From positions 62,001 through 126,000 of the IMG/VR virus record IMGVR_UViG_3300033273_000550: DNA of 64,000 bases. One strand, written 5' to 3'. Below the pieces are notes generated by a model. That model had not been told where the DNA came from. It did not search any database and worked only from the letters and a program-made list of their open reading frames with translations. The position numbers and the translations under genes are program-made. This stretch comes from a virus. The number at the start of each line of letters is the position of its first letter. Positions within the stretch are counted from its first letter, which is position 1. Below, one piece after another: positions 1 to 64,000 of this stretch.

Positions 1-2
1 AT

Positions 3-3000
3 AGTACCGACACTGCTATTGTAGAGTCGTTTGAGATAAATTCTGCTTTTAAAGCTTTTGAACATAAGCTAGATCTACATGTATATAACGTAGATAATAT
101 ACTTTTACAAAGTTTTCCAAACTCACAAGGATACCAGATCTTAGGTGATAGTCAAACAGACAATGACGGAAATGCTGATGCTCTTTATATAGATCCTATT
201 AAAGATGTAAAAGATACAGGATACGCCGGACAGGATATAAAATTAGTATATAACTTCCTAGACGATCTATACTCTGAAAATAAACTAGGGGTAACATTTT
301 TTATTGAAGAAATCTCTTCTGATGGAACAGAGCTTAGACTTCTTACCACTGGACTTTCAGACGAAAGAGTAAAAGAAATTACCGATAAATTAAAAGAAGA
401 TTTAAACAGCTCTTCTTATTTAGATTCTTTTGTTCTTAACTTTGGAGATAATAATTTACTTATTGGTGTTAATATAGATACTCAACCTTATAGAGATTAT
501 AACTCTGTTGTAGTTAAACTATATAACCCATTACCACAAGAGTTTGGTTTAAAATCCTTACTTACCATTCAAAGACAGGTAGCTGATTCAGTAGCATATG
601 TAGTTAATTCAACTTTCATACCTGATAAAATAAAAGTACCTTACATTAAGGGTCCTAATTTTAATGTAGAGTTAGAAGAAGATTTAACTAATCCCACACA
701 GTTTTTAAATTATAACGATCTTTTTAGCTTTCCAGTTTCAAATAATTATAGAGAACTAAACTCTCTTTTTGCTGAAAGTAGTATCCCAATAAGTATAGAC
801 TACTCTAACTACTCTAATTTTATTAGATTTAGTTCAGCAGAAGAAAGATTAAAAAACTTTAAGTATAAGTTAGATTTAATTGAAACTTATCAAAAGCAGT
901 ACGACAGTGCTAGTAATACAACTGAAGCTACATTTTATTCTTCTAGTACTAATTACCATCAAGCAAATATCAATGGTATTATAAATAACTTCGATCATTA
1001 CGAAAGATTTTTATACTACAGTACAGGATCTACTTCATGGCCTAAACAAGCACCTTATAATAAACCATACACAGTAGCAACAGGTTCAGCTACCGGCTCT
1101 TGGTATACTGCTAACCTACTATCAGCTAGTAATTACGATACAACTAACTACTCTAAGTTAACCGATAGTATTCCAGAGTTTATTAGAAACGATAGTGCTA
1201 ACAATTCATTTAGCTTGTTTACTGATATGGTAGGTCAACACTTTGATAATTTATGGATATATACCAAAGCACTATCAGATAAGTACGACGGTGACAACAG
1301 GCCTGATTTTGGTGCTGCTAAAGGATTGGTAGAAGACCTATTAAAAAACTTTGGAGTAAAAGTATACAATAGCTCTAGATCAACAGAAAACTTATTTAAA
1401 ACATTTACAGGAGAGTTATACGATTCAGGTAGTGAAAGTTTAATAGGAGGAGCTAATATAATATCAGCATCTAATTCTCCTACAAGCGAGGAAGTATATA
1501 GACAGGAAGTATATAAAAGAATGTACCATAACCTCCCTTACCTTTTAAAAACTAAAGGTACTGAAAGAGGTTTAAGAGCGTTAATAAACTCGTTCGGTAT
1601 ACCTTCATTACATACAAGTACTACAAATAATGCTCTACATATTAGAACTCTCGGAGGTGGAAATAAACTACAAACAGTAAACTTCGGATTAGAGAATTAT
1701 GTTAGCTCGTCAGAATATAAAGTAAGGTTAGATGATACCGGCAGTATTGTATCCGGTAATACCTTATCTCTTTATACTTCAATAAGAAAGGATGATATAA
1801 AAATGGCTGACGATATTCATAGAACTGATATCGGCTACTCACCATCTGATCCTGTCAATGATGAAATCTACGCTTACTATGCTTCTACTGGATTTAATAT
1901 TGATGACTATATTGGTGATCCAAGAGATGCTTATAAAAAAGAATACCCTAACTTAGTAGCAACAGGAAGCAATGTAGTCGAAGAATTAACAACAAGCGGC
2001 AGTCATGATTACTTTGATTTTGTAAGATCTCTTAAGTTTTTCGATAACGTAGTATTTAAGACCATTAAAGACTTCGTACCTGCAAGAACAAGTTTAAGTA
2101 GTGGTATAATTATCAAACCACACGTATTAGAAAGAAGTAAGTTAAAACAAGTAGAAGTATCAGGTAGTCAAAAACCTATAAGTTCTTCTCAAGCCATAGC
2201 CGATCAATTTACCGGCAATATTATATTAACAGGCTCTATTGAAATACTTGATTTAACAGGAAGTTCTGGCGGAGCTTTTGGACAAATAAATTCTCTTAAC
2301 CTATCTCAAAGAAGAGGTCCCGGGTACTGGTACCCTTGGGGTGCATTAACAGCATCATACGAAGAAGAGGTGATGACTCCTGATGGTTTAAGAACTAAAA
2401 CTTACCATGATCATGAAGAAGCAAGATATGATGGGGAACTTTCCGGCAGTCTAATTAACCCTGTATTATCACCAGGAGAGCTAAATGACGAAAACTTATT
2501 TAAAAAAGATAACCCAGACGAGCTTACCTATATTATAGAATCAGCTTCTCAAGGTATTGAACCATCACCAACACCTACTCCTACTATTACACCTACTCCT
2601 ACTATTACACCAACACCAACACCTACATATGATCCAGGAGCACCAACACCAACACCTACTCCTTCTGAAACCTACGATAATAGTGTATTGTGTTTTAGAT
2701 TCCTAGTATGTGATGGTAACTCTGGTACACAAGTTGGTGATGAAGTCTGGATACCTCAAAATGTAAATGCATTCGGTGTCATAGGAGGAACAGGACCTGG
2801 AGTTATATGCGGTGGTAGTTTCTTAACTAATAGAACAAGCTTACCTGCTCAAGGTGAATTCTATCAAATAGTAAATAACCCGGTGTGTAGTAATGAAACA
2901 AGAGATGATAATATTTTTGCTAAATATACAGGTGTCACAGCATATAAAGTACCTACAGCATACTTCTTCGATGATGTAGCAGGACAAGAAGATTGTGATG

Positions 3001-3017
3001 CAGGAGGATTAGGATAA
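3..3017 (+). CDS. Large virion protein, probably baseplate/tail-associated, 5' end cut by window edge
   Basis: The reading frame is open from base 3, so the gene begins left of the window and at least 1004 residues are visible. An in-frame TTG at 1215 could be mistaken for a start, but coding continues upstream without a stop. The middle carries the segment YLLKTKGTERGLRALINSFG (around 1545-1605), which I associate with large baseplate-region proteins of marine T4-like phages. Near the C-terminus a Pro-Thr linker (about 2561-2670) leads into a Cys-containing globular end. The next gene starts 10 bases downstream. A structural role is likely from context and composition; the exact baseplate part is unknown. 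Confidence 0.7.
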   Translation, partial: STDTAIVESFEINSAFKAFEHKLDLHVYNVDNILLQSFPNSQGYQILGDSQTDNDGNADALYIDPIKDVKDTGYAGQDIKLVYNFLDDLYSENKLGVTFFIEEISSDGTELRLLTTGLSDERVKEITDKLKEDLNSSSYLDSFVLNFGDNNLLIGVNIDTQPYRDYNSVVVKLYNPLPQEFGLKSLLTIQRQVADSVAYVVNSTFIPDKIKVPYIKGPNFNVELEEDLTNPTQFLNYNDLFSFPVSNNYRELNSLFAESSIPISIDYSNYSNFIRFSSAEERLKNFKYKLDLIETYQKQYDSASNTTEATFYSSSTNYHQANINGIINNFDHYERFLYYSTGSTSWPKQAPYNKPYTVATGSATGSWYTANLLSASNYDTTNYSKLTDSIPEFIRNDSANNSFSLFTDMVGQHFDNLWIYTKALSDKYDGDNRPDFGAAKGLVEDLLKNFGVKVYNSSRSTENLFKTFTGELYDSGSESLIGGANIISASNSPTSEEVYRQEVYKRMYHNLPYLLKTKGTERGLRALINSFGIPSLHTSTTNNALHIRTLGGGNKLQTVNFGLENYVSSSEYKVRLDDTGSIVSGNTLSLYTSIRKDDIKMADDIHRTDIGYSPSDPVNDEIYAYYASTGFNIDDYIGDPRDAYKKEYPNLVATGSNVVEELTTSGSHDYFDFVRSLKFFDNVVFKTIKDFVPARTSLSSGIIIKPHVLERSKLKQVEVSGSQKPISSSQAIADQFTGNIILTGSIEILDLTGSSGGAFGQINSLNLSQRRGPGYWYPWGALTASYEEEVMTPDGLRTKTYHDHEEARYDGELSGSLINPVLSPGELNDENLFKKDNPDELTYIIESASQGIEPSPTPTPTITPTPTITPTPTPTYDPGAPTPTPTPSETYDNSVLCFRFLVCDGNSGTQVGDEVWIPQNVNAFGVIGGTGPGVICGGSFLTNRTSLPAQGEFYQIVNNPVCSNETRDDNIFAKYTGVTAYKVPTAYFFDDVAGQEDCDAGGLG
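2561..2670 (+). repeat. Pro-Thr linker repeat (PTPTITPT type)
   Basis: Degenerate CCT/CCA-ACT/ACA codon repeats encode a run of PT and PTIT units inside the first gene, interrupted by a YDPGA segment. It is the same kind of spacer as the much longer stalk of the 910-residue fibre at 6933-9665, and probably forms an extended, possibly glycosylated, linker. Confidence 0.85.
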
Positions 3018-3027
3018 ATAAAATAAT

Positions 3028-3840
3028 ATGGCAGAACCAATAAACATATCTACATCAGCACTCAACCATTACAGTGGTAGTTACTCCCGAGTTGGTGGTA
3101 CTAACAGAATAATTGTTAGAAGAGGGTTGAACCAACTGTATTATTCTAACTTTAATACAGGATCTGGTTTAGTAGTAGAAACAGGAAGTTATGATCAATT
3201 CAAAAATAATAATTTTGATAACTTCTTAGAATCTTCTTTTGCAGTATCTGGTTCTAGAATACTAACCGGTAGAGGAGCTATATACTCGATACCAAGAGAG
3301 TTATTCGGTACTCACATAGAGCCTGGTTCTATTATTATATCTAGCTCATATAGTAAATTAGTAGATGATAAAGAAGGTAATTTAAGGTTGGATACTGTAA
3401 CAGGAGCAGTAAAAGGCAATGTAATTTATAGTCACGGACAGTTAATCATTACTGATTTTGATACAGCTAACTTCTATGAAAGTGGCTCTGACGGTAGTGA
3501 TCCTGATAACGCTCCTGGTGCTGCTATAATTACATTTAAATCTAATCAACCTATATATACTTATAACTATAACGTTAATATATCTGATTACGAATATAAC
3601 TTTACCACTAACCCGTCAGCACAGACCGGTAGTACAGTTTTAACCTATTCAGGTAGTAAATATCAAAGACCAAGCGGTGTACTTGCTGATAATGTAACTG
3701 GCTCTAATTTCCAACCATACATTACAACAGTAGGACTTTATAATGATTATCAGGAATTAATAGCAGTTGCTAAATTAGCTCAACCGCTTCCTAAACCTGC
3801 TAATACAGAATTAACCATACAAGTAAGATTAGATATATAG
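3028..3840 (+). CDS. Virion structural protein (paralogue of the gene at 5943)
   Basis: A 270-residue protein rich in Ser, Gly, Thr and Asn, typical of phage virion proteins. Its C-terminus (VGLYNDYQELIAVAKLAQPL, then a VRLDI end) closely matches that of the gene at 5943 (VGLYNDNNDLLAVAKLSTPL, VKLDY), so the two are paralogues with a conserved end and diverged body. The shared end may be an assembly interface. ATG follows the previous stop by about 10 bases, with no Shine-Dalgarno sequence. Likely baseplate or tail component by context; precise role not recognised. Confidence 0.65.
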   Translation: MAEPINISTSALNHYSGSYSRVGGTNRIIVRRGLNQLYYSNFNTGSGLVVETGSYDQFKNNNFDNFLESSFAVSGSRILTGRGAIYSIPRELFGTHIEPGSIIISSSYSKLVDDKEGNLRLDTVTGAVKGNVIYSHGQLIITDFDTANFYESGSDGSDPDNAPGAAIITFKSNQPIYTYNYNVNISDYEYNFTTNPSAQTGSTVLTYSGSKYQRPSGVLADNVTGSNFQPYITTVGLYNDYQELIAVAKLAQPLPKPANTELTIQVRLDI

Positions 3841-5229
3841 ATGAACTCATACGGACCAAATGAATTTAGAGCAGTAGCACCAGGTGCCGGGAAAATTTTA
3901 CTTTTCTACGACACAGACCTAATGCCTGGCGGTCAAGCTGTAATAGTTGAACAGATAAATATTAGTACAACTGATTGTGCCGGTAACAACAGAGCTACCG
4001 CTGTATCTAACTTAACCAGTATTACAATAGGAAGTAATACCTTTATCTTACAGAACCCTACAGCTTATAGCAGTCATTATAATTTCGATATAGGAGGTAA
4101 ACCTCAAGCTCCTCGATCTACATACTATAATGAGGCTAACGATGGATCTTGTATAGATATAGATTTTGTTCCTACACCATTTGTAGAGTTTACATACAAC
4201 GATTATAATGCAACTTTAGGTAATGCACAAGAGTTAAGAAGATCAAACTTCTACTATGAAGTAGATAATGAAAGATCTGGCTCTTCTTCTAGACCTCAAA
4301 ACATTATAAATATTTTAAATGAGACTGCAGTAACTGCCTCTGTACAGGAATCTAATTATACTTCTCTTAGTATTACCCAAGGTAGATATGAAGGTACTAC
4401 TACCGATGAAGATGAATATGGAATACCAGCCGCATTAACTGGTAAAGTATTTAGAGGAGCTCTTTTTGATACTACAGCTGACCTAGGATTTATTATATCT
4501 TCAAGTCAAAACGGCACCGTACAGTATAGAGAACTACTTCAAGTAGTTGATAGTAACTATTCGTTAGCAGTTGGTAATAATAGTCTTTACCATGTAAGAG
4601 GATCTAAAACTTTAGAAACTCCTAACGCTAGATACATAAATGTTCGTTACTCTAGCCTTACTTTGAGTAACATGCCTACTTATACTTTACCAACACTTTC
4701 TAATTCAGGTAGTTTGATGGTTACAGCATCTATGGCCTATCACGATTTAGCTACATATGAAGGCTCTGAAACTAATGTTAGAGCTATGCAAGACTTTGGA
4801 GGGTTTAAACCAGGAGAACCAATAATGCACGGTAGAGGTAATATATCCGGCTATACTAACCCAGCCTATGAGTTTGTAGCATTTAAAAGCTCTAGTTTCG
4901 ATAGAGGTAATACACTTTCTCGTACGTTTGAAACTACAGTATTTTTCCAAACCGGTAGTAGAAATTATCCTGAAGCTAAAATAGGATTTGATATTTTCGA
5001 AGATTATAATACTAGAAACTCAGACAACACTATGGATGTAGGAAGAAGAACTTGGACTCAAGACCCTACAAACGTATATAAAGTAATAGGTGATAGTATA
5101 TATGAATCATCTAACAATCAAATTAATAAAGTAGGAAATAAATTACTTTTAGTTGAATCTACCCAAGAAATTATGTATATTGATGAGAGCGGTAAGATTC
5201 TATTCAATATGGGTAATCAATTAACATAA
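3841..5229 (+). CDS. Virion structural protein of unknown function
   Basis: A 462-residue protein whose ATG abuts the TAG stop of the preceding gene, so the two are probably translated together. Composition is Ser/Thr/Asn-rich and beta-strand-like, with few charged residues, as in tail or baseplate proteins. It has no membrane segment, signal peptide or recognised catalytic motif. It lies between the two paralogous virion proteins (3028 and 5943) in the tail-structural block. I do not recognise the family; the structural assignment is by context. Confidence 0.55.
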   Translation: MNSYGPNEFRAVAPGAGKILLFYDTDLMPGGQAVIVEQINISTTDCAGNNRATAVSNLTSITIGSNTFILQNPTAYSSHYNFDIGGKPQAPRSTYYNEANDGSCIDIDFVPTPFVEFTYNDYNATLGNAQELRRSNFYYEVDNERSGSSSRPQNIINILNETAVTASVQESNYTSLSITQGRYEGTTTDEDEYGIPAALTGKVFRGALFDTTADLGFIISSSQNGTVQYRELLQVVDSNYSLAVGNNSLYHVRGSKTLETPNARYINVRYSSLTLSNMPTYTLPTLSNSGSLMVTASMAYHDLATYEGSETNVRAMQDFGGFKPGEPIMHGRGNISGYTNPAYEFVAFKSSSFDRGNTLSRTFETTVFFQTGSRNYPEAKIGFDIFEDYNTRNSDNTMDVGRRTWTQDPTNVYKVIGDSIYESSNNQINKVGNKLLLVESTQEIMYIDESGKILFNMGNQLT

Positions 5230-5255
5230 GAAAATAAATAAAAGAAAAATTAATA

Positions 5256-5263
5256 TATTTATA
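5256..5263 (+). promoter_or_regulatory. Putative late promoter box TATTTATA
   Basis: TATTTATA followed by TAAAAG, 17 bases before the ATG at 5281, in a 51-base A/T-rich gap. The same box recurs ahead of many genes in this window. Confidence 0.55.
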
Positions 5264-5280
5264 TAAAAGAATAAAGTCAA

Positions 5281-5940
5281 ATGGGATACTTAAATAACAG
5301 CGTAGTAACAGTAGACGCTATCTTAACCAAAAAAGGAAGAGAGCTTTTAGCTAGAGGAGACGGCTCTTTCAAAATTACTCAATTTGCATTAGCAGATGAT
5401 GAAATCGATTATACTCTTTATAATCCAACTCATCCATCTGGTTCGCAATATTATGGACAGGCTATTGAAAATATGCCTTTATTAGAAGCGTTTCCTGATG
5501 AAACGAAAATTATGAAGTATAAGCTTGCTACTTTACCAAGAGGTACTTCTAAATTACCATTACTAGAAGCAGGATATTCTGCTATTAGATTAAAGCAAGG
5601 AGCTTCTCTAGCAATTACTCCTCAAACTTTAAACTATCTAGGAGCTACTTCTACTTTCGAAGCAGGAGGTTATACCGCAGAGATTGCCGATGTTAGAGTA
5701 TTATCTAACTTTAGAGGAGTAGGAATCAATACAGAAGAAGCAGAAGCATTAAATACTAAAACTACCTTCGGTACTAACGTATCTAAAACAGTTATTGGTA
5801 CTTCTATAAACTTAACTGCTACAACTGTAAATACTTTATTCGGTACAAATACTCAACTACAAACTACTATCCAAATTATAGGTAGAGATTCTGGAGCTAG
5901 AGTAACGATCCCAGTAACAATCATTAAAGTAAATCAGTAA
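5281..5940 (+). CDS. Conserved marine-phage virion protein
   Basis: A 219-residue protein beginning MGYLNNSVVTVDAILTKKGR and continuing with a GDGSFKITQFALADDEIDY segment. From memory this N-terminal pattern is widespread in marine T4-like phages next to tail and baseplate genes; I know of no assigned function. The first gene after a TATTTATATAAAAG promoter-like box and a 51-base gap, so it may begin a transcript running through the 910-residue fibre. No signal peptide or membrane segment. Virion protein by conservation and context. Confidence 0.6.
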   Translation: MGYLNNSVVTVDAILTKKGRELLARGDGSFKITQFALADDEIDYTLYNPTHPSGSQYYGQAIENMPLLEAFPDETKIMKYKLATLPRGTSKLPLLEAGYSAIRLKQGASLAITPQTLNYLGATSTFEAGGYTAEIADVRVLSNFRGVGINTEEAEALNTKTTFGTNVSKTVIGTSINLTATTVNTLFGTNTQLQTTIQIIGRDSGARVTIPVTIIKVNQ

Positions 5941-5942
5941 AA

Positions 5943-6929
5943 ATGTCGTATAAAAGATTTGACCAGGAAGATATAGTCGTTAGTTCAGACTCAGTTACTG
6001 CACCAGCTTGGAGTAATAACGTAGTTGAGCTATCAGACTTTTATTTAAAATCAACACAGATAAACGGAAGTAGTGGACCTTACTACCATAATGTATATGA
6101 TACTGCAGCAACTGAATCAATTCAATTTTCTGTAGCTCATGGTAATAGATTAGGTAGCGGTTCTGCAGCTTATGATGCAGCTGTACCATCAAAGTCATAT
6201 AGTTCTACAGTTTACGGCCAGTTTAGAACTATGTTACTTGGAGATGAAGATACAGACTTTACCTTTGTAAGTAGTAGTACAACCTTAACCCCAGATAACG
6301 TTTTATTTATTTCTGTTGAAAGAGCTAGATATAAGGAAAAAATTCTACCTGGATCTTTATTTTTATCACTTTCAGGTTCAGGAGGAGAAGTTAAATTAGC
6401 TGATTACAGCTTAACAGCATCTACTGATACGTTTGTTGACGGTGGTAGAGTTTATTCAATCTATTCTGGTAGTAATTCAGGACTAGTAACAAGCACTGCA
6501 ATCGAGTATGGAAAATTATATCCTGATGTAGGAGTTATAGCACTCAATGGTGATATTTTATCATCAAGTGATTATGTAGAGTTTGACGGTACTTCTTCTA
6601 ACTATACTACAGATAAAGCACATTTTCATTTTTACAACTCTATCGATACTGGTAGTTCGTTTAAATTAAGATCTGAAGAAACAGTATCATCTAATTATGT
6701 ATTTATTAGAGCAAGAAACTCTGAGTTTAACTATTCAAACAACCCATCTAATATTACAGGTTCAGGAGAATTAAGACACAGTGTAATGATTGATAGTCCT
6801 CAGGCATACGTTACAGCAGTAGGTTTATATAACGACAATAACGATTTATTAGCAGTAGCTAAACTATCAACACCTCTATTAAAAGATTTTACTAAAGAAG
6901 CATTAGTTAGAGTTAAACTTGACTATTAA
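5943..6929 (+). CDS. Virion structural protein (paralogue of the gene at 3028)
   Basis: A 328-residue Ser/Thr/Gly-rich protein starting two bases after the preceding stop. It shares with the gene at 3028 a C-terminal module: an EFNYSNNPS-like segment, an (I/V)TAVGLYNDNNDLLAVAKL motif and a final V(R/K)LDY/I. The rest is diverged, suggesting two subunits that use the same assembly interface. It lies directly before the long PT-repeat fibre, so it could help attach that fibre. No enzymatic motif seen. Confidence 0.6.
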   Translation: MSYKRFDQEDIVVSSDSVTAPAWSNNVVELSDFYLKSTQINGSSGPYYHNVYDTAATESIQFSVAHGNRLGSGSAAYDAAVPSKSYSSTVYGQFRTMLLGDEDTDFTFVSSSTTLTPDNVLFISVERARYKEKILPGSLFLSLSGSGGEVKLADYSLTASTDTFVDGGRVYSIYSGSNSGLVTSTAIEYGKLYPDVGVIALNGDILSSSDYVEFDGTSSNYTTDKAHFHFYNSIDTGSSFKLRSEETVSSNYVFIRARNSEFNYSNNPSNITGSGELRHSVMIDSPQAYVTAVGLYNDNNDLLAVAKLSTPLLKDFTKEALVRVKLDY

Positions 6930-6932
6930 TGA

Positions 6933-9665
6933 ATGGGTGCTTGGAAAAAGTTAAAACAGCAAGACGTCTACATAACCACGTATGTAGCTAATAAGGAATT
7001 TACCTTATCCGGTAGTGCTTTAATTAGTTCCAGCATTATATTTATCCCTTATGGTGAAACCGTTACTACAACTATAACTCCTACTCCAACTATAACACCA
7101 TCTGTTACTCCAACCCTTACAGTAACACCAACCATAACACCAACAGCAGATGCGAGTCCAACTCCTACTGCAACAGTTACCCCAACCGTTACACCTACTA
7201 CAACAGTAACTCCTACTGTTTCTATTACACCGAGTACTACACCATCTAATACTCCAACCATAACTCCTACTACTACTGTTTCGGTTACTCCAAGTATTAC
7301 CCCTACTAATACTCCTGATGTATCACCTACACCAAGCGTGACACCATCAATTACTCCTTCTATTACTCCGACTAATACTCCTGATGTATCACCAACACCT
7401 TCTATTACGCCTTCAATTACACCGTCGATCACCCCGACTAATACTCCTGATGCATCACCTACTCCGAGTATTACACCTTCTATTACTCCGAGTATTACAC
7501 CTTCTAATAGTCCTTCTATTACACCATCAATTACTCCAAGTATAACACCAAGTAATACACCTACTTTAACTCCTTCTATTACTCCAAGTATTACACCATC
7601 TACAACCCCTCCTATTACACCATCAGTAACACCTACTAATACAGCAACCGGTACACCATCACCATCAGTATCGGTGACTCCTTCTATTACACCATCAGTA
7701 ACTCCATCAATTACTCCTAGTATCACACCAACTGGTACTCCTGATCCTACATTAACTAATACTCCTACAGCAACAGTAACTCCAACTATAACTCCAACAG
7801 TGAGTCCTACTATTACTCCATCAATTACACCTACTAAAACTGCTACAGTAACTCCAACAGTGAGTCCTACTGTTACCCCGTCTATTACACCTACTAACAC
7901 ACCAACGGTTAGTCCTAGTGTAACACCGTCTGTTACACCATCAATTACTCCTAGTATTACACCATCTGTAACTCCTTCTATTACTCCTACTTTAACCCCA
8001 TCGGTTACTCCTTCTATCACACCATCAGTAACTCCTACATTAACACCAACAGTTACACCTTCTGATGCATTAGATGGTAGGTATTATAGATTAGCAGAAA
8101 CATTAGAAGAAGCATGTTATGGTACTGGTGGTTCAACTATATTAGTATACGATGCTGATCAGCCATTAGAGCAAGGAGAGTATCTATATCAATCACCAAA
8201 TGGTACTAACTTCTGGACTTGGACTGAATTACAGAATGAATTAAGTACATCACAGAATTCACTTTACCTATTTGATACATCGATGGGTAATACAACTATA
8301 CTTACCATTGGAGATAACGGAGGTAATGGGTATGTCTATTCAACAGGAACTTGTCCTACACAAACTCCAACACCAACAGTAACTCCTACATTAACACCGA
8401 GTTTAACACCTTCTCTTACTCCAAGCATAACTCCTTCAGTAACTTCAACACCTGCTGATTGTCAAGAGTATCAAATCTCCAACTACAGCTTGAGTCAAAA
8501 CTTAACATATACATTCACAGACTGTAACGGTCACGCTTATCCAACACAAACTCTAGCTCCTGATAGCGATACTATAGTATGTGCAACTGATACTCCTGTA
8601 AGAGTAGGTGGATCGAATTCATACGACATAAGTAGTTTAGGAGTATGTAGTCCTGTTCCTTCTCCAACACCTACTGTAACTCCTACGATAGTTTGGAACT
8701 CAGTTACTGGAGTAGGCTACAGTAACGCTAGCTCTGATGCTGCTTGTACTGCTGCTCCTAGTCAATTACCAAGTACTACACTTTACTGGTATGCTTCTGA
8801 TGGTTCTACTCTAGCAGATGCAACTAGAATATTTAGTGCTCCTGATAACTTTAGTGAAGTGACTCAAGGATGGTGGTCTGATGGTCAATATTGGATCTTT
8901 GCTAATAACTCTGATAGTCTACCTGGTAGTCAAGTAACTTCTGCTGGTTCTTGTCCTGCTACACCAACACCTACACCAACACCAACAATTACTCCAACAA
9001 TTACATCTACTCCTACTCCTACAGTAACTCCTACTACTTCACCGACTAAATTCTTAGTAGGAACTATAACAAGCTTCTCAGGTACTGAAAGCTCTGCAGG
9101 TCTAGCTTGTGCTCAATTTACTGCTACAGGATTCTATGCTAATGTAACATCGTTTAGTGCTATAACAACAGGTACAGTAATTTACGAAACTTCTACAAGT
9201 GCAGCATTTAATGGTCAATCGTACTGGTACGGTATTGCTTCTAGTACTGGAGAACCTACTCATGCTATTCAAATTAATAACGTAGGTCAAGTAATTAATA
9301 AAGTAAGCTGTAGCACTCCAACACCAACTCCAACTACTAGCGTACCTGTAACACCAACTCCAACACCAACTCCAACTGAAACACCTTCAGGAGGACCTGG
9401 ATTAGGAGGTTGTACTAGCTTTACTGGTTCAGCAAGATTTACTAATGCAGCAAGTGCTTGTTCTGGATTAATTGCAACAACCTACTATCACGACGGTTCA
9501 AGTGCTGATCCTCAAGTAGGAGATTTAATTTTTACTGATTCTTCCTGCTCAACTTCGGCAGGAAACGGATCGAATACTCAATACATTGCTATTGGAACAG
9601 GTCTACAGTTTATTTCTATAAACACTTTAGGAGAAGTAACAGCAATTACAACTTGTAGCTTCTAA
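6933..9665 (+). CDS. Tail fibre with PT/ITPS-repeat stalk and Cys-bounded globular domains
   Basis: A 910-residue protein. Residues 1-45 form a docking segment beginning MGAWKKLKQQDVYI, resembling the (x)WKK starts of the fibres at 43537, 44763 and 46537. Residues about 46-378 are an almost uninterrupted T-P-S/T-(I/V)-T-P repeat. Five globular domains follow (roughly 378-474, 509-573, 588-675, 705-794 and 825-910), each with paired cysteines near its ends and separated by short PT linkers. The domains look like diverged copies of one unit. The extended stalk with repeated tips suggests a receptor-binding fibre. Ser/Thr density makes it a candidate O-glycosylation substrate (inference). Confidence 0.7.
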   Translation: MGAWKKLKQQDVYITTYVANKEFTLSGSALISSSIIFIPYGETVTTTITPTPTITPSVTPTLTVTPTITPTADASPTPTATVTPTVTPTTTVTPTVSITPSTTPSNTPTITPTTTVSVTPSITPTNTPDVSPTPSVTPSITPSITPTNTPDVSPTPSITPSITPSITPTNTPDASPTPSITPSITPSITPSNSPSITPSITPSITPSNTPTLTPSITPSITPSTTPPITPSVTPTNTATGTPSPSVSVTPSITPSVTPSITPSITPTGTPDPTLTNTPTATVTPTITPTVSPTITPSITPTKTATVTPTVSPTVTPSITPTNTPTVSPSVTPSVTPSITPSITPSVTPSITPTLTPSVTPSITPSVTPTLTPTVTPSDALDGRYYRLAETLEEACYGTGGSTILVYDADQPLEQGEYLYQSPNGTNFWTWTELQNELSTSQNSLYLFDTSMGNTTILTIGDNGGNGYVYSTGTCPTQTPTPTVTPTLTPSLTPSLTPSITPSVTSTPADCQEYQISNYSLSQNLTYTFTDCNGHAYPTQTLAPDSDTIVCATDTPVRVGGSNSYDISSLGVCSPVPSPTPTVTPTIVWNSVTGVGYSNASSDAACTAAPSQLPSTTLYWYASDGSTLADATRIFSAPDNFSEVTQGWWSDGQYWIFANNSDSLPGSQVTSAGSCPATPTPTPTPTITPTITSTPTPTVTPTTSPTKFLVGTITSFSGTESSAGLACAQFTATGFYANVTSFSAITTGTVIYETSTSAAFNGQSYWYGIASSTGEPTHAIQINNVGQVINKVSCSTPTPTPTTSVPVTPTPTPTPTETPSGGPGLGGCTSFTGSARFTNAASACSGLIATTYYHDGSSADPQVGDLIFTDSSCSTSAGNGSNTQYIAIGTGLQFISINTLGEVTAITTCSF
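7065..8064 (+). repeat. About 1 kb of degenerate TPSITP-encoding repeat (fibre stalk)
   Basis: Protein-level repeat of TP(S/T)(I/V)TP units with heavily scrambled synonymous codons (ACT/ACA/ACC, CCT/CCA/CCG), so the DNA is far less repetitive than the protein. The repeat also keeps the reverse strand open over most of its length, giving a false minus-strand frame. Confidence 0.9.
7305..7502 (+). repeat. Three tandem 66-bp (22-residue) higher-order repeats
   Basis: Copies start at 7305, 7371 and 7437, each opening with ACTAATACTCCTGATG (TNTPD) and running through S-P-T-P-S then ITPS units. Equal 66-base spacing indicates recent tandem duplication inside the stalk. Confidence 0.85.
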
Positions 9666-9666
9666 G

Positions 9667-9699
9667 TTGTTTAAAAGAAATAAAACTAATATATTATAG
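9667..9699 (+). promoter_or_regulatory. Putative Bacteroidota-type promoter TTG-N20-TATATTATAG
   Basis: TTG at 9667-9669, a 20-base spacer, then TATATTATAG at 9690-9699, immediately before the nuclease gene. The same two elements with identical spacing occur at 11905-11937 ahead of the primase. The TTG...TA-rich layout resembles the Bacteroidota -33/-7 arrangement, though the -7 box is not the canonical TAnnTTTG. Confidence 0.5.
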
Positions 9700-9700
9700 T

Positions 9701-10180
9701 ATGGTAACAGTACCCGGATGGACATACAACGGAAAACCAATCACAGAAATATCTGATATGCCTGAAGGAACTTATGGCTTTATTTACGAAGTACATCATA
9801 TACCTACAGGTTTAAAGTATATAGGTAAAAAAGTTCTTTACTTTGAACGTAATAAACGCTTAGGAAAACGAGCACTTGAAGCCTTGAGACAAGAAAGAAA
9901 AGCAAAAGGTATAGGAGGAAGAGTTCCATTAAAGCAGAAAGTAATAACAGAATCAGACTGGAAAGATTATTATGGATCCCATCCTGAAATAAAAAAACTA
10001 GTAAAAGAAAGTTCGCCACTAGATTGGACTAAAAATATTTTACAGTACGTTAGTAATAAAAAGCATTTAACGTATTTTGAATGTAAATACCTATTTATTA
10101 AAGAAGCCTTAGATACTCGTTCAAATTATATAAACGATAATATACTAGGAAAATTCTATAGGAAAGATTTTTTATTATGA
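9701..10180 (+). CDS. SegE-like GIY-YIG endonuclease family protein
   Basis: A 159-residue protein with YGFIYEV followed by LKYIGKK (about residues 26-45), a GIY-YIG-like pair, then the DWKDYYGSHPEI block and a conserved end, YFECKYLFIKEALD to YINDNILGKF. This matches small phage GIY-YIG proteins related to T4 SegE. A second in-frame ATG (M20, near 9758) precedes the domain directly and could be the true start, because the promoter-like box at 9690-9699 almost touches the first ATG. The stop overlaps the next ATG. It could be a homing nuclease or a domesticated phage nuclease. Confidence 0.7.
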   Translation: MVTVPGWTYNGKPITEISDMPEGTYGFIYEVHHIPTGLKYIGKKVLYFERNKRLGKRALEALRQERKAKGIGGRVPLKQKVITESDWKDYYGSHPEIKKLVKESSPLDWTKNILQYVSNKKHLTYFECKYLFIKEALDTRSNYINDNILGKFYRKDFLL

Positions 10181-10962
10181 TAAAATTACAAGAAATAGTC
10201 GGAGTACCTTCATTACAGTATCATATTGATAATGGACTAAGCTTACACGATAATGTCTACCGTTATAGTTCTGATGCTTTTATTAATCTATTTAAAGAAG
10301 CGAGAGAAGCTCATAGAGACGGTAAAATACAGCTTAACGAAGAAGATACGAAGCTAATCGAGACCACTGATATAGGAGAATACGGGGAGTATAATGGAAT
10401 GAAAGTTCCTTTAGATTTACCTATGGTTTCTCCAAAGTATAACCCTCTGTTTGAAATCGGCTGTATGATCGACGAAATGATCGAAGATGAAAATACAATC
10501 GATGAAGCTTCTTCGATAGATGAGATGATTGATTATGATTTAATCAAAGAATTGGTAGAATCTATTGGGGGTAACATAAACATGGACAAGTTTAGAAAAG
10601 CAGTACAAATTCAAAATGAATCATTTGATTACAATGGCTTTGAAATGCTTAAAGCGTCTGTTGATTACATACCGGAAGCTGAATACAGAGGCAAAAAGGT
10701 TCAGTTAAATAAACCCAAGAGAGGTGGTTCAAAAAAGTTTTACGTTTATGTAAAATCAAAAAAAGGAAATGTTAAAAAAGTTTCTTTTGGTGACACAGGT
10801 CTTTCAGTAAAGTTAAAAAAGAGAGGTGCAAGAGCTTCTTTTGCTGCTAGACATAAATGTGCTCAAAAGAAAGATAAAACAAAAGCAGGTTACTGGTCTT
10901 GTAATATTGGCCGTTACTGGAAATCATTAGGCGGTGGATCAAACTTCTCAGGTTACTGGTAG
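10177..10962 (+). CDS. Conserved phage protein with Cys-containing basic C-terminal module
   Basis: A 261-residue protein. The N-terminal half is acidic and unrecognised. The C-terminal roughly 75 residues form a basic module: KKFYVYVKSKKGNVKKVSFG, then ARASFAARHKCAQKKDK and YWSCNIGRYWKSLGG. I recall this module (close to DUF5872) from many marine phage proteins, attached to different N-terminal parts. It begins in an ATGA-type overlap with the nuclease gene and overlaps the next gene by 29 bases. One of four unrelated Cys/basic tails in this region; nucleic-acid or virion binding is a guess. Confidence 0.65.
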   Translation: MIKLQEIVGVPSLQYHIDNGLSLHDNVYRYSSDAFINLFKEAREAHRDGKIQLNEEDTKLIETTDIGEYGEYNGMKVPLDLPMVSPKYNPLFEIGCMIDEMIEDENTIDEASSIDEMIDYDLIKELVESIGGNINMDKFRKAVQIQNESFDYNGFEMLKASVDYIPEAEYRGKKVQLNKPKRGGSKKFYVYVKSKKGNVKKVSFGDTGLSVKLKKRGARASFAARHKCAQKKDKTKAGYWSCNIGRYWKSLGGGSNFSGYW

Positions 10963-11221
10963 ACCATACTCTGAATTAGAGCAAGATGGTTATATAATAA
11001 GAGAGTTCTCTCAAGCTACTCCTTCATTTGAATTAGTATGGCATAGAGATAAAAAGGATAGGTATGTAGAATGCTTACATGAAACTGATTGGATGTTTCA
11101 ATTAGACAATGAATTACCTACAAGATTATCGAAAAACAAACTATTTATACCAAAAGAGACATATCACCGTTTAATAAAAGGAACAGGTGATTTAATAGTT
11201 AAAATAAAAGAAATTGGCTAA
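10934..11221 (+). CDS. Conserved small phage protein, cupin-like (GTG start)
   Basis: A 95-residue protein starting with GTG inside the end of the previous gene (29-base overlap in another frame). It contains the ELVWHRDKKDRYVECL and WMFQLDNELP segments, then IPKETYHRLIKGTGDLIVKI, which reads like the strands of a small cupin barrel with a conserved His. I recall very similar short proteins in many tailed phages. Its stop overlaps the TTG start of the 45-residue gene at 11214, so the set is probably translationally coupled. Function unknown. Confidence 0.65.
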   Translation: MDQTSQVTGRPYSELEQDGYIIREFSQATPSFELVWHRDKKDRYVECLHETDWMFQLDNELPTRLSKNKLFIPKETYHRLIKGTGDLIVKIKEIG

Positions 11222-11351
11222 AGGTATCAATTTAGGTTCGTACAGAGAAAAGGTTAAGAAGAAGCGTCCTGGTATTCATGCTAAGACTAAATCTTCTAAA
11301 AGCAAGAACTCTAAGAACTACCTTAAAGCTTATAGAGGACAAGGCAAATGA
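11214..11351 (+). CDS. 45-residue basic conserved phage protein (TTG start)
   Basis: A short gene with a TTG start overlapping the previous stop, and a TGA that overlaps the next ATG (ATGA). It encodes MAKGINLGSYREKVKKKRPG then HAKTKSSKSKNSKNYLKAY, a highly basic peptide of a kind I recall from many marine T4-like phages. Overlap with both neighbours, and the match to a known pattern, support its reality despite its size. The basic composition suggests nucleic-acid binding or an internal head peptide (inference). Confidence 0.65.
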   Translation: MAKGINLGSYREKVKKKRPGIHAKTKSSKSKNSKNYLKAYRGQGK

Positions 11352-11707
11352 AACTATCAGACATTATCTTAGCAGAAAGCACTAAAGTAGTTAGTTTAAA
11401 AGATTTAACTTTTGATCTACTTGTGTCTATATTTAGAGATAAACCATTGTTTGGTTTTAATTTACCAAACCCAGACGACACTAGCAATAGTGTAAATAGT
11501 GATACCCAACTAGGATATTGGAAATCTAAAATAGAAGACAGGTACGGTAATGTTAACATTAAGATAGATACAGAAGCATCTTCTCCTTGGGAGAAAATAC
11601 AAGTTCTTGATGATAAGTTTAGAGCTGATAAAAAAGCATATGTAGACAGTAAAGCTGCTTGGTTAGATAAAGAAAGACAAGCAGGTAGATCATTTGGTTT
11701 AGATTAA
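11348..11707 (+). CDS. Small protein with capsid-targeting-like N-terminus
   Basis: A 119-residue protein starting MKLSDIILAES. This resembles the T4 capsid-targeting sequence (MKTYQEFIAEA), and LAE-S fits the gp21 protease rule of cleavage after (I/L)-x-E. The rest is charged, with a helical, lysine/aspartate-rich end (around residues 80-119), and matches no family I know. The start overlaps the stop of the 45-residue gene (ATGA). I suggest an internal head protein, by analogy with T4 IPI-IPIII. Confidence 0.5.
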   Translation: MKLSDIILAESTKVVSLKDLTFDLLVSIFRDKPLFGFNLPNPDDTSNSVNSDTQLGYWKSKIEDRYGNVNIKIDTEASSPWEKIQVLDDKFRADKKAYVDSKAAWLDKERQAGRSFGLD

Positions 11708-11711
11708 TATT

Positions 11712-11903
11712 ATGAAGTTATCAAAAGTCATTTTAGAAAATAATAAGATAGTAGAAAAGAAAGAGCTTCATTTAACTGAAGAAGATATTAATACTATTGC
11801 ATCATTAATTGCTGAAAAACTAGACGATTATTTAGATGTAGGTAATGATACTATCTTAAAACAAGCAGTATCTGAGGCAATCTCGGAAGTAACTACGAAA
11901 TAA
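11712..11903 (+). CDS. 63-residue protein with capsid-targeting-like N-terminus
   Basis: A 63-residue acidic protein beginning MKLSKVILEN, nearly the same tag as the gene just upstream and the gene at 18393. ILE-N fits cleavage after (I/L)-x-E. The remainder, LTEEDINTIASLIAEKLDDY to AVSEAISEV, is amphipathic-helical. It is the last gene before a 49-base gap holding a promoter-like site for the primase. Probably a small internal head protein or assembly peptide; function unproven. Confidence 0.5.
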   Translation: MKLSKVILENNKIVEKKELHLTEEDINTIASLIAEKLDDYLDVGNDTILKQAVSEAISEVTTK

Positions 11904-11904
11904 G

Positions 11905-11937
11905 TTGCTTGTTAGAAGGTTTATTCTTATATTATAG
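11905..11937 (+). promoter_or_regulatory. Putative Bacteroidota-type promoter TTG-N20-TATATTATAG
   Basis: TTG at 11905-11907, a 20-base spacer and TATATTATAG at 11928-11937, 15 bases before the primase ATG at 11953. It is the twin of the site at 9667-9699, with identical box sequence and spacing. Confidence 0.55.
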
Positions 11938-11952
11938 TATAAGTTATGGACC

Positions 11953-12876
11953 ATGGACTACACTTTTCTTTTAGGTAGTATTGAAAGTATACTAGGCAAA
12001 AGTCACAAGAGAGCTAGAGATAATCATGCTTTTCACTGTCCTTTTTGTAATCATAGAAAACCTAAACTAGAAATAGACTTAGCTACTAACTCTGAAGGTA
12101 AGAATTTCTGGGAGTGTTGGGTTTGTAGAACGAGAGGTACTACTATTCGTTCATTACTTTACCAGTTAAAAATACCAAAACCACAGGCAGCGGAGATACT
12201 AAAATATGTTCCTAGAGGAAATGATATAGAGTATAAACAGCTATCTATAATAGAATTACCAGAAGAGTATCAGTTATTGAGTAAAGCTACCTCTACGTCA
12301 ATAATAGCTAATAAGGTAAAAAAATATTTATATGACAGAGGACTTACCGATAATGATTTTATTAAATACGACGTCGGATATTGTACAACTGGAGACTATG
12401 GAGGAAGAATTATTATCCCAAGCTATTCTGAATCGAACCAGCTCAATTATTTTATTGCTAGAACTTATGAGGGTTCCTACTATAAGTACAAAAATCCTGA
12501 AGTCTCAAAGGACGTAATATTTTTTGAGAATTTAATTAATTGGGATCAACCGGTTATTCTTTGTGAAGGAGTTTTTGATGCTATAGCTATAAGGCGAAAC
12601 GCTATACCTATTTTAGGTAAAAGTTTATCTACTAAACTTATTAAAAAGTTAATTACTTCTAAATTTAAAGATTTATATATAGCTCTAGATACAGATGCTA
12701 GAGATCGAGCATTAGAAATTGCAGAACAGTTTCAATCATATGATAAAAGGGTTTTCTTAATAGACTTACCTGATAAGGATCCTAGTGAAATGGGATTCAT
12801 TAACTTTACCAAATTAATTCAATCAGCAGAAGAATTAGATTTATCTAGTTTAATGATGCACAAATTACAATTATGA
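11953..12876 (+). CDS. DNA primase (DnaG/T4 gp61-type)
   Basis: A 307-residue primase. Residues 29-58 hold a zinc-binding motif, C29-P-F-C32 and C55-W-V-C58. A TOPRIM domain follows: ILCEGVFDA (E205) and LYIALDTDARD (D246, D248), then DKDPSE. This is the composition of bacteriophage primases that make RNA primers for lagging-strand synthesis, usually with a DnaB-type helicase (not in this window). A nearby ATG at 11947 is out of frame and ends quickly, so 11953 is preferred. The TGA overlaps the next ATG. It sits behind its own promoter-like element. Confidence 0.88.
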   Translation: MDYTFLLGSIESILGKSHKRARDNHAFHCPFCNHRKPKLEIDLATNSEGKNFWECWVCRTRGTTIRSLLYQLKIPKPQAAEILKYVPRGNDIEYKQLSIIELPEEYQLLSKATSTSIIANKVKKYLYDRGLTDNDFIKYDVGYCTTGDYGGRIIIPSYSESNQLNYFIARTYEGSYYKYKNPEVSKDVIFFENLINWDQPVILCEGVFDAIAIRRNAIPILGKSLSTKLIKKLITSKFKDLYIALDTDARDRALEIAEQFQSYDKRVFLIDLPDKDPSEMGFINFTKLIQSAEELDLSSLMMHKLQL

Positions 12877-13655
12877 TAAAACAAGGAATGAACATTCTAG
12901 AACAGAATGAAAAAAACAGACTTGATTTTAACCCCGAACTTAAACAGATCAACTTCTTAGATAGAAGAGTATATAAGAGAGGCGAAGGAGTATATTATCC
13001 GTCCGTAACTACAATACTCCAGTATATGCCCAAGAATAAGTTTTTTGAGTCTTGGCTTAAAGACGTTGGGCATAACGCCGATCTTATTATGAAAAGAGCA
13101 GGTAAAGAAGGTACACAAGTTCATGAAGCAGCTGAAGCTCTAGTAAAAGGACAAGAAGTATCTTGGATGGATGATTACGGTAATGCAAGGTATTCTCAAA
13201 TAGTATGGGAAATGATTCTTAAGTTTCACGATTTCTGGACAACTTATAAACCAGAATTAATATCTACAGAAGAGTTTGTATGGTCAGATGAGCATAAGTA
13301 TGCAGGAACGGCTGACTTGGTTGTAAAGATGAACGATGAGGTTTGGTTGTTAGATATTAAAACTTCTAACTCTATACACAAATCATATGACCTTCAGTTA
13401 GCTTCATATGCTAAAGCATTAGGGGAATCAAAAGGTATTAATATAGAAAGAACAGGTATAATTTGGTTAAAAGCTCAATCAAGAGGACCATCAAAACAGA
13501 AGAACGTAATTCAAGGAAAAGGCTGGAAAGTATTGCAGATTGATGAGATAGATAAGAACTTTGAACTCTTTAAGATGATATACGAACTGTATAAGTTAGA
13601 AAACCCTGTTACAGAACCTATTTATAATAGTTACCCAACATCAATAAAACTATGA
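12873..13655 (+). CDS. RecB/Cas4-like PD-(D/E)XK exonuclease
   Basis: A 260-residue protein with the RecB-family nuclease signature: H84 in the early helix, E134, D148 (GTADLVV), D161-I-K163 (LLDIKTS) and QLASYAKAL (Q175, Y179). This family degrades or resects DNA ends. The gene overlaps the primase stop by ATGA and overlaps the next start, so it probably belongs to the same replication/recombination transcript. It could assist recombination-dependent replication or host DNA degradation. Family assignment is firm; substrate is not known. Confidence 0.82.
   Translation: MIKQGMNILEQNEKNRLDFNPELKQINFLDRRVYKRGEGVYYPSVTTILQYMPKNKFFESWLKDVGHNADLIMKRAGKEGTQVHEAAEALVKGQEVSWMDDYGNARYSQIVWEMILKFHDFWTTYKPELISTEEFVWSDEHKYAGTADLVVKMNDEVWLLDIKTSNSIHKSYDLQLASYAKALGESKGINIERTGIIWLKAQSRGPSKQKNVIQGKGWKVLQIDEIDKNFELFKMIYELYKLENPVTEPIYNSYPTSIKL
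13619..13626 (+). promoter_or_regulatory. Putative late promoter box TATTTATA inside the nuclease gene end
   Basis: TATTTATA 25 bases before the lipoprotein ATG at 13652, lying within the last codons of the nuclease gene. Position and spacing fit the other boxes, but its coding location makes chance more likely. Confidence 0.3.
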
Positions 13656-14293
13656 AATATATAAGTATACTTTTACTAGCTTTATTAGCTACCAGTTGTG
13701 GTACATATATGATTTCTACAAAAAATTCAATAAAGATAGAAAAAGTATTAACTATAACATCAACTGGGGATACTTTAGCAGTACCGTTAAAACAGTTTCA
13801 AAAATATAATTATAATAATGTTTTTGACAATTATAGATTTAATTCCTTTAACTACGGATTTTATAATTGGTATAGTCCTTATAATTGGAATTTTCTGTAT
13901 AGCCCGAATAGTTGGTACTATAGAGATTGGTACTATAAACCACCTATTTATAACAATAACACATCTATCTTAAAGGAAAGAAGGTATTACGTAAATCCTG
14001 ATCCAGTAAAAGGTAGAAGAGGAAGTAATAATTTTAGAACTAATAATAATAACGATGATAAGAATATCAGACTTAATCCTAGAAGCATCGAATCGCCCGA
14101 AGGCGGTAATAATGGCTGGAGGGGCAGGAGCAGGGAAGACTTATTTACTAAACCAGTTGTCCCTGGACTCTCTAACCCAGTTCAACCCGGACAAATACGT
14201 CGAGGATCCAGACCATCCGTACCACAACAATCTAGGGGCAGCCAGTCGTCAAGTGGACAAGGACGTGGATCAAGCAGCGGACCAAGGAATTAG
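13652..14293 (+). CDS. Phage-encoded lipoprotein
   Basis: A 213-residue protein with a lipoprotein signal: MKYISILLLALLATSC, hydrophobic core then a Cys at residue 16. The mature part is rich in Tyr, Trp and Asn (residues 50-110) and ends in a Gly/Arg/Ser/Pro low-complexity tail. A surface lipoprotein made during infection could block superinfection, as phage T5 Llp does, but that is inference. The final 239 bases overlap the start of the kinase gene at 14055 in another frame, and this overlap is unusually G+C-rich. Its C-terminal tail may thus be an overprinted extension. Confidence 0.65.
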   Translation: MKYISILLLALLATSCGTYMISTKNSIKIEKVLTITSTGDTLAVPLKQFQKYNYNNVFDNYRFNSFNYGFYNWYSPYNWNFLYSPNSWYYRDWYYKPPIYNNNTSILKERRYYVNPDPVKGRRGSNNFRTNNNNDDKNIRLNPRSIESPEGGNNGWRGRSREDLFTKPVVPGLSNPVQPGQIRRGSRPSVPQQSRGSQSSSGQGRGSSSGPRN

Positions 14294-14999
14294 TTTTGTT
14301 TGGGATACCACTGCTTCTGGTAAAAAATTTGATGAAAACTTAAACAAACTTCTAAGCAAGAAGTATGACGTTTATATGGTGATGGTGTATACTCACCCAA
14401 TGATTTCTTATATTTCAAACTTTACCAGAGATTCTGAAAGAAATGTTCCTGCTGCATCGGTATTTTCAACTTGGAGAAATGCATACCAAAAAATAGGTGA
14501 ATTAAATAAAAAACTTGGAGGTAATTTATCTATTCATGTAAATGATAGAGGAGGTAAATTCGAGAAAGAAATTAACGGTTTTAATACTGCCGCTAAAAAT
14601 GGAGTAGAGGGAATAAAAGATTATTTAAAAGCTTATAATGAAAAGACAGGCTACGGTAAATCTTCATTCTTTAAACCTGTTGAAATGTCTAAAGAAGAAG
14701 AAGATGAATTCGTGAAAGCTATTCAAGGTATAGATTATGATAAAGATAATCGCTCTGAAGATAAAGCTATGAAAAATGCTTTTTTAAAGAGTTATAGAAA
14801 AATCGGTACCGGACCTGGAGATGATAAAATGAGAGATGCTTTAAAAAAGTATAGAGATAATAAGGAAAAAAGAGATAAAGATAATGACGCAGTTTTAGAA
14901 AGCATTGCCGAAATGTTATTTAGTCCTATGTTTCAAGAACTATTAGTACACTCTTCACCTCAAGAAATTGATTCTAAAGTACAGTCATTCTTAGCATGA
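14055..14999 (+). CDS. Zeta-toxin-like P-loop kinase with capsid-targeting-like N-terminus
   Basis: A 314-residue protein. Residues 1-11, MIRISDLILEA, match the capsid-tag pattern (ILE-A). A Walker A motif, GGAGAGKT, lies at residues 22-29, and DTTASGK at 84-90 sits where zeta/PezT-type kinases bind substrate. The C-terminal third is charged and helical, ending with LLVHSSPQEI. Zeta-type enzymes phosphorylate small molecules such as UDP-sugars; the substrate here is unknown. The first 80 codons overlap the lipoprotein gene, and their wobble positions are G/C-rich, unlike the rest. It could be an injected effector or a polynucleotide kinase-like enzyme. Confidence 0.7.
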   Translation: MIRISDLILEASNRPKAVIMAGGAGAGKTYLLNQLSLDSLTQFNPDKYVEDPDHPYHNNLGAASRQVDKDVDQAADQGISFVWDTTASGKKFDENLNKLLSKKYDVYMVMVYTHPMISYISNFTRDSERNVPAASVFSTWRNAYQKIGELNKKLGGNLSIHVNDRGGKFEKEINGFNTAAKNGVEGIKDYLKAYNEKTGYGKSSFFKPVEMSKEEEDEFVKAIQGIDYDKDNRSEDKAMKNAFLKSYRKIGTGPGDDKMRDALKKYRDNKEKRDKDNDAVLESIAEMLFSPMFQELLVHSSPQEIDSKVQSFLA

Positions 15000-15070
15000 A
15001 AAAAATAAAAGATATATTTTGGGAGTATTGGATTAGACCATGGAGCCCATCAGCACCAAAAACAATATGA
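14996..15070 (+). CDS. 24-residue micro-ORF between kinase and nucleotidyltransferase
   Basis: ATG at 14996 overlaps the kinase stop (ATGA), and the TGA at 15068-15070 overlaps the preferred start of the next gene (ATG 15067, again ATGA). It encodes MKKIKDIFWEYWIRPWSPSA then PKTI. The double coupling overlap suggests it is translated, either as a small peptide or simply to pass ribosomes to the next gene. The peptide is basic and aromatic with no known relatives that I can name. Confidence 0.4.
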   Translation: MKKIKDIFWEYWIRPWSPSAPKTI

Positions 15071-16281
15071 TAGCACTATACCCAGGGGCATATAAACCAC
15101 CTCATAGAGGTCATTTTGAAGTTGCTAAAGCACTACTTAGTGGTGGCTTCAAAGGTAAAGTATACGATGTTGATGACTATATAGCTGTTGGCAATAAAGT
15201 TCTACAGGGTGAATCTGATAAACTTGAAGATATAGATAAGGTTATTATCTTTATAGGAGGACAGGAAAGAAACGGTATTAACGCAGAGTTATCTAAAAAC
15301 GTATGGGAGATATATAAAAAATATTTACCTAACATAGAGATAGTAGTAGGAGATAAGAATCCAATGATGGAGGCTAAAAATTACGCTAAAGCTCATCCAT
15401 CTGAGAAGTTTTATGCCGTAACTGGTATAAGAGAAACTGATGATTTAGTTGACTTAAGAAGAGTAACAACTTTTAAAAATAGAGAAAATGTAGACGGGTT
15501 AGTTATTACTTCCCCTCATACACAAACTATTAGAGCTACTAATTTTAGAAGTTCTATTTTAAGCGGTAATTTAGATAGAATCAGAGAATTTTTTCCTGAA
15601 GAACTATCTAGTGAAGAAATTTTAAAAATATTAAACATGTTAAAAGCTAGTATAGTTGCTGAAGATTTAAATAAAAAGATAGAAAGTACTATCTTAAATT
15701 TATTTGAAGAAAAAGAAGTTAAGGAAAATAACGGTGGTGCCCCTATAGCTCCTAGATCTGTTTTAAAATCTAAAGATAGAGCTCACTTAATAACTTTATA
15801 TAAGAGAATAAAAAATCAAATAGGCTCAGACAATGTAGAAGTATCTTTTCATAATGATCACGTAAAAGTATCTCTTAAAGATGAATACAATAGTCATAAT
15901 TTTGACTATACACCTTTTATGGGTTCTATACTAGAGTATATGCTTGATCAGAAAATGAATATTACTCCATTACCTGAAATAAAAATAAAAAGAGATTTAA
16001 AAGAAGCATCTAACTTCTTTGGAAGAACAGCATACTACAACCCAGAAATAAAAGAGGTAGTTCTTTATACTGAAGGTAGACACCCAAAAGATGTTATGAG
16101 GTCTTTCGTTCATGAAATGATTCATCATATTCAAAATTTAGAAGGTAGATTAAAATCATACGGTACCACTAATACTAATGAAGATGAAGAATTAGTTGAA
16201 ATAGAGAAAGAAGCATACATGCTTGGTAATATTACATTTAGAAATTGGGAAGATAAAATTAAAAATGAAGGTTATGAATAA
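15067..16281 (+). CDS. Nucleotidyltransferase fused to an HExxH metallopeptidase-like domain
   Basis: A 404-residue protein if started at ATG 15067 (MIALYPGAYKPPHRGHFEV); an ATG at 15040 would add nine residues but lies inside the micro-ORF. The N-terminal half is a cytidylyltransferase-type fold with the HRGH signature at residues 13-16, used to join NTPs to phosphorylated substrates, as in NMN or pantetheine adenylyltransferases. The C-terminal part holds FVHEMIHH (residues 348-354), a zinc metallopeptidase HExxH motif, and a downstream Glu-rich helix. The middle contains GGAPIAPRSVLKSKDRAHLI, a segment I recall in other marine phages. Fusing these activities is unusual. Confidence 0.72.
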   Translation: MIALYPGAYKPPHRGHFEVAKALLSGGFKGKVYDVDDYIAVGNKVLQGESDKLEDIDKVIIFIGGQERNGINAELSKNVWEIYKKYLPNIEIVVGDKNPMMEAKNYAKAHPSEKFYAVTGIRETDDLVDLRRVTTFKNRENVDGLVITSPHTQTIRATNFRSSILSGNLDRIREFFPEELSSEEILKILNMLKASIVAEDLNKKIESTILNLFEEKEVKENNGGAPIAPRSVLKSKDRAHLITLYKRIKNQIGSDNVEVSFHNDHVKVSLKDEYNSHNFDYTPFMGSILEYMLDQKMNITPLPEIKIKRDLKEASNFFGRTAYYNPEIKEVVLYTEGRHPKDVMRSFVHEMIHHIQNLEGRLKSYGTTNTNEDEELVEIEKEAYMLGNITFRNWEDKIKNEGYE

Positions 16282-16819
16282 AAGTTTAGTAGATTTATTA
16301 GAAGCTTATCCTATACAGGAAGAAAAAGAAAAACCACCGTATCAAATATATTGCGATATGGATGGAGTGTTAACTGATTTTGAAAAAAGATTTGAACACT
16401 TTACAGGTAAGTCACCAAAAGAATACGAATCAGAATTTGGATTAGAACAATTTTGGCATTTAATTGATGTGAAGATTGGTGTAAGATTTTGGGTGGGTAT
16501 GGACTGGATGCCGGAAGGCAAAAGGTTATGGGATTTTATTAAACCCTATCAACCTCATCTTCTTACTTCTCCTTCTAGAGATAACACTTCTAGATTAGGA
16601 AAAAACTTATGGGTTAAAAATAATCTTAATCCTAAACCTAAAACTATTTTTGCATATTCTGCTGATAAGCAGAGATATTCACAAGAAAATGCTATATTAA
16701 TAGATGATAAGAAATCTAATATAAACGAATGGGCAGCTAAAGGCGGTATAGCTATTAGATGTAAAGATGGTAATGTAGAACACGTAATAAATAAATTAAA
16801 AGAATTAGGATATGAATAA
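16274..16819 (+). CDS. HAD-family phosphatase / 5'-nucleotidase-like protein
   Basis: A 181-residue protein starting at ATG 16274, overlapping the previous stop by 8 bases; an earlier in-frame ATG at 16223 would lie deep inside that gene and is unlikely. The start MNKSLVDLLEA fits the capsid-tag pattern (LLE-A). HAD motif I is CDMDGVLTDF (D28, D30); later LLTSPSRD and ILIDDKKSNI are motifs II and IV. This layout matches small 5'(3')-deoxyribonucleotidase-type enzymes that dephosphorylate nucleotides. It lies directly after the nucleotidyltransferase, so nucleotide or cofactor metabolism is plausible. Confidence 0.75.
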   Translation: MNKSLVDLLEAYPIQEEKEKPPYQIYCDMDGVLTDFEKRFEHFTGKSPKEYESEFGLEQFWHLIDVKIGVRFWVGMDWMPEGKRLWDFIKPYQPHLLTSPSRDNTSRLGKNLWVKNNLNPKPKTIFAYSADKQRYSQENAILIDDKKSNINEWAAKGGIAIRCKDGNVEHVINKLKELGYE

Positions 16820-16979
16820 ATTATACAGATTTCCTAAAAAAGGATACATAGGGGGCGTATGTCATGGACTTGGTGTACATACTGGCGTTGATCCAATTCT
16901 TTGGAGAGTATTAGCAATCTTTGGAGGTTTTGGATTAATCTACCTTTTACTATGGATCTTTCTTAAAAAAGGAGAGTAG
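16812..16979 (+). CDS. PspC-domain membrane protein (55 residues)
   Basis: A short gene whose ATG overlaps the preceding stop. It encodes MNKLYRFPKKGYIGGVCHGL, then GVHTGVDPILWRVLAIF and a membrane span, GFGLIYLLLWIFL. This is the phage-shock-protein C pattern: GGVCxGL followed by a V/D-P-xLxR segment and a hydrophobic helix. PspC in bacteria senses or buffers envelope stress with PspA. A phage copy could protect the envelope during infection or interfere with host stress signalling (inference). Two bases separate it from the next gene. Confidence 0.8.
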   Translation: MNKLYRFPKKGYIGGVCHGLGVHTGVDPILWRVLAIFGGFGLIYLLLWIFLKKGE

Positions 16980-16981
16980 TT

Positions 16982-17563
16982 ATGAGTAAAGAATCGTTAC
17001 TTAAAAAAGAATTTAAAGAAGCAGATATACAAAGAGTTAGAAATATAGTTAATAAAGACTTTACTTCTGCTACTAAAATACAATCAGGTTACCGTAAAGA
17101 AACTAAAAGATATAAAGAAGGCGATGTATGGGAAGAGTCTGGAAAAACTTGGACTATTAAAAACGGCCTTAAACAAAACATTACTAAGCTAGACGCAGCT
17201 AAAAAAGCTTTAAGAATACCTCTTACATGTCCTAAATGTGGCGGTCCTATGGAACATTGGTTAGCTAAAAAAATGTATAAAATACATGGCTTTTGTTTCG
17301 ATCCTTGTGTAGTAGAATACGAAGCTAGTCTTAGAAAAGCAGGTTTATACGAACAGTACGAAAAGAGAATGATTACAGGTAATATCTCTGAGTTTGTCGA
17401 CGATATTGAAAGATGGATACTAGACTCAGTTGACGATAAACATACTTTTGTAACAGAAGCCGGTGATGTAGAAGACTGGGGAGGGATGTCAAATACTACA
17501 AGAGAAAAAATACTAAAAGACCTATCCGATTATACTAGTACCATCCGTAAGCATATTTCTTGA
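16982..17563 (+). CDS. Conserved phage zinc-ribbon protein
   Basis: A 193-residue protein. The segment ETKRYKEGDVWEESGKTWTI leads to a zinc-binding region, CPKCGGPME (about residues 83-91) and GFCFDPCVVEYE (about 103-114). It is of a type I recall from marine phages, where it is annotated only as zinc-ribbon. The C-terminal half is helical and acidic. It follows the PspC gene by two bases and ends at a promoter-like TATTTATA box. It may bind nucleic acid or another protein; no enzymatic motif is visible. Confidence 0.6.
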   Translation: MSKESLLKKEFKEADIQRVRNIVNKDFTSATKIQSGYRKETKRYKEGDVWEESGKTWTIKNGLKQNITKLDAAKKALRIPLTCPKCGGPMEHWLAKKMYKIHGFCFDPCVVEYEASLRKAGLYEQYEKRMITGNISEFVDDIERWILDSVDDKHTFVTEAGDVEDWGGMSNTTREKILKDLSDYTSTIRKHIS

Positions 17564-17571
17564 TATTTATA
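17564..17571 (+). promoter_or_regulatory. Putative late promoter box TATTTATA
   Basis: TATTTATA followed by TAAAAATATA immediately after the zinc-ribbon gene stop, 15 bases before the ATG at 17587. Confidence 0.55.
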
Positions 17572-17586
17572 TAAAAATATATTTTA

Positions 17587-17946
17587 ATGGCTACACAAAA
17601 AGAGGTATTAGAATCGCTTTTATCCGAAATCAAACATATAAAAAATCATATGCCGAATGGAGAGCTCAAGACCATGCAAAGGGATTTGTGTGCTATGAAA
17701 GAAGATATATCCGATTTAAAATACACATTACTTAACCCAGACGATGGAGTAATCGTTAGTACAAATAAAAACACAGATTATAGATTAGAACTACAGGCAA
17801 ACGAAAAAGATTTTCGTGGCAATATGTTAGAACTAGAAGAATTAAAAAGATGGAAAAATGGAGTTAATAAAGCTCTATGGATCATTTTTGGTTCATTAGT
17901 AGCAATTGTAGTTCGAATATTAATAATGCATTCTGATAAAGTATGA
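17587..17946 (+). CDS. Coiled-coil protein with C-terminal membrane segment (possible holin-associated)
   Basis: A 119-residue protein. Residues 1-50 are helical and charged; the end, LKRWKNGVNKALWIIFGSLV and AIVVRILIMH, is a single membrane span close to the C-terminus. Coiled coil plus C-terminal anchor is the layout of the XhlA-type holin-associated family. No endolysin is seen in the window, so a lysis role is only possible. It starts behind a TATTTATA box and overlaps the next gene by ATGA. Confidence 0.5.
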   Translation: MATQKEVLESLLSEIKHIKNHMPNGELKTMQRDLCAMKEDISDLKYTLLNPDDGVIVSTNKNTDYRLELQANEKDFRGNMLELEELKRWKNGVNKALWIIFGSLVAIVVRILIMHSDKV

Positions 17947-18392
17947 CGAACGAGCAGATACATAAACTTACATTAGAATCACTTCGAGACTGGTTTAAAA
18001 AAGAAAAATGGGTGCGCATTACAACTTCTGGTAATATAGCAGGTGATTGTGGCACCAGTAAAAATAAAAAGAACCCAGACCGCTGTCTACCAAAAGCTAA
18101 AGCACAGTCTTTATCTAAAGCAGAAAGAGCAGCAACAGCTAGAAAGAAAAAAGCAGCCGGTTCAAAAGGAAAGACTGTCGTGGCAAATACAAAAAAAGCA
18201 AAAGTAACTAGAGAGGATATTAAAAACCTAGTAGTTGGATTAATTCACGAAATGCAAAACGAAAACACTATCATGGAAAAAGATGATAGATGTACTCGAA
18301 TTGCTAAACAGAAATACGATACCTGGCCATCAGCTTATGCTTCAGGTGCAGTAGTAAGATGTAGAAGAGGAGAAATCTGGAAAAAGAAATAA
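17943..18392 (+). CDS. Conserved basic phage protein with two Cys motifs
   Basis: A 149-residue protein. The N-terminal module, LRDWFKKEKWVRITTSGNI then CGTSKNKKNPDRCLPKAKA and AATARKKKAAG, is a basic phage domain I recall as DUF6321-like. The C-terminal module, DDRCTRIAKQKYDTWPSAYA then SGAVVRCRRGEIWKKK, is a separate short Cys-bearing unit found attached to many phage proteins. Strongly basic, so nucleic-acid binding is plausible. It overlaps the membrane protein upstream by four bases and abuts the next gene. Confidence 0.6.
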   Translation: MTNEQIHKLTLESLRDWFKKEKWVRITTSGNIAGDCGTSKNKKNPDRCLPKAKAQSLSKAERAATARKKKAAGSKGKTVVANTKKAKVTREDIKNLVVGLIHEMQNENTIMEKDDRCTRIAKQKYDTWPSAYASGAVVRCRRGEIWKKK

Positions 18393-19646
18393 ATGAAACT
18401 AACCCAGCTTATACTCGAAGGGATTGTATATAGCAAACCTAACTTTAATCATGAGTGGGAAGAAGCTATACGATATCCTGAGTTTAAGGAAATGGGTAAA
18501 GATAGTTGGATTGAAATAGCAAATAAAGGCTATGTTACAACCTACTCTAAAATATCAGATGAATTAGGAAATGTAGATCTAAATTTTGTTGACTTAGAAG
18601 CACAGAAAAAGTACCGATTTTTAGATGCTTATAATAAAGGTACAGTCGAAATGCCTATTGCTGTTAAGTTTTCTGACACAGATTACGACCTTGTAGCAGG
18701 TAATACTAGATTAGCAGGATTAGTACGGTATGGAATTGATCCTAAAATTTGGATTGTAGATTTATCTGATTTGCAAGAAAACTACGTTTTACAAAATTTA
18801 GAAAATAAATTCGATATTGATTTAGATTTACACGATGACGGTAAAGCTTTAACTCTTAGTAGAATTGTAATTCCAAAAGATAAAAGAGGACAAGGTATAG
18901 GTTCAAAAGTAATGAATCTTATTACTCAATATGCAGATGCTCAAAATAAACCAATCTATTTAACACCTTCAAAAGATTTTGGTGCAACATCAACAGGTAG
19001 GTTAGAGCAGTTCTACAAGCAGTTTGGGTTTAAAAAGAAAGATAAATCTGACTTCTCAACCAGAGAAACAATGGTTAGAGAACCTCAAATCTCAGAAAAC
19101 TACTCTGAACTTGAACAGTATAGGAAGTTAATACTTAAACAACTTATAGATTCAAAAATAGGCAAACAGATAAGAAATGCAGTTGAAGATAAAGTTGGAA
19201 AAGAAGCTGTAGAGGGAGTTTATATAATAGGATCTGTGTTAGATTCAAAAAAATTTCATGAAGAAAGCGATATAGACATAGCGGTGCTTATAAATGTTCC
19301 TAATATGGATAAGGGGACTAATGAAAAAATAAGCTATGAACTCTCCCAAACATATTCAATTCCAGATGGAGGTTTTGTTGATATATCTATATGGAATAGA
19401 TCCAAACCTTTAGGGAAGATGGTAAAACTTAAAGAAAGGGAATACAATAAAAAAGTATCTGATTTTAAAGAAAACTACGCCGACGGTAAAGTAAAAGGAA
19501 AATCTAGACCCGGTAGAGTTAAAAGATCAGGAGCATCATGTAAAGGCTCAGTCTCCGACCTAAGAGCGAAAGCTAAAAAGTACGGAGGTGAGAAAGGAAA
19601 AATGTACCACTGGTGTGCGAATATGAAAGGTGGTAAGAAAAAATAA
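18393..19646 (+). CDS. Multidomain protein: capsid tag, ParB-like, GNAT, nucleotidyltransferase, Cys/basic tail
   Basis: A 417-residue protein with five parts. Residues 1-10, MKLTQLILEG, are a capsid-tag pattern. Residues about 85-125 (YDLVAGNTRLAGL) resemble the ParB/Srx fold. Residues about 153-231 form a GNAT acetyltransferase-like domain: RIVIPKDKRGQGIGSKVMN, then LEQFYKQFGF and RETMVREP. Residues about 245-340 form a polymerase-beta-type nucleotidyltransferase, with G280-S281, S292-DIDIAV and D330. Residues 370-417 are a basic tail, SRPGRVKRSGASCKG to MYHWCANMKGG. Such stacking recalls toxin or injected effectors. Substrates are unknown; the domain calls rest on motifs alone. Confidence 0.65.
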   Translation: MKLTQLILEGIVYSKPNFNHEWEEAIRYPEFKEMGKDSWIEIANKGYVTTYSKISDELGNVDLNFVDLEAQKKYRFLDAYNKGTVEMPIAVKFSDTDYDLVAGNTRLAGLVRYGIDPKIWIVDLSDLQENYVLQNLENKFDIDLDLHDDGKALTLSRIVIPKDKRGQGIGSKVMNLITQYADAQNKPIYLTPSKDFGATSTGRLEQFYKQFGFKKKDKSDFSTRETMVREPQISENYSELEQYRKLILKQLIDSKIGKQIRNAVEDKVGKEAVEGVYIIGSVLDSKKFHEESDIDIAVLINVPNMDKGTNEKISYELSQTYSIPDGGFVDISIWNRSKPLGKMVKLKEREYNKKVSDFKENYADGKVKGKSRPGRVKRSGASCKGSVSDLRAKAKKYGGEKGKMYHWCANMKGGKKK

Positions 19647-20203
19647 TGTTCCGATCAGATCTAATTCCTCATTTAGATTTTCACAAAGGGTACTGGTTTA
19701 AGTCTACATCTAGTAATTGGTACTACTTCAAAGAACTTCCTAGAGACTATAAACTAAGTCCTTATTTTAATTATACGTACATAGACGATGATTTATTAGG
19801 TATTGTAAAATATCTGCATAAAAATAACATATACACTACACCTTCATGCTCTGGCCATAATTATACAAAAGAGCATTTTCAAATGACATATAGGAGTATT
19901 AAAGCTGAAGAAAAAATTATTCAAACTAAAGGACTACCCTTAATTAATACAGAGACATTACAAAAAGAGATCTTTTTAGATAAAAATTATACTTTTAAAT
20001 ATACAGAAGAAGAATTTATTAATCTTGCCGTACCTTACTCTTCTATAGGAATTTTAGGAATTCAAGGAGATTTTTCATATCTTAAGGATATAGTTAATTT
20101 AGAAATAACGAAAGATAGAGATATTACATTGGTTAAAGTGATCAATGACAATAAAAACACATGGAAATCAATAGAGTCTAAGCTCCTAAGTATTTCGAGA
20201 TAG
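19646..20203 (+). CDS. Hypothetical protein
   Basis: A 185-residue protein whose ATG overlaps the previous stop (TAATG). It contains YTTPSCSGHNYTKEHF (around residues 58-73), with a Cys-His pair that could bind metal, and an aromatic N-terminal half. I do not recognise a family. The composition is typical of the neighbouring genes. It is the last gene before a gap holding a TATTTATTTATA promoter-like sequence. Confidence 0.5.
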   Translation: MFRSDLIPHLDFHKGYWFKSTSSNWYYFKELPRDYKLSPYFNYTYIDDDLLGIVKYLHKNNIYTTPSCSGHNYTKEHFQMTYRSIKAEEKIIQTKGLPLINTETLQKEIFLDKNYTFKYTEEEFINLAVPYSSIGILGIQGDFSYLKDIVNLEITKDRDITLVKVINDNKNTWKSIESKLLSISR

Positions 20204-20212
20204 CAATCTATT

Positions 20213-20220
20213 TATTTATA
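20213..20220 (+). promoter_or_regulatory. Putative late promoter box TATTTATA
   Basis: Part of TATTTATTTATA (20209-20220) in a 41-base gap, 24 bases before the ATG at 20245. Confidence 0.5.
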
Positions 20221-20244
20221 TACGTATATAAAACTCGCTTATAA

Positions 20245-23100
20245 ATGACTTACGAAGAAATAAAAAAGCGTCTTATTAAATGTGAGAAGACTCTTATTCA
20301 ACTCAAAGGTGCTCCTAAGGATTCAATATTAGATTTTGATAGTAAAGTAGATCAATTAGAAACACTTAAAGAATCTCTTCAATCCAAACTTAACGAATTT
20401 AATAATAATATTATAGTTAAGAATAAAAAAGGAGAAACATCTGTAATAAATAATATGGATGATAAAGAAGCTAACACTCTTAAAAAAGATCCTAATGTGA
20501 CCTCCATGGAAAAAACTGATGGAACAAAACTTAAAGAAGGAGAAGGTATTTCTTTTGATTTAAACGAAACTAAAGCTATTGCAAAAGAAGTAGGTAAAGC
20601 TATAATAAAAGCACTTAGAGACCTTGGAGACGAAATAGATAAAATATCAGCAAAGGATATTGAACCTAATTCTTTTGAAATATACGTTAGATATAAAAAT
20701 GACTCTGATGATCAGTTTTCTTTTTACATCAAAGAGGACACTTTACATTTAGTCGATTTTTCATTTGATAAGGAGCTTGTAGACATAGGAGTTAAACCAT
20801 CAGGTGAAGCGATAGTACACGTAGACCATTTAGCTAATGAGTTAAAGAAGCATTTTAAATCTTTAGGAGAAGGAATGTCTGATCAAGAATTTGCTGACGC
20901 AAAAGAAAAAGAAAGATTAGAAAAACACCCGGAAAGAGATATGATAAAAAAGATTCAAGCCCTTATACAGAATGCTAATAAGAATGAAGGTGAATATGCT
21001 GCTGATAAACATAACGTAAATGTATATGGTTATCAAACCAGGCACTTTGATATTTGCCCAGGTGCAAAAGCTTTATTCGATAGAGTAATTAAAGACGGTA
21101 GCATTAAAGATAAAGAAGGACTAAAAAGATTAGCCGAGCTTCACGATATTTTATTTACTATTGAAAAAATTGCTTTAAAAGACTCTAATAGAGCAAAACA
21201 ACTTTTAGATAGAGCTATTAAAGTTGCTTCAAACATATATGTTGTAGGTAACAGAATCGGTTTAGATCAGAATACAGACCTATCTTATATTCAAGGACAT
21301 ATTGAAAAAATCAATGATGCTGCTAGAGAAGACGTAGAGGAAATGAAACACCCTGGGTATTCAAGAACAAAAAATCAATATGCTGGCAGAGCACGTAGCG
21401 GTAAACCTAGCCCGGAAGAGAAAGAGAAACGAGCAAAAGAACACCAAGCTTTCTTAGACAGATTAAGAAAGAAAAATAAAGAGTTAGGTCTTGATGAAGA
21501 AGAAGTAAATGAAGCTCCTGATAATATGTACTATTTTAAGGTTAAAAAAACAGATAAGGCTAGCTTAAATGGACTTCAAGATGTAATCGAAACTTGGTAT
21601 AGCCCAGTTGAATTTGCTGATATAGTAGATGATGATGGAGCAGGTAATGTAATATTTTACATTAAAAAAGAAGACTATGATGAAGGAATGATAGATGATA
21701 TACATGGCAACGGTGTTGATTTAGTTGATACTAATATACCCGGTATAGGAGACAGCTCTGATGTAGCAGATACAGATTATATGCAAAGAAGAAGAGCTGA
21801 AAAAGATTATCAGCAAGAAACCGCAGACGGAGATTACGATGCTGATCAAGCACAAAAAGACGATGAAGAGGAATATGAAAGAGGATACGATGACGATGGA
21901 CTTCCATTAGGAGAAGATGCTTTAGGATTTAGCGATATAGAAAAATTAGGATCTAAAGCTGCTAGTGATATTGATATTTCAGTTAGAAGAGACCCTAATT
22001 ATACTTTTGGTAAAAGACCTGGTGATGATGCTAGATTAAGATATAAGTATGCTAAACAATTAGGATACCTAGAAGAAAACGAAGCAGAAGATCAAGGAGG
22101 AGACTTAGATGTAGGTCATCAAGATGATGAACCAAGTATGCTTAAATCAACTTCTTATGAAGCAGCTACATATGCTGCTAAGCTATATAAAAAATTAGCT
22201 AAGTACGACCAATTCGATGGAGAAGTAGATTTTCCTAACTGGTGGCAATCTAAACTAATCTTAGCAAAAGATTACTTATCAAAAGCATTCCATTATTTAG
22301 ACTCAGAAGAGAAGCAACCTATGATTGATAAGCTTGCTTTAGAGGGAGCTATAAAAGAAGATTCTCAAGACTCTATATATGAATTACAAGACTTATTAGA
22401 AGAACTATACAGTATAAGTAACCGTGTTAAAAGTATAATGAGAGAAAACTTTCCTCAAGCATATAGACAAGGTGAAGCTTACGGTGCTTTTGACTTCGGA
22501 ACTAGTACTAATCAGTATGATACTACTTTTGAAAAGATTCTAGAGAACTTAGGTAGTGAAGAAGATATAGATGAATTATTTGGCTCTAAAGAAGTATCAA
22601 ACTATGATCAACTTATTGGTCCTATAGAAAAAGGCTTTGCTTACCTTAAAAAATACGTAAGCAAAAAAGAACCAGATGCAATGCCAGATCTACAAAAAGC
22701 TATCGACTTTTTCGATATCTTCGATGAAAAAATGTCGTACGGTACTCATATGGAATTAGAAGAAGGGCAAGCAGCTATTAAGAAGAAATTAGATAAGATA
22801 GATTTAGCTCTTAAACAGAATAAAGATAGAACTATAGCAGTTGCAAAAACACCAGTCGATAAGAGATCTGAAGAAGATAAAGCTCATTTAATTAAGATGA
22901 CTGTTCTTACAAAGCAAAAAAAAGAACTACTAGACAAATACGGAGATGCTATTGCCGGTATCAATAGAAATCAAGAACTTGATGAAAAAATAATTGAAGA
23001 AGGTGCTACATGCTGCGGTAGATGTGGAAGAGTTCATGTTAAAGGTAGTGGGTGTAAAAGACCTTATTTGAAAGGAAAAGATCACTGTAGAAATAACTAG
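20245..23100 (+). CDS. Giant modular acidic protein (951 residues), probable internal head/assembly protein
   Basis: A very acidic, mostly helical protein made of modules I recall from head-region proteins of marine T4-like phages. They include RHFDICPGAKALFDRVI with a helical repeat (about residues 270-380); an aspartate-rich stretch (about 505-560); YAAKLYKKLAKYDQFDGEVD then FPNWWQSKLILAKDYLSKAF (about 640-690); and a Cys-rich tail, TCCGRCGRVHVKGSGCKRP (about 920-940). Numerous (I/L)-x-E sites could be cut by gp21. It follows a promoter-like box and precedes another head-type protein by one base. Core or internal protein role is inferred. Confidence 0.55.
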   Translation: MTYEEIKKRLIKCEKTLIQLKGAPKDSILDFDSKVDQLETLKESLQSKLNEFNNNIIVKNKKGETSVINNMDDKEANTLKKDPNVTSMEKTDGTKLKEGEGISFDLNETKAIAKEVGKAIIKALRDLGDEIDKISAKDIEPNSFEIYVRYKNDSDDQFSFYIKEDTLHLVDFSFDKELVDIGVKPSGEAIVHVDHLANELKKHFKSLGEGMSDQEFADAKEKERLEKHPERDMIKKIQALIQNANKNEGEYAADKHNVNVYGYQTRHFDICPGAKALFDRVIKDGSIKDKEGLKRLAELHDILFTIEKIALKDSNRAKQLLDRAIKVASNIYVVGNRIGLDQNTDLSYIQGHIEKINDAAREDVEEMKHPGYSRTKNQYAGRARSGKPSPEEKEKRAKEHQAFLDRLRKKNKELGLDEEEVNEAPDNMYYFKVKKTDKASLNGLQDVIETWYSPVEFADIVDDDGAGNVIFYIKKEDYDEGMIDDIHGNGVDLVDTNIPGIGDSSDVADTDYMQRRRAEKDYQQETADGDYDADQAQKDDEEEYERGYDDDGLPLGEDALGFSDIEKLGSKAASDIDISVRRDPNYTFGKRPGDDARLRYKYAKQLGYLEENEAEDQGGDLDVGHQDDEPSMLKSTSYEAATYAAKLYKKLAKYDQFDGEVDFPNWWQSKLILAKDYLSKAFHYLDSEEKQPMIDKLALEGAIKEDSQDSIYELQDLLEELYSISNRVKSIMRENFPQAYRQGEAYGAFDFGTSTNQYDTTFEKILENLGSEEDIDELFGSKEVSNYDQLIGPIEKGFAYLKKYVSKKEPDAMPDLQKAIDFFDIFDEKMSYGTHMELEEGQAAIKKKLDKIDLALKQNKDRTIAVAKTPVDKRSEEDKAHLIKMTVLTKQKKELLDKYGDAIAGINRNQELDEKIIEEGATCCGRCGRVHVKGSGCKRPYLKGKDHCRNN

Positions 23101-23101
23101 T

Positions 23102-23818
23102 ATGAAAAAAAGTAAATTCAAAAAGATTATTTTAGAAGCATATGAAGAAACATTATTAGAGTTCTCTTCTAAACTAAATGAATCTTTAGTAGATGAAATA
23201 GAAGATACAGATAGATATAACGTTAAGGATAACGATTATGAAGTATCTCAAGATGGAATTAGACCTCTAGATATACAGGAAGAAGACGAACCTAAACCGG
23301 AAGAACCTGGAGAAGAAAAAGGAGCTGTACTAGAAGATGCCACAGATAAGATACTATCTAAATTCCCTACTTTAAAAGCTGCTTTAATTAAGCTACAGAC
23401 AGAAGATTTTAAACAATTTGTCGAAAGTATAGATTGGGTTTCTCCTAGACCTACTTCTTTTAGAATTAACCTTAAGAATGGACAAGATTTTATCTTGAAA
23501 TGGCAAGGAGAAGGATTTGAAGCTAACATCTTAGGTAAAAGGTACTACCTTAACAAAATTGATGACTACCAACAAGCTTTAGATAAACTAGAAGTACTAT
23601 ACAGAGAAGCACCTATGAAGGGAGCAGGAGAAGATGAAGAAGGAGCAGATTTTGATTCCGGTGGATCATCTGGTGGTGGAGGCGGAGATTTTCCTGGAGA
23701 AGAAGGCGGTGGAGACGCCGGAGGTGATAAAGCACCAGAAGCCGGAGGAGAAGAAGGTGGAGCAGATTTATCCGACGAACCAGTAGATTTTGAAGCAGGA
23801 GAAGAACCAGAAGCATAA
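23102..23818 (+). CDS. Acidic structural protein with capsid-targeting-like N-terminus
   Basis: A 238-residue protein starting MKKSKFKKIILEAYEE, where IILE-A fits the gp21 rule. The middle, LQTEDFKQFVESIDWVSPR then PTSFRINLKNGQDFILKW and GKRYYLNKI, is a compact domain I recall from other marine phages. The end is a Gly/Glu/Asp-rich disordered tail (about residues 175-238). It begins one base after the 951-residue protein and one base before the next gene. Likely an internal or prohead core protein. Confidence 0.55.
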   Translation: MKKSKFKKIILEAYEETLLEFSSKLNESLVDEIEDTDRYNVKDNDYEVSQDGIRPLDIQEEDEPKPEEPGEEKGAVLEDATDKILSKFPTLKAALIKLQTEDFKQFVESIDWVSPRPTSFRINLKNGQDFILKWQGEGFEANILGKRYYLNKIDDYQQALDKLEVLYREAPMKGAGEDEEGADFDSGGSSGGGGGDFPGEEGGGDAGGDKAPEAGGEEGGADLSDEPVDFEAGEEPEA

Positions 23819-23819
23819 T

Positions 23820-24827
23820 ATGGACTTAATTAATAAATTATATACCGAATGGGCCTGGAGATCTAAATCAGGTGCTCCTAATATTAATAACCCAGAAGAT
23901 AAGGCTATACTTAATAGCATTATAAAAGAATTAACAGGTATAGAACAACTAGAAGAAGAATTAGTTGTAGTAGAGGCTGATGGCAGTCAATACGAACAAG
24001 TAATAGCGTATGCACTTTTTAAAGATACTAAAAAAGTAGATGAAATTCCTAACGTAAATAAAAAATATCAATTAGGGAGTAACGATAATGTAGACAGTAA
24101 GGATTTAGAAATTTGGAAAAAACTTTATCCAGTTAAACCACCAAAAGCTGGTAAAGAAATAGGAACAGCTGGTTCCTTAGGTGCTGGGAATGGTGAAGTT
24201 GCACTTTACTGGTTACTCACCAGATCCGGGTACGATGTTGCTGATGGTAGAGGAGACGAACAACCAGACCTTGTTATAAATAACTCTATAGGACTTGAGG
24301 TTAAGGCATACGGTAAACGTAATATTACCTTAGGTAGATTTGGTAAAGATTATGATACAAGAAAAAAATTAGGATTGGTATTAGGTTTAGATGTACTTAT
24401 TTCAAATCTTACTGGAGAAGATAGAGCTGCATCAATAGATTCTTTTAATAAAGATGAATTGATTAGAGGTTTTGCAACTTTAGCTAAATTTTCTACTAAT
24501 TCTAATTTAAGAGGAGCAGCAAATGATTTTGAAGTGATAAATGAAATTTATAAAAGAGTAGACGGTTTAACCGCAGATCTAGGATTAGACCAATCTTTTA
24601 AACCTAAAGAAGGAGCAGCTGCTATTTTAAGACAGTTATTAGAAACCAAAGCTTCTAAGAAACCAGGATACGGAGGATATATGGTTGATGTATCTGAGGA
24701 TGGGAAACTACAATATATTCAAGTTACAGAGGAAAAAATTAACGCATTAGATGCTGATACAATTCTAAAATACGTTAGTGCTAACGGATCAGCATTAAAA
24801 ATATACCCAGAAGAGTTATTCGGGTAA
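23820..24827 (+). CDS. PD-(D/E)XK nuclease-like protein upstream of terminase
   Basis: A 335-residue protein if started at ATG 23820 (MDLINKLYTEWAWRSKSG), one base after the previous stop; an in-frame ATG at 23790 lies inside the upstream gene and is unlikely. The core resembles a restriction-endonuclease fold: GNGEVALYWLLTRSGY (E126), PDLVI (D150) and GLEVKAYG (E160-V-K162). It occupies the place where T4 has the small terminase gene 16, but I see no gp16-like feature. It could be an injected nuclease or a packaging accessory. Confidence 0.6.
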   Translation: MDLINKLYTEWAWRSKSGAPNINNPEDKAILNSIIKELTGIEQLEEELVVVEADGSQYEQVIAYALFKDTKKVDEIPNVNKKYQLGSNDNVDSKDLEIWKKLYPVKPPKAGKEIGTAGSLGAGNGEVALYWLLTRSGYDVADGRGDEQPDLVINNSIGLEVKAYGKRNITLGRFGKDYDTRKKLGLVLGLDVLISNLTGEDRAASIDSFNKDELIRGFATLAKFSTNSNLRGAANDFEVINEIYKRVDGLTADLGLDQSFKPKEGAAAILRQLLETKASKKPGYGGYMVDVSEDGKLQYIQVTEEKINALDADTILKYVSANGSALKIYPEELFG

Positions 24828-24833
24828 AACGTT

Positions 24834-26408
24834 ATGGCAAAAGACATAAAAAAAATAATCGCACAGGAGTATATTAAGTGCGCAAAAGATCCTGCATACT
24901 TCATGCGGAAGTACTGTTATATACAACACCCTACTAGAGGTAGAATTTTATTTAGTCTTTATCCTTTCCAAGAAAAAGTATTACATTTATTTAGAGATAA
25001 TCAGTATATCATTACTCTTAAATCTAGACAGTTAGGTATTTCCACTCTAGCTTCTGCATACAGTTTATGGTTAATGATATTCCATAAAGATAAAAACGTT
25101 TTAGCCTTAGCAACTACTCAAGCTACAGCTCGTAACTTAGTAACCAAAGTCATTTTTATGTATGACCAGTTACCTAAATGGCTTAGACTACCAGCTGTTG
25201 AAAAAAATAAATTATCATTAAGATTAAAGAATGGTTCGAGAGTACAGGCTAAATCCTCTAATACTGATGCAGCAAGATCTGAAGCGGTATCTCTTTTATT
25301 AATTGATGAGGCAGCATTTATTGATAATATTGAAGAGACATTTACTGCAGCACAACAAACCCTAGCAACAGGTGGTCAGTGTATGGCATTATCAACTCCT
25401 AACGGTATTGGTAACTGGTTCCATTTAACATGGGAAAAAGCAGTTACTGGAGAAAATAGTTTTGTACCTATTAGATTACCTTGGACAGTACATCCTGAAA
25501 GAGACCAGAAATGGAGAGACCAACAAGATGCTGATTTAGGTAACAGAATGGCTGGACAGGAATGTGATTGTGACTTCCTTGCTTCTGGTGATACTGTCTT
25601 TGAACCTGACGATATGACATTCTACGAACAGACATATCAAACAGACCCTATGGAACGAAGAGGTGTGGATGGTAACTTATGGGTATGGGAAGGTGTAGAT
25701 TATAGCAAATCTTATATGGTAGTAGCTGATGTCGCTAGAGGTGATTCTAGTGACTATTCTGCTTTTCATATCTTTGATATTGAAAACTGTACTCAAGTTG
25801 CAGAATATAAAGGTAAGTTATCTCCAAAAGACTTCGGTAATGTACTTGTTGGAATAGCTGCAGAATACAACGATGCACTTCTTGTAGTAGAAAATGCAAA
25901 TATTGGTTGGGCTACTATAGAGCAAGTATTAGAAAGAGAATATAGAAATTTATACTACAGTTCTACTGCTAATATGGAATCAGTAGAATCCTATATGCAT
26001 AAGTTTGAAAGAGATAAATTAGTACCTGGCTTTACTATGTCTGCTAGAACACGACCTCTAGTAATAGCTAAAATGATTGAGTATATAAGAGAAAAATCAG
26101 TTACCATACATTCAAAGAGACTTATGAATGAAATGAGAGTATTTGTATGGAAGAACGGTAAAGCTCAAGCTCAAGATAGATATAACGATGACCTTCTAAT
26201 GGCTTGTGCTACTGCATTATATGTAAGAGATACTGCACTTAGGCTTAGACAGCAAGGTATGGACTTAGCTAGAGCACAGCTATCTTCATTCTCTAATCTT
26301 AACGCTAAAAATGCAGCTGTTATAAGAACAGTTGGAAATAAGGTAGAAAATCCTTATATTTTAAATACCCCTGGTGGACAAGAAGATATCACCTGGTTAA
26401 TAAAATAG
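24834..26408 (+). CDS. gp17: Terminase large subunit (T4 gp17)
   Basis: A 524-residue packaging motor. The ATPase domain shows the T4-style Walker A SRQLGIST (residues 64-71), Walker B LLLIDE (154-159, D158/E159) and coupling motif LSTPNG (187-192). The nuclease domain has the acidic triad region: MVVADVARGD (D299, D304), LVVENAN (E353) and RYNDDLLMACA (near 458). The enzyme pumps DNA into the prohead through the portal and cuts concatemers. It lies 28 bases before the portal, without the sheath (gp18) and tube (gp19) genes found between them in T4. Confidence 0.95.
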   Translation: MAKDIKKIIAQEYIKCAKDPAYFMRKYCYIQHPTRGRILFSLYPFQEKVLHLFRDNQYIITLKSRQLGISTLASAYSLWLMIFHKDKNVLALATTQATARNLVTKVIFMYDQLPKWLRLPAVEKNKLSLRLKNGSRVQAKSSNTDAARSEAVSLLLIDEAAFIDNIEETFTAAQQTLATGGQCMALSTPNGIGNWFHLTWEKAVTGENSFVPIRLPWTVHPERDQKWRDQQDADLGNRMAGQECDCDFLASGDTVFEPDDMTFYEQTYQTDPMERRGVDGNLWVWEGVDYSKSYMVVADVARGDSSDYSAFHIFDIENCTQVAEYKGKLSPKDFGNVLVGIAAEYNDALLVVENANIGWATIEQVLEREYRNLYYSSTANMESVESYMHKFERDKLVPGFTMSARTRPLVIAKMIEYIREKSVTIHSKRLMNEMRVFVWKNGKAQAQDRYNDDLLMACATALYVRDTALRLRQQGMDLARAQLSSFSNLNAKNAAVIRTVGNKVENPYILNTPGGQEDITWLIK

Positions 26409-26410
26409 AC

Positions 26411-26418
26411 TATTTATA
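26411..26418 (+). promoter_or_regulatory. Putative late promoter box TATTTATA
   Basis: TATTTATATATAAAAA in the 28-base terminase-portal gap, 18 bases before the portal ATG at 26437. Confidence 0.6.
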
Positions 26419-26436
26419 TATAAAAATTAAAGACTA

Positions 26437-28332
26437 ATGGCGGATACTTCATTGTTTGGTAGACTAAGAAGATTATTCTCCTCCGATATCGTGGTAAGAA
26501 ACGTTGGGGGTAATCAACTTAAGATCGCCGATGTAAACCAAATACAAACAACTGGTAGATACCAGACTAATTCGTTAGTAGATAGATTTAGTAGACTCTA
26601 TATCTATAATAATAAAAATATTTTTAATCCTAATCTTAACTACCAAACGTTAAGAATACAGCTTTATTCTGATTATGAAGCTATGGATACCGATCCTATC
26701 ATTGCATCAGCATTAGATATTATCGCTGATGAAGCTACAGTAAAAAACGATCAAAATGAGATTTTAACTATAAAATCCTCAGATGAGAATATTCAACGAG
26801 TTCTTTATAATTTATTCTATGATGTACTTAACATCGAGTTTAACTTATGGTCTTGGACAAGGAATATGTGTAAATACGGAGACTTTTTCTTAAAGCTAGA
26901 AATAGCAGAGAAGTTCGGAGTTTACAATGTTCTACCTTATACAGTATATCACATGGTAAGGCGAGAAGGAGAAGACCCAGAAAATCCTGCTAAAGTAATT
27001 TTTCAACTAGATCCTGATGGATTAGCTTCTTCTCAAAACCCTAATTACCTTCCTAAACGTAAAAGTGATAAGAGAGTAGTAGATTTTGATAATTATGAAG
27101 TAGCTCACTTTAGATTAATATCTGATACTTCTTACTTACCTTATGGACGTTCTTACTTAGAGCCTGCAAGAAAGATATTTAAGCAAGTTACTTTGATGGA
27201 GGATGCTATGTTAATTCATAGAATAATGAGAGCTCCTGAAAAGAGAATGTTCTATATTAATGTAGGAAACGTTCCACCAAATGAAGTAGAGCAGTTTATG
27301 CAAAAGACTATCAATCAAATGAAAAAAACTCCTTATGTAGGAGAAGATGGTCAGTATAATCTAAGATTTAATTTGCAGAATATGATGGAAGATTTTTACC
27401 TGCCGGTAAGGGGAGGAGATTCTTCTACTAGGATTGAGACCACTAAAGGTCTAGATTATGACGGTGTAACTGACGTTAGGTACTTACAAGAAAAAATGTT
27501 TGCTGCTCTTAAGATACCGAAAGCTTATTTTGGCTTTGAAGGAGATCTTAACGGTAAAGCAACACTAGCCGCTGAAGATATTAGATTTGCTAGAACAGTA
27601 GAAAGAATCCAAAGAATAATGGAATCAGAGTTAACTAAAATTGCTCTAGTACATTTATACTCTCAAGGATTTACCGGTGAAAGCCTTACTAACTTTGAAA
27701 TTAAACTTACTACTCCATCTATTATTTTTGAACAAGAGAAAGTAGCACTACTAAAGGAAAAGGTTGATCTTGCTAATCAGATGAAAGATACTAAAATGTT
27801 CTCTACAGATTATATCTATGAAAACATATTTGATATGTCAGAAGATGCTTATATGGAAATGAGAGATTTAGTTAGAGAAGATTCTAAGAGACTCTTTAGA
27901 CTAGCACAGATAGAAGGTGAAGGAAACGATCCTGCTAAGTCTGGTATGACATACGGTACTCCTCATGATCTAGCTTCTATGTACGGTAGAAGAGCTACTT
28001 CTACTCCTAAAGGAGCAGGAGATGGTGAAGTACCTACTGGCTATGAAGATACCCCAAGCTGGGGGGAACCTGGACCAGAAGGTGGAAGACCAAGAGAAAA
28101 AGCATCTGTCTACGGTACCAACGATAATCCGTTAGGAGGTAGAGATCCATTAGGACAGCATGGTATGAAAGGCGGATACCCTTCAGACAACGATAACGTT
28201 ATGGAAAATACGTCTACTCAAAAAGTTTATTTACAAAATAAAGAAGATCTAAAGAATATTGTTTTTGAAAAAACTAAGGAGGAAGAGAGTAACTTACTTA
28301 AAGAGGACAATATAAAAGATTTAGAGAAATAA
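26437..28332 (+). CDS. gp20: Portal protein (T4 gp20)
   Basis: A 631-residue portal subunit, longer than T4 gp20 (about 524). Characteristic segments are YEAMDTDPIIASALDIIADE (about residues 85-104), GRSYLEPARKIFKQVTLMED and MRAPEKRMFYINVGNVPPNE (mid-protein), and YLQEKMFAALKIPKAYFGFE. The C-terminal extra part (about 500-600) is Gly/Pro-rich and ends in charged helices. It forms the dodecameric DNA channel at the capsid vertex, where gp17 docks. It follows its own promoter-like box. Confidence 0.93.
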   Translation: MADTSLFGRLRRLFSSDIVVRNVGGNQLKIADVNQIQTTGRYQTNSLVDRFSRLYIYNNKNIFNPNLNYQTLRIQLYSDYEAMDTDPIIASALDIIADEATVKNDQNEILTIKSSDENIQRVLYNLFYDVLNIEFNLWSWTRNMCKYGDFFLKLEIAEKFGVYNVLPYTVYHMVRREGEDPENPAKVIFQLDPDGLASSQNPNYLPKRKSDKRVVDFDNYEVAHFRLISDTSYLPYGRSYLEPARKIFKQVTLMEDAMLIHRIMRAPEKRMFYINVGNVPPNEVEQFMQKTINQMKKTPYVGEDGQYNLRFNLQNMMEDFYLPVRGGDSSTRIETTKGLDYDGVTDVRYLQEKMFAALKIPKAYFGFEGDLNGKATLAAEDIRFARTVERIQRIMESELTKIALVHLYSQGFTGESLTNFEIKLTTPSIIFEQEKVALLKEKVDLANQMKDTKMFSTDYIYENIFDMSEDAYMEMRDLVREDSKRLFRLAQIEGEGNDPAKSGMTYGTPHDLASMYGRRATSTPKGAGDGEVPTGYEDTPSWGEPGPEGGRPREKASVYGTNDNPLGGRDPLGQHGMKGGYPSDNDNVMENTSTQKVYLQNKEDLKNIVFEKTKEEESNLLKEDNIKDLEK

Positions 28333-28336
28333 TACA

Positions 28337-28344
28337 TATTTATA
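28337..28344 (+). promoter_or_regulatory. Putative late promoter box TATTTATA
   Basis: TATTTATA in the 28-base portal-to-next-gene gap, 16 bases before the ATG at 28361. Confidence 0.55.
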
Positions 28345-28360
28345 ATAGTAAACGTATATA

Positions 28361-29215
28361 ATGAAAATAAAACATTCAAAATATCGTAACACAGGATTAA
28401 TATTCGAATTGCTAGTAAAGCAAATAGCAGTCGATACCCTGAATAACGAAGACTCAAAAGCAGTACAGATACTTAAGAAGTATTTTACTGGTAAGTCTGT
28501 ATTAGGAAAAGAATATAAATTATACGAATTTATTTCGAAAAATAATAAACTCAATCAAACAAAAGCAGAAGCAGTTTTATCTACAATTACTGAAGTATCG
28601 AGAAAGTTATCTCAAGATGCTTTAAAAACTCAAAAATATAATCTCATCTCTGATATTAAGGAGAGCTATAATATTGAAGAGTTTTTTGGTATGGAAGTAG
28701 CTAACTATAAATCTCTTGCTGCATTATATTGTTTGTTAGAAGCTCAAAATAGTAACTCATTAGTTGATCCTCAATTTTTAGTTAACAATAAAGTAACTAT
28801 ATTAGAACATTTAACTTCTAATCCTCAAACTAAAGAAGACGTAAAAGATAGTCTTATTGAAGATTATAGTAAGTACGATAAGGATTTAAAAATGCTTACG
28901 TTTAAAATTCTATTAGAAAAGTTTAACGATAAGTATAAAGATTTACTACCAGAGCAAAAAAATATACTAAAAGAATTTATAACCTCAGTTAATTCTAATA
29001 AGAAGCTACATACATTAGTTAATACAGAATTAGAAAAAATTAAGAGTATAGTAGAGGAATTAAGTAATAACATTACCGATGATGTTACAAAAATTAAGTT
29101 GACTGAGATTTGTAAAGGTATTAAGTTAGTATCTAAAACTCAAAAGATTAATGATACTCATTTAGTTAACCTTATGCAATATTATGATCTAGTAAACGAG
29201 TTAAAAAACTTATGA
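28361..29215 (+). CDS. Conserved phage head-region protein
   Basis: A 284-residue helical protein opening MKIKHSKYRNTGLIFELLVK, a start I recall from proteins found next to portal genes in marine T4-like phages. The body is lysine/glutamate/leucine-rich alpha-helix (LSTITEVSRKLSQDALKTQK, YNIEEFFGMEV) with no enzymatic motif. Located between gp20 and the prohead genes, where T4 has small core proteins gp67/gp68, so an assembly role is likely. It begins behind a TATTTATA box and overlaps the next ATG. Confidence 0.55.
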   Translation: MKIKHSKYRNTGLIFELLVKQIAVDTLNNEDSKAVQILKKYFTGKSVLGKEYKLYEFISKNNKLNQTKAEAVLSTITEVSRKLSQDALKTQKYNLISDIKESYNIEEFFGMEVANYKSLAALYCLLEAQNSNSLVDPQFLVNNKVTILEHLTSNPQTKEDVKDSLIEDYSKYDKDLKMLTFKILLEKFNDKYKDLLPEQKNILKEFITSVNSNKKLHTLVNTELEKIKSIVEELSNNITDDVTKIKLTEICKGIKLVSKTQKINDTHLVNLMQYYDLVNELKNL

Positions 29216-29445
29216 CAAGATCTCAACTAATTCAATTAGTAAAAGAAGTAATGCAGGAATTACATGAAGTAAACACTACCAGCTCAGGTGGCGCTTCATT
29301 TACACCAGGAGACGGAGCACAATATGCTACTCCTGCTGCGTTTGGAAAAGCAACTAGAGCTAAAAAGACTTTAACAAAGTTAGGTTTTAAACAGGTAAGC
29401 CGACCTAAGAGGCCATCACATACTAAAGGATTTGACTATTTATAA
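29212..29445 (+). CDS. Small conserved head-region protein (77 residues)
   Basis: A 77-residue protein starting MTRSQLIQLVKEVMQEL, close to the amphipathic starts of other small proteins here. It continues with SSGGASFTPGDGAQYATPAA and ends in a basic segment, KKTLTKLGFKQVSRPKRPSH. I recall this Gly/Thr-rich pattern from many marine phage head operons, but no function. The ATG overlaps the previous stop (ATGA). The last two codons lie in a TATTTATA sequence at 29437. Confidence 0.55.
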   Translation: MTRSQLIQLVKEVMQELHEVNTTSSGGASFTPGDGAQYATPAAFGKATRAKKTLTKLGFKQVSRPKRPSHTKGFDYL

Positions 29446-29447
29446 AG

Positions 29448-30944
29448 ATGAGACAAAAAACAGTAACTGAAAGATATAAAGCTGTCTGCGAAGGAAAGAT
29501 GGCTGAAAGGGAATTCGTTCGTCAAATGAGACAGGAATACCCAATGCATATTACTCAATTTAACGGATTTAAGGATTCAGTTCAGATACTTAAGAATAGA
29601 GGTTTACTTTTTGAAGAAAAGAAAATTTCTGTTAACCCTAAGTACGATGAAAGACCTAAAAGAGATTATCCATTAGATGCTCTTGAAAGAGGTATTAGAT
29701 ATGAACTAGAAGCATCCGGTGTTGACTCGGTAGATAAATTTAATATTACTGCAGATCAGTTTACTAAAGCTGAACAAAAAGCTAAGAAAAATTTAGAAAA
29801 AGATCCTTTACATTATATAAATCTTATTTCTGGTGAATCATCTAAAGTTGATAAACACGACAAAGAAGTAGAAATAAAAAGAGGTGAAGGTAAGGTAGAC
29901 GTATTTAACGGGCTTAAAAAAGCTAATCTTAGAGAAGGAGTAGAAGAAGCTGAAAAGAAAGAACTCCCTAAATCTATTGCAGATAAAGAAAGAGACCAGA
30001 TTGAAAAAGATGCTAAGAAAGCTAAAGGAATGATAAAAGAAGATCCTAAAGAAAATATTATAGCTGTAGCGAAAGCGATTAGAGAAAAGTACGGCATGAT
30101 ACCTGGGTTTAACATCTTATTAAAAGACTTCTTATTTACACATCAGCATGAAATTAAAGCTGGTGAAGTAACAGATCCGATTGGTGAGTTCGATAATTTT
30201 GTTGATGCAAACTACGATAGATTAGATGAGAAAGAAGATGTAGTTAATGAAAGAGTAGGTGCATTACAAGAATTTATCTCTCTAATTCAAGATAGAGCAG
30301 CAGAATCAGGATTTAGTGAAGCTGAAGAAGCTGCTGAAGTAATCGAAGCTTTACAAGATCATTATAACCTAAGCGAAAAGAAAGGAACAGATCACGACAA
30401 AGATGGAGATATAGACTCAGACGACTACATGGCTGCTAAAGATAAAGCTATCAAAAAAGCTATGGGTAAAGATGAGCAGTTAAAAGAAGTAGTAAAGAAC
30501 ATAATTAGAAAAAGTTTAGAAGAAGGAGTACTTAACGAGGCAGCTACTAATCAACTAGCAGACATTGCTGATCAGTATGAAGGCTTTGAAGGAATGAAAC
30601 AGACTATATTAGCTCTTCAAAACATAGTTACTGAGATTGAATTATTTTATGATAAGACTAGAGGTAAAGTCCAAAAGATTTATGATTCTATTGGAGAAGT
30701 TAGAAATGAAGAAGGACTTAAAGTAGGACCGTATCTAGCTCCTGCTATTGAAGCTGCTTTTAGAAAAGACCTTAATCCGGTAACAAAAGCTGGATTTACA
30801 AAAGGTTTAGAAGTACCTAAAGTAAGAGTAATTTCTCAAAAAGATATTGACGCACATAATTCCGGAGAAGCACCGCTAGGTGAATCAGAACCTAAACAAA
30901 CAATATTTTCTCCTGTGAACGAAAAAAGAAATAACAATGAATAA
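29448..30944 (+). CDS. Prohead/internal protein with EF-hand-like loop
   Basis: A 498-residue charged helical protein. A calcium-loop sequence, DHDKDGDIDSDDYMAAKDKA (about residues 310-330), looks like a single EF-hand or dockerin-type loop. A segment near residues 205-235 (IAVAKAIREKYGMIPGF) and the C-terminal half (ADIADQYEGFEGMKQTILAL) are predicted helices. Many (I/L)-x-E sites are present. It lies between portal and protease genes, where T4 has prohead core proteins, and it overlaps the next gene by 8 bases. Assembly role inferred. Confidence 0.5.
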   Translation: MRQKTVTERYKAVCEGKMAEREFVRQMRQEYPMHITQFNGFKDSVQILKNRGLLFEEKKISVNPKYDERPKRDYPLDALERGIRYELEASGVDSVDKFNITADQFTKAEQKAKKNLEKDPLHYINLISGESSKVDKHDKEVEIKRGEGKVDVFNGLKKANLREGVEEAEKKELPKSIADKERDQIEKDAKKAKGMIKEDPKENIIAVAKAIREKYGMIPGFNILLKDFLFTHQHEIKAGEVTDPIGEFDNFVDANYDRLDEKEDVVNERVGALQEFISLIQDRAAESGFSEAEEAAEVIEALQDHYNLSEKKGTDHDKDGDIDSDDYMAAKDKAIKKAMGKDEQLKEVVKNIIRKSLEEGVLNEAATNQLADIADQYEGFEGMKQTILALQNIVTEIELFYDKTRGKVQKIYDSIGEVRNEEGLKVGPYLAPAIEAAFRKDLNPVTKAGFTKGLEVPKVRVISQKDIDAHNSGEAPLGESEPKQTIFSPVNEKRNNNE

Positions 30945-31182
30945 TTTTGATCTAAAAAAATTCTTAACGGAAAATAAATTAAAAAAAGCAGGGTATACTA
31001 GTATGCCTGGTAGACTAGCTATTCAAGGCTCAAAAGAGTTTGAATCAGCACACCATAACGGAGAGATTACTCCTGCTGAATATATGAAAGATGTTCTTAG
31101 TGGAATGAAAGAGTTAGACCATTTAGATCAAGAATCTGTTATTATTCTAAAAGCAATTGGTAGACAAGATTTAATCGGATAA
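30937..31182 (+). CDS. Small prohead-region protein with capsid-tag-like start
   Basis: An 81-residue protein starting MNNFDLKKFLTENKL, where LTE-N fits the (I/L)-x-E rule. The rest, MPGRLAIQGSKEFESAHHNG then GEITPAEYMKDVLSGMKELD, is compact and acidic. It overlaps the previous gene by 8 bases and lies four bases before the protease gene gp21. The position matches the small T4 prohead core proteins gp67/gp68, but there is no clear sequence similarity that I can judge. Confidence 0.55.
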   Translation: MNNFDLKKFLTENKLKKAGYTSMPGRLAIQGSKEFESAHHNGEITPAEYMKDVLSGMKELDHLDQESVIILKAIGRQDLIG

Positions 31183-31186
31183 AATT

Positions 31187-31765
31187 ATGGCACAACTATT
31201 AGTAGACGTTACACCATTTAAACCTACACTCAGAGAGTCTAAATCTAGACCAGGAGTATTCGAGGTAGAAGGTGTTATGCAAAGAGCTAAAGCTCAAAAT
31301 CAAAACGGTCGTGTTTATAAAAAAGAAATTTTAGAGAGAGAAGCTAAGAAGTATATGGAGGAGTTCGTAAAGAACGGTAATGCATTCGGAGAATTAGATC
31401 ATCCTGAAACTCCTGTAGTTTCTCTAAAAAATGCTTCTCACGTAGTGAAAGACCTTTGGTGGAAGGGTGATGACCTAATGGGTAGAGTAGAACTACTAAA
31501 CACCCCTGCAGGTAATATAGTAAAAGAAATTATTAAAGCAGGACATACTATAGGTATAAGCTCTAGAGGAACAGGCTCAGTACATCAGACTAATGAAGGA
31601 ACCTTAGAAGTACAACCAGATTTTGATTTAGTATGTTGGGATTTTGTATCTAATCCTTCTACTCATGGTGCTTTTATGAACCCTGTATCTCTACAGGAGA
31701 GTAAAGTTAAATTACCAAAATACCACAACTTAAACAGTATTATTAACGATATTTTAAGAGCTTAA
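31187..31765 (+). CDS. gp21: Prohead core protease (T4 gp21)
   Basis: A 192-residue protease of the T4 gp21 type. Typical segments are FEVEGVMQRAKAQNQNGRVY (about residues 25-44), GNAFGELDHPE with catalytic-type H72, GISSRG with the Ser nucleophile (S125 or S126), and DFDLVCWDFVSNPSTHGAF. It cleaves scaffold and capsid precursors after (I/L)-x-E during prohead maturation. The gene stops at 31765, at the foot of a long inverted repeat preceding the scaffold gene. Confidence 0.93.
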   Translation: MAQLLVDVTPFKPTLRESKSRPGVFEVEGVMQRAKAQNQNGRVYKKEILEREAKKYMEEFVKNGNAFGELDHPETPVVSLKNASHVVKDLWWKGDDLMGRVELLNTPAGNIVKEIIKAGHTIGISSRGTGSVHQTNEGTLEVQPDFDLVCWDFVSNPSTHGAFMNPVSLQESKVKLPKYHNLNSIINDILRA

Positions 31766-31834
31766 TTAGTTTTTCTAAAACAGTATATATTTATATAAAA
31801 GAATATACAGTCACTTATACTGTATCAACTAATT
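31764..31834 (+). repeat. Nested inverted repeat in gp22 leader
   Basis: Outer arms AATTAGTT (31764-31771) and AACTAATT (31827-31834); inner arms ACAGTATA (31780-31787) and TATACTGT (31816-31823). Together they can form a long interrupted hairpin around the promoter-like box at 31788-31795. Confidence 0.7.
31788..31795 (+). promoter_or_regulatory. Putative late promoter box TATTTATA (long leader)
   Basis: TATTTATATAAAAGAATA, identical over 18 bases to the sequence at 5256-5273, but 95 bases before the scaffold ATG, leaving an unusually long leader that holds a hairpin. Confidence 0.6.
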
Positions 31835-31846
31835 AAATTTTCTAAT

Positions 31847-31866
31847 TACGATTCCTAATAATCGTA
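31847..31866 (+). other. Leader hairpin before scaffold gene
   Basis: TACGATT (31847-31853), loop CCTAAT, AATCGTA (31860-31866): a perfect 7-bp stem 24 bases before the gp22 ATG. It may affect stability or translation of the highly expressed scaffold/capsid mRNA. Confidence 0.55.
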
Positions 31867-31890
31867 GAAATCACAATTATTTTAATCACA

Positions 31891-33045
31891 ATGGCGAATA
31901 AGGATTTATTCAAGCAAGCGATTGCTGAAGCTAAATCGGTTAGAGAAGCTGCTATTGCCAATGCTAAAGAGGCTTTAGAAGAATCATTAACTCCGCATCT
32001 TAAAGATATGTTGGCTGCTAAACTTCAAGAAATGGAAGATAAATCTGTTGAAGAAGAAGTAGTAAACGAAATCGAAGAAGAGCTTGAAGAAGCTAATCAC
32101 GATAAGAAAGATGATGAGAAGATGGAGGAAGCTAAAGATGACAAAAAAGACGAAGCAATAGAAGAAGACTTAACTGAAGTACCAGCAGTTGCTGAAGAAG
32201 ACGAAGCAGAGGATGACTCAGACGAATCTGAGGACGATGCTGAGGTTGAAGAACCAGAGCATGACCACGACGAGGTTGACGGTGATGAAGATTTATCTAA
32301 ACTATCTGTAGATCAGTTTAAAGATTTAATCAGAGACATCATTAATCAAGAAATGGGTGCTGACGCAGCTCCTGATATGGACGGCGGTGATATCGAAGGT
32401 ATGGGCGATGAGCCTGCTATCGAAGAACCAGCTGGAGATGATCTAGGAGGCGATGATGAAGAAGAAATCAATTTAGATGAACTTCTTCAAGAACTTGAAG
32501 CTATTTCTGAACAAGAAGTAGAAGAAGGTAAAAAAGAAGACAAAATGGAAGAAGGCAACAAAGATAAAGTTGACGAAGCAGAAGAGTTAGAAGAAGACAC
32601 TAACAATCAAATGGAAGCTGAATCTGATACTAAAGATCACAACGTTAATAACGTACAATCAGGTGCTCTTAAAGAAGAATTAGATCAGGCTCTAGAAACG
32701 ATTGAAACTCTTAAATCAGAGTTAAATGAAGTGAATATCTTAAACTCTAAATTACTTTACGTAAACAAGATCTTTAAAGCTAATTCTCTTTCAGAAAGTC
32801 AAAAAGTAAACATTATTGCTGCTTTCGATAAAGCTGAAACAGTGAAAGAAGTAAAATTAGTTTACGAAACAGTTTCTGATAACTTCTCAAGTAAAAAAGA
32901 AGTTAAAAACGAAACAATCAAAGAAGCTAAAAATTTAAGCATGGCATCTAAAGCAGGCGGAACATCAGCTGCGAAACCAGAAGTTATCGCAGAGGTATCT
33001 GATACTGTGAGAAGAATGCAAAAATTAGCTGGAATCATTAAATAA
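31891..33045 (+). CDS. gp22: Prohead scaffold/core protein (T4 gp22)
   Basis: A 384-residue, extremely acidic coiled-coil protein directly before the major capsid gene, as in T4. It starts MANKDLFKQAIAEAKSV, where IAE-A is exactly the T4 capsid-tag cleavage form. The middle is an Asp/Glu-rich stretch (about residues 55-200) and the C-terminal half a coiled coil (LDQALETIETLKSELNEVN, then LYVNKIFKANSLSESQKVNI). It forms the inner core that shapes the prohead and is degraded by gp21. The 125-base leader is the longest upstream region in this part. Confidence 0.88.
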   Translation: MANKDLFKQAIAEAKSVREAAIANAKEALEESLTPHLKDMLAAKLQEMEDKSVEEEVVNEIEEELEEANHDKKDDEKMEEAKDDKKDEAIEEDLTEVPAVAEEDEAEDDSDESEDDAEVEEPEHDHDEVDGDEDLSKLSVDQFKDLIRDIINQEMGADAAPDMDGGDIEGMGDEPAIEEPAGDDLGGDDEEEINLDELLQELEAISEQEVEEGKKEDKMEEGNKDKVDEAEELEEDTNNQMEAESDTKDHNVNNVQSGALKEELDQALETIETLKSELNEVNILNSKLLYVNKIFKANSLSESQKVNIIAAFDKAETVKEVKLVYETVSDNFSSKKEVKNETIKEAKNLSMASKAGGTSAAKPEVIAEVSDTVRRMQKLAGIIK

Positions 33046-33071
33046 ATTAATTCATTTTTTAAACCTTAATC

Positions 33072-34667
33072 ATGGAAATTAACAACCTTTTAGAGAGCTC
33101 GAATACTTACAAAAGTATGTTAGCTGACTCTGTAAAGCTTGCTGAGAAGTGGAATGCATCTGGATTGTTAGAAGGTATCGGAGATGAGAGAGTCAAAAAT
33201 AACATGGCTGTCATCTTAGAAAACCAAGCTAAACAAGTAGTTGCTGAAGCAAATACTACTAACGTTGGTGGAGGATCTTTCTCTGCTGGTGCTGGTGAGC
33301 AGTGGGCTGGAGTAGTTCTACCATTAGTAAGAAAAGTATTCGCTCAAATCGTTGCTCAAGATTTCGTTTCTGTACAGCCAATGAACCTACCATCTGGTCT
33401 TGTATTCTATCTAGACTTCAAATACGGAGATACTAGAAATGGAAGATCATCAGGAGACAACTTGTACGGTAATGTATCTTCTGCATCTGCAAAAATGTCT
33501 GTAGACGAAGAAGTAAGCGGCGGTCTTTACGGTGCTGGACAGTTTGGTTATTCAATCAACTCTGCATCTAAAGCATTCAACAGTACAGCAACTGGATCTG
33601 CTACATCTGCATCTATCGCTTATGACGATGATAAAGTAGTAGGAGACTTCAAAACATTAGCAGTAACTTTTGCTAATAGTGATAACGCTGACCTTAAAGG
33701 AGTAAGAGCATTTAGAATTTTATCTGCTTCTACTGACATTACATCACACCCAGAATTAACTACTGTATCTGGTAACACAGTAACTTTCGTAGTAACAGGA
33801 TCTAACGTAACTGCTGCATCTGTAAACGCTACTGTAATATACCACAAACAGCCAGTTGATAATGACAGAGGTGATTTCGAAGCTGATGGAGGAGACGGAA
33901 ACAACGTACAGCCTTCTATCGCTATCCCATCTATTGACGTCAAATTAGCTAGTGAAGCGATTGTTGCTAAGACTAGAAAATTAAAGGCTCAATGGACACC
34001 AGAATTCGCTCAAGATCTTAACGCTTACCACAGCATCGACGCTGAGGCTGAGTTAACATCTTTATTGAGTGAATATATCTCAATGGAGATTGATCTTGAG
34101 ATTTTAGATATGTTAATCCAAGACGCTGTTACAACTGAAAGATGGTCTGTTAAATCAAACAGAGTATGGAATGGAACAGCTTGGGCTAACTTAAACCCAA
34201 TTTATTACAATACTCAAGGACAGTGGTTCCAAACTTTAGGAACTAAAATCCAAAAAGTATCTAATAAAATCCACCAAAAAACTTTAAGAGGTGGAGCTAA
34301 CTTCATCGTATGTTCTCCAAACGTTGCAACTATCCTAGAATCTATTCCTGGATATGCTGCTAACACTGACGGAGATCAAATGGAGTTCAACATGGGAGTA
34401 CAAAGAGTTGGTAGCTTAGCTAACAGATTCAAAGTATACAAGAACCCTTATATGACTGAGAACATCATGTTGTTAGGATATAGAGGATCTCAATTCTTAG
34501 AAACTGGAGCGGTATATGCACCATATGTACCATTAATGATGACTCCTCTAGTGTACGATCCAGACACTTTCACACCAAGAAAAGGTCTGATGACTAGATA
34601 CGCTAAGAAGATGATTAGACCAGAATTCTATGGTAAGATCTTTATCTCTGATCTAAACGATCTATAA
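33072..34667 (+). CDS. gp23: Major capsid protein (T4 gp23)
   Basis: A 531-residue major capsid protein with the HK97 fold expected for T4-like phages. Typical segments are GGGSFSAGAGEQWAGVVLPL (about residues 66-85), VRKVFAQIVAQDFVSVQPMN and LPSGLVFYLDFKYG, then FIVCSPNVATILE and the conserved end, YAKKMIRPEFYGKIFISDL. The N-terminal pro-region contains gp21-type sites (LLE-S at 8, ILE-N at 50, VVAE-A at 59); the mature start is probably after E50 or E59. A strong terminator follows the stop. Confidence 0.95.
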   Translation: MEINNLLESSNTYKSMLADSVKLAEKWNASGLLEGIGDERVKNNMAVILENQAKQVVAEANTTNVGGGSFSAGAGEQWAGVVLPLVRKVFAQIVAQDFVSVQPMNLPSGLVFYLDFKYGDTRNGRSSGDNLYGNVSSASAKMSVDEEVSGGLYGAGQFGYSINSASKAFNSTATGSATSASIAYDDDKVVGDFKTLAVTFANSDNADLKGVRAFRILSASTDITSHPELTTVSGNTVTFVVTGSNVTAASVNATVIYHKQPVDNDRGDFEADGGDGNNVQPSIAIPSIDVKLASEAIVAKTRKLKAQWTPEFAQDLNAYHSIDAEAELTSLLSEYISMEIDLEILDMLIQDAVTTERWSVKSNRVWNGTAWANLNPIYYNTQGQWFQTLGTKIQKVSNKIHQKTLRGGANFIVCSPNVATILESIPGYAANTDGDQMEFNMGVQRVGSLANRFKVYKNPYMTENIMLLGYRGSQFLETGAVYAPYVPLMMTPLVYDPDTFTPRKGLMTRYAKKMIRPEFYGKIFISDLNDL

Positions 34668-34691
34668 GATATATCTTAGAATATAAATAAG

Positions 34692-34720
34692 AAAGGAGGC
34701 CTTCGGGCCTCTTTTTTTTT
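34692..34720 (+). terminator. Rho-independent terminator after the major capsid gene
   Basis: GAGGCC-TTCG-GGCCTC perfect stem (34696-34711) with a UUCG tetraloop closed by C-G, preceded by AAA and followed by nine T. A new promoter-like box begins four bases later, marking a transcript boundary. Confidence 0.92.
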
Positions 34721-34723
34721 ACC

Positions 34724-34731
34724 TATTTATA
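34724..34731 (+). promoter_or_regulatory. Putative late promoter box TATTTATA
   Basis: TATTTATAATAAAA just after the terminator and 14 bases before the ATG at 34746. Confidence 0.6.
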
Positions 34732-34745
34732 ATAAAACTATAGGA

Positions 34746-35183
34746 ATGGCAAACTTAACTGTAAGAATATTCGAAAAACTTACACTCGACGATAACGTTC
34801 ACGATAATGTATACGAAAAGACCTTCAGCGGTGTAAACTATATAGACCATAGGAGATTAAATGCTTCTAGTGGTTCCAATACCTCTATATTCAAAATTAA
34901 TAATAATGTAGCAGCAGGTACCTTTGTTACTTCCTCTATAGTATACGGTAGAGTATCTAACTTAAGTACTGAGTATGACGTGAGTTTACAGGTTTCTAGC
35001 TCTACTGAAAGTTTTTATCAAAGGATATCCCCAGGAGGAACTTATGTTTTAAGTTCAACAGAGTTTACTGGAAGTGCTTATGCTGATTCTTCTGTAGCTT
35101 TATCTTTTGATCAAATAGAAGAATTAAAAGTAGAACCTATTTCTGGCTCAGCTAAGATAGAATACTACATAACAACTAGTTAA
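34746..35183 (+). CDS. Small virion protein after capsid gene
   Basis: A 145-residue Ser/Thr-rich, beta-strand protein starting MANLTVRIFEKLTLDDNVHD. It opens a new transcription unit between a capsid terminator and the neck genes. No Cys, signal or catalytic motif. Candidates by position are a capsid decoration or vertex protein, or a neck accessory; I recognise no specific family. Confidence 0.55.
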   Translation: MANLTVRIFEKLTLDDNVHDNVYEKTFSGVNYIDHRRLNASSGSNTSIFKINNNVAAGTFVTSSIVYGRVSNLSTEYDVSLQVSSSTESFYQRISPGGTYVLSSTEFTGSAYADSSVALSFDQIEELKVEPISGSAKIEYYITTS

Positions 35184-35185
35184 AT

Positions 35186-36328
35186 ATGGCTAATATACAG
35201 ATTTGGGATGGGTCCGCTACCTTTAGTCCAGGTATGACACCATTTGGATTTTACGATAATGACACTGATTTCCAAACAGAAGCAGTTAAAGTAGCTAAAT
35301 TTTGTGCTACTAGATTAGGATATCCTCTGATGGATGTGGAATTACAATCCGGATCTTTCTTTGCTTGCTTTGAAGAAGCAGTAACTACCTACGGTAATAT
35401 AGTATTTCAGTATAAAATTAGAGAGAACTACTTAACTATGGAGGGAGCTTCAAGTGAAACCTCTATTAATGATAAGTTAATTAATGCTTCTCTAGCTAGA
35501 ATGATAGAAATCAGTCAAGAGTACGGTACTGAAGCAGAAGTAGGAGGAAAGGTAACATTACACACAGGTTCCCTTAGTTTATCGGTAAATAAACAGAAGT
35601 ATGACTTAGATCAATGGGCTGTTGATAATAATATAGAAGGAGGAATAGAAGTTAGACGTATATTTTATGAAGCTCCTCCTGCTATCTTAAGATATTTTGA
35701 TCCTTATGCTGGTACTGGAACAGGAATACAGTCGCTAATGGATGCTTTTGACTTTGGATCTTATTCTCCTGGTATAAACTTTCTATTAATGCCTGCATCT
35801 TATGATATGCTTAAGGTTCAAGCTATAGAATTTAATGATCAAGTAAGAAGATCATCATATTCCTTTGAAATAACTAATAATCAGTTAACTATCTTTCCTA
35901 TACCTAAGACAGCTGCTAATTTAAGGTTTGAATACTATACTTTAGATGAAAAACAACAAGCTGTATTTCAAGACGGAAGAAATAAAATAAATAACGTATC
36001 AGAAGTACCATATGATAACCCAGAATTTATCAAAATTAATACTCCTGGTAGGGATTGGATATATAGATATACTTTAGCATTAGCTAAAGAGCTTTTAGCA
36101 TACGTAAGAGGTAAATATACAGTAGTACCTGTACCAGGTTCAGAAACTACCTTGAATCAAGCAGATTTATTAACTGATGCTAGAGCAGAAAAAGCAAAAC
36201 TACTTGATGAATTAGCTGAACTGTTAGCTATTGCTTCTAGAAAGAGTCAATTAGAGCAACAAGCTGCGGAAACTAACGCTTTACAGCAAACATTAGGTGG
36301 AGTACCAATGAAAATATATGTAGGATAG
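35186..36328 (+). CDS. Neck protein, probably T4 gp13-like
   Basis: A 380-residue protein two bases after the previous stop. Features are the FYDNDTDFQTEAVKVAKFCA start, an FFACFEEAVTTYGNIVFQYK helix, a conserved RDWIYRYTLALAKELLAYVR region and PGSETTLNQADLLTDARAEK, then a glutamine-rich helical end. The last parts resemble the helical C-terminus of T4-type neck protein gp13, which seals the filled head and joins it to the tail. Gene order after gp23 supports this; the name is moderately secure. Confidence 0.55.
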   Translation: MANIQIWDGSATFSPGMTPFGFYDNDTDFQTEAVKVAKFCATRLGYPLMDVELQSGSFFACFEEAVTTYGNIVFQYKIRENYLTMEGASSETSINDKLINASLARMIEISQEYGTEAEVGGKVTLHTGSLSLSVNKQKYDLDQWAVDNNIEGGIEVRRIFYEAPPAILRYFDPYAGTGTGIQSLMDAFDFGSYSPGINFLLMPASYDMLKVQAIEFNDQVRRSSYSFEITNNQLTIFPIPKTAANLRFEYYTLDEKQQAVFQDGRNKINNVSEVPYDNPEFIKINTPGRDWIYRYTLALAKELLAYVRGKYTVVPVPGSETTLNQADLLTDARAEKAKLLDELAELLAIASRKSQLEQQAAETNALQQTLGGVPMKIYVG

Positions 36329-36630
36329 TGAAACTACTAGATATTATAAAGGAAATAATTAACTTTAATACATACGAAGGTATGGTACAAGTTATTTATG
36401 ATGAAAGTGAAGGAAGTACTAAGGTAGCCGAATTAATAAGAGCGTTACCTGGAGTTACTACTGTAACTTTAGCTTCTGACGAAGGAAGAGGTAGAGAAAC
36501 TTTAAAAGTAAAACTAATATCTCAGAAATCCCCTAAAGAAGCCTTTGATAGTATGAAGAAAAATGCTATATCTAAATATACTCCTATAAGAGTAGTAAAT
36601 ATAGCGTATAAAACTATAACTAAGAAGTAA
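36328..36630 (+). CDS. Conserved small phage protein (GTG start)
   Basis: A 100-residue protein starting with GTG sharing one base with the previous TAG. The start VKLLDIIKEIINFNTYEG fits the tag pattern (IKE-I). The body, VAELIRALPGVTTVTLASDE then ETLKVKLISQKSPKEAFDSM, reads as a beta-alpha ferredoxin-like fold, and I recall near-identical arrangements between neck genes of marine phages. Function unknown; it may be a neck or assembly accessory. Confidence 0.55.
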   Translation: MKLLDIIKEIINFNTYEGMVQVIYDESEGSTKVAELIRALPGVTTVTLASDEGRGRETLKVKLISQKSPKEAFDSMKKNAISKYTPIRVVNIAYKTITKK

Positions 36631-37130
36631 TGCTGTTTGGAAGTAATAGAGATTTCGACTTATTAGTCAATATCAACAGAGAACTGTTAAAAGACGTAAT
36701 AGAACAAGAGATTCTATACTATAAATTTAGTTTAGAAGATACTGATGTTAATATTTACGGTGAAGCTATGTCGAAAAACTACTGGACTCCTATTAAAATG
36801 AACTGTTTAGTAACTAGAGGTGATCAAGTAGTAACAGCAGACCAATTAGAACTACCGGATCTTACAAGAGAAGCTTCTTTTGCTATGATTAGACAAGATT
36901 TAGAAGATTTATCTTTAGTTCCTGAAGTAGGAGACATAATAAATTGGCAAGAAGACTACTATGAAGTAGATACAGTAAGGGAAAATGAACTATTTGTAGG
37001 TAAAGATAAGAGTTATAACTTAACTAACTACGGATCACGCTTTGGATCTTCACTTTCTATTATAGTAGACTGTCATCAGACAAGAAGAGAAAAAACTGGT
37101 ATACAATTTGAAGGTACCACTTATTTATAA
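36630..37130 (+). CDS. Head-completion/neck protein, possibly gp14-like
   Basis: A 166-residue protein whose ATG overlaps the previous TAA. It includes FGSNRDFDLLVNINRELLKD, VPEVGDIINWQEDYYEVDTV and ENELFVGKDKSYNL, a combination I recall in the head-closure position of marine T4-like phages. By place in the operon, between a gp13-like and a gp15-like protein, it is the best candidate for a gp14-like neck subunit. Direct similarity to T4 gp14 is not evident by eye. Confidence 0.5.
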   Translation: MLFGSNRDFDLLVNINRELLKDVIEQEILYYKFSLEDTDVNIYGEAMSKNYWTPIKMNCLVTRGDQVVTADQLELPDLTREASFAMIRQDLEDLSLVPEVGDIINWQEDYYEVDTVRENELFVGKDKSYNLTNYGSRFGSSLSIIVDCHQTRREKTGIQFEGTTYL

Positions 37131-37133
37131 TAT

Positions 37134-37421
37134 ATGAAACTAATTGATATCTTAAGGGAAGAAGAAGAATGGAGACAAGATACTCCAAGCTTTAAAACTA
37201 AACGCACTGGACAAGATCCTGAAACAGGTACTATATCCTGGGATATTGAATATACCCCGCTAAAAGGCGTAGATAATGCTATAGATAAAGCTTATGAAGA
37301 GTATAAAGAAGTTTTGAGAAAGTATCCTGACGATCAAAAGTTAGATAAGTTATTTGACGTGTTTGCTTCCTTTAAAAAAGCATTTAGAACTCATGTAAGT
37401 AGAAAATATGGCAGACAGTAA
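37134..37421 (+). CDS. Small helical protein with capsid-tag-like start
   Basis: A 95-residue charged protein starting MKLIDILREEEEWRQD; LRE-E fits the (I/L)-x-E rule. The rest is helical (LKGVDNAIDKAYEEYKEVLR). It lies within the neck/tail-completion genes and overlaps the next gene by 14 bases. The tag-like start makes an internal head location possible, but a chance match is also possible in so short a sequence. Confidence 0.5.
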   Translation: MKLIDILREEEEWRQDTPSFKTKRTGQDPETGTISWDIEYTPLKGVDNAIDKAYEEYKEVLRKYPDDQKLDKLFDVFASFKKAFRTHVSRKYGRQ

Positions 37422-38265
37422 CGTAAATCCTAAAAGTCAAGCAGAATTAAGACGAGAAACTATTCAAACCTATGGTGTTGAAGGGTATTCTGGTTCATTA
37501 GCTGATCTTCCTAATAACAAAAAAAGAGAAGAACAACGATCAGTAAAGAATGATGATGTTCAAACTCTTAAAATTGGGTTAAGAGATATAGATGAAGCTA
37601 TATTCTACTACTTTAAGAATGTTATTAAGCCAACTGTAATTCAAAATAACTCTCAAAAGAACGTTCCTGTACTTTACGGTTCACCTGAACGCTGGAAAGC
37701 AGTGCAAAAAGACGGTTTTTTCCGTGATAGAAACGGTAAAATACAATTACCTTTAATACTTGTAAGAAGAGATAGTATAGAAAAGAATAGACAGTTAGGA
37801 AATAAGATGGATGCTAACAATCCAAATAACTTTGGAGTGTTTGAAAAGAGATGGTCGAAGAAAAACCAATACGATCGCTTTTCTATATTAAATAATAGAT
37901 CAGAAGTTACTGAGTATCATGCAGTTGTTATTCCTGATTACGTAAATATAACGTATTCTTGTATAATGTTTACAGAGTACTTTGAACAAATGAATAAATT
38001 AATAGAAGCAGTTAACTATGCTTCAGATTCTTACTGGGGTGACCCTGAAAAATTTAGTTTTAGAGCTATGATAAATGATTACAGCACAGTAACTGAAGTT
38101 AATCAAGGTCAAGATAGAACTGTAAGAACTAATTTTACTATAAACCTATTAGGACATATAATTCCTGATACAATTAACACTCTTCCTCAAGGATCTAGAA
38201 AGTATTTTAGCAAATCTTCTGTTTTATTTGGGTTAGAGACTGTAAAAGATATAAATGACATATAA
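37408..38265 (+). CDS. Tail-completion / sheath-stabiliser-like protein (gp15-like)
   Basis: A 285-residue protein with segments GLRDIDEAIFYYFKNVIKPT, VPVLYGSPERWKAVQKDGFF, YVNITYSCIMFTEYFEQMNK and ASDSYWGDPEKFSFRAMIND. This pattern is conserved in marine T4-like phages, where it takes the place of the proximal tail-sheath stabiliser gp15. Position after the neck genes agrees. The specific gp15 identity is a recollection and position argument; a related tail-terminator role is the alternative. Confidence 0.5.
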   Translation: MADSNVNPKSQAELRRETIQTYGVEGYSGSLADLPNNKKREEQRSVKNDDVQTLKIGLRDIDEAIFYYFKNVIKPTVIQNNSQKNVPVLYGSPERWKAVQKDGFFRDRNGKIQLPLILVRRDSIEKNRQLGNKMDANNPNNFGVFEKRWSKKNQYDRFSILNNRSEVTEYHAVVIPDYVNITYSCIMFTEYFEQMNKLIEAVNYASDSYWGDPEKFSFRAMINDYSTVTEVNQGQDRTVRTNFTINLLGHIIPDTINTLPQGSRKYFSKSSVLFGLETVKDINDI

Positions 38266-38669
38266 TGGCAAGATATTCAAAAACAAGAATCACATCCCGT
38301 TCGGTAAGATTCTACGATCAAGCGAATACTTCTTTAAATATACAAAATATTGAAGAATCTATGACAGCAGAACAAATATTATACTTAGGAACCAATAATG
38401 GATATACAAGTAACAGTAAGACTGTAACTATAGATACTGGTTCTAATACAATTACTTTTGAAGAAGTACAGTTTGCTACACCACCTTCTGGGTTTCCTGC
38501 ACAAACTAAGAAGGATTTCGTCGTATTTATAAATGGAGTATCAGTTGAATTTGATGCAATCGATTCCATTGTTGAATCTGGTGATGATGTAGTAATAACA
38601 GTTAACAATGCTCTTAATTTTGACATAGAACAAGATGATGAGTACATGATAACAGGTAAATTAGCGTAG
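38265..38669 (+). CDS. Small virion protein, possible fibre-attachment factor
   Basis: A 134-residue protein overlapping the previous stop by one base. The N-terminus, MARYSKTRITSRSVRFYDQA, is basic; the remainder has a beta-rich ending, FVVFINGVSVEFDAIDSIVE and ITVNNALNFDIEQDDEY, similar in style to fibre domains. It lies immediately before the 1374-residue fibre and may help to attach it. No specific family recognised. Confidence 0.45.
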   Translation: MARYSKTRITSRSVRFYDQANTSLNIQNIEESMTAEQILYLGTNNGYTSNSKTVTIDTGSNTITFEEVQFATPPSGFPAQTKKDFVVFINGVSVEFDAIDSIVESGDDVVITVNNALNFDIEQDDEYMITGKLA

Positions 38670-38672
38670 TAG

Positions 38673-41600
38673 ATGGCATTAATTAAATGGAAACAGATAA
38701 GTGAACAGTTAGGAGACTACGGAATACTATCCGGCTCTCTTAATATCTCAGGTTCAATTCTACTCAATGGAGCTAATTTAGCAGCATCTGGTGGTGTTCC
38801 TCAAACTTTATCTGTATCCGGTACTGATATTACAATTTCTGATGGAAATACGATCAGTATTGCAGGTACAACAGGAAGTTTAATAAATACTGCTTCTGTT
38901 TCTAATAATGTTATTACTTTTACTAAAGGAGACGGTACTTCTTTTTCTTTAACTATAGATACTGGTTCAGGAGGTGGAGGAGCAACAGATATTTCTGCTC
39001 TAAATACTTTTACTGGTTCTATTCAAGGAGAAGTTAATACAATCAAATCAGTTACTGGTTCATATGCAGTAACTTCTTCTAATACTTTTACAGGCTCTCA
39101 ATTTTTTAGTGGAGCATTAATACCTGAAGCGTATAATTCTCAAAACGGTAAACACGATTTAGGATCTTTAACAAATCCTTGGAGAGATTTATATATTACT
39201 ACAGGATCTTTAAATTTTGTTAAAGATGGAACATTAGTTTCTGTAGTATCTGGTGAACCTGATGCAATTAGAATTGGTAATATACTTATTACTACATCAT
39301 CTATTGCAGTTGTAAGCGGATCTGGAGATAGTTTAACCGTAGTACAGAATGTAGTTAGTGCTTCTATATCTTCTTCCGGTGAAGTAGAAAACGTTGAACA
39401 AATTACAGCTCCTGACGGTACTGTAAGTAGCTCAGCACAAATTACAGCATTAGGATTTATATCAGAATCTTCTACTGGTTTAGTTTCTTCTTCTACTCAA
39501 ATAACTGAGTTAGGATTTGTATCAAATGCTAATACAGCATCATTTCTAGTTAATTCAGATACTGCGTCTTTTATTACTAACGACGATACTGGTTCTTTTA
39601 TTACTAACGACGATACTGGTTCTTTTATTACGAGTGCAGTAACAGCATCTATGACTGTACTTTCAGCTTCTTATGCTATTTCATCTTCACATGAAATTAT
39701 AACAGAGGTAAGTTCGTCTCATGCACAAAACGCTGATACAGCATCATTTATATCTGATACTTTTATTTCTGCTTCTGCAGTAAGAAGTGGGTTTGGTTCG
39801 GGAGGAGGTTCTACTTCATATGACGGAAATAGAATAATCTCTAACGAATTACTACCAAGCTTATTTTCAGCTTCTTTTAATCCTGGTACTAGCGGCAGTA
39901 TAACTGATTTTCTTAATGCAGTTTTTTATCCTAATAGTGCTCCAACTATTACCTCAACAGCAAATATAAACATAGCTGAATTTTTAGATTCAGGAAGTTC
40001 AATACATACTATTACAGCTACAGACCCAGAAGGTCAAGGTATTACATTTCAAACAGCCTCAGGATATACAGATGATTTAGTTAGAGTATCTAGCGGTGGT
40101 TCTGTAACATTAAATACAGGCTCCACTACTGAACTATTTAACACAGTAGATAGAGGAGATGGAACGTTAGCACATGAAGTAGGAATTACAGCAACAGATA
40201 CTTTCGGTACTGCTGCAAGTCAAACGTTATACTTTGATGTAACAGCAAACTCAGCACCTGTCTTCAGACAAACTTCCGTAGCTGGAAATATAATTACATC
40301 ATTTACTGCTAGTAGAAATGAAAATGCTAGTACAGGTGAAGTAGCAAAAATATACTTTACAGATACCAATAGTGACACTATTACTATAAGATCAAGCTCA
40401 GTACCAGGTGGAGATTTTACCATTACTAAATACGGTACTTATGTTAGTATAGCTCAAGCTACTGCCTCTTTAGATTATGAAACTACTTCTTCGTATAGTT
40501 TTTCTATTACAGCTTCTGATGAGCATTATGAAGCATCTGAAGATACAGACGCAGTAACAACTTTACCTATTACTATAAGCGTAACTGATAACATACATCC
40601 TACAATTAACAACCAGACATTAACAGGGGTAAGTGAAAGTAGTGCAGCAAGCACAGTTGCAGGAAACATTGCAGCATCAGACTCAGAATCTGATACTATT
40701 ACGTTTTTCAACTTCACTACATCTAGTAGAAGTTTAGACGGAACACCTATTACTGCAGGTACATACGGTAATACATCATCAGGAAGTGATCCATCAGAAA
40801 ATCCATTTCAGATGACATCTGCTGGACAGGTATCTCTAAAGTCTGGACACTTTCTTAACTCAGATATTATTAACCAGTATAAATATACTGTACAGGTTAG
40901 AGATAGTTTTAACACTGCATCTAATACTGCTACAATTACTATTCCTATAGCAGATGATGCTGCACCGTCTATAAGTGGTCTACAGGCATTTTACTTAATA
41001 GAGTCTGCTGTAAGTGGAGCTTCTGTATATGATAGTACAAACGGTTACTCAGGAACAGTAGCTAGACTTACTTCTAATCAATCAGTAACTTGGGAGATAA
41101 GTTCATCAAATGATTTTGCGATTTCAAGTACTGGATACATAACTGTAGCAAGAAATATTTCTGGTTCTAGCACTGTTGGAGGAAATACAATTAATGGATC
41201 GGTAACAGCTTCAAATAGTTTTGGTACTTCAACAGCAAACACCTTTACAGTAAATATTACAGACAACGTTGGTCCGACAGTTTCTACTGCTACTAATACT
41301 AACTTCTTTAATACTAATGGAGCTAGAAGCGGTAGTTACTTATATACCTTTACCTTCTCAGATTCTGAAGGTAACGCAATAGATACAGGATCATTTACTT
41401 GGAATTCTGATACTTTCTTATCAGCTTCTATTATAAGTAACAATACAGCAAGAGCTTATGTAACCGGTAGTATACCGGCAGGTACATATAGGTATACAGG
41501 TTCTATTGCTGACGAGCATGGATTTGAAACTACAACTTTTCAAAATGAGTTTACTATCAATCAGGCTCCTATCGGAAGCTTAACTGGTAATACTACATCT

Positions 41601-42797
41601 CATATTATAGAATCAGCAATCAGTGGAGCAGTCCTAAGAAGTTTAACCGGATATAATGCAGGAGTAGCAGCTGATCTAGGCGTAAGTTACTCACCGCAAT
41701 ATAATTCTGCCGCTGTTCAATCATTTACTTCTTCTAATGCAGCAATCGCTGTTAATAACTCAGGTAATTTGACTTTAGCAGTTAATTTAAGCGGGTCTGC
41801 AACAAGTTCAGGAGATACCATTAGTTCAGATATTACTTTTAGAGATCAATACGATAACGTAGGTTCTGGTAGTATAACAGTAAATGTATTCGGTAATTCA
41901 GCTCCTACAGCGACATTTGCAAATCAGACAGCTAACTTAACAGCTTCAGTTTCTTCTGGAGATTATTTAGTAGGAGTAACGATCTCTGATACTGAATCAG
42001 ATACTCCATTTTCTATGTCTATTTCAGGATTAAGTGGATCCTCGTTTACTGCTGTACCTCAAAACTCTAACTCATCTTCTTATCAAATTCAAGCTTCTGG
42101 AACATTAAGTGAAGGAACATACCCTTACAGTGCTTCTATATTTGATAATTTTGATGAACAAACAAATTATAATAGAACACTAACTATAGCAGCACCTCCT
42201 GTACACTGGTACGCATATATTATTGAAGGAGGAGCATACGCTACAAATGAAGCAACATCATTACAGATGTTAGGTGATAATAGTGATGACGGAAGTCCTG
42301 ATGCTAACACAGCATTAGCAGGATTTGTTTCCGGTTCGATTGGAAATGGAACTTTTACATTCTCAGCCTTTTCAGGTATAGATGCTCAAATAGATACTGC
42401 TTTTGAAATTGCAAGTGGTTCTAGTTTAGAAGGATCAAGAACATCTACAATAATAGATGCAGTAGATCATACCACAGGTAGTGAAGCATCTCCAACTAAC
42501 ATGCTAGCAATAGTATTTCCATCAGGTTCAGGATTTACCTTACCTGATAGTACAACAACTAGTTTAGGAGGATCAACTGCTGGAGAATATGTATTATATG
42601 CAGATAGAGTAGGAACAGGAATTAACGATGCTGTTCAAACAGCGTTTGTAAGATACTTTGATCTATCAGGATCAGTAACTTACCCAGATACAAATTTAAC
42701 TAGATTTGGAGTATTGTTTACTCAAGGAGATGGCTCTAACGATGTAAACTACTTCTTTATGGCGTCGAGTGGTTCGGCTCCATCATCAACACAATAA
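38673..42797 (+). CDS. Long tail fibre with cadherin-like repeats
   Basis: A 1374-residue fibre. Residues 1-20, MALIKWKQISEQLGDYG, resemble the WKK docking starts of other fibres here. Residues about 25-420 are SGS-rich with repeated TASFITNDDTG units. From about 424 to 1170 come around seven cadherin-like beta-sandwiches, recognised by NSAPTITS or NSAPVF starts, LDYETTSSYSFSITASDE and VSVTDN-type linkers. The C-terminal domain (from about 1175, PPVHWYAYIIEGGAY) is different and may bind the receptor. Cadherin folds often bind calcium, plausible in seawater. A receptor-binding fibre is likely. Confidence 0.75.
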   Translation: MALIKWKQISEQLGDYGILSGSLNISGSILLNGANLAASGGVPQTLSVSGTDITISDGNTISIAGTTGSLINTASVSNNVITFTKGDGTSFSLTIDTGSGGGGATDISALNTFTGSIQGEVNTIKSVTGSYAVTSSNTFTGSQFFSGALIPEAYNSQNGKHDLGSLTNPWRDLYITTGSLNFVKDGTLVSVVSGEPDAIRIGNILITTSSIAVVSGSGDSLTVVQNVVSASISSSGEVENVEQITAPDGTVSSSAQITALGFISESSTGLVSSSTQITELGFVSNANTASFLVNSDTASFITNDDTGSFITNDDTGSFITSAVTASMTVLSASYAISSSHEIITEVSSSHAQNADTASFISDTFISASAVRSGFGSGGGSTSYDGNRIISNELLPSLFSASFNPGTSGSITDFLNAVFYPNSAPTITSTANINIAEFLDSGSSIHTITATDPEGQGITFQTASGYTDDLVRVSSGGSVTLNTGSTTELFNTVDRGDGTLAHEVGITATDTFGTAASQTLYFDVTANSAPVFRQTSVAGNIITSFTASRNENASTGEVAKIYFTDTNSDTITIRSSSVPGGDFTITKYGTYVSIAQATASLDYETTSSYSFSITASDEHYEASEDTDAVTTLPITISVTDNIHPTINNQTLTGVSESSAASTVAGNIAASDSESDTITFFNFTTSSRSLDGTPITAGTYGNTSSGSDPSENPFQMTSAGQVSLKSGHFLNSDIINQYKYTVQVRDSFNTASNTATITIPIADDAAPSISGLQAFYLIESAVSGASVYDSTNGYSGTVARLTSNQSVTWEISSSNDFAISSTGYITVARNISGSSTVGGNTINGSVTASNSFGTSTANTFTVNITDNVGPTVSTATNTNFFNTNGARSGSYLYTFTFSDSEGNAIDTGSFTWNSDTFLSASIISNNTARAYVTGSIPAGTYRYTGSIADEHGFETTTFQNEFTINQAPIGSLTGNTTSHIIESAISGAVLRSLTGYNAGVAADLGVSYSPQYNSAAVQSFTSSNAAIAVNNSGNLTLAVNLSGSATSSGDTISSDITFRDQYDNVGSGSITVNVFGNSAPTATFANQTANLTASVSSGDYLVGVTISDTESDTPFSMSISGLSGSSFTAVPQNSNSSSYQIQASGTLSEGTYPYSASIFDNFDEQTNYNRTLTIAAPPVHWYAYIIEGGAYATNEATSLQMLGDNSDDGSPDANTALAGFVSGSIGNGTFTFSAFSGIDAQIDTAFEIASGSSLEGSRTSTIIDAVDHTTGSEASPTNMLAIVFPSGSGFTLPDSTTTSLGGSTAGEYVLYADRVGTGINDAVQTAFVRYFDLSGSVTYPDTNLTRFGVLFTQGDGSNDVNYFFMASSGSAPSSTQ
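39567..39620 (+). repeat. 27-bp exact tandem duplication in fibre gene
   Basis: Two adjacent identical 27-base units beginning TCTTTTATTACTAACGACGA and ending TACTGGT, encoding SFITNDDTG twice, with a partial third copy after 39620. Confidence 0.9.
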
Positions 42798-42806
42798 TAG
42801 TATAAT

Positions 42807-43487
42807 ATGCCAATTAATATCAGTACAGACATAGCGGTAACTACAGGCGGTAAACTAACCGACGTAACTGCAATTCAAGGAGGCTGGCAGACTCTTGACA
42901 CGGTTGCAGAGATGAATGCTCTGACTGGAAGTGCTACTTTGAAAGGTAAGCTTCAAGACGGACAGATTTTCTATATTAGTTCTTCAAATGAACTATACAT
43001 GTTATCACAATCAGGTACTGGTATTTTTGCAAATTATTCTTTCAACAGCTTTTCTTGGCCAGGTTCAGGTGGAGGTGGTGGTAGTGGTGATATTACCGCC
43101 GTATTTGCCGGTGATGGTTTATCTGGCGGAGGTTCAAGTGGTAATGTTACATTAAATATAGATGCAGGCTTAGGTATAGGTACGTCTAATGGAGTACATG
43201 TTAATACAGGATCTGCACATTTTATCACAGGTTCAGTAAAATTGAATGTATTTCAACTGACAGGATCAGTTTATGCTACAACTAATAATTTAGAAGTAAC
43301 AGGATCATTGTCATTAGAAAAAAGCTCAGCCGGAGATACTATAGAAATATATAGTGGGGGTGCTAAAGTATTTAGCGTTTCTAGCTCTGGTGTCATGCAA
43401 TTAGCAACTCAATCTAATACTCCTACAGCAGTAGCTGGTGGAATTTATTTAGATTCAAATTATAATCTGTTTATCGGTTCAGATTAG
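42807..43487 (+). CDS. Short tail-fibre/tip protein
   Basis: A 226-residue Ser/Gly-rich protein starting MPINISTDIAVTTGGKLTDV. It has a glycine hinge, PGSGGGGGSGD (about residues 86-96), then VFAGDGLSGGGSSGNVTLNI and SGSLSLEKSSAGD segments also found in the fibre at 43537 (GDGLSGGGTIASTRTISINT). The end, GGIYLDSNYNLFIGSD, is a compact trimer-like tip. It sits nine bases after the cadherin fibre and probably assembles with it. Confidence 0.6.
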   Translation: MPINISTDIAVTTGGKLTDVTAIQGGWQTLDTVAEMNALTGSATLKGKLQDGQIFYISSSNELYMLSQSGTGIFANYSFNSFSWPGSGGGGGSGDITAVFAGDGLSGGGSSGNVTLNIDAGLGIGTSNGVHVNTGSAHFITGSVKLNVFQLTGSVYATTNNLEVTGSLSLEKSSAGDTIEIYSGGAKVFSVSSSGVMQLATQSNTPTAVAGGIYLDSNYNLFIGSD

Positions 43488-43503
43488 ACAAAATCGATAT
43501 ATT

Positions 43504-43511
43504 TATTTATA
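43504..43511 (+). promoter_or_regulatory. Putative late promoter box TATTTATA
   Basis: Within ATATTTATTTATAACT in a 49-base gap, 25 bases before the ATG at 43537. Confidence 0.5.
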
Positions 43512-43536
43512 ACTAATAACAATTAAACTTTAACCT

Positions 43537-44745
43537 ATGGCAAGTTGGAAAAAGGTCGTAGTTTCTGGGTCAGCGATTTCTCAACTAAACAACGACGCTA
43601 ATTATCTGATAGACGCACAGAGTTCAGCCGTACTTACAGGGTCATTTACCGGTTCATTCGTTGGGGATGGATCAGGATTGACTGGTGTAACAGCGGATGG
43701 TACATTATCGTCTTCAGCTCAAATCGCTTCTGACATTTCCGGTGCTTTTGTTTCTGATTCAGCTAGTATCGCTTCTGATATTGCTAGTATTAACGCATTA
43801 ACATTAGTAACAGGATCTGCTCAAATTGATCATGATGCTACAACTAATTTCGTAGCCAATGAACACATTGACCACACTTCAGTTAGTATTACTGCTGGTG
43901 ACGGTTTAAGTGGTGGTGGTACCATTGCTTCTACTAGAACAATATCTATTAACACAGGATCAGCTCATTTTGAAGGAGGAGTAAAAACTAAATTAAACGC
44001 AGAAAGTGTTTTATCTTCTTCTCTACAAATTGCAGGTGATATTTCAGGATCATTGACTAGTTTGTCTTCTAGTGTTGCTTCTGATATCGCAGGTCTAGTT
44101 ACAGATTCAGGTTCATTCTCTACTAGAGTAACAGCTCTAGAAGATTTTAGTTCATCTTTAGGTGCTGATTTCGTAGACAATACAGAGTTAAATTCAGCTA
44201 CTTCTTCATTAAGTGCTTCTTTAGCAGCTGATATTGCAACAAATGATAGTAGATTAGACGATCTAGAAGCTGACGCTCTTATCTCTGGTGCTACATTTAG
44301 TTCACCTTCACAAGGTACTGTAAGAGCTACAATCAATGGAGTAAATACTGATATAGACACAGGATTACAGGCTGGGGACAACGTTACTTTTGCTGATGTA
44401 ACTATCACAGGAGACCTAACAACTCAAGGTACAGTAACAAATATTAACACTACTGATCTAAACATCGAAGATAAATTTATCTTAGTAAATTCAGGATCAT
44501 CAACTGGTAATGCAGGTCTTATCGCTCAAAATTCATCAACGAATGGACAAGGTACAGCATTATTCTGGGATGATACAGAAAATAGATGGTCATTAGATCA
44601 TGCAGGAGCAGATGCTACAGGCGATACAGCTACAGCAGATGCTAGAATTGCAGCAGTAGCTTTAAGTATTACTGACACTAACTATCAAAAGAATGGAAAC
44701 ATCTTTGTGAGCGGTAGTGGTGATGTATACATTTACGTAGAATAA
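43537..44745 (+). CDS. Tail fibre with WKK docking motif and SSSAQI/ASDI repeats
   Basis: A 402-residue fibre. It starts MASWKKVVVSGSAISQLN, with the docking pattern shared with the fibres at 44763 and 46537. Repeated coiled units follow: SSSAQIASDISGAFVSDSAS, then ASDIAS and LSSSLQIAGDISGSLTSLSS. The C-terminal half, LNIEDKFILVNSGSSTGNAG, carries a conserved globular part with VTITGDLTTQG, also seen in the next fibre. It begins a transcript after a promoter-like box. Probably a short trimeric side fibre. Confidence 0.65.
   Translation: MASWKKVVVSGSAISQLNNDANYLIDAQSSAVLTGSFTGSFVGDGSGLTGVTADGTLSSSAQIASDISGAFVSDSASIASDIASINALTLVTGSAQIDHDATTNFVANEHIDHTSVSITAGDGLSGGGTIASTRTISINTGSAHFEGGVKTKLNAESVLSSSLQIAGDISGSLTSLSSSVASDIAGLVTDSGSFSTRVTALEDFSSSLGADFVDNTELNSATSSLSASLAADIATNDSRLDDLEADALISGATFSSPSQGTVRATINGVNTDIDTGLQAGDNVTFADVTITGDLTTQGTVTNINTTDLNIEDKFILVNSGSSTGNAGLIAQNSSTNGQGTALFWDDTENRWSLDHAGADATGDTATADARIAAVALSITDTNYQKNGNIFVSGSGDVYIYVE
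44056..44087 (+). repeat. 32-bp sequence shared with the next fibre gene (copy 1)
   Basis: Identical to 45207-45238 over 32 bases, encoding TSLSSSVASDI. Exact DNA identity between diverged neighbours suggests recent recombination or gene conversion. Confidence 0.85.
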
Positions 44746-44762
44746 TAATTAACTAGTATAAA

Positions 44763-46211
44763 ATGGCTTGGAAAAAAATAATATTTAGTGGATCCTCGGC
44801 TGATCTAACAGCTATAAATGTTGATGGAGCGGTAACTGCGTCTTCATATACCGGCTCCTTTACAGGTGATGGAACAGGATTAACTGGTATTACTGTAAGC
44901 CAAGTCTCAACGGTATCTGATTCGTTTACTAATGTTACTTCGAAAACTGTAACTCACAATTTTGACAGTTTAAACGTTCATATTTCGGTATTTAACGGAA
45001 GTAACGAACAAATCATACCTGCTAGTACTACATTAACAGACTCTAATACGGCGGTGGTGACTTTTGACAGTGCCACCTCCGGTAGAGTTGTTGTAAGTCA
45101 AGGAGGACATATAGTATCTGGTTCTATAGAATTTAATAGTATTGCTAACAAACCAACATTATTATCATCCTCTGCTCAAATATCAAGTGATATCTCGGGA
45201 TCATTCACTAGTTTGTCTTCTAGTGTTGCTTCTGATATTGCTTCTAATGTTTCAAGCATTCAAACTTTAGAAGGAAAAACATTACTTTCATCTTCTGCTC
45301 AAATTATTCCAGATACAACTACAGGTGGTAATACAAAACCAGTTTCAGTTGGTGCTAATGGTGTCGGTTTCAATATTAGTACTATTGATGGTGCGGGTAT
45401 AGGAATATCTGGTGGTGAATTAGTAGTTAATGTAGATGGTTCAACAATTGAAATTAACTCTGATACTTTAAGAGTTAAAAACAGTGGTATTGGTGCTTAT
45501 CAAATAGCTAATGATAATGTAACCACAGATAAAATTGCTCACTCTTTAGGTACATTAGGAACTCATTCCTTTACAGGTTCATTTACTGGATCTTTCGTAG
45601 GGGACGGTTCAGGTTTAACAGGAGTTGTAGCTTCAGGTACACTATCTTCCTCAGCACAAATTGCAGATGACATATCCGGTTCTTTATCAAATACAGCAAT
45701 CGCAGGTCTAGGAGCAGGAATAATCTCTGCTTCAGCGTTTTCTTCACCTAATCAAGGTACTGTAAGAGCCGTAATTAACGGAGTAACAACAAATGTAGAT
45801 ACAGGATTACAAACCGGTGACACTCCAACATTCAGCGGTCTTACAATTACAGGTGACTTGACTGTTACAGGAAATACTTTTGAAGCGCAGGTTACTAACT
45901 TAAACGTAGAAGACAGGTTTATTTTAGTAAATTCTGGTAGTAGTGGAGGCGATTCAGGTATTATATTTGGAGGTTCTGACCCTGAAGGATCTGGAGTTGT
46001 AAACTCTGGTTCCGGTATATTTTGGGATGCTCCTGCTAATGTATTTGGTTTCGCTCAAGATATAGCTGCTAGTTCTACCTCAGCTACACATACTTCTAAA
46101 ATAGGTAATATCGAAACTAGTACATCAAGTCCTAGTGCAGCACCTACTTTCCAAGGAGAAGGTACTATTCATGTAAATACAAACTCAGAAGACATTTGGA
46201 TATATAGTTAA
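44763..46211 (+). CDS. Tail fibre with WKK docking motif (paralogue)
   Basis: A 482-residue fibre starting MAWKKIIFSGSSADLTAINV. It shares with the previous fibre the SFTGSFVGDGSGLTGV and LSSSAQI-DISGSFTSLSSS modules, and the LNVEDRFILVNSGSSGGDSG C-terminal part. It shares with the fibre at 46537 a QVSTVSDSFTNVTSKTVTHNF to GRVVVSQGGHIVSGS module. It thus looks like a mosaic of two neighbours. The tip ends EGTIHVNTNSEDIWIYS. Likely a paralogous side fibre. Confidence 0.65.
   Translation: MAWKKIIFSGSSADLTAINVDGAVTASSYTGSFTGDGTGLTGITVSQVSTVSDSFTNVTSKTVTHNFDSLNVHISVFNGSNEQIIPASTTLTDSNTAVVTFDSATSGRVVVSQGGHIVSGSIEFNSIANKPTLLSSSAQISSDISGSFTSLSSSVASDIASNVSSIQTLEGKTLLSSSAQIIPDTTTGGNTKPVSVGANGVGFNISTIDGAGIGISGGELVVNVDGSTIEINSDTLRVKNSGIGAYQIANDNVTTDKIAHSLGTLGTHSFTGSFTGSFVGDGSGLTGVVASGTLSSSAQIADDISGSLSNTAIAGLGAGIISASAFSSPNQGTVRAVINGVTTNVDTGLQTGDTPTFSGLTITGDLTVTGNTFEAQVTNLNVEDRFILVNSGSSGGDSGIIFGGSDPEGSGVVNSGSGIFWDAPANVFGFAQDIAASSTSATHTSKIGNIETSTSSPSAAPTFQGEGTIHVNTNSEDIWIYS
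45207..45238 (+). repeat. 32-bp sequence shared with the previous fibre gene (copy 2)
   Basis: Second copy of the 32-base identity at 44056-44087. Confidence 0.85.
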
Positions 46212-46216
46212 TAGTT

Positions 46217-46411
46217 ATGGCAATTATAAGAAAAGGTTCTAATCAAAAAAAAGATAATACTATATCTAATACAAAGGAATTATTTTCCGACAAAGAAATC
46301 AATTTTATCATTAGTAAATTAAGACAGTCTCAATATACTGGACTAGAATTTGAAATGTTCTACTCCATTATTGTAAAATTACAGTCTTTTCTAGAATCTT
46401 CTGAAAAATAG
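46217..46411 (+). CDS. Small helical protein between fibres
   Basis: A 64-residue protein starting MAIIRKGSNQKKDNTISNTK, then LFSDKEINFIISKLRQSQYT and YSIIVKLQSFLESSEK. Basic N-terminus and helical remainder; I recall similar short proteins scattered in marine phage structural operons. It lies five bases after a fibre gene and is followed by a 125-base regulatory gap. Function unknown. Confidence 0.55.
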   Translation: MAIIRKGSNQKKDNTISNTKELFSDKEINFIISKLRQSQYTGLEFEMFYSIIVKLQSFLESSEK

Positions 46412-46436
46412 TTTTTTCACAGTCTTTTATTTACTA

Positions 46437-46471
46437 TATTTATTAGTATAGGTAAATTAGTTATATTTATT
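46437..46471 (+). promoter_or_regulatory. Two TATTTATT boxes in a 125-base gap
   Basis: TATATTTATTAGTATAG (box at 46437-46444) and TATATTTATTATAAAG (box at 46464-46471) each match the recurrent late box at seven of eight bases. Either could serve the fibre gene at 46537, leaving a leader of about 65-90 bases. Confidence 0.45.
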
Positions 46472-46486
46472 ATAAAGCTATTATCG

Positions 46487-46510
46487 GCCCGTAAGGGAAG
46501 TGGGCTCTTT
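46487..46510 (+). other. Leader hairpin GCCC...GGGC-TCTTT
   Basis: GCCC (46487-46490) can pair with GGGC (46502-46505) followed by TCTTT. A competing stem CCC-GTAA-GGG (46488-46497) uses a GNRA-type loop. It lies downstream of the promoter-like boxes in the leader of the fibre at 46537, so attenuation is as likely as plain termination. Confidence 0.4.
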
Positions 46511-46536
46511 GAGTAACCAACCATAATATTAGTTAA

Positions 46537-48267
46537 ATGCCAAATTGGAAGAAACTTATAGTTAGCGGATCAGACGCAAGCCTATCTAATATCTCTGTAG
46601 ACAATGCTATAACTGCATCTAATCTTAATGTAACTTCAACAGGTTCTATTGATAACCTAACAGTAAATGATAAACTTCAATTAGGAGGAGCTGGTTCTCA
46701 ATTCTTTGCCTATAACGAAGATACCGTAAAAGTTAAATTTGCTAATTGGTACTCATCTAACGATAGACAGTATGGGATGGGTCAACTTTGGTATGAAACT
46801 TGGTTTGCAGCCATAGATAATCAAGGAGCTAGAGATAATAGAAGAATTGGATTTTACTTAGAAGAACCCGACAGTGGTTCGTCTGATGCAGATGGCGGCT
46901 CTGGTGGGCATCCTTCAAATGCAAGATTTTATGTAGATATAGATGGAGCATATCTTAGCGGGTCATTAAATGTAGAGAATGCAATAACTGCATCATACTT
47001 TAAAGGTGATGGTTCTGCACTTACTAATATATCAGCTGAGGTTACAGAACAAGCTACCGTTTCTGATTCTTTTACAAACGTAACCTCACATTCAGTAACT
47101 CATAACTTTGGTACTAAAAATGTAATTGTATCTGTTTATAACAACAGCGATCAATTAATTCTCCCTGCTTCTATCACTACAACAGATACTAATACAGTAG
47201 ATATAACATTCGACGTTTCTACCACAGGAAGAGTAGTAGTAGCTAAAGGAGGACATTTAGTATCTGGATCGGCTGTTCTAACAGGAACAGGAGTAATATC
47301 TGGTTCATCTCAATTGTCTGGGTTTGTATCTCAATCAGGAAATTTTACTACTAATAATGTAATAATTGCAAACGGTAGTAACTCAGTTACATCATCAAAT
47401 GTACTATCTCTCGATACAACAAATAACTACTTAGGAATAAATCAGACTAATCCAGAAGTGACCCTTCATATGACTGGAGAAGGACCACAGACTGCTCAAA
47501 TTCGAATGGAGCAGTATAATGATACAGCTGATGCTCCTGATATTAGAACTCGTAAAGCTAGAGGAACAGCAGATTCACCATCAGCTCCTAATGCAGGAGA
47601 CTACCTATTCAGACAGAATGTTGAAAGATATGACGGTTCTGGTTTTTCTACAATGCACTCTCAGCAGTTTGATTTAGATAGCTCTGACGCAACCAAAGGA
47701 GTTTACCAACTACAGACTAATATCGGTAGTGGTTTAGTAACTAGATTTCAAATCTTAAGTAGCGGTGATACTGCCATAAACGGACACTTACTACCATCCT
47801 CTCATGAAACTTATGATTTAGGGTCAACAACAAAACGCTGGAGAGATTTATATCTTAGCGGCTCTACTATCAACTTAGGAGGTACACTTATTACGAGAGA
47901 CGGTACTGGGGATATTCAATTTAAAGATGATAGCACAGATGAATTAAAAACTCTAAGAGTAAAAGAGTTAGAGATCGGTACAGGAGCTAATAAAACTAAA
48001 ATTAGACTTGATGATGATAATAAAGTATCTTTTGAAAAATCTTCTGATTCTTCTAAAGTAACAACTTCTAATTTCTTTAAGACCTCAGTTAATGCTGCAT
48101 CTGAATACACTATAACCCATGGACTTGGAGAAGATTATCCTATTGTTCAAGTTTACGATACAGATAAAAACCAAGTAATACCTAAAAATATTACGTCTAA
48201 CTCAAGTAATCAAGTAAAAATTGAGTTCGATAACAATTTTACAGGAACAGTTGTCATAAAGAAGTAA
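46537..48267 (+). CDS. Tail fibre with WKK docking motif and internal globular insert
   Basis: A 576-residue fibre starting MPNWKKLIVSGSDASLSNIS. An inserted domain (about residues 60-145), with FANWYSSNDRQYGMGQLWY and IGFYLEEPDSGSS, is unlike its neighbours. A module with VSDSFTNVTSHSVTHNFGTK and GRVVVAKGGHLVSGS matches the fibre at 44763. The end repeats an INAASEYTITHGLGEDYPIV-type strand set, suggesting duplicated tip domains. A segment LPSSHETYDLGSTTKRWRDL resembles the long fibre at 38673 (HDLGSLTNPWRDLYI). Probably a mosaic receptor-binding fibre. Confidence 0.65.
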   Translation: MPNWKKLIVSGSDASLSNISVDNAITASNLNVTSTGSIDNLTVNDKLQLGGAGSQFFAYNEDTVKVKFANWYSSNDRQYGMGQLWYETWFAAIDNQGARDNRRIGFYLEEPDSGSSDADGGSGGHPSNARFYVDIDGAYLSGSLNVENAITASYFKGDGSALTNISAEVTEQATVSDSFTNVTSHSVTHNFGTKNVIVSVYNNSDQLILPASITTTDTNTVDITFDVSTTGRVVVAKGGHLVSGSAVLTGTGVISGSSQLSGFVSQSGNFTTNNVIIANGSNSVTSSNVLSLDTTNNYLGINQTNPEVTLHMTGEGPQTAQIRMEQYNDTADAPDIRTRKARGTADSPSAPNAGDYLFRQNVERYDGSGFSTMHSQQFDLDSSDATKGVYQLQTNIGSGLVTRFQILSSGDTAINGHLLPSSHETYDLGSTTKRWRDLYLSGSTINLGGTLITRDGTGDIQFKDDSTDELKTLRVKELEIGTGANKTKIRLDDDNKVSFEKSSDSSKVTTSNFFKTSVNAASEYTITHGLGEDYPIVQVYDTDKNQVIPKNITSNSSNQVKIEFDNNFTGTVVIKK

Positions 48268-48274
48268 AATAACA

Positions 48275-48282
48275 TATTTATA
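48275..48282 (+). promoter_or_regulatory. Putative late promoter box TATTTATA
   Basis: TATTTATAATAAATAAAAA in a 38-base gap, 23 bases before the ATG at 48306. Confidence 0.55.
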
Positions 48283-48305
48283 ATAAATAAAAACTTAAAA
48301 AGAAA

Positions 48306-49982
48306 ATGAGAATAGATAGCCCTATAATGACTAATGCAGTTATTACTGGATCGTTTTCTGGTTCATTCACCGGTACAGGTAACTTTGAAGGCCTTACTGC
48401 TGATTCTGTAGCCTACGCTAACGTAACAGGAAAACCTGCTTTACTTTCTGGTTCAGCCCAGATTGCCTCTGATATTTCAGGGTCATTTACAAGTACATCA
48501 TCAAGTATTGCTTCTAATATAGCAAGTAACTTATCGAGTATTAACACACTTAATGGTAAATCACTTTTATCAGGTTCAGCTCAAATTGCTGCGGATATTA
48601 GTGGATCGTTTAATTCTGTATCAGCAAGTATAGCAAGTGATATCGCAGGGCTAGATAGTACTTATGCCACTGATACACAGCTTACCTCTCTTAGCTCTTC
48701 TGTAGCTTCTGATGTAGCTAGTAACTTATCAAGCATTTCTACCTTAAACGGTAAAACCTTATTCTCATCTTCTGCTCAAGTTACTATCACAGAAAGTCAA
48801 ATCTCAGATTTAGATCATTATACAGATTCTGATGTTAAAACTAAATTAAATACCGAAAACGTAGTTTCTGGTTCAGTAACTTCTCCTAGCCAAGGTACGG
48901 TAAGATTAAATAATGTAGACGTAGACTTAGGAGTTCAAACAGGAGATTCACCTACTTTTAGCGGATTAACTGTTTCTAACAATGTTACTATAAATGGTGA
49001 CCTTACAGTATTAGGAGATGCTACCGAGCTACAGGTTAGTTCCTTGAATGTAGAAGATATCAATATCACAATTGCATCTGGAGCAGCCGATAGTTCAGCA
49101 GCAAACGGTGCTGGTATTACAATTGCTGGAGCAAATGAATCTTTAACTTGGGATCACGGTAACTCAAGATTTAACTTCTCAGATGACTTAAACGTTGCTG
49201 GTAATATTACACTCACAGGAACAGTAGATGGAGTTGATATTGCTTCGTTGAATACTACGGTAGGTAATATAGATACTTCAGTACCGGCAATTATAGATAG
49301 TTCTGGTACTCCAGCATTTAATACAGGTATTACTAAAGCAGAAGTACTGTCTATTCTTAATGTAGAAGATGGAGCTGACGTAACAGATGCAACTAACGTT
49401 AAATCAAGTTTACCATCAGGAGTTGTTTCAGGATCAGCATCTGATGCTAGATCGCAATTAGGATTAGGAACTTTAGCTACTTTATCTTCTATAGATATTA
49501 GTAGTAACACTAACCTCGGTGTTACAGATACAACAGGACAGACCGGTATCAATATGAGTTTAACAGGAGATAACATCTCAGGTACTCTAGTTGGTTTAGG
49601 AACATCGGATGATGTACAGTTTGACAGTTTAGGAATTGGCACAGCAGCACCAGGAACTACAGGTGTTATTAGAGCTACTAATGATGTTGTTGCTTTCTAT
49701 TCTTCTGATGAAAGACTCAAAGATAATATATCAGAAATTCCAAATGCTTTAGATAAAGTAGAGGCTCTAAAAGGAGTAGAATTTGATTGGAATAATAACC
49801 AGGAAGTTTATGAAGGTCACGATATTGGAGTTATCGCTCAAGATGTTGAAGCAGTACTTCCTGAATTAGTAGAAACTAGAGATAATGGATATAAAGCTGT
49901 TAAGTATGAAAAATTAACAGCAGTATTAATACAAGCAGTTAAAGAGCTTTCTGCTAAAGTAAAAGAGCTCGAAAATAGATAA
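48306..49982 (+). CDS. Tail fibre with C-terminal peptidase S74 intramolecular chaperone
   Basis: A 558-residue fibre of LSGSAQIASDISGSFTST-type repeats (residues 1-170), a middle ITGNVTINGDLTVLG-like part and a C-terminal peptidase S74 domain: SSDERLKDNI, then LKGVEFDWNN, GVIAQDVEAVLPELV and YEKLTAVLIQAVKELSAKVK. The autocleavage Ser is S467 and the Lys is K472, spaced as in endosialidase chaperones. The domain trimerises the fibre and then cuts itself off. It lacks the WKK start of the other fibres. Its own promoter-like box precedes it. Confidence 0.82.
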   Translation: MRIDSPIMTNAVITGSFSGSFTGTGNFEGLTADSVAYANVTGKPALLSGSAQIASDISGSFTSTSSSIASNIASNLSSINTLNGKSLLSGSAQIAADISGSFNSVSASIASDIAGLDSTYATDTQLTSLSSSVASDVASNLSSISTLNGKTLFSSSAQVTITESQISDLDHYTDSDVKTKLNTENVVSGSVTSPSQGTVRLNNVDVDLGVQTGDSPTFSGLTVSNNVTINGDLTVLGDATELQVSSLNVEDINITIASGAADSSAANGAGITIAGANESLTWDHGNSRFNFSDDLNVAGNITLTGTVDGVDIASLNTTVGNIDTSVPAIIDSSGTPAFNTGITKAEVLSILNVEDGADVTDATNVKSSLPSGVVSGSASDARSQLGLGTLATLSSIDISSNTNLGVTDTTGQTGINMSLTGDNISGTLVGLGTSDDVQFDSLGIGTAAPGTTGVIRATNDVVAFYSSDERLKDNISEIPNALDKVEALKGVEFDWNNNQEVYEGHDIGVIAQDVEAVLPELVETRDNGYKAVKYEKLTAVLIQAVKELSAKVKELENR

Positions 49983-49994
49983 AAGTTATTTTTA

Positions 49995-50546
49995 ATGGGT
50001 TTCGTAATAAGAGAGGATATTGAGACAAGTCTCGGTCCGACACAAGAGTTATATGTAAGAGTAGAAGGGTTTTCCTTCAACAAAGTTACAGCACAGTTAG
50101 GTTTTCAACTAACCTACTGGGTAGATAGAGAGCATGCTATAAAGCATAACAGAACCTACCTAGAAGAAGAAGTAAAACCTATGGTGGGATTAGTACAAAA
50201 TAAAATAATGTACTATGATAAGTTAGAAAGCGATGGTGAAGAAATAGAATTCACCCACTTTTTAAAAGTTTCAGTTGCAGAGGAACAAGAGGTAGAAGTA
50301 CCTCTTTTTGAAGAACAAGACTATGAGGTAGAAGTTCCGTATGTGAGCTTTGATGAAGAGGGAGAAGAAATTACTAAATTTAGAAAAGTAATTAAAACGA
50401 AGAAAGTGCAAGTAGGGAGTAACAAAGAGATAAGGACAGTCATAGATTTAAAAGCATTTGATGATATTTACGGATACTGTTATAAAAAATTGTTTGACTA
50501 CCTTACTCAGTTTTTTCCTAATGATAAAATAGAAATAGTAAAATAA
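49995..50546 (+). CDS. Hypothetical protein following fibre genes
   Basis: A 183-residue acidic protein, MGFVIREDIETSLGPTQELY, with beta-hairpins and a very acidic segment, EVEVPLFEEQDYEVEVPYVS (about residues 100-120). No motif or family recognised. Placed twelve bases after the S74 fibre and one base before the next small virion protein, so it may be a fibre-assembly accessory or a minor virion part. Confidence 0.5.
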   Translation: MGFVIREDIETSLGPTQELYVRVEGFSFNKVTAQLGFQLTYWVDREHAIKHNRTYLEEEVKPMVGLVQNKIMYYDKLESDGEEIEFTHFLKVSVAEEQEVEVPLFEEQDYEVEVPYVSFDEEGEEITKFRKVIKTKKVQVGSNKEIRTVIDLKAFDDIYGYCYKKLFDYLTQFFPNDKIEIVK

Positions 50547-51005
50547 ATGGCTAGATATACCTACGGGAGCACTAACGTTGCTTACAGTACATTCGACGAG
50601 TGGGCAAATAACCTACCAGTAGCTGATTCAAATATATCAGCTTCTTCTGCTTTTGGTGATTTCCACCCCGCTATCACTAGTGACTATGAAGCAAGCTTTC
50701 TACAAGGTAGTTCAATATTTTATGGATCTTTTGTAGCTGGTACCGGAGGGACAGTAGAGTTAACTGCTCCATATACAGTTACAGCAACTTCATCTTTTAA
50801 CATTAAAAATATTAACGTAACAAATACTTCTATTACTGCAGTAGCATCAACTTCGTATCCATGGGTTTTTGATTCTTGGAGAACTGCAGCAGGAGGTGGA
50901 GGAAGTAGTATTAGTACAAACGCTACACTTACAATTACAGATGCAGCAATAGCAGATCATACTACTTATTATGCATACTTTACTACAACACATATTGATC
51001 CATAG
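50547..51005 (+). CDS. Small Ser/Thr-rich virion protein
   Basis: A 152-residue protein starting MARYTYGSTNVAYSTFDEWA, directly after the previous stop. Residues about 105-150, YPWVFDSWRTAAGGGGSSIS then TTYYAYFTTT, resemble an InlB-type beta-grasp repeat (FxxWxxxxGG...TYYAYF), a fold often used in adhesins. Probably a minor virion or fibre-tip protein. It is the last structural-looking gene before the glycan cluster. Confidence 0.5.
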   Translation: MARYTYGSTNVAYSTFDEWANNLPVADSNISASSAFGDFHPAITSDYEASFLQGSSIFYGSFVAGTGGTVELTAPYTVTATSSFNIKNINVTNTSITAVASTSYPWVFDSWRTAAGGGGSSISTNATLTITDAAIADHTTYYAYFTTTHIDP

Positions 51006-51023
51006 AATTTAAGTTAAAAGGTT

Positions 51024-51878
51024 TTGAAAATAATTTGGGTTTTAGAAAATATAAAAAAGAGCGAAGAATTTTACAGTAAGCTCTATATACTTATTCTTTT
51101 AGCGTCAGTAAGATTATGGAAGAGATACTATCCTTTCGATAGGTGTGTTTTATACTGTGATCAAATGACGTATAATCTTTTGTTAAACTTACAAGTAGAA
51201 TGCTTATGGGATGAGATTGAACTATTCGAAAGTAGTAGAAATATAAATAAAAAAGTTTTTTGGGCATCTTCTAAACTAGAAGTACTTTCTAAACAAGATG
51301 AACCTGTAATTATAGTTGATAACGATACTCATATATTTTGTAAAATAAAAGATTATCTTGATCCACAAAAAGTTTATATTCATAACTACGAGGTGGGTAA
51401 GGGTTATTATCCTGGAGTTTTAGATCCATATGTACAAAAACTAGCTAAAAAAAGAAGATGGAAAACTGAGTCTGTAAATGTAAGTTTTTTACAACTACCT
51501 GATCCTGCTTTTACTAAAAAATATGCAGAAGCTAGTTTAGAAATGATGGAAGAGTTTACATTAATGGATGTCCCTCATTCACAATACTTAATATTTTCCG
51601 AACAGCTACTTCTTAAACATATGTTAGAAGAAGAGCAAATCGATTATCAGAGTATTATATCTACTTACTGGAACTGTACAGAGTGGGAATGGGGGGAAGA
51701 TCACGATAGAGGTATTTGGAAAATATACGATTCTGGTAAATACATAAAACATTACGGTCCATTAAAGGGGTGGATACTACAAAGTAAAGCCGATCTGAAC
51801 TATGATGATGAAGTAAAACATTTGCTTAATTGCATTAATATTCCTAATTTAAACTTAGACCTGATTAAAAAACCATAA
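51024..51878 (+). CDS. Glycosyltransferase-like protein (TTG start)
   Basis: A 284-residue protein starting with TTG (MKIIWVLENIKKSEEFYSKL). A DxD-like motif, IIVDNDTHIF (D99-D101), and the fold-like N-terminal half (YYPFDRCVLYCDQMTYNLLL) suggest a GT-A-type glycosyltransferase that uses a nucleotide sugar. The later part, WNCTEWEWGEDHDRG, is acidic and aromatic. It opens the glycan cluster after an 18-base gap and overlaps the next start by one base. Donor and acceptor unknown. Confidence 0.55.
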   Translation: MKIIWVLENIKKSEEFYSKLYILILLASVRLWKRYYPFDRCVLYCDQMTYNLLLNLQVECLWDEIELFESSRNINKKVFWASSKLEVLSKQDEPVIIVDNDTHIFCKIKDYLDPQKVYIHNYEVGKGYYPGVLDPYVQKLAKKRRWKTESVNVSFLQLPDPAFTKKYAEASLEMMEEFTLMDVPHSQYLIFSEQLLLKHMLEEEQIDYQSIISTYWNCTEWEWGEDHDRGIWKIYDSGKYIKHYGPLKGWILQSKADLNYDDEVKHLLNCINIPNLNLDLIKKP

Positions 51879-52639
51879 TGGGAGTTATAGATAAAGAATT
51901 TGTAAGACAGTTTCTAACTAATAATCCTAGATTAGTGGAAAATAAAAAAGGAGAGAAAGTAAAGGTTTTCGATCCCGTTAGGTACCGCTGGACTCATGGT
52001 GCTACTGATTACCATTTAGGTGACGGTATGTTAATTTATTCGATTATTCAGTTAATGAGATATAAAACCTGTGTTTGTTTAGGTTCAGGAGCAGGATTTA
52101 TCCCTCGTATAATGACCCAGGCTAGATTAGATTTACACGATCAAGGTATATTCTCAGGAGATAAAGATTACAATCACGGTGATATCGGGGAGACATACTT
52201 AGTAGATGCTGCTAATGGCATAGGAGGAAAAATAGACTACTCAGATAATGATAGCTTTTTTAGATATCAATTTGTGCCTAGATTCATTAAAGATACTACT
52301 GAGAATGCTTTTTATAATTATTTTGTTAAGAAAGATATAAAAATTGATTTTCTACATATTGATGCAGGTCATTCTTATGAAGATGTTAAAAAAGATTTTG
52401 AACTTTACTCTACATTAGTAAAACCGAATGGAATGATATCAATTCACGATACAGATGAGAAGTATCAAGCAGAGCTTATAATCACTGAAGATGAAAAAGA
52501 ATACTACGAATTATTTGATGGACCTCCTAAATTTATAAAAGAAATAGGTTCCGAATGGAAACAATTTAATTTTTTCAATACAGGAATAGAGAAATCAAAA
52601 CCTGCATCAACAGGATTAACATTATTACAACGTGTCTAA
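51878..52639 (+). CDS. Class I SAM-dependent methyltransferase
   Basis: A 253-residue protein. A SAM-binding-type Gly motif, VCLGSGAGFIPRI (about residues 68-80), is followed by IDFLHIDAGHSYEDVKKDFE and LVKPNGMISIHDT, typical of the family of sugar O-methyltransferases. This enzyme may methylate a glycan or phage surface sugar. It overlaps the previous gene by one base and the next by eight, so the three are probably made together. Confidence 0.72.
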   Translation: MGVIDKEFVRQFLTNNPRLVENKKGEKVKVFDPVRYRWTHGATDYHLGDGMLIYSIIQLMRYKTCVCLGSGAGFIPRIMTQARLDLHDQGIFSGDKDYNHGDIGETYLVDAANGIGGKIDYSDNDSFFRYQFVPRFIKDTTENAFYNYFVKKDIKIDFLHIDAGHSYEDVKKDFELYSTLVKPNGMISIHDTDEKYQAELIITEDEKEYYELFDGPPKFIKEIGSEWKQFNFFNTGIEKSKPASTGLTLLQRV

Positions 52640-53252
52640 AATTCTTATAATTACTATTGGGCGAACAGGAAGCACAAACCTTAGTAAAGGATTAGCAGCT
52701 AATTTGAATTTGAAGCTTTTTGACGAACCATTTAATCCGAGTTTAAATAAGTATTCTCATGACTTTAATTTAAAAAAACTTAAAACTAAAAAAAGTCTTA
52801 TAGTAAAGCATATATGGTTTCATACTCCTGTTGAATATAATTATAAAAACTTCTTACAGGAATTTATTACTTATTTTGATAAAATATTTATGTTAGTTCG
52901 AAGTAATATAAAAGAACATTATGAGAGCCTAGTTAACCTGAAATACAGAACAAATACTAAGGTTAATGTTTTTGAAAAGTACAACTACAATGATATACCT
53001 TCTAAGTTTAAAGAAGACTATAAGAATATACTTACTATAGAAAAGCTTAGCAGTTATGTAGAATACCTACATAATTTTTCTATCGATAATAACATACCTA
53101 TCCTATATTATGAAAAACTATACTCAGAAGACATTCATAGTAACGTAGATTACATAAGAAAATTTATACCAGAAATATCAGAGAATATTAATACCTATTT
53201 AAATCCTGTTAATAGACAAAGGTTTGATACGACTTCATTTACGTTAATATGA
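52632..53252 (+). CDS. Sulfotransferase-like protein (GTG start)
   Basis: A 206-residue protein, start GTG overlapping the previous gene by 8 bases. The N-terminal ILIITIGRTGSTNLSKGLAA, then LFDEPFNPS, is the 5'-phosphosulfate-binding loop pattern of PAPS-dependent sulfotransferases; FMLVRSNIKEHYESLV matches the 3'-phosphate region. Such enzymes add sulfate to sugars, and marine host polysaccharides are often sulfated. Target unknown. A second candidate of the same fold is cut by the right edge. Confidence 0.65.
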   Translation: MSKILIITIGRTGSTNLSKGLAANLNLKLFDEPFNPSLNKYSHDFNLKKLKTKKSLIVKHIWFHTPVEYNYKNFLQEFITYFDKIFMLVRSNIKEHYESLVNLKYRTNTKVNVFEKYNYNDIPSKFKEDYKNILTIEKLSSYVEYLHNFSIDNNIPILYYEKLYSEDIHSNVDYIRKFIPEISENINTYLNPVNRQRFDTTSFTLI

Positions 53253-53779
53253 ATATAGAGATAATACATAATATACTTTCAGAAAAAACTTTAACTCTAG
53301 TAAATAAGAATTTGGAGTATATTAGAAAAGGGACTTCTTCTTTTTTTAATAGTAAGGACGTATGGCATAAAGAAATAATAGAATTTAGTAAAGAAGTTTT
53401 TATACACATATTACCTAAAACCTCAAAAGAATTTGATAGTATAAATAAGGATTTATTGAAGTTAAACTTAAATCGACCCCCTAAAGTTATAATGTACTAT
53501 TTTTGGCAACCCGGTTCTTATATACCTTGGCATACTGATAAGATATATAGCAACACATTAACTATATACATTAATAAAGAGTGGGACTACTCATGGGGAG
53601 GTCTATTCCAATACTATACAAATAAAGAGATTAAAACTATTATTCCTGGATATAACATAGGATTGCTACAATCTGGTGATTTGAAACACTCTACCACAGT
53701 AACTACATCCACCAGCCCTGTACGAATTTCAATTCAAATATTTTTTGATGATAAAGTTATTAAACGGCAATTAGTATAA
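53249..53779 (+). CDS. 2OG-Fe(II) oxygenase-like protein 1
   Basis: A 176-residue protein with iron-ligand and 2-oxoglutarate-binding residues of the dioxygenase family: IPWHTDK (H95, D97), LKHSTTV (H147) and PVRIS (R159). Such enzymes hydroxylate proteins, nucleic acids or small molecules. It is adjacent to a second dioxygenase-like gene and overlaps both neighbours. In this glycan cluster it may modify a sugar or an acceptor protein. Confidence 0.7.
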   Translation: MNIEIIHNILSEKTLTLVNKNLEYIRKGTSSFFNSKDVWHKEIIEFSKEVFIHILPKTSKEFDSINKDLLKLNLNRPPKVIMYYFWQPGSYIPWHTDKIYSNTLTIYINKEWDYSWGGLFQYYTNKEIKTIIPGYNIGLLQSGDLKHSTTVTTSTSPVRISIQIFFDDKVIKRQLV

Positions 53780-54303
53780 TGAACATACAAAAGACATTTA
53801 TATTACCTACTGCGGACTGTGAAGGTCTAATAAAATTAGCAGAATCAACTGGGTTTTCAAAAAGTACGATAGAAGGTTCATATCGAGAGATAAGCTCAAA
53901 AGGTATAAGAAAGTCTTTAGAGAGCACAATAAGAGTAGATGATTATATAAAATCTATTATAGATAAAGCCTTACCAGACACAAAAGTTATAAGATACCCA
54001 GAATACTGCAAAATAATAAAATACTCTATTGGGGATTACTTTAAAAAGCATAATGATAATGAAGGAATAAACGATAGGTATAAAACTTTACTTATACAGT
54101 TATCTGGTAAAAAAAAGTACACCGGAGCTGATGTTTTAATTTACAAAAAAGATTCATATATTAAAGTAGATAAAACCCAAGGTTCAGGAATACTTTTTGA
54201 TTCTTTTTTAACTCATGAGGTTACACCTCTAACTAAAGGACATAGATATGTTTTTGTTCTCTGGTTCACTTACGACAATTTATATATAAGAAATACGATA
54301 TAA
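53779..54303 (+). CDS. 2OG-Fe(II) oxygenase-like protein 2
   Basis: A 174-residue protein with the alternative prolyl-hydroxylase-like pattern: GDYFKKHNDN (H91, D93), FLTHEVTP (H146) and HRYVFVLWF (R156). It shares only the fold signature with the protein upstream, so it is probably not a recent duplicate. ATG sits on the last base of the previous gene. It may hydroxylate a residue that later receives a sugar, as in hydroxyproline-linked glycans (inference). Confidence 0.68.
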   Translation: MNIQKTFILPTADCEGLIKLAESTGFSKSTIEGSYREISSKGIRKSLESTIRVDDYIKSIIDKALPDTKVIRYPEYCKIIKYSIGDYFKKHNDNEGINDRYKTLLIQLSGKKKYTGADVLIYKKDSYIKVDKTQGSGILFDSFLTHEVTPLTKGHRYVFVLWFTYDNLYIRNTI

Positions 54304-55139
54304 TGTTAAACCTAGTTACAGTTGTTGGGAGAAATACTCATATACTACCTCATATGCTAAAACACTATGAAGGTAAAGTAGAAAAACATTATGTAGTTGT
54401 CTACAGACAAAGTGATGATGACGGTATACTTGAAGAAATAGAAGAGTTAGGTATTACTCCATTTAAAGTAGTAACTGAACCTAAGTTCCACTGGGAAAAA
54501 GTAACAGATCTATATAACGAAGTAAGAGTAACAAAACCTAATGACTGGTGGGTAATATCCGACGACGACGAATTACAGGTATACCCTACAGATATAGACT
54601 ATCTTATAAGACAGTGTGAATATTATGGGTATGATTTTATTACTGGTGGGTTTATAGATAGAATAGGTAAAGGTGGTACTTTTCCAAAAGTGAAGAGAGA
54701 CACAGATATACACAAAGAGTTTCCTCTTGCTGGTTTTTTTCGATTTCCAATGTCTGGTGCGTGTCCTAATAAAGTAACTTTAGCAAAAGGACATCAAAAA
54801 ATAACACCTGGTCAACACTATGCTCTTTTTTCTGATGGAAACAGTTGGGGAACTTCTCACCCTAAGCGTTATCCTATAGAAGAATGCTTTACTCAGGTAC
54901 ATCACTTTAAATGGGATGAAAGTTGCATCAAGAGAATAAAAGAAGTAGCAGATAATAAAAAAGAATACTCCTTTTCTAATGAATATTTGAAAATGTATAA
55001 CGCTATAAAGGATAGCAATTGGAAAATAGATATAGAGAATAAACTATATCTAGTTGAATCTTTAAAGGAATTTTCTTATATTGATTATTATGACTATTCT
55101 AAATGGAATATATTAACTCGTAAAATTGTAAAAATTTAA
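54303..55139 (+). CDS. Glycosyltransferase family 2-like protein
   Basis: A 278-residue protein beginning MLNLVTVVGRNTHILPHMLK. The acidic cluster WWVISDDDELQVYP (D87-D89) is the metal/nucleotide-sugar site of GT2-type enzymes. FRFPMSGACPNKVTLAKGHQ and FTQVHHFKWDESCIKR are typical of bacterial glycan-transfer proteins. It overlaps the preceding gene by one base. It probably transfers a sugar to a growing chain or surface acceptor; specificity unknown. Confidence 0.68.
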   Translation: MLNLVTVVGRNTHILPHMLKHYEGKVEKHYVVVYRQSDDDGILEEIEELGITPFKVVTEPKFHWEKVTDLYNEVRVTKPNDWWVISDDDELQVYPTDIDYLIRQCEYYGYDFITGGFIDRIGKGGTFPKVKRDTDIHKEFPLAGFFRFPMSGACPNKVTLAKGHQKITPGQHYALFSDGNSWGTSHPKRYPIEECFTQVHHFKWDESCIKRIKEVADNKKEYSFSNEYLKMYNAIKDSNWKIDIENKLYLVESLKEFSYIDYYDYSKWNILTRKIVKI

Positions 55140-55141
55140 TT

Positions 55142-55327
55142 ATGGCACAAAACAAGAAAACTGACGCTGAACTTCTTCAAGAAAGAAATACTAAAGCTCT
55201 AGAGAAAATAGCTGCCTCTGTGGATGCTATCGCTTATTGGTTAGAAGATATCGATAAACAAGAATGGAGTGAAAGATTACAATGGTATCTAGCTGAGTTC
55301 TTAAAGAATGCACAAGAGAATAAATAA
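55142..55327 (+). CDS. 61-residue helical protein in glycan cluster
   Basis: A 61-residue protein, MAQNKKTDAELLQERNTKAL then VDAIAYWLEDIDKQEWSERL, entirely amphipathic helix. It lies two bases after a glycosyltransferase and two before the first GT7-lectin gene. No membrane span or motif. It may be a small regulator or scaffold for the neighbouring enzymes; function unknown. Confidence 0.5.
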   Translation: MAQNKKTDAELLQERNTKALEKIAASVDAIAYWLEDIDKQEWSERLQWYLAEFLKNAQENK

Positions 55328-55329
55328 TT

Positions 55330-56718
55330 GTGGAAAAACTAGCGATAATTGTCCCTTATCGTAATCGTTATGACCAATTAGAAAAATTTACCGAATATAT
55401 TACTAGGTATTTAGATAATAGAAAATTTAAGTACTATATTATCGTAGTAGAGCAAGACGATGCTAAAGAGTTTAACAGAGGTAAATTACTTAATATAGGT
55501 TATACAGAAGCAAAAAAGAAAGCTTGTGATTACTTAGTTTTTCACGATGTAGACATGCTTCCTATAGACGTTGACTATTCTTATGTCAACCGTCCTACAC
55601 ATTTAATATCTGAAGATTTACCTTTTCCTGAATACTTTGGAGGAGTAACATTATTTCCTATAGAGGATTTTGAAAAAATAAATGGATTTTCTAATAATTA
55701 TTGGGGATGGGGTTTTGAAGATGATGATATACGTTACAGATGTATGCTAGAAAATGTAGGACTAAGAACTTTTAGCTTACAAAACAAATTTGTTACTTCA
55801 AGAGGACTCAAACTTAATGGTGAAAATGCTTATGTGAGTACTAGAAATCTTTTAAAGTCAAATAGAGATTTTAGCTTTTTCATTGAGTTCTACCCTCATG
55901 AAGTGATGTATGATACCGAAAAAGATTTTGATAAATATTCACTTCTATCTATACCCGGATTTGACTTTAGTATTAATTATACCTCTTTCAACAGATTCCA
56001 GGTAGAATTCTTTAATGAAGATAGAAAATACTATCAGGTATACTCTGATGTTATTAATTTAATTAATTCTAGAGTAGGTATAGGTGTAACTTATATTAGA
56101 AAAGATAAAAAACTTTTATTTTATATCAACGGTAAAAAAATAGGAGATACAATTCATGAAGGAGAAATATACCCTTACCATAAAGAAAGAGTTATATACC
56201 TAGGTTGTAGTAAAGCTAAAGAACATTTTTTACCTACTACCTATACTACCTTTGCTTATTACGATTGTGCGCTAACTAAAGAGGATTTTGCTAGCATAAA
56301 TAATAACCGTGAGATAAGTCTATTAGAAAATTTTGAAAACTATAATAATTGCGGTAACTTAAAAACCTATTTTGATTTTAAGTATCTAAAAGAATATAAA
56401 GCAATAGACTTATCCGGGAATGGTAATGAAGGTGAGATAGAAAAAGGAGAACCTATCAATATAAGTAAACTTACTGTAAACAAGCACGGTATTCCTTACA
56501 GAAAAACTGGGCGTGTAAAGAAGCTTCCTCATATAAATAACGGATTCTATGAAGGAAAATGGAAACATCAATCGACCAGATGGAATCAAATTAGATTCAA
56601 TAACGAGGTAGAGAAAGGTTATTATAATACCAAACTAGACGGATTATCAAACTTACAATTTAAAACACATTCTAAAAAACAACGAGGTAAAGTTATAACA
56701 TTAAACGTTGGTATATGA
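55330..56718 (+). CDS. GT7 (beta-1,4-galactosyltransferase-like) fused to a lectin domain, copy 1
   Basis: A 462-residue protein with GTG start. The N-terminal half matches the beta4-galactosyltransferase family: IIVPYRNRYDQL (residues 6-17), EFNRGKLLNIGY (47-58), FHDVDMLP (DVD 73-75) and WGWGFEDDD (125-133). Residues about 165 to 350 form a concanavalin/LamG-like fold (FFIEFYPHEV, VIYLGCSKAKEHFL), and the end holds IDLSGNGNEGEIEKGEP. The glycosyltransferase plus lectin arrangement suggests a carbohydrate-guided enzyme. Overlaps the next copy by four bases. Confidence 0.75.
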   Translation: MEKLAIIVPYRNRYDQLEKFTEYITRYLDNRKFKYYIIVVEQDDAKEFNRGKLLNIGYTEAKKKACDYLVFHDVDMLPIDVDYSYVNRPTHLISEDLPFPEYFGGVTLFPIEDFEKINGFSNNYWGWGFEDDDIRYRCMLENVGLRTFSLQNKFVTSRGLKLNGENAYVSTRNLLKSNRDFSFFIEFYPHEVMYDTEKDFDKYSLLSIPGFDFSINYTSFNRFQVEFFNEDRKYYQVYSDVINLINSRVGIGVTYIRKDKKLLFYINGKKIGDTIHEGEIYPYHKERVIYLGCSKAKEHFLPTTYTTFAYYDCALTKEDFASINNNREISLLENFENYNNCGNLKTYFDFKYLKEYKAIDLSGNGNEGEIEKGEPINISKLTVNKHGIPYRKTGRVKKLPHINNGFYEGKWKHQSTRWNQIRFNNEVEKGYYNTKLDGLSNLQFKTHSKKQRGKVITLNVGI

Positions 56719-58127
56719 AGTTAGGAGTGTGTGTACCATACAGAAATAGAGAATTGCATTTGAACGAATTCGTTCCAAAGGTAGGTAAGTATCTTAAAAA
56801 TAGAGGAATAGATTTTCAAATGTACTTTTGTCATCAAACAGATGATAAATTATTTAACAGGGGTGCTACAAAAAATATAGCAGCTAAACATGCACTGGAA
56901 GAAGGGTGTGATTACATTGTATGGCATGATATAGATATGATACCTGAAGAGGGAGGAGGAGCTGATTATTCGTACCCAAAAGATAATCCTAGACATATAG
57001 CAACTCAAATATCTCAAATGGACTATAAACTTAAGTATCATGAGTATTTCGGAGGTGCAGTTCTATTTACAAAGGAACAAGTAGAAGCTACTAATGGATA
57101 TTCTAATAACTATTGGGATTGGGGAATGGAAGATGATGATTTATTTTGGAGGTGTTATAAGGAAGGATATTTAAACGATTCCTATTTATTATCAAAGCCG
57201 TTAAAGCAAAAGTATATGTCTTTTGATGGTGAAGGTTCTTACATAAAAATACCTTCTGATAGAAGAACAAAAAGGTTAACTGGTAGTTCTCACACAGTAT
57301 CTATTTTATGCAGAGCTTTCCAACAACCAGAAAAACATAACATATACTTAATAGGAGATGAAAAAACTAGATACATAGAGTATCCAATATTTAGAATACC
57401 AGGATACGACTATGGAATATCTTTTAATAACTCTAGAGCATTAACCTTACAGTTTTGGAATATGTTCTATAAACACAATTATATGTGGGTAAAACGTTAC
57501 GATAATCACTGGTCATGGATAACCGCAGTTATAGATGATTCTAATAAAATATCTCATTTTTACTTAAACGGAACAGAAGTAGATTCTAAAGGTGGTTATG
57601 GAAGTCCCTCACCACTAGAATACTCAGGTAGACTACTTAAATATAAAGAAAGTGATATGTATTTAGGTATGTCTAAAAACGAACCAGAAGATGCTCCTAA
57701 TAAATATTTTAAAGGAGATATAGCAAGGGTATATGCATGGGATAGAGCTTTAGATCCTTCTGAGGTCGAAAACTTACATAGAGAAATACCTACTGATATG
57801 GTAGTTAATTTAAATTTTAATAATCCTAGAACTAAATTTAAAAATAATAAGTGCCAGGAAAAAGAAGAGGATATACTAATTCCCAATTCTATTTTACCTC
57901 ATAGAGTTGAAGGTAGAATGAGATGTCTTCCTCATAAAGACGAAGGTATAGTAGACGGAAAATTTGCTAAAGGAGAAACTACTGCTAAAAATGAAAGAAG
58001 GTATGTACTTCAAATGCAACAAGGTAAAATTAACCATAAAGAAGATGGTATAAAACAAGTAAAATATGAGTTTGTGAAAGAAACTAAACTTACACCTTGG
58101 GCTAAAATGATAGATATAAAATTATGA
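56715..58127 (+). CDS. GT7 fused to a lectin domain, copy 2
   Basis: A 470-residue paralogue of the preceding gene. The GT7 motifs are CVPYRNRELHLNEFV, KLFNRGATKNIA, WHDIDMIP (D72, D74) and YWDWGMEDDD (133-142). The lectin part (about 180-390) includes HTVSILCRAFQQ and YLGMSKNEPEDAP; both copies end in a P-H-R-V-E-G-R-M-type stretch before a basic tail. Tandem duplication with divergence implies different acceptors or donors. It overlaps the following radical SAM gene by four bases. Confidence 0.75.
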   Translation: MKLGVCVPYRNRELHLNEFVPKVGKYLKNRGIDFQMYFCHQTDDKLFNRGATKNIAAKHALEEGCDYIVWHDIDMIPEEGGGADYSYPKDNPRHIATQISQMDYKLKYHEYFGGAVLFTKEQVEATNGYSNNYWDWGMEDDDLFWRCYKEGYLNDSYLLSKPLKQKYMSFDGEGSYIKIPSDRRTKRLTGSSHTVSILCRAFQQPEKHNIYLIGDEKTRYIEYPIFRIPGYDYGISFNNSRALTLQFWNMFYKHNYMWVKRYDNHWSWITAVIDDSNKISHFYLNGTEVDSKGGYGSPSPLEYSGRLLKYKESDMYLGMSKNEPEDAPNKYFKGDIARVYAWDRALDPSEVENLHREIPTDMVVNLNFNNPRTKFKNNKCQEKEEDILIPNSILPHRVEGRMRCLPHKDEGIVDGKFAKGETTAKNERRYVLQMQQGKINHKEDGIKQVKYEFVKETKLTPWAKMIDIKL

Positions 58128-59566
58128 GTGATAAATTAGAGTTAGAAAAAAAGAAAGCTAAGTTACTTTTAGGTAATCACGATTATCAAATTACTAAAGA
58201 TAAGCTTGATAAGGTAGGATGCGGTATGTGCTTAGCTAAATGGACACAGACTACTATACACTTACAAATGGGACAAACTCACTCTTGTCACCACCCTGCT
58301 ACTCATAAAATTCCACTTAACGAATTAAAAAGAAACCCATCAGCATTACATAATACTTCTTTTAAAAAGCATAAGAGAAAAGAAATGCTTGAAGGAAAAA
58401 GACCAGCTGAATGTGATTATTGTTGGAACGTAGAAGATAATTCTCCTCAATTTTCTGATAGAGTTTTTAAGTCTAATGAAAGTTGGTCAGCTCCTCATTA
58501 CGATGAGATTGTTAATACTCATTGGAGAGCAGATTACAACCCTAAGTACGTAGAGGTAGCATTTTCTAATCAATGTAACTTTGCCTGTTCTTACTGCGGA
58601 CCTTCCTTCTCTTCTAAATGGACAGTAGAGGCAAATAAATTTGGACCTTATCCAACTCAAGATAATTTTAATGATATAGAGGCATTGAGGGCTAACGGCA
58701 AGATGCCAATTCACCACACAGAACATAACCCTTATGTAGAAGCATTTTGGAAATGGTGGCCTGAATTATATAGAGACTTACATACATTTAGAATAACAGG
58801 AGGAGAGCCCTTACTTTCTAAAGACACTTGGGGTATATTAGATTATATTATTAACGAATCTAATCCTAATACTAAACTTAATTTAGCAATTAATTCTAAC
58901 CTCGGTGTCCCAGATGATTTAGTAGATAAATTTATTGATAAAATTAAAAGGATAGAAGATGAAGGAAGAGTAAACGAATTTATTATATTCACCTCTGTTG
59001 ATACTTGGGGTGCTCAAGCAGAATATATTAGAAATGGTCTAGAGTTTAATAGAATGTGGGATAATATTAATAAAATATTAACTGCATGTCCGAGAGTTAA
59101 TGTAACTATTATGTCAACTTTCAACGCTATGTCTGTTCCTAATTATAAGAAGTTAGTAGACGGAGTATATAACCTTAAGAAGCTATATTCTCATAAAGAT
59201 AGGTATTGGGTATCAGCGGTCTTTTTAGATACTTCGTACCTAAGACACCCTCTACACCAAACACTTCAGATATTAGAAGAAGAAAAATGGGGACCTGTTC
59301 TTTGGGATACAGTACAGTATGTAGATTTTTTAGGTATTCCTAAATTCGATCACGAATTAGTAGGATATTCAGACGTAGAGGTTCAAAAAATAAAAAGAGC
59401 TTATGATTGGATGGTCTCTAAATTTAAAGATCCTGAAAAAATTTATAGACAAAGAAGAGATTTTGGTAGGTTCTTTAAAGAGCACGATAGAAGAAGAGGA
59501 ACGGATTTTAAAAAGACGTTTCCTGAGCTAGCAGATTTTTTCGATTGGGTTTTAACATTTAAGTAA
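58124..59566 (+). CDS. Twitch-domain radical SAM enzyme
   Basis: A 480-residue radical SAM protein. The Fe-S-binding CxxxCxxC is CNFACSYC (C151, C155, C158), with TGGEP at 225-229. Extra cysteines precede it: VGCGMC (C33, C36), C55 and AECDYC (C97, C100), matching the N-terminal twitch-like region of the phage-associated N_twi_rSAM family. Members use S-adenosylmethionine to start radical chemistry on unknown substrates. Position between GT7-lectin and lectin-like genes suggests a sugar or glycoprotein substrate (inference). Confidence 0.8.
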   Translation: MSDKLELEKKKAKLLLGNHDYQITKDKLDKVGCGMCLAKWTQTTIHLQMGQTHSCHHPATHKIPLNELKRNPSALHNTSFKKHKRKEMLEGKRPAECDYCWNVEDNSPQFSDRVFKSNESWSAPHYDEIVNTHWRADYNPKYVEVAFSNQCNFACSYCGPSFSSKWTVEANKFGPYPTQDNFNDIEALRANGKMPIHHTEHNPYVEAFWKWWPELYRDLHTFRITGGEPLLSKDTWGILDYIINESNPNTKLNLAINSNLGVPDDLVDKFIDKIKRIEDEGRVNEFIIFTSVDTWGAQAEYIRNGLEFNRMWDNINKILTACPRVNVTIMSTFNAMSVPNYKKLVDGVYNLKKLYSHKDRYWVSAVFLDTSYLRHPLHQTLQILEEEKWGPVLWDTVQYVDFLGIPKFDHELVGYSDVEVQKIKRAYDWMVSKFKDPEKIYRQRRDFGRFFKEHDRRRGTDFKKTFPELADFFDWVLTFK

Positions 59567-60351
59567 TGATTTTAAATAAAGAGAGAAGTTATATTTTTTA
59601 CGATATAGATAGACACGGAGTTTATATTAATCCTGTTTCTGATATGTTTGGTGATAAGTTTACTATGCTATGTAGATTTACCCCAGACTATGATCATATT
59701 CAAAAAACTTTAGAAAGCAGAAGAGATAATTCTAAGTTTAATAGAGTATTTCACAAACAATGTATTGTTGGTAAAAACGGTAAACACACAGGCTTATTTT
59801 TTACATCGTTAATTGATGATTCTGGTGATATTGTTCATACCGTAGAGTATGAATGGTGGCAAAATCCTTTATGGGAACAAAATCAAAGCGAGGATGATGA
59901 TGAATGTAAAGCTATTCGATTCCCAGTAGATCCGTACCAAACAGATACTTTTGAGGTAGTAGTAAAAAAGTACGATGGGGTATTTGAAGTTACTATGAAC
60001 GGTAAAACACAAAGTTTAGAGTATGACTGTATAATTGATTACTCTAAGTCTTTTGTTTGGATAGGAGCTGCCAATAGGTTATTAGATGATTCTGAAGCTT
60101 ATGATGAAGGATTTGCTTGTTTATACACTGGTGATATATCATTATTACATATGCAAGAAACTGAGATGAATCAAAGCGATATCGATCTTTGCTTTACTAA
60201 TTTTAAATCGTTTAGAGAAAGAGGGTATAATACTAAAGAAGACGTATTGTTTATTTCAACAGATTTTTCTGAAACTACACCTTATAAGGCTAGAGATTTT
60301 TCTGGAAATGGTACTCATCCTTTGCTGTATAACCCTCATTGGATAGGGTAA
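59566..60351 (+). CDS. Lectin-like (concanavalin-fold) protein
   Basis: A 261-residue protein overlapping the radical SAM stop. Beta-sandwich strands (FTMLCRFTPDYDHIQ, TFEVVVKKYDGVFEVTMNGK, SFVWIGAANRLLDD) are in the LamG-like style of the C-terminal parts of the GT7 fusions. The end, YKARDFSGNGTHPLLYNPHW, resembles their DLSGNG segment. It probably binds carbohydrate, acting as a stand-alone recognition domain for the cluster. Confidence 0.6.
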   Translation: MILNKERSYIFYDIDRHGVYINPVSDMFGDKFTMLCRFTPDYDHIQKTLESRRDNSKFNRVFHKQCIVGKNGKHTGLFFTSLIDDSGDIVHTVEYEWWQNPLWEQNQSEDDDECKAIRFPVDPYQTDTFEVVVKKYDGVFEVTMNGKTQSLEYDCIIDYSKSFVWIGAANRLLDDSEAYDEGFACLYTGDISLLHMQETEMNQSDIDLCFTNFKSFRERGYNTKEDVLFISTDFSETTPYKARDFSGNGTHPLLYNPHWIG

Positions 60352-60352
60352 A

Positions 60353-61093
60353 ATGAGAGAAAGACTACTTTATGTTGAAGGTGATAGCTGGACTAGAGGT
60401 GATGAAATAACTTACGATATTAAAGATACGTGGGGTTATACGTTAGCTACTAGTAACAAATTACAGTTAGTCAATACTGCTGAACCTGGTTCTTCTAACG
60501 ACGGTATAGTAAGAAGGTTAATTAACAATATTAGTAATTTACTTAAAAAGTATAATCATTGGAATATACATGTAGTAATTGGTTGGTCATCACCAGAACG
60601 TAAAGATTTTTTCTATAATAATGCATGGGATGTTACTTATCCTGCTCAATTTGATTTTACAGATGATGATAAGACTAGAGAAGATTTTCATAGACTGTAC
60701 GTTGAAAAGTATTGGAACGAGGAGGAATATCTTTACAGGTATATTAGTAGTGTGATTAATGTTACTTATTTTCTACATAGTAAAAATATTAAAGTAAACC
60801 ATTTTAATGCTTTTTATGAAAATAAGTTTGGTATAGAAAATGGAGAAACTACAAATAATTTTGTAGAAAATTTTTACAATAAAAAAGATAGAGGCTATTT
60901 AAAGTATTTACATTTAGATAATCTATTAGAAGAGTATAAGTTAATTTATAATAAATACTTTATTGATAAGTCGTTTTTAGAGTATGTTAATGAGATAAAA
61001 ACAGAGGACAAGTTATATTTTGATAACTACCACCCTACTCCTTTATCACACAAAAAATGGGGAGAGTATTTAAGCAAAAAGTTGTATGGTTAG
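60353..61093 (+). CDS. SGNH/GDSL-like hydrolase
   Basis: A 246-residue protein. Block I, YVEGDSWTRGDE, gives the nucleophile-type Ser (S12); NTAEPGSSNDGIV (G46, N49) resembles the oxyanion-hole block; and DNYHPTPLSHKKWGEYL (D224 to H227) is the catalytic D-x-x-H. SGNH enzymes often remove or transfer acetyl groups on polysaccharides. The gene follows the lectin by one base and overlaps the next start. Similar phage proteins are usually annotated only as conserved. Confidence 0.68.
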   Translation: MRERLLYVEGDSWTRGDEITYDIKDTWGYTLATSNKLQLVNTAEPGSSNDGIVRRLINNISNLLKKYNHWNIHVVIGWSSPERKDFFYNNAWDVTYPAQFDFTDDDKTREDFHRLYVEKYWNEEEYLYRYISSVINVTYFLHSKNIKVNHFNAFYENKFGIENGETTNNFVENFYNKKDRGYLKYLHLDNLLEEYKLIYNKYFIDKSFLEYVNEIKTEDKLYFDNYHPTPLSHKKWGEYLSKKLYG

Positions 61094-62426
61094 TATAGTA
61101 GAAGATTTTAATAAGATTAGGTTGCATGATCCCGAAGCGTTTCCTGATGTGATGAAACTATACGATCATATTGACGAAATAAAAGAAATAGATAATAGAG
61201 GTTTTGAACTCTGTAGACCTTTATTTTCTCATTCAGAATTACCTAAGTATTTAGATTGTAAAAATATAGATAAAAAAGAGTTTAAATGGGATCAAGAATT
61301 TATTTATTCTGTGCTTTTACATCATAATAATGACTTAGCTGCTAAACATCTTAATTTAATACCGTTTGATATTTTAGAAGCTGTACGTAAAGGTAGCTGT
61401 AAATTAATTTTAGATAATGTTCTCGAAGGTAATAGTATAGATAAATTTTTAGATATTTTATATAAGTCTATCCTTACTTTAAATTTACCTGCTGATAGGA
61501 TATACTATGTAACTAATAATCTATTAGCAGAGAAAGTTCATGCTGACTATTTAGAAAAAAATCCTAAGATAAAAAGCATAAACGTTATTTCATTTATGTA
61601 TAACGTTATGGATGTACATAATTTAAAAGTTAGACCATTATATCATAATCCTATTATAAAAGGAGATTCGTACGAAGTTAACACACCGTATGAAACTACA
61701 GCTTTACCACAAAAACTAGATATAGAAGAAGAGATAGAGTATAAAAAGCAAAATATAGATAAAATAAAAAAGCTTTTAAAAGTAAATAGAACTAACAGAG
61801 AAGAAAGAAATCTATTTATGCTGTACCTTAATAAACATGAACTTTTAGATAACTTTGCTTTAAGCTTTCCTGACTTACCTGAAAACTATTACTACCCAGA
61901 ACAATTTAAACATTTGCTAGAACCTACTAATATTGAAAGTTTAAAAAATAAATTACCCTTTGATATAGACGAAAGCGATAGAACTAATCACGGTCCAGCA
62001 GGATTTGGGTTAAACGAATTTGACGCTGATTTACCTTTTAACCCTATACATTATAGGGACACTTTTATAAGTGTAGTTATGTGTGCTTTTCCTTTTACAG
62101 AAAATGCCTGTCACTTACATAGCTCTACATTCAATCCTATCTACTGTGGTCATCCAGTTATAGAGTTTGGACCTTACAGACATTTAAGAGAGTTAAAAAA
62201 TAGAGGTTTTAAAACTTTTGACAAGTGGTGGGATGAAAGTTATGATGAGATAGAAAATCCTTGGGACAGATTTAATGAGATATTAAAAATAGTTCATAAA
62301 TTGGCTTTAATGAGCAAAGATGAGTTATTAGAGATGTATATAGATATGAAAGATATTTTACAATATAACTCTGATCTTATAAGCAATTTCGACGGAAAAA
62401 GTTTTTTAAAAGATAGATTATTATGA
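61086..62426 (+). CDS. Probable glycosyltransferase (GT-B-like C-terminus)
   Basis: A 446-residue protein. The C-terminal part, STFNPIYCGHPVIEFGPYRH then LRELKNRGFKTFDKWWDES, matches the nucleotide-sugar-binding end of a glycosyltransferase group I recall in marine bacteria and viruses, where it reads (E/S)KTFKPIxxxHPxIxxGxxxxLxxLxxxGFKTF. The N-terminal part is helical and unrecognised. It overlaps its neighbours by 8 and 4 bases. Donor and acceptor are unknown. Confidence 0.55.
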   Translation: MVSIVEDFNKIRLHDPEAFPDVMKLYDHIDEIKEIDNRGFELCRPLFSHSELPKYLDCKNIDKKEFKWDQEFIYSVLLHHNNDLAAKHLNLIPFDILEAVRKGSCKLILDNVLEGNSIDKFLDILYKSILTLNLPADRIYYVTNNLLAEKVHADYLEKNPKIKSINVISFMYNVMDVHNLKVRPLYHNPIIKGDSYEVNTPYETTALPQKLDIEEEIEYKKQNIDKIKKLLKVNRTNREERNLFMLYLNKHELLDNFALSFPDLPENYYYPEQFKHLLEPTNIESLKNKLPFDIDESDRTNHGPAGFGLNEFDADLPFNPIHYRDTFISVVMCAFPFTENACHLHSSTFNPIYCGHPVIEFGPYRHLRELKNRGFKTFDKWWDESYDEIENPWDRFNEILKIVHKLALMSKDELLEMYIDMKDILQYNSDLISNFDGKSFLKDRLL

Positions 62427-62863
62427 TACCGGAGTTTTATAATAAAAAGTTTACTGTTATTACTAAAGAGAAAATCACTTTAGATTTACCGGATTATATT
62501 GTTAATTTTTACGGTTCCTATGATAAGTGTTATTATGATATAAAAGATTACGAAATTAGCAATGATACGTTTTTTAACGGACATATTATTTTTAATATAT
62601 TAGAGAAATATCAAGATGGAATAGAAAAAGTTATAGAAAGTATAATTGAACATAATATTTTAACTCCTAAAAATATCTTTGTTACCGGTATTCATCATCA
62701 TGGTGTAGACTCTAAATGTTACTTAACAGATAGTATATGTTACTGTAGTTCCTGGGTGTTGCCTTTTGTATTGAATACAAGCAGGACAGAAAATAACTTA
62801 TACGGAGAAATGCAAGTACATAGAATTACTATAAACGAAATTAAAATACAATCATCTATATGA
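62423..62863 (+). CDS. Hypothetical protein in glycan cluster
   Basis: A 146-residue protein overlapping both neighbours by four bases. It contains FVTGIHHHGVDSKCYLTDSI with three consecutive His and nearby Cys (C at 114, 121 and 123, roughly), which could bind a metal. The rest has short strands and helices. No family recognised; its position suggests a role with the neighbouring transferases. Confidence 0.5.
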   Translation: MIPEFYNKKFTVITKEKITLDLPDYIVNFYGSYDKCYYDIKDYEISNDTFFNGHIIFNILEKYQDGIEKVIESIIEHNILTPKNIFVTGIHHHGVDSKCYLTDSICYCSSWVLPFVLNTSRTENNLYGEMQVHRITINEIKIQSSI

Positions 62864-63639
62864 GAATAGCAGTTTGTATAAGCGGGCAGTTAAGAAACTG
62901 GAGATTAGGTTTCGAAAATCAACAATGGTTCTGGAAGACTGCAAATAGAGATATTGTTGAGGTAGATTATTTTGCTCATACCTGGACAAGTAGTATGGAT
63001 CGCGAAGGAGTATCGCAATCTTATATTGAAAGAGAAGTTGACCAAAAAGAATTTTTAGAGTTCTGTAATAACTTTAACGTTAAAAAAGCTATTTTAGATT
63101 CAAAAGAGCAAAAATCCTTTTATGGAAATGATCACTGGAGCGGGTTATTTTATAGTTTTGCTAAATCTATTCTTTTAAAAAGAGAGTATGAGTTAAAAAA
63201 TAACTTTGAATATGATATAGTAGTTAAATCCAGACCTGATGTAGTATTTAACCCTGATAGGACTTTTTTCATACCCTCTCTACCTAACAATAGTATTTAC
63301 ACTACCCATGGTGGTCCTATGAAAATGGAGTTTTATATGTACAACTTTAATGATTGCGTTTTCTTTAGTAACTCTTATACTATGGATTTACTACTTAACA
63401 TACTCCCCTATAGAAAAAAAGGAATAATTGACTCAGATGAGCAGTTGAAAAATATACACCCACTAGGTCCCGGTGCTCTATTACATGATTATTTTAGAGA
63501 ATATGGTATAACTCCTCATTTTGGGTGTTCCTTTAACGAGGTACTTCTAAAACTAGGATGTCCTGATGATGTTGATATGTTTAATGGTAGAGATTTTAAA
63601 CGGATGGAAAAGTATTTTTCCGAATGGTATACTAAATAG
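62860..63639 (+). CDS. Glycosyltransferase-like protein of the ISGQLR type
   Basis: A 259-residue protein beginning MRIAVCISGQLRNWRLGFEN, a start I recall from a glycosyltransferase-like family of marine bacteria and viruses. Later segments are YDIVVKSRPDVVFNPD (with an acidic R-P-D-V site that may hold metal) and a C-terminal FGCSFNEVLLKLGCPDDVD. It overlaps the previous gene by four bases. The sugar and acceptor cannot be told from sequence. Confidence 0.6.
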   Translation: MRIAVCISGQLRNWRLGFENQQWFWKTANRDIVEVDYFAHTWTSSMDREGVSQSYIEREVDQKEFLEFCNNFNVKKAILDSKEQKSFYGNDHWSGLFYSFAKSILLKREYELKNNFEYDIVVKSRPDVVFNPDRTFFIPSLPNNSIYTTHGGPMKMEFYMYNFNDCVFFSNSYTMDLLLNILPYRKKGIIDSDEQLKNIHPLGPGALLHDYFREYGITPHFGCSFNEVLLKLGCPDDVDMFNGRDFKRMEKYFSEWYTK

Positions 63640-63642
63640 GTT

Positions 63643-64000
63643 ATGATAAACTTAAATAAGAAAGGTACAGTAATACTAACACACTATAGATCTGGTGGTA
63701 CTCAATTAAGGTCTATACTACATGGTGTTTTAGAATATATTTATGAGGTCCCTATTGACGATACGTGGGAACTTAATTTTGATGATCAAGATTACGGTTT
63801 TGATTACAATAAGTATCTTACTGAAATTTTCTGTAAAGAGCCGAATGGTTATCAAACTATTCAATTGAATAATCCAATGGTAAGTAGTTATATAGAAAGT
63901 ACCGATTGGATGGAAAAAATTATAAAGGATTATGAAGTTATAGTTTTAGAGAGAACAGATATAAAAAAAGCTTTACTTTCATTACCGTTATGGGAAAAAT
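63643..64000 (+). CDS. Sulfotransferase-like protein, 3' end cut by window edge
   Basis: ATG at 63643, three bases after the previous stop, with 119 codons visible and no stop before the edge. The start TVILTHYRSGGTQLRSILHG is the PAPS-binding loop style of sulfotransferases (compare IGRTGSTNL at 52632), and YEVIVLERTDIKKALLSLPL recalls the 3'-phosphate region. Probably a second sulfotransferase of the cluster; incomplete, so the call is provisional. Confidence 0.55.
   Translation, partial: MINLNKKGTVILTHYRSGGTQLRSILHGVLEYIYEVPIDDTWELNFDDQDYGFDYNKYLTEIFCKEPNGYQTIQLNNPMVSSYIESTDWMEKIIKDYEVIVLERTDIKKALLSLPLWEK

Follow-up and report, generated by a model that had tools for sequence, protein, structure and literature searches.

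Polypeptide GalNAc-transferases of family GT27, in which a glycosyltransferase is joined to a lectin, are retaining enzymes whose lectin is a C-terminal ricin-type beta-trefoil. GT27 and GT7 have been placed within one clade, and the same source describes a GT-A core whose grafted variable regions often carry acceptor specificity (PMC7185993). Among viruses, Aureococcus anophagefferens virus (AaV) is described as packaging LamG proteins and a beta-1,4-galactosyltransferase (PMC7507832). Pelagimyophages have a large host recognition cluster: within their structural region, a variable island combines tail fibres with glycosyltransferases and radical SAM proteins. The authors of this related survey favour modification of the host O-chain (PMC7029224).

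Here we analysed a 64,000-nucleotide stretch of DNA (the window, C1:62001-126000 of the 191,416-base virus record C1), in which two adjacent open reading frames, A and B, encode GT7 proteins (Table 1). Profile comparison of the record's genes gave matches to terminase, portal and major head protein families that we take to be T4-like, and the attribution of this DNA to a phage in an earlier note is therefore upheld. The nearest phage record was Flavobacterium phage immuto (terminase 77%, capsid 68%), with which the head and neck genes are collinear, and the host is thus likely to be flavobacterial.

Table 1. Features of the locus, with coordinates in the window
Feature	Coordinates	Strand	Basis
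ORF A, 462 aa, GT7 enzyme with nested LamG	55330..56718	+	Pfam and predicted model
A: N-terminal GT7 half, ~residues 1-150	55330..55779	+	profile 10-169 against residues 2-145
A: DVD, DxD metal site D73-D75	55546..55554	+	D73 77/77, D75 75/77 A-type
A: EDDD, E130-D133, D131 = catalytic Asp	55717..55728	+	D131 77/77 A-type
A: nested LamG/pentraxin-like domain, residues 156-381 (predicted)	55795..56472	+	Z 22.8 to PAPP-A LamG
A: C-terminal GT7 half, residues 386-462	56485..56715	+	profile 165-232 against 386-453, E 5.1e-7
A: C-His H401 (metal ligand)	56530..56532	+	His 71/77 A-type
ORF B, 470 aa, GT7 enzyme with nested LamG	56715..58127	+	Pfam and predicted model
B: N-terminal GT7 half, residues 1-158	56715..57188	+	model; profile 11-166 against residues 2-151
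B: DID, DxD metal site	56928..56936	+	70/70
B: EDDD	57129..57140	+	70/70
B: nested LamG/pentraxin-like domain, residues 163-390 (predicted)	57201..57884	+	model and Laminin_G_3
B: C-terminal GT7 half, residues 396-470	57900..58124	+	profile 170-233 against 396-461, E 1.3e-6
B: C-His H407	57933-57935	+	His 69/70, 1 gap
Tail fibre with Peptidase_S74 chaperone, island's left edge	48306..49982	+	
DUF6734 protein, frequent in cassette	51024..51878	+	Pfam; 52/76 loci
Methyltransf_24 methyltransferase, frequent in cassette	51878..52639	+	Pfam; 65/76 loci
GT2-like glycosyltransferase, cassette core	54303..55139	+	Glyco_tranf_2_4 26.6 bits, below cut-off 27.5
Conserved 61-aa ORF, directly upstream of A	55142..55327	+	EERKVKALEKIA..DAL..WFEEIDK..W; alignment
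Twitch-domain radical SAM, cassette core	58124..59566	+	NF033640, 336 bits
Free-standing LamG-like protein, akin to A's LamG	59566..60351	+	hhalign

GT7 identity and position of the LamG domain

Both proteins, whose reading frames overlap by ATGA, scored above the Pfam cut-offs for Glyco_transf_7N (82.5 bits for A and 55.8 for B, cut-off 27) and Glyco_transf_7C (68.2 and 69.4 bits, cut-off 23), and their sequence matches in the PDB were to beta4GalT1/beta4GalT7 only (best E 5.6e-29 for A, 3.8e-26 for B). AlphaFold2 models built on phage-only alignments (49 rows and pLDDT 93.3 for B, 36 rows and pLDDT 92.4 for A) matched beta4GalT1 with Z 27.6 over 214 residues (rmsd 2.0) for B and Z 26.4 over 208 residues (rmsd 2.2) for A. 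With FNRG, DVD/DID and WxWGxEDDD also found, the earlier note was right to see a beta4-galactosyltransferase-type domain in both. GT7-like proteins, which the note calls best known from animals, are not confined to them, as 17 uninserted bacterial ones attest. A third GT7 candidate in the genome (C1:30470, 23.1 bits) was set aside, as DVD and EDDD were absent by eye and the protein looked GT2-like.

A and B are 29% identical in an alignment of nearly full length, so the similar end noted before is real; it completes the GT7 fold as its C-terminal half, which makes the LamG domain an internal insertion. Indeed, the alignment to beta4GalT1 spans each model end to end (1..470 in B, 1..462 in A), whereas only ~158 residues precede the LamG domain, compared with the 214 (B) or 208 (A) residues aligned, and the stretch after the LamG domain reads GRxxxLPH...DG in both proteins and continues the GT7 domain. 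We built a 248-position profile from the 17 uninserted bacterial proteins (L085-L102, minus the truncated L101) and compared it with 147 phage-type proteins, made up of 77 A-type (assigned by profile score, third clade included) and 70 B. The profile matched in two collinear pieces flanking the insert in 142 of the 147, the second piece having E < 0.01 in 139, and none of the reversed or LamG-only control sequences gave E < 0.01. Models and profile alike identify the C-terminus as GT7 and rule out a C-terminal fusion. Thus, of the GT7-lectin fusion first proposed, the lectin-like fold stands and its place at the C-terminus does not, the C-terminus being the second half of the enzyme. In the predicted models the LamG domain is an insertion between the EDDD helix and the metal-ligand histidine; judged by model secondary structure, the site is the turn between the strand that follows the EDDD helix and the strand leading to the histidine, a predicted surface turn one strand from the metal ligand. 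Because it lies mid-fold, it parts the catalytic domain into two separated halves.

Laminin_G_3 scored 43.0 bits in B and 25.0 bits in A, the latter just under the Pfam cut-off of 27.6, so that the LamG fold of A rests on its model. Taken alone, the predicted LamG part of A matched the LamG domain of PAPP-A (Z in Table 1) and that of B (163-390) matched PAPP-A and PTX3 at Z ~20-21. These matches to PAPP-A and pentraxins bear out the LamG-like fold claimed before; a LamG fold is present in the predicted models, internal rather than C-terminal. The two LamG domains are related to each other (hhalign E 7.3e-32). At the computational level, the family, fold and nesting of A and B are established.

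So is the conservation of their residues: the DxD is intact in 145 of 147 proteins, the catalytic Asp in all 147 and the C-terminal histidine (C-His) in 140, and the homologues have thus not lost the DxD and EDDD motifs, a loss that would have counted against the earlier note. We presume that active-site residues have the roles they have in beta4GalT1; the numbering of R228, W314 and M344 was taken from PDB titles. Met344, the second metal ligand of beta4GalT1, is not conserved: 68 of 70 B proteins have Cys at the equivalent position, and A-type proteins vary there (Met in 1/77). The equivalent of Tyr289 is Tyr in 143 of 147 and Phe in the other four. If this residue has the numbering and the meaning for a galactose donor that we take it to have from work on beta4GalT1, it points to UDP-Gal, which is the most likely donor. 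The catalytic residue set and the predicted fold together make metal-dependent inverting transfer by A and B likely.

The cassette and the history of the pair

Pattern searches found 76 related loci (18 with A, 58 with B), or 71 contigs after five duplicates were removed by hand. Across the 76 loci, many of them clipped by contig ends, BLAST recognised A and B in 75 each, the 61-aa ORF in 71, the GT2 and radical SAM genes in 69 each and the free-standing LamG gene in 14, with the methyltransferase and DUF6734 genes at the frequencies in Table 1. A and B were directly adjacent in 66 of 74 loci (the 71 contigs plus L082-L084), and 53 of these 66 pairs had the ATGA overlap. A wider IMG/VR search gave 522 relatives, and we read the best 80 of these, some of which repeat contigs of the first set. 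In these 80 the small ORF always lay beside A. B adjoined A in 78, and of the remaining two contigs one ends just after A; within 3 kb there was a GT2 gene in 79/80 and a radical SAM gene in 72/80. Pairing and synteny are likewise established by computation.

The 61-aa ORF is probably helical and belongs to no known family, with no match of weight in PHROG or phage records. The free LamG-like protein, two genes downstream of B and lacking GT7 halves, had no match in the Pfam search; hhalign related it to the LamG-A family (97.9%, E 3.8e-13), to which it is nearer than to LamG-B. Between 52632 and 54303 lie an ORF that looks by eye like a P-loop sulfotransferase (no Pfam match) and two 2OG-Fe(II) oxygenases, none of which BLAST recognised elsewhere among the 76 loci.

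Metagenomic contigs of aquatic phages often carry the cassette, which was not found in the phage records searched: in 50,697 of these, A, B, the GT2 enzyme and the methyltransferase had no tblastn match at 1e-5, and the radical SAM protein had only partial matches (~22-25%) in 16 Vibrio phage records. In GTDB, full-length inserted forms were confined to L082-L084, three MAG contigs with the cassette whole or in part; since these may be phage contigs, it is doubtful whether bacterial hosts encode relatives. None of the 50 matches listed from a viral structure library aligned GT7 and LamG together, and a search of open-access journal papers found no GT7-LamG protein in phages.

The locus lies between tail genes. 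Between the tail sheath (C1:142843), downstream of A and B, and the last gene in common with immuto (46537-48267, a weak match) lie ~32.6 kb here and ~7.3 kb in immuto, and a glycan-type island, as judged from its genes, appears to be much of the extra DNA. It extends downstream (C1:125000-138000) with genes for a UDP-glucose/GDP-mannose (NDP-sugar) dehydrogenase, a cytidylyltransferase, a nucleotidyltransferase, an SDR protein and an aminotransferase, and with more ORFs that resemble radical SAM proteins by eye. Among the virion genes, 38673-42797 encodes a 1374-aa protein in which a cadherin domain was recognised (41.2 bits); it had no match in the PHROG comparison.

The duplication proposed in the earlier note is supported: A and B are old paralogues maintained as a coupled pair. 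In a tree of the GT7 parts, the B proteins (99/98) and the main A set (100/100) each make up a clade; further A-type rows, contributed by L016-L020, form a third group that stands apart from both. In L016-L020 the pair is preceded by another GT7-LamG paralogue (e.g. L017:3981-5570, L018:4192-5784), often with EDND and an altered C-His. Mean pairwise identity, calculated for 54 non-redundant contigs of the 69 with a full-length pair, was 0.69 for the GT7 part and 0.45 for the LamG part of B, and 0.50 and 0.31 for those of A, making B the slower partner in both parts. We considered and rejected the faster divergence of LamG-A as a sign of acceptor diversification, since A is faster in both parts and its ratio of LamG to GT7 divergence (1.38) is lower than that of B (1.80). 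The shared site and the related LamG domains would fit a single origin of the insertion, but three uninserted bacterial rows may nest among the phage rows of the tree.

Possible mechanism and target

The joint reading that we prefer, and that we hold to be about evenly balanced between right and wrong, is of a soluble inverting GT7 pair with an acceptor-holding nested LamG, in a late glycan cassette with a likely virion target. A and B would be metal-dependent enzymes, most likely using UDP-galactose, and the nested LamG most likely determines specificity by keeping the acceptor close to the active site; we infer this role from the position of the insert in a surface turn near the metal ligand and from the precedent of variable segments in GT-A enzymes. 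The sugar-guided glycosylation with two specificities proposed in the earlier note is likewise a hypothesis, for sugar binding by LamG as for a difference between the paralogues. An old duplication would have given the translationally coupled pair, and coupled translation and fixed gene order are suggestive of joint action by A, B and the radical SAM protein. In a late phage cassette, the pair would work alongside the GT2 enzyme, the radical-SAM protein and the methyltransferase to build an oligosaccharide that is modified and most likely attached to a virion or tail-fibre protein made by the phage.

The same enzymes might instead modify, during infection, a glycan on the surface of the host (LPS O-chain or capsule), for example to exclude rival phages, which we consider unlikely though quite conceivable. 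The pelagimyophage cluster, with its glycosyltransferases and radical SAM proteins, is so read by its authors (PMC7029224), and sugar-nucleotide-type genes lie downstream here, genes that would fit a virion or an envelope glycan alike. However, A and B have no visible membrane anchor, the GT7 domain starting at residue 2; we noticed no flippase, polymerase or initiating lipid transferase when reading the gene lists by eye; and the cassette lies directly behind tail-fibre genes. It is this position among late tail genes that would favour a virion target.

LamG folds are also protein binders, which counts against an acceptor-binding or lectin role, and the best fold matches include PAPP-A and pentraxins, presumably oligomeric protein-binding modules. 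The nested LamG could then serve in docking or oligomerisation with a virion protein, the free LamG protein or a partner enzyme, rather than as a lectin, a doubtful but credible alternative. It draws on the LamG-A-related free protein encoded nearby and on the faster divergence of LamG than of GT7 in both A and B (identities above), but the free protein occurs in too few loci to be the general partner.

An elaboration of the virion reading, in which the two GT7 enzymes add successive sugars to a virion protein, their LamG domains function as specificity subunits in the way that alpha-lactalbumin does for beta4GalT1, the ever-present helical protein of 61-77 aa serves as acceptor or scaffold and the product is modified by the radical-SAM protein, is speculative and improbable. 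That one or both paralogues are catalytically dead and serve as lectins or scaffolds seems very unlikely: the C-His is changed in 6/77 A-type rows and Asn replaces the third EDDD position in 15/77, but A and B of the window retain DxD, EDDD and C-His, and B is intact at all three wherever the alignment columns are filled. Glycosylation of modified DNA bases, in the manner of the T4 glucosyltransferases, is barely credible, since sugars are the substrates of the GT7 folds to which A and B matched in the PDB and the cassette lies among tail genes, even if the phage is T4-like and phage glycosyltransferases acting on DNA are known (PMC12619734).

Together, the observation made in the earlier note is real and better than chance, the structure is more unusual than first described and the chemistry is that of a known family. 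A lectin-like domain nested in a beta4-galactosyltransferase fold would be a natural case for testing how GT-A enzymes evolve their choice of acceptor, and could supply soluble galactosyltransferases that lack a Golgi anchor. As the cassette is common in metagenomic contigs of aquatic phages and was not found in the phage records searched, it marks a phage glycan pathway that could be studied by experiment once a relative is in culture.

Comparison with known systems

A and B resemble animal beta4GalT1/T7 (CAZy GT7) in sequence and in the GT-A fold (Z 22-28 over 186-214 residues), sharing FNR, DxD, WxWGxED, the metal-ligand His and the donor-gatekeeper Tyr. Unlike these enzymes they are phage-encoded, have no N-terminal anchor and carry a LamG domain between EDDD and the C-His; Met344 of beta4GalT1 is replaced by Cys in B and is variable in A. 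The uninserted bacterial GT7-like proteins (Parachlamydiaceae, Planctomycetota, Alphaproteobacteria, Pelagibacteraceae) have the same collinear halves, C-His and DGL tail, but their frames of ~226-369 aa, unlike A and B, are without LamG. The Pelagibacteraceae proteins (L095-L100, L102) are divergent, with EDTD and with N-N-V/I-D in place of H-D-V-D.

The pelagimyophage cluster resembles the A/B island in its variable structural-region setting, tail fibres, glycosyltransferases and radical SAM proteins; unlike the A/B locus, its description mentions no galactosyltransferase or GT7 (PMC7029224), and the nearest isolate by terminase to the phage studied here is a Flavobacterium phage. In AaV, an algal giant virus, LamG and galactosyltransferase are separate proteins, unlike in A and B. 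The GT27 enzymes are alike in combining a glycosyltransferase with a lectin, whereas in A and B the lectin-like part is a LamG fold nested within the enzyme.
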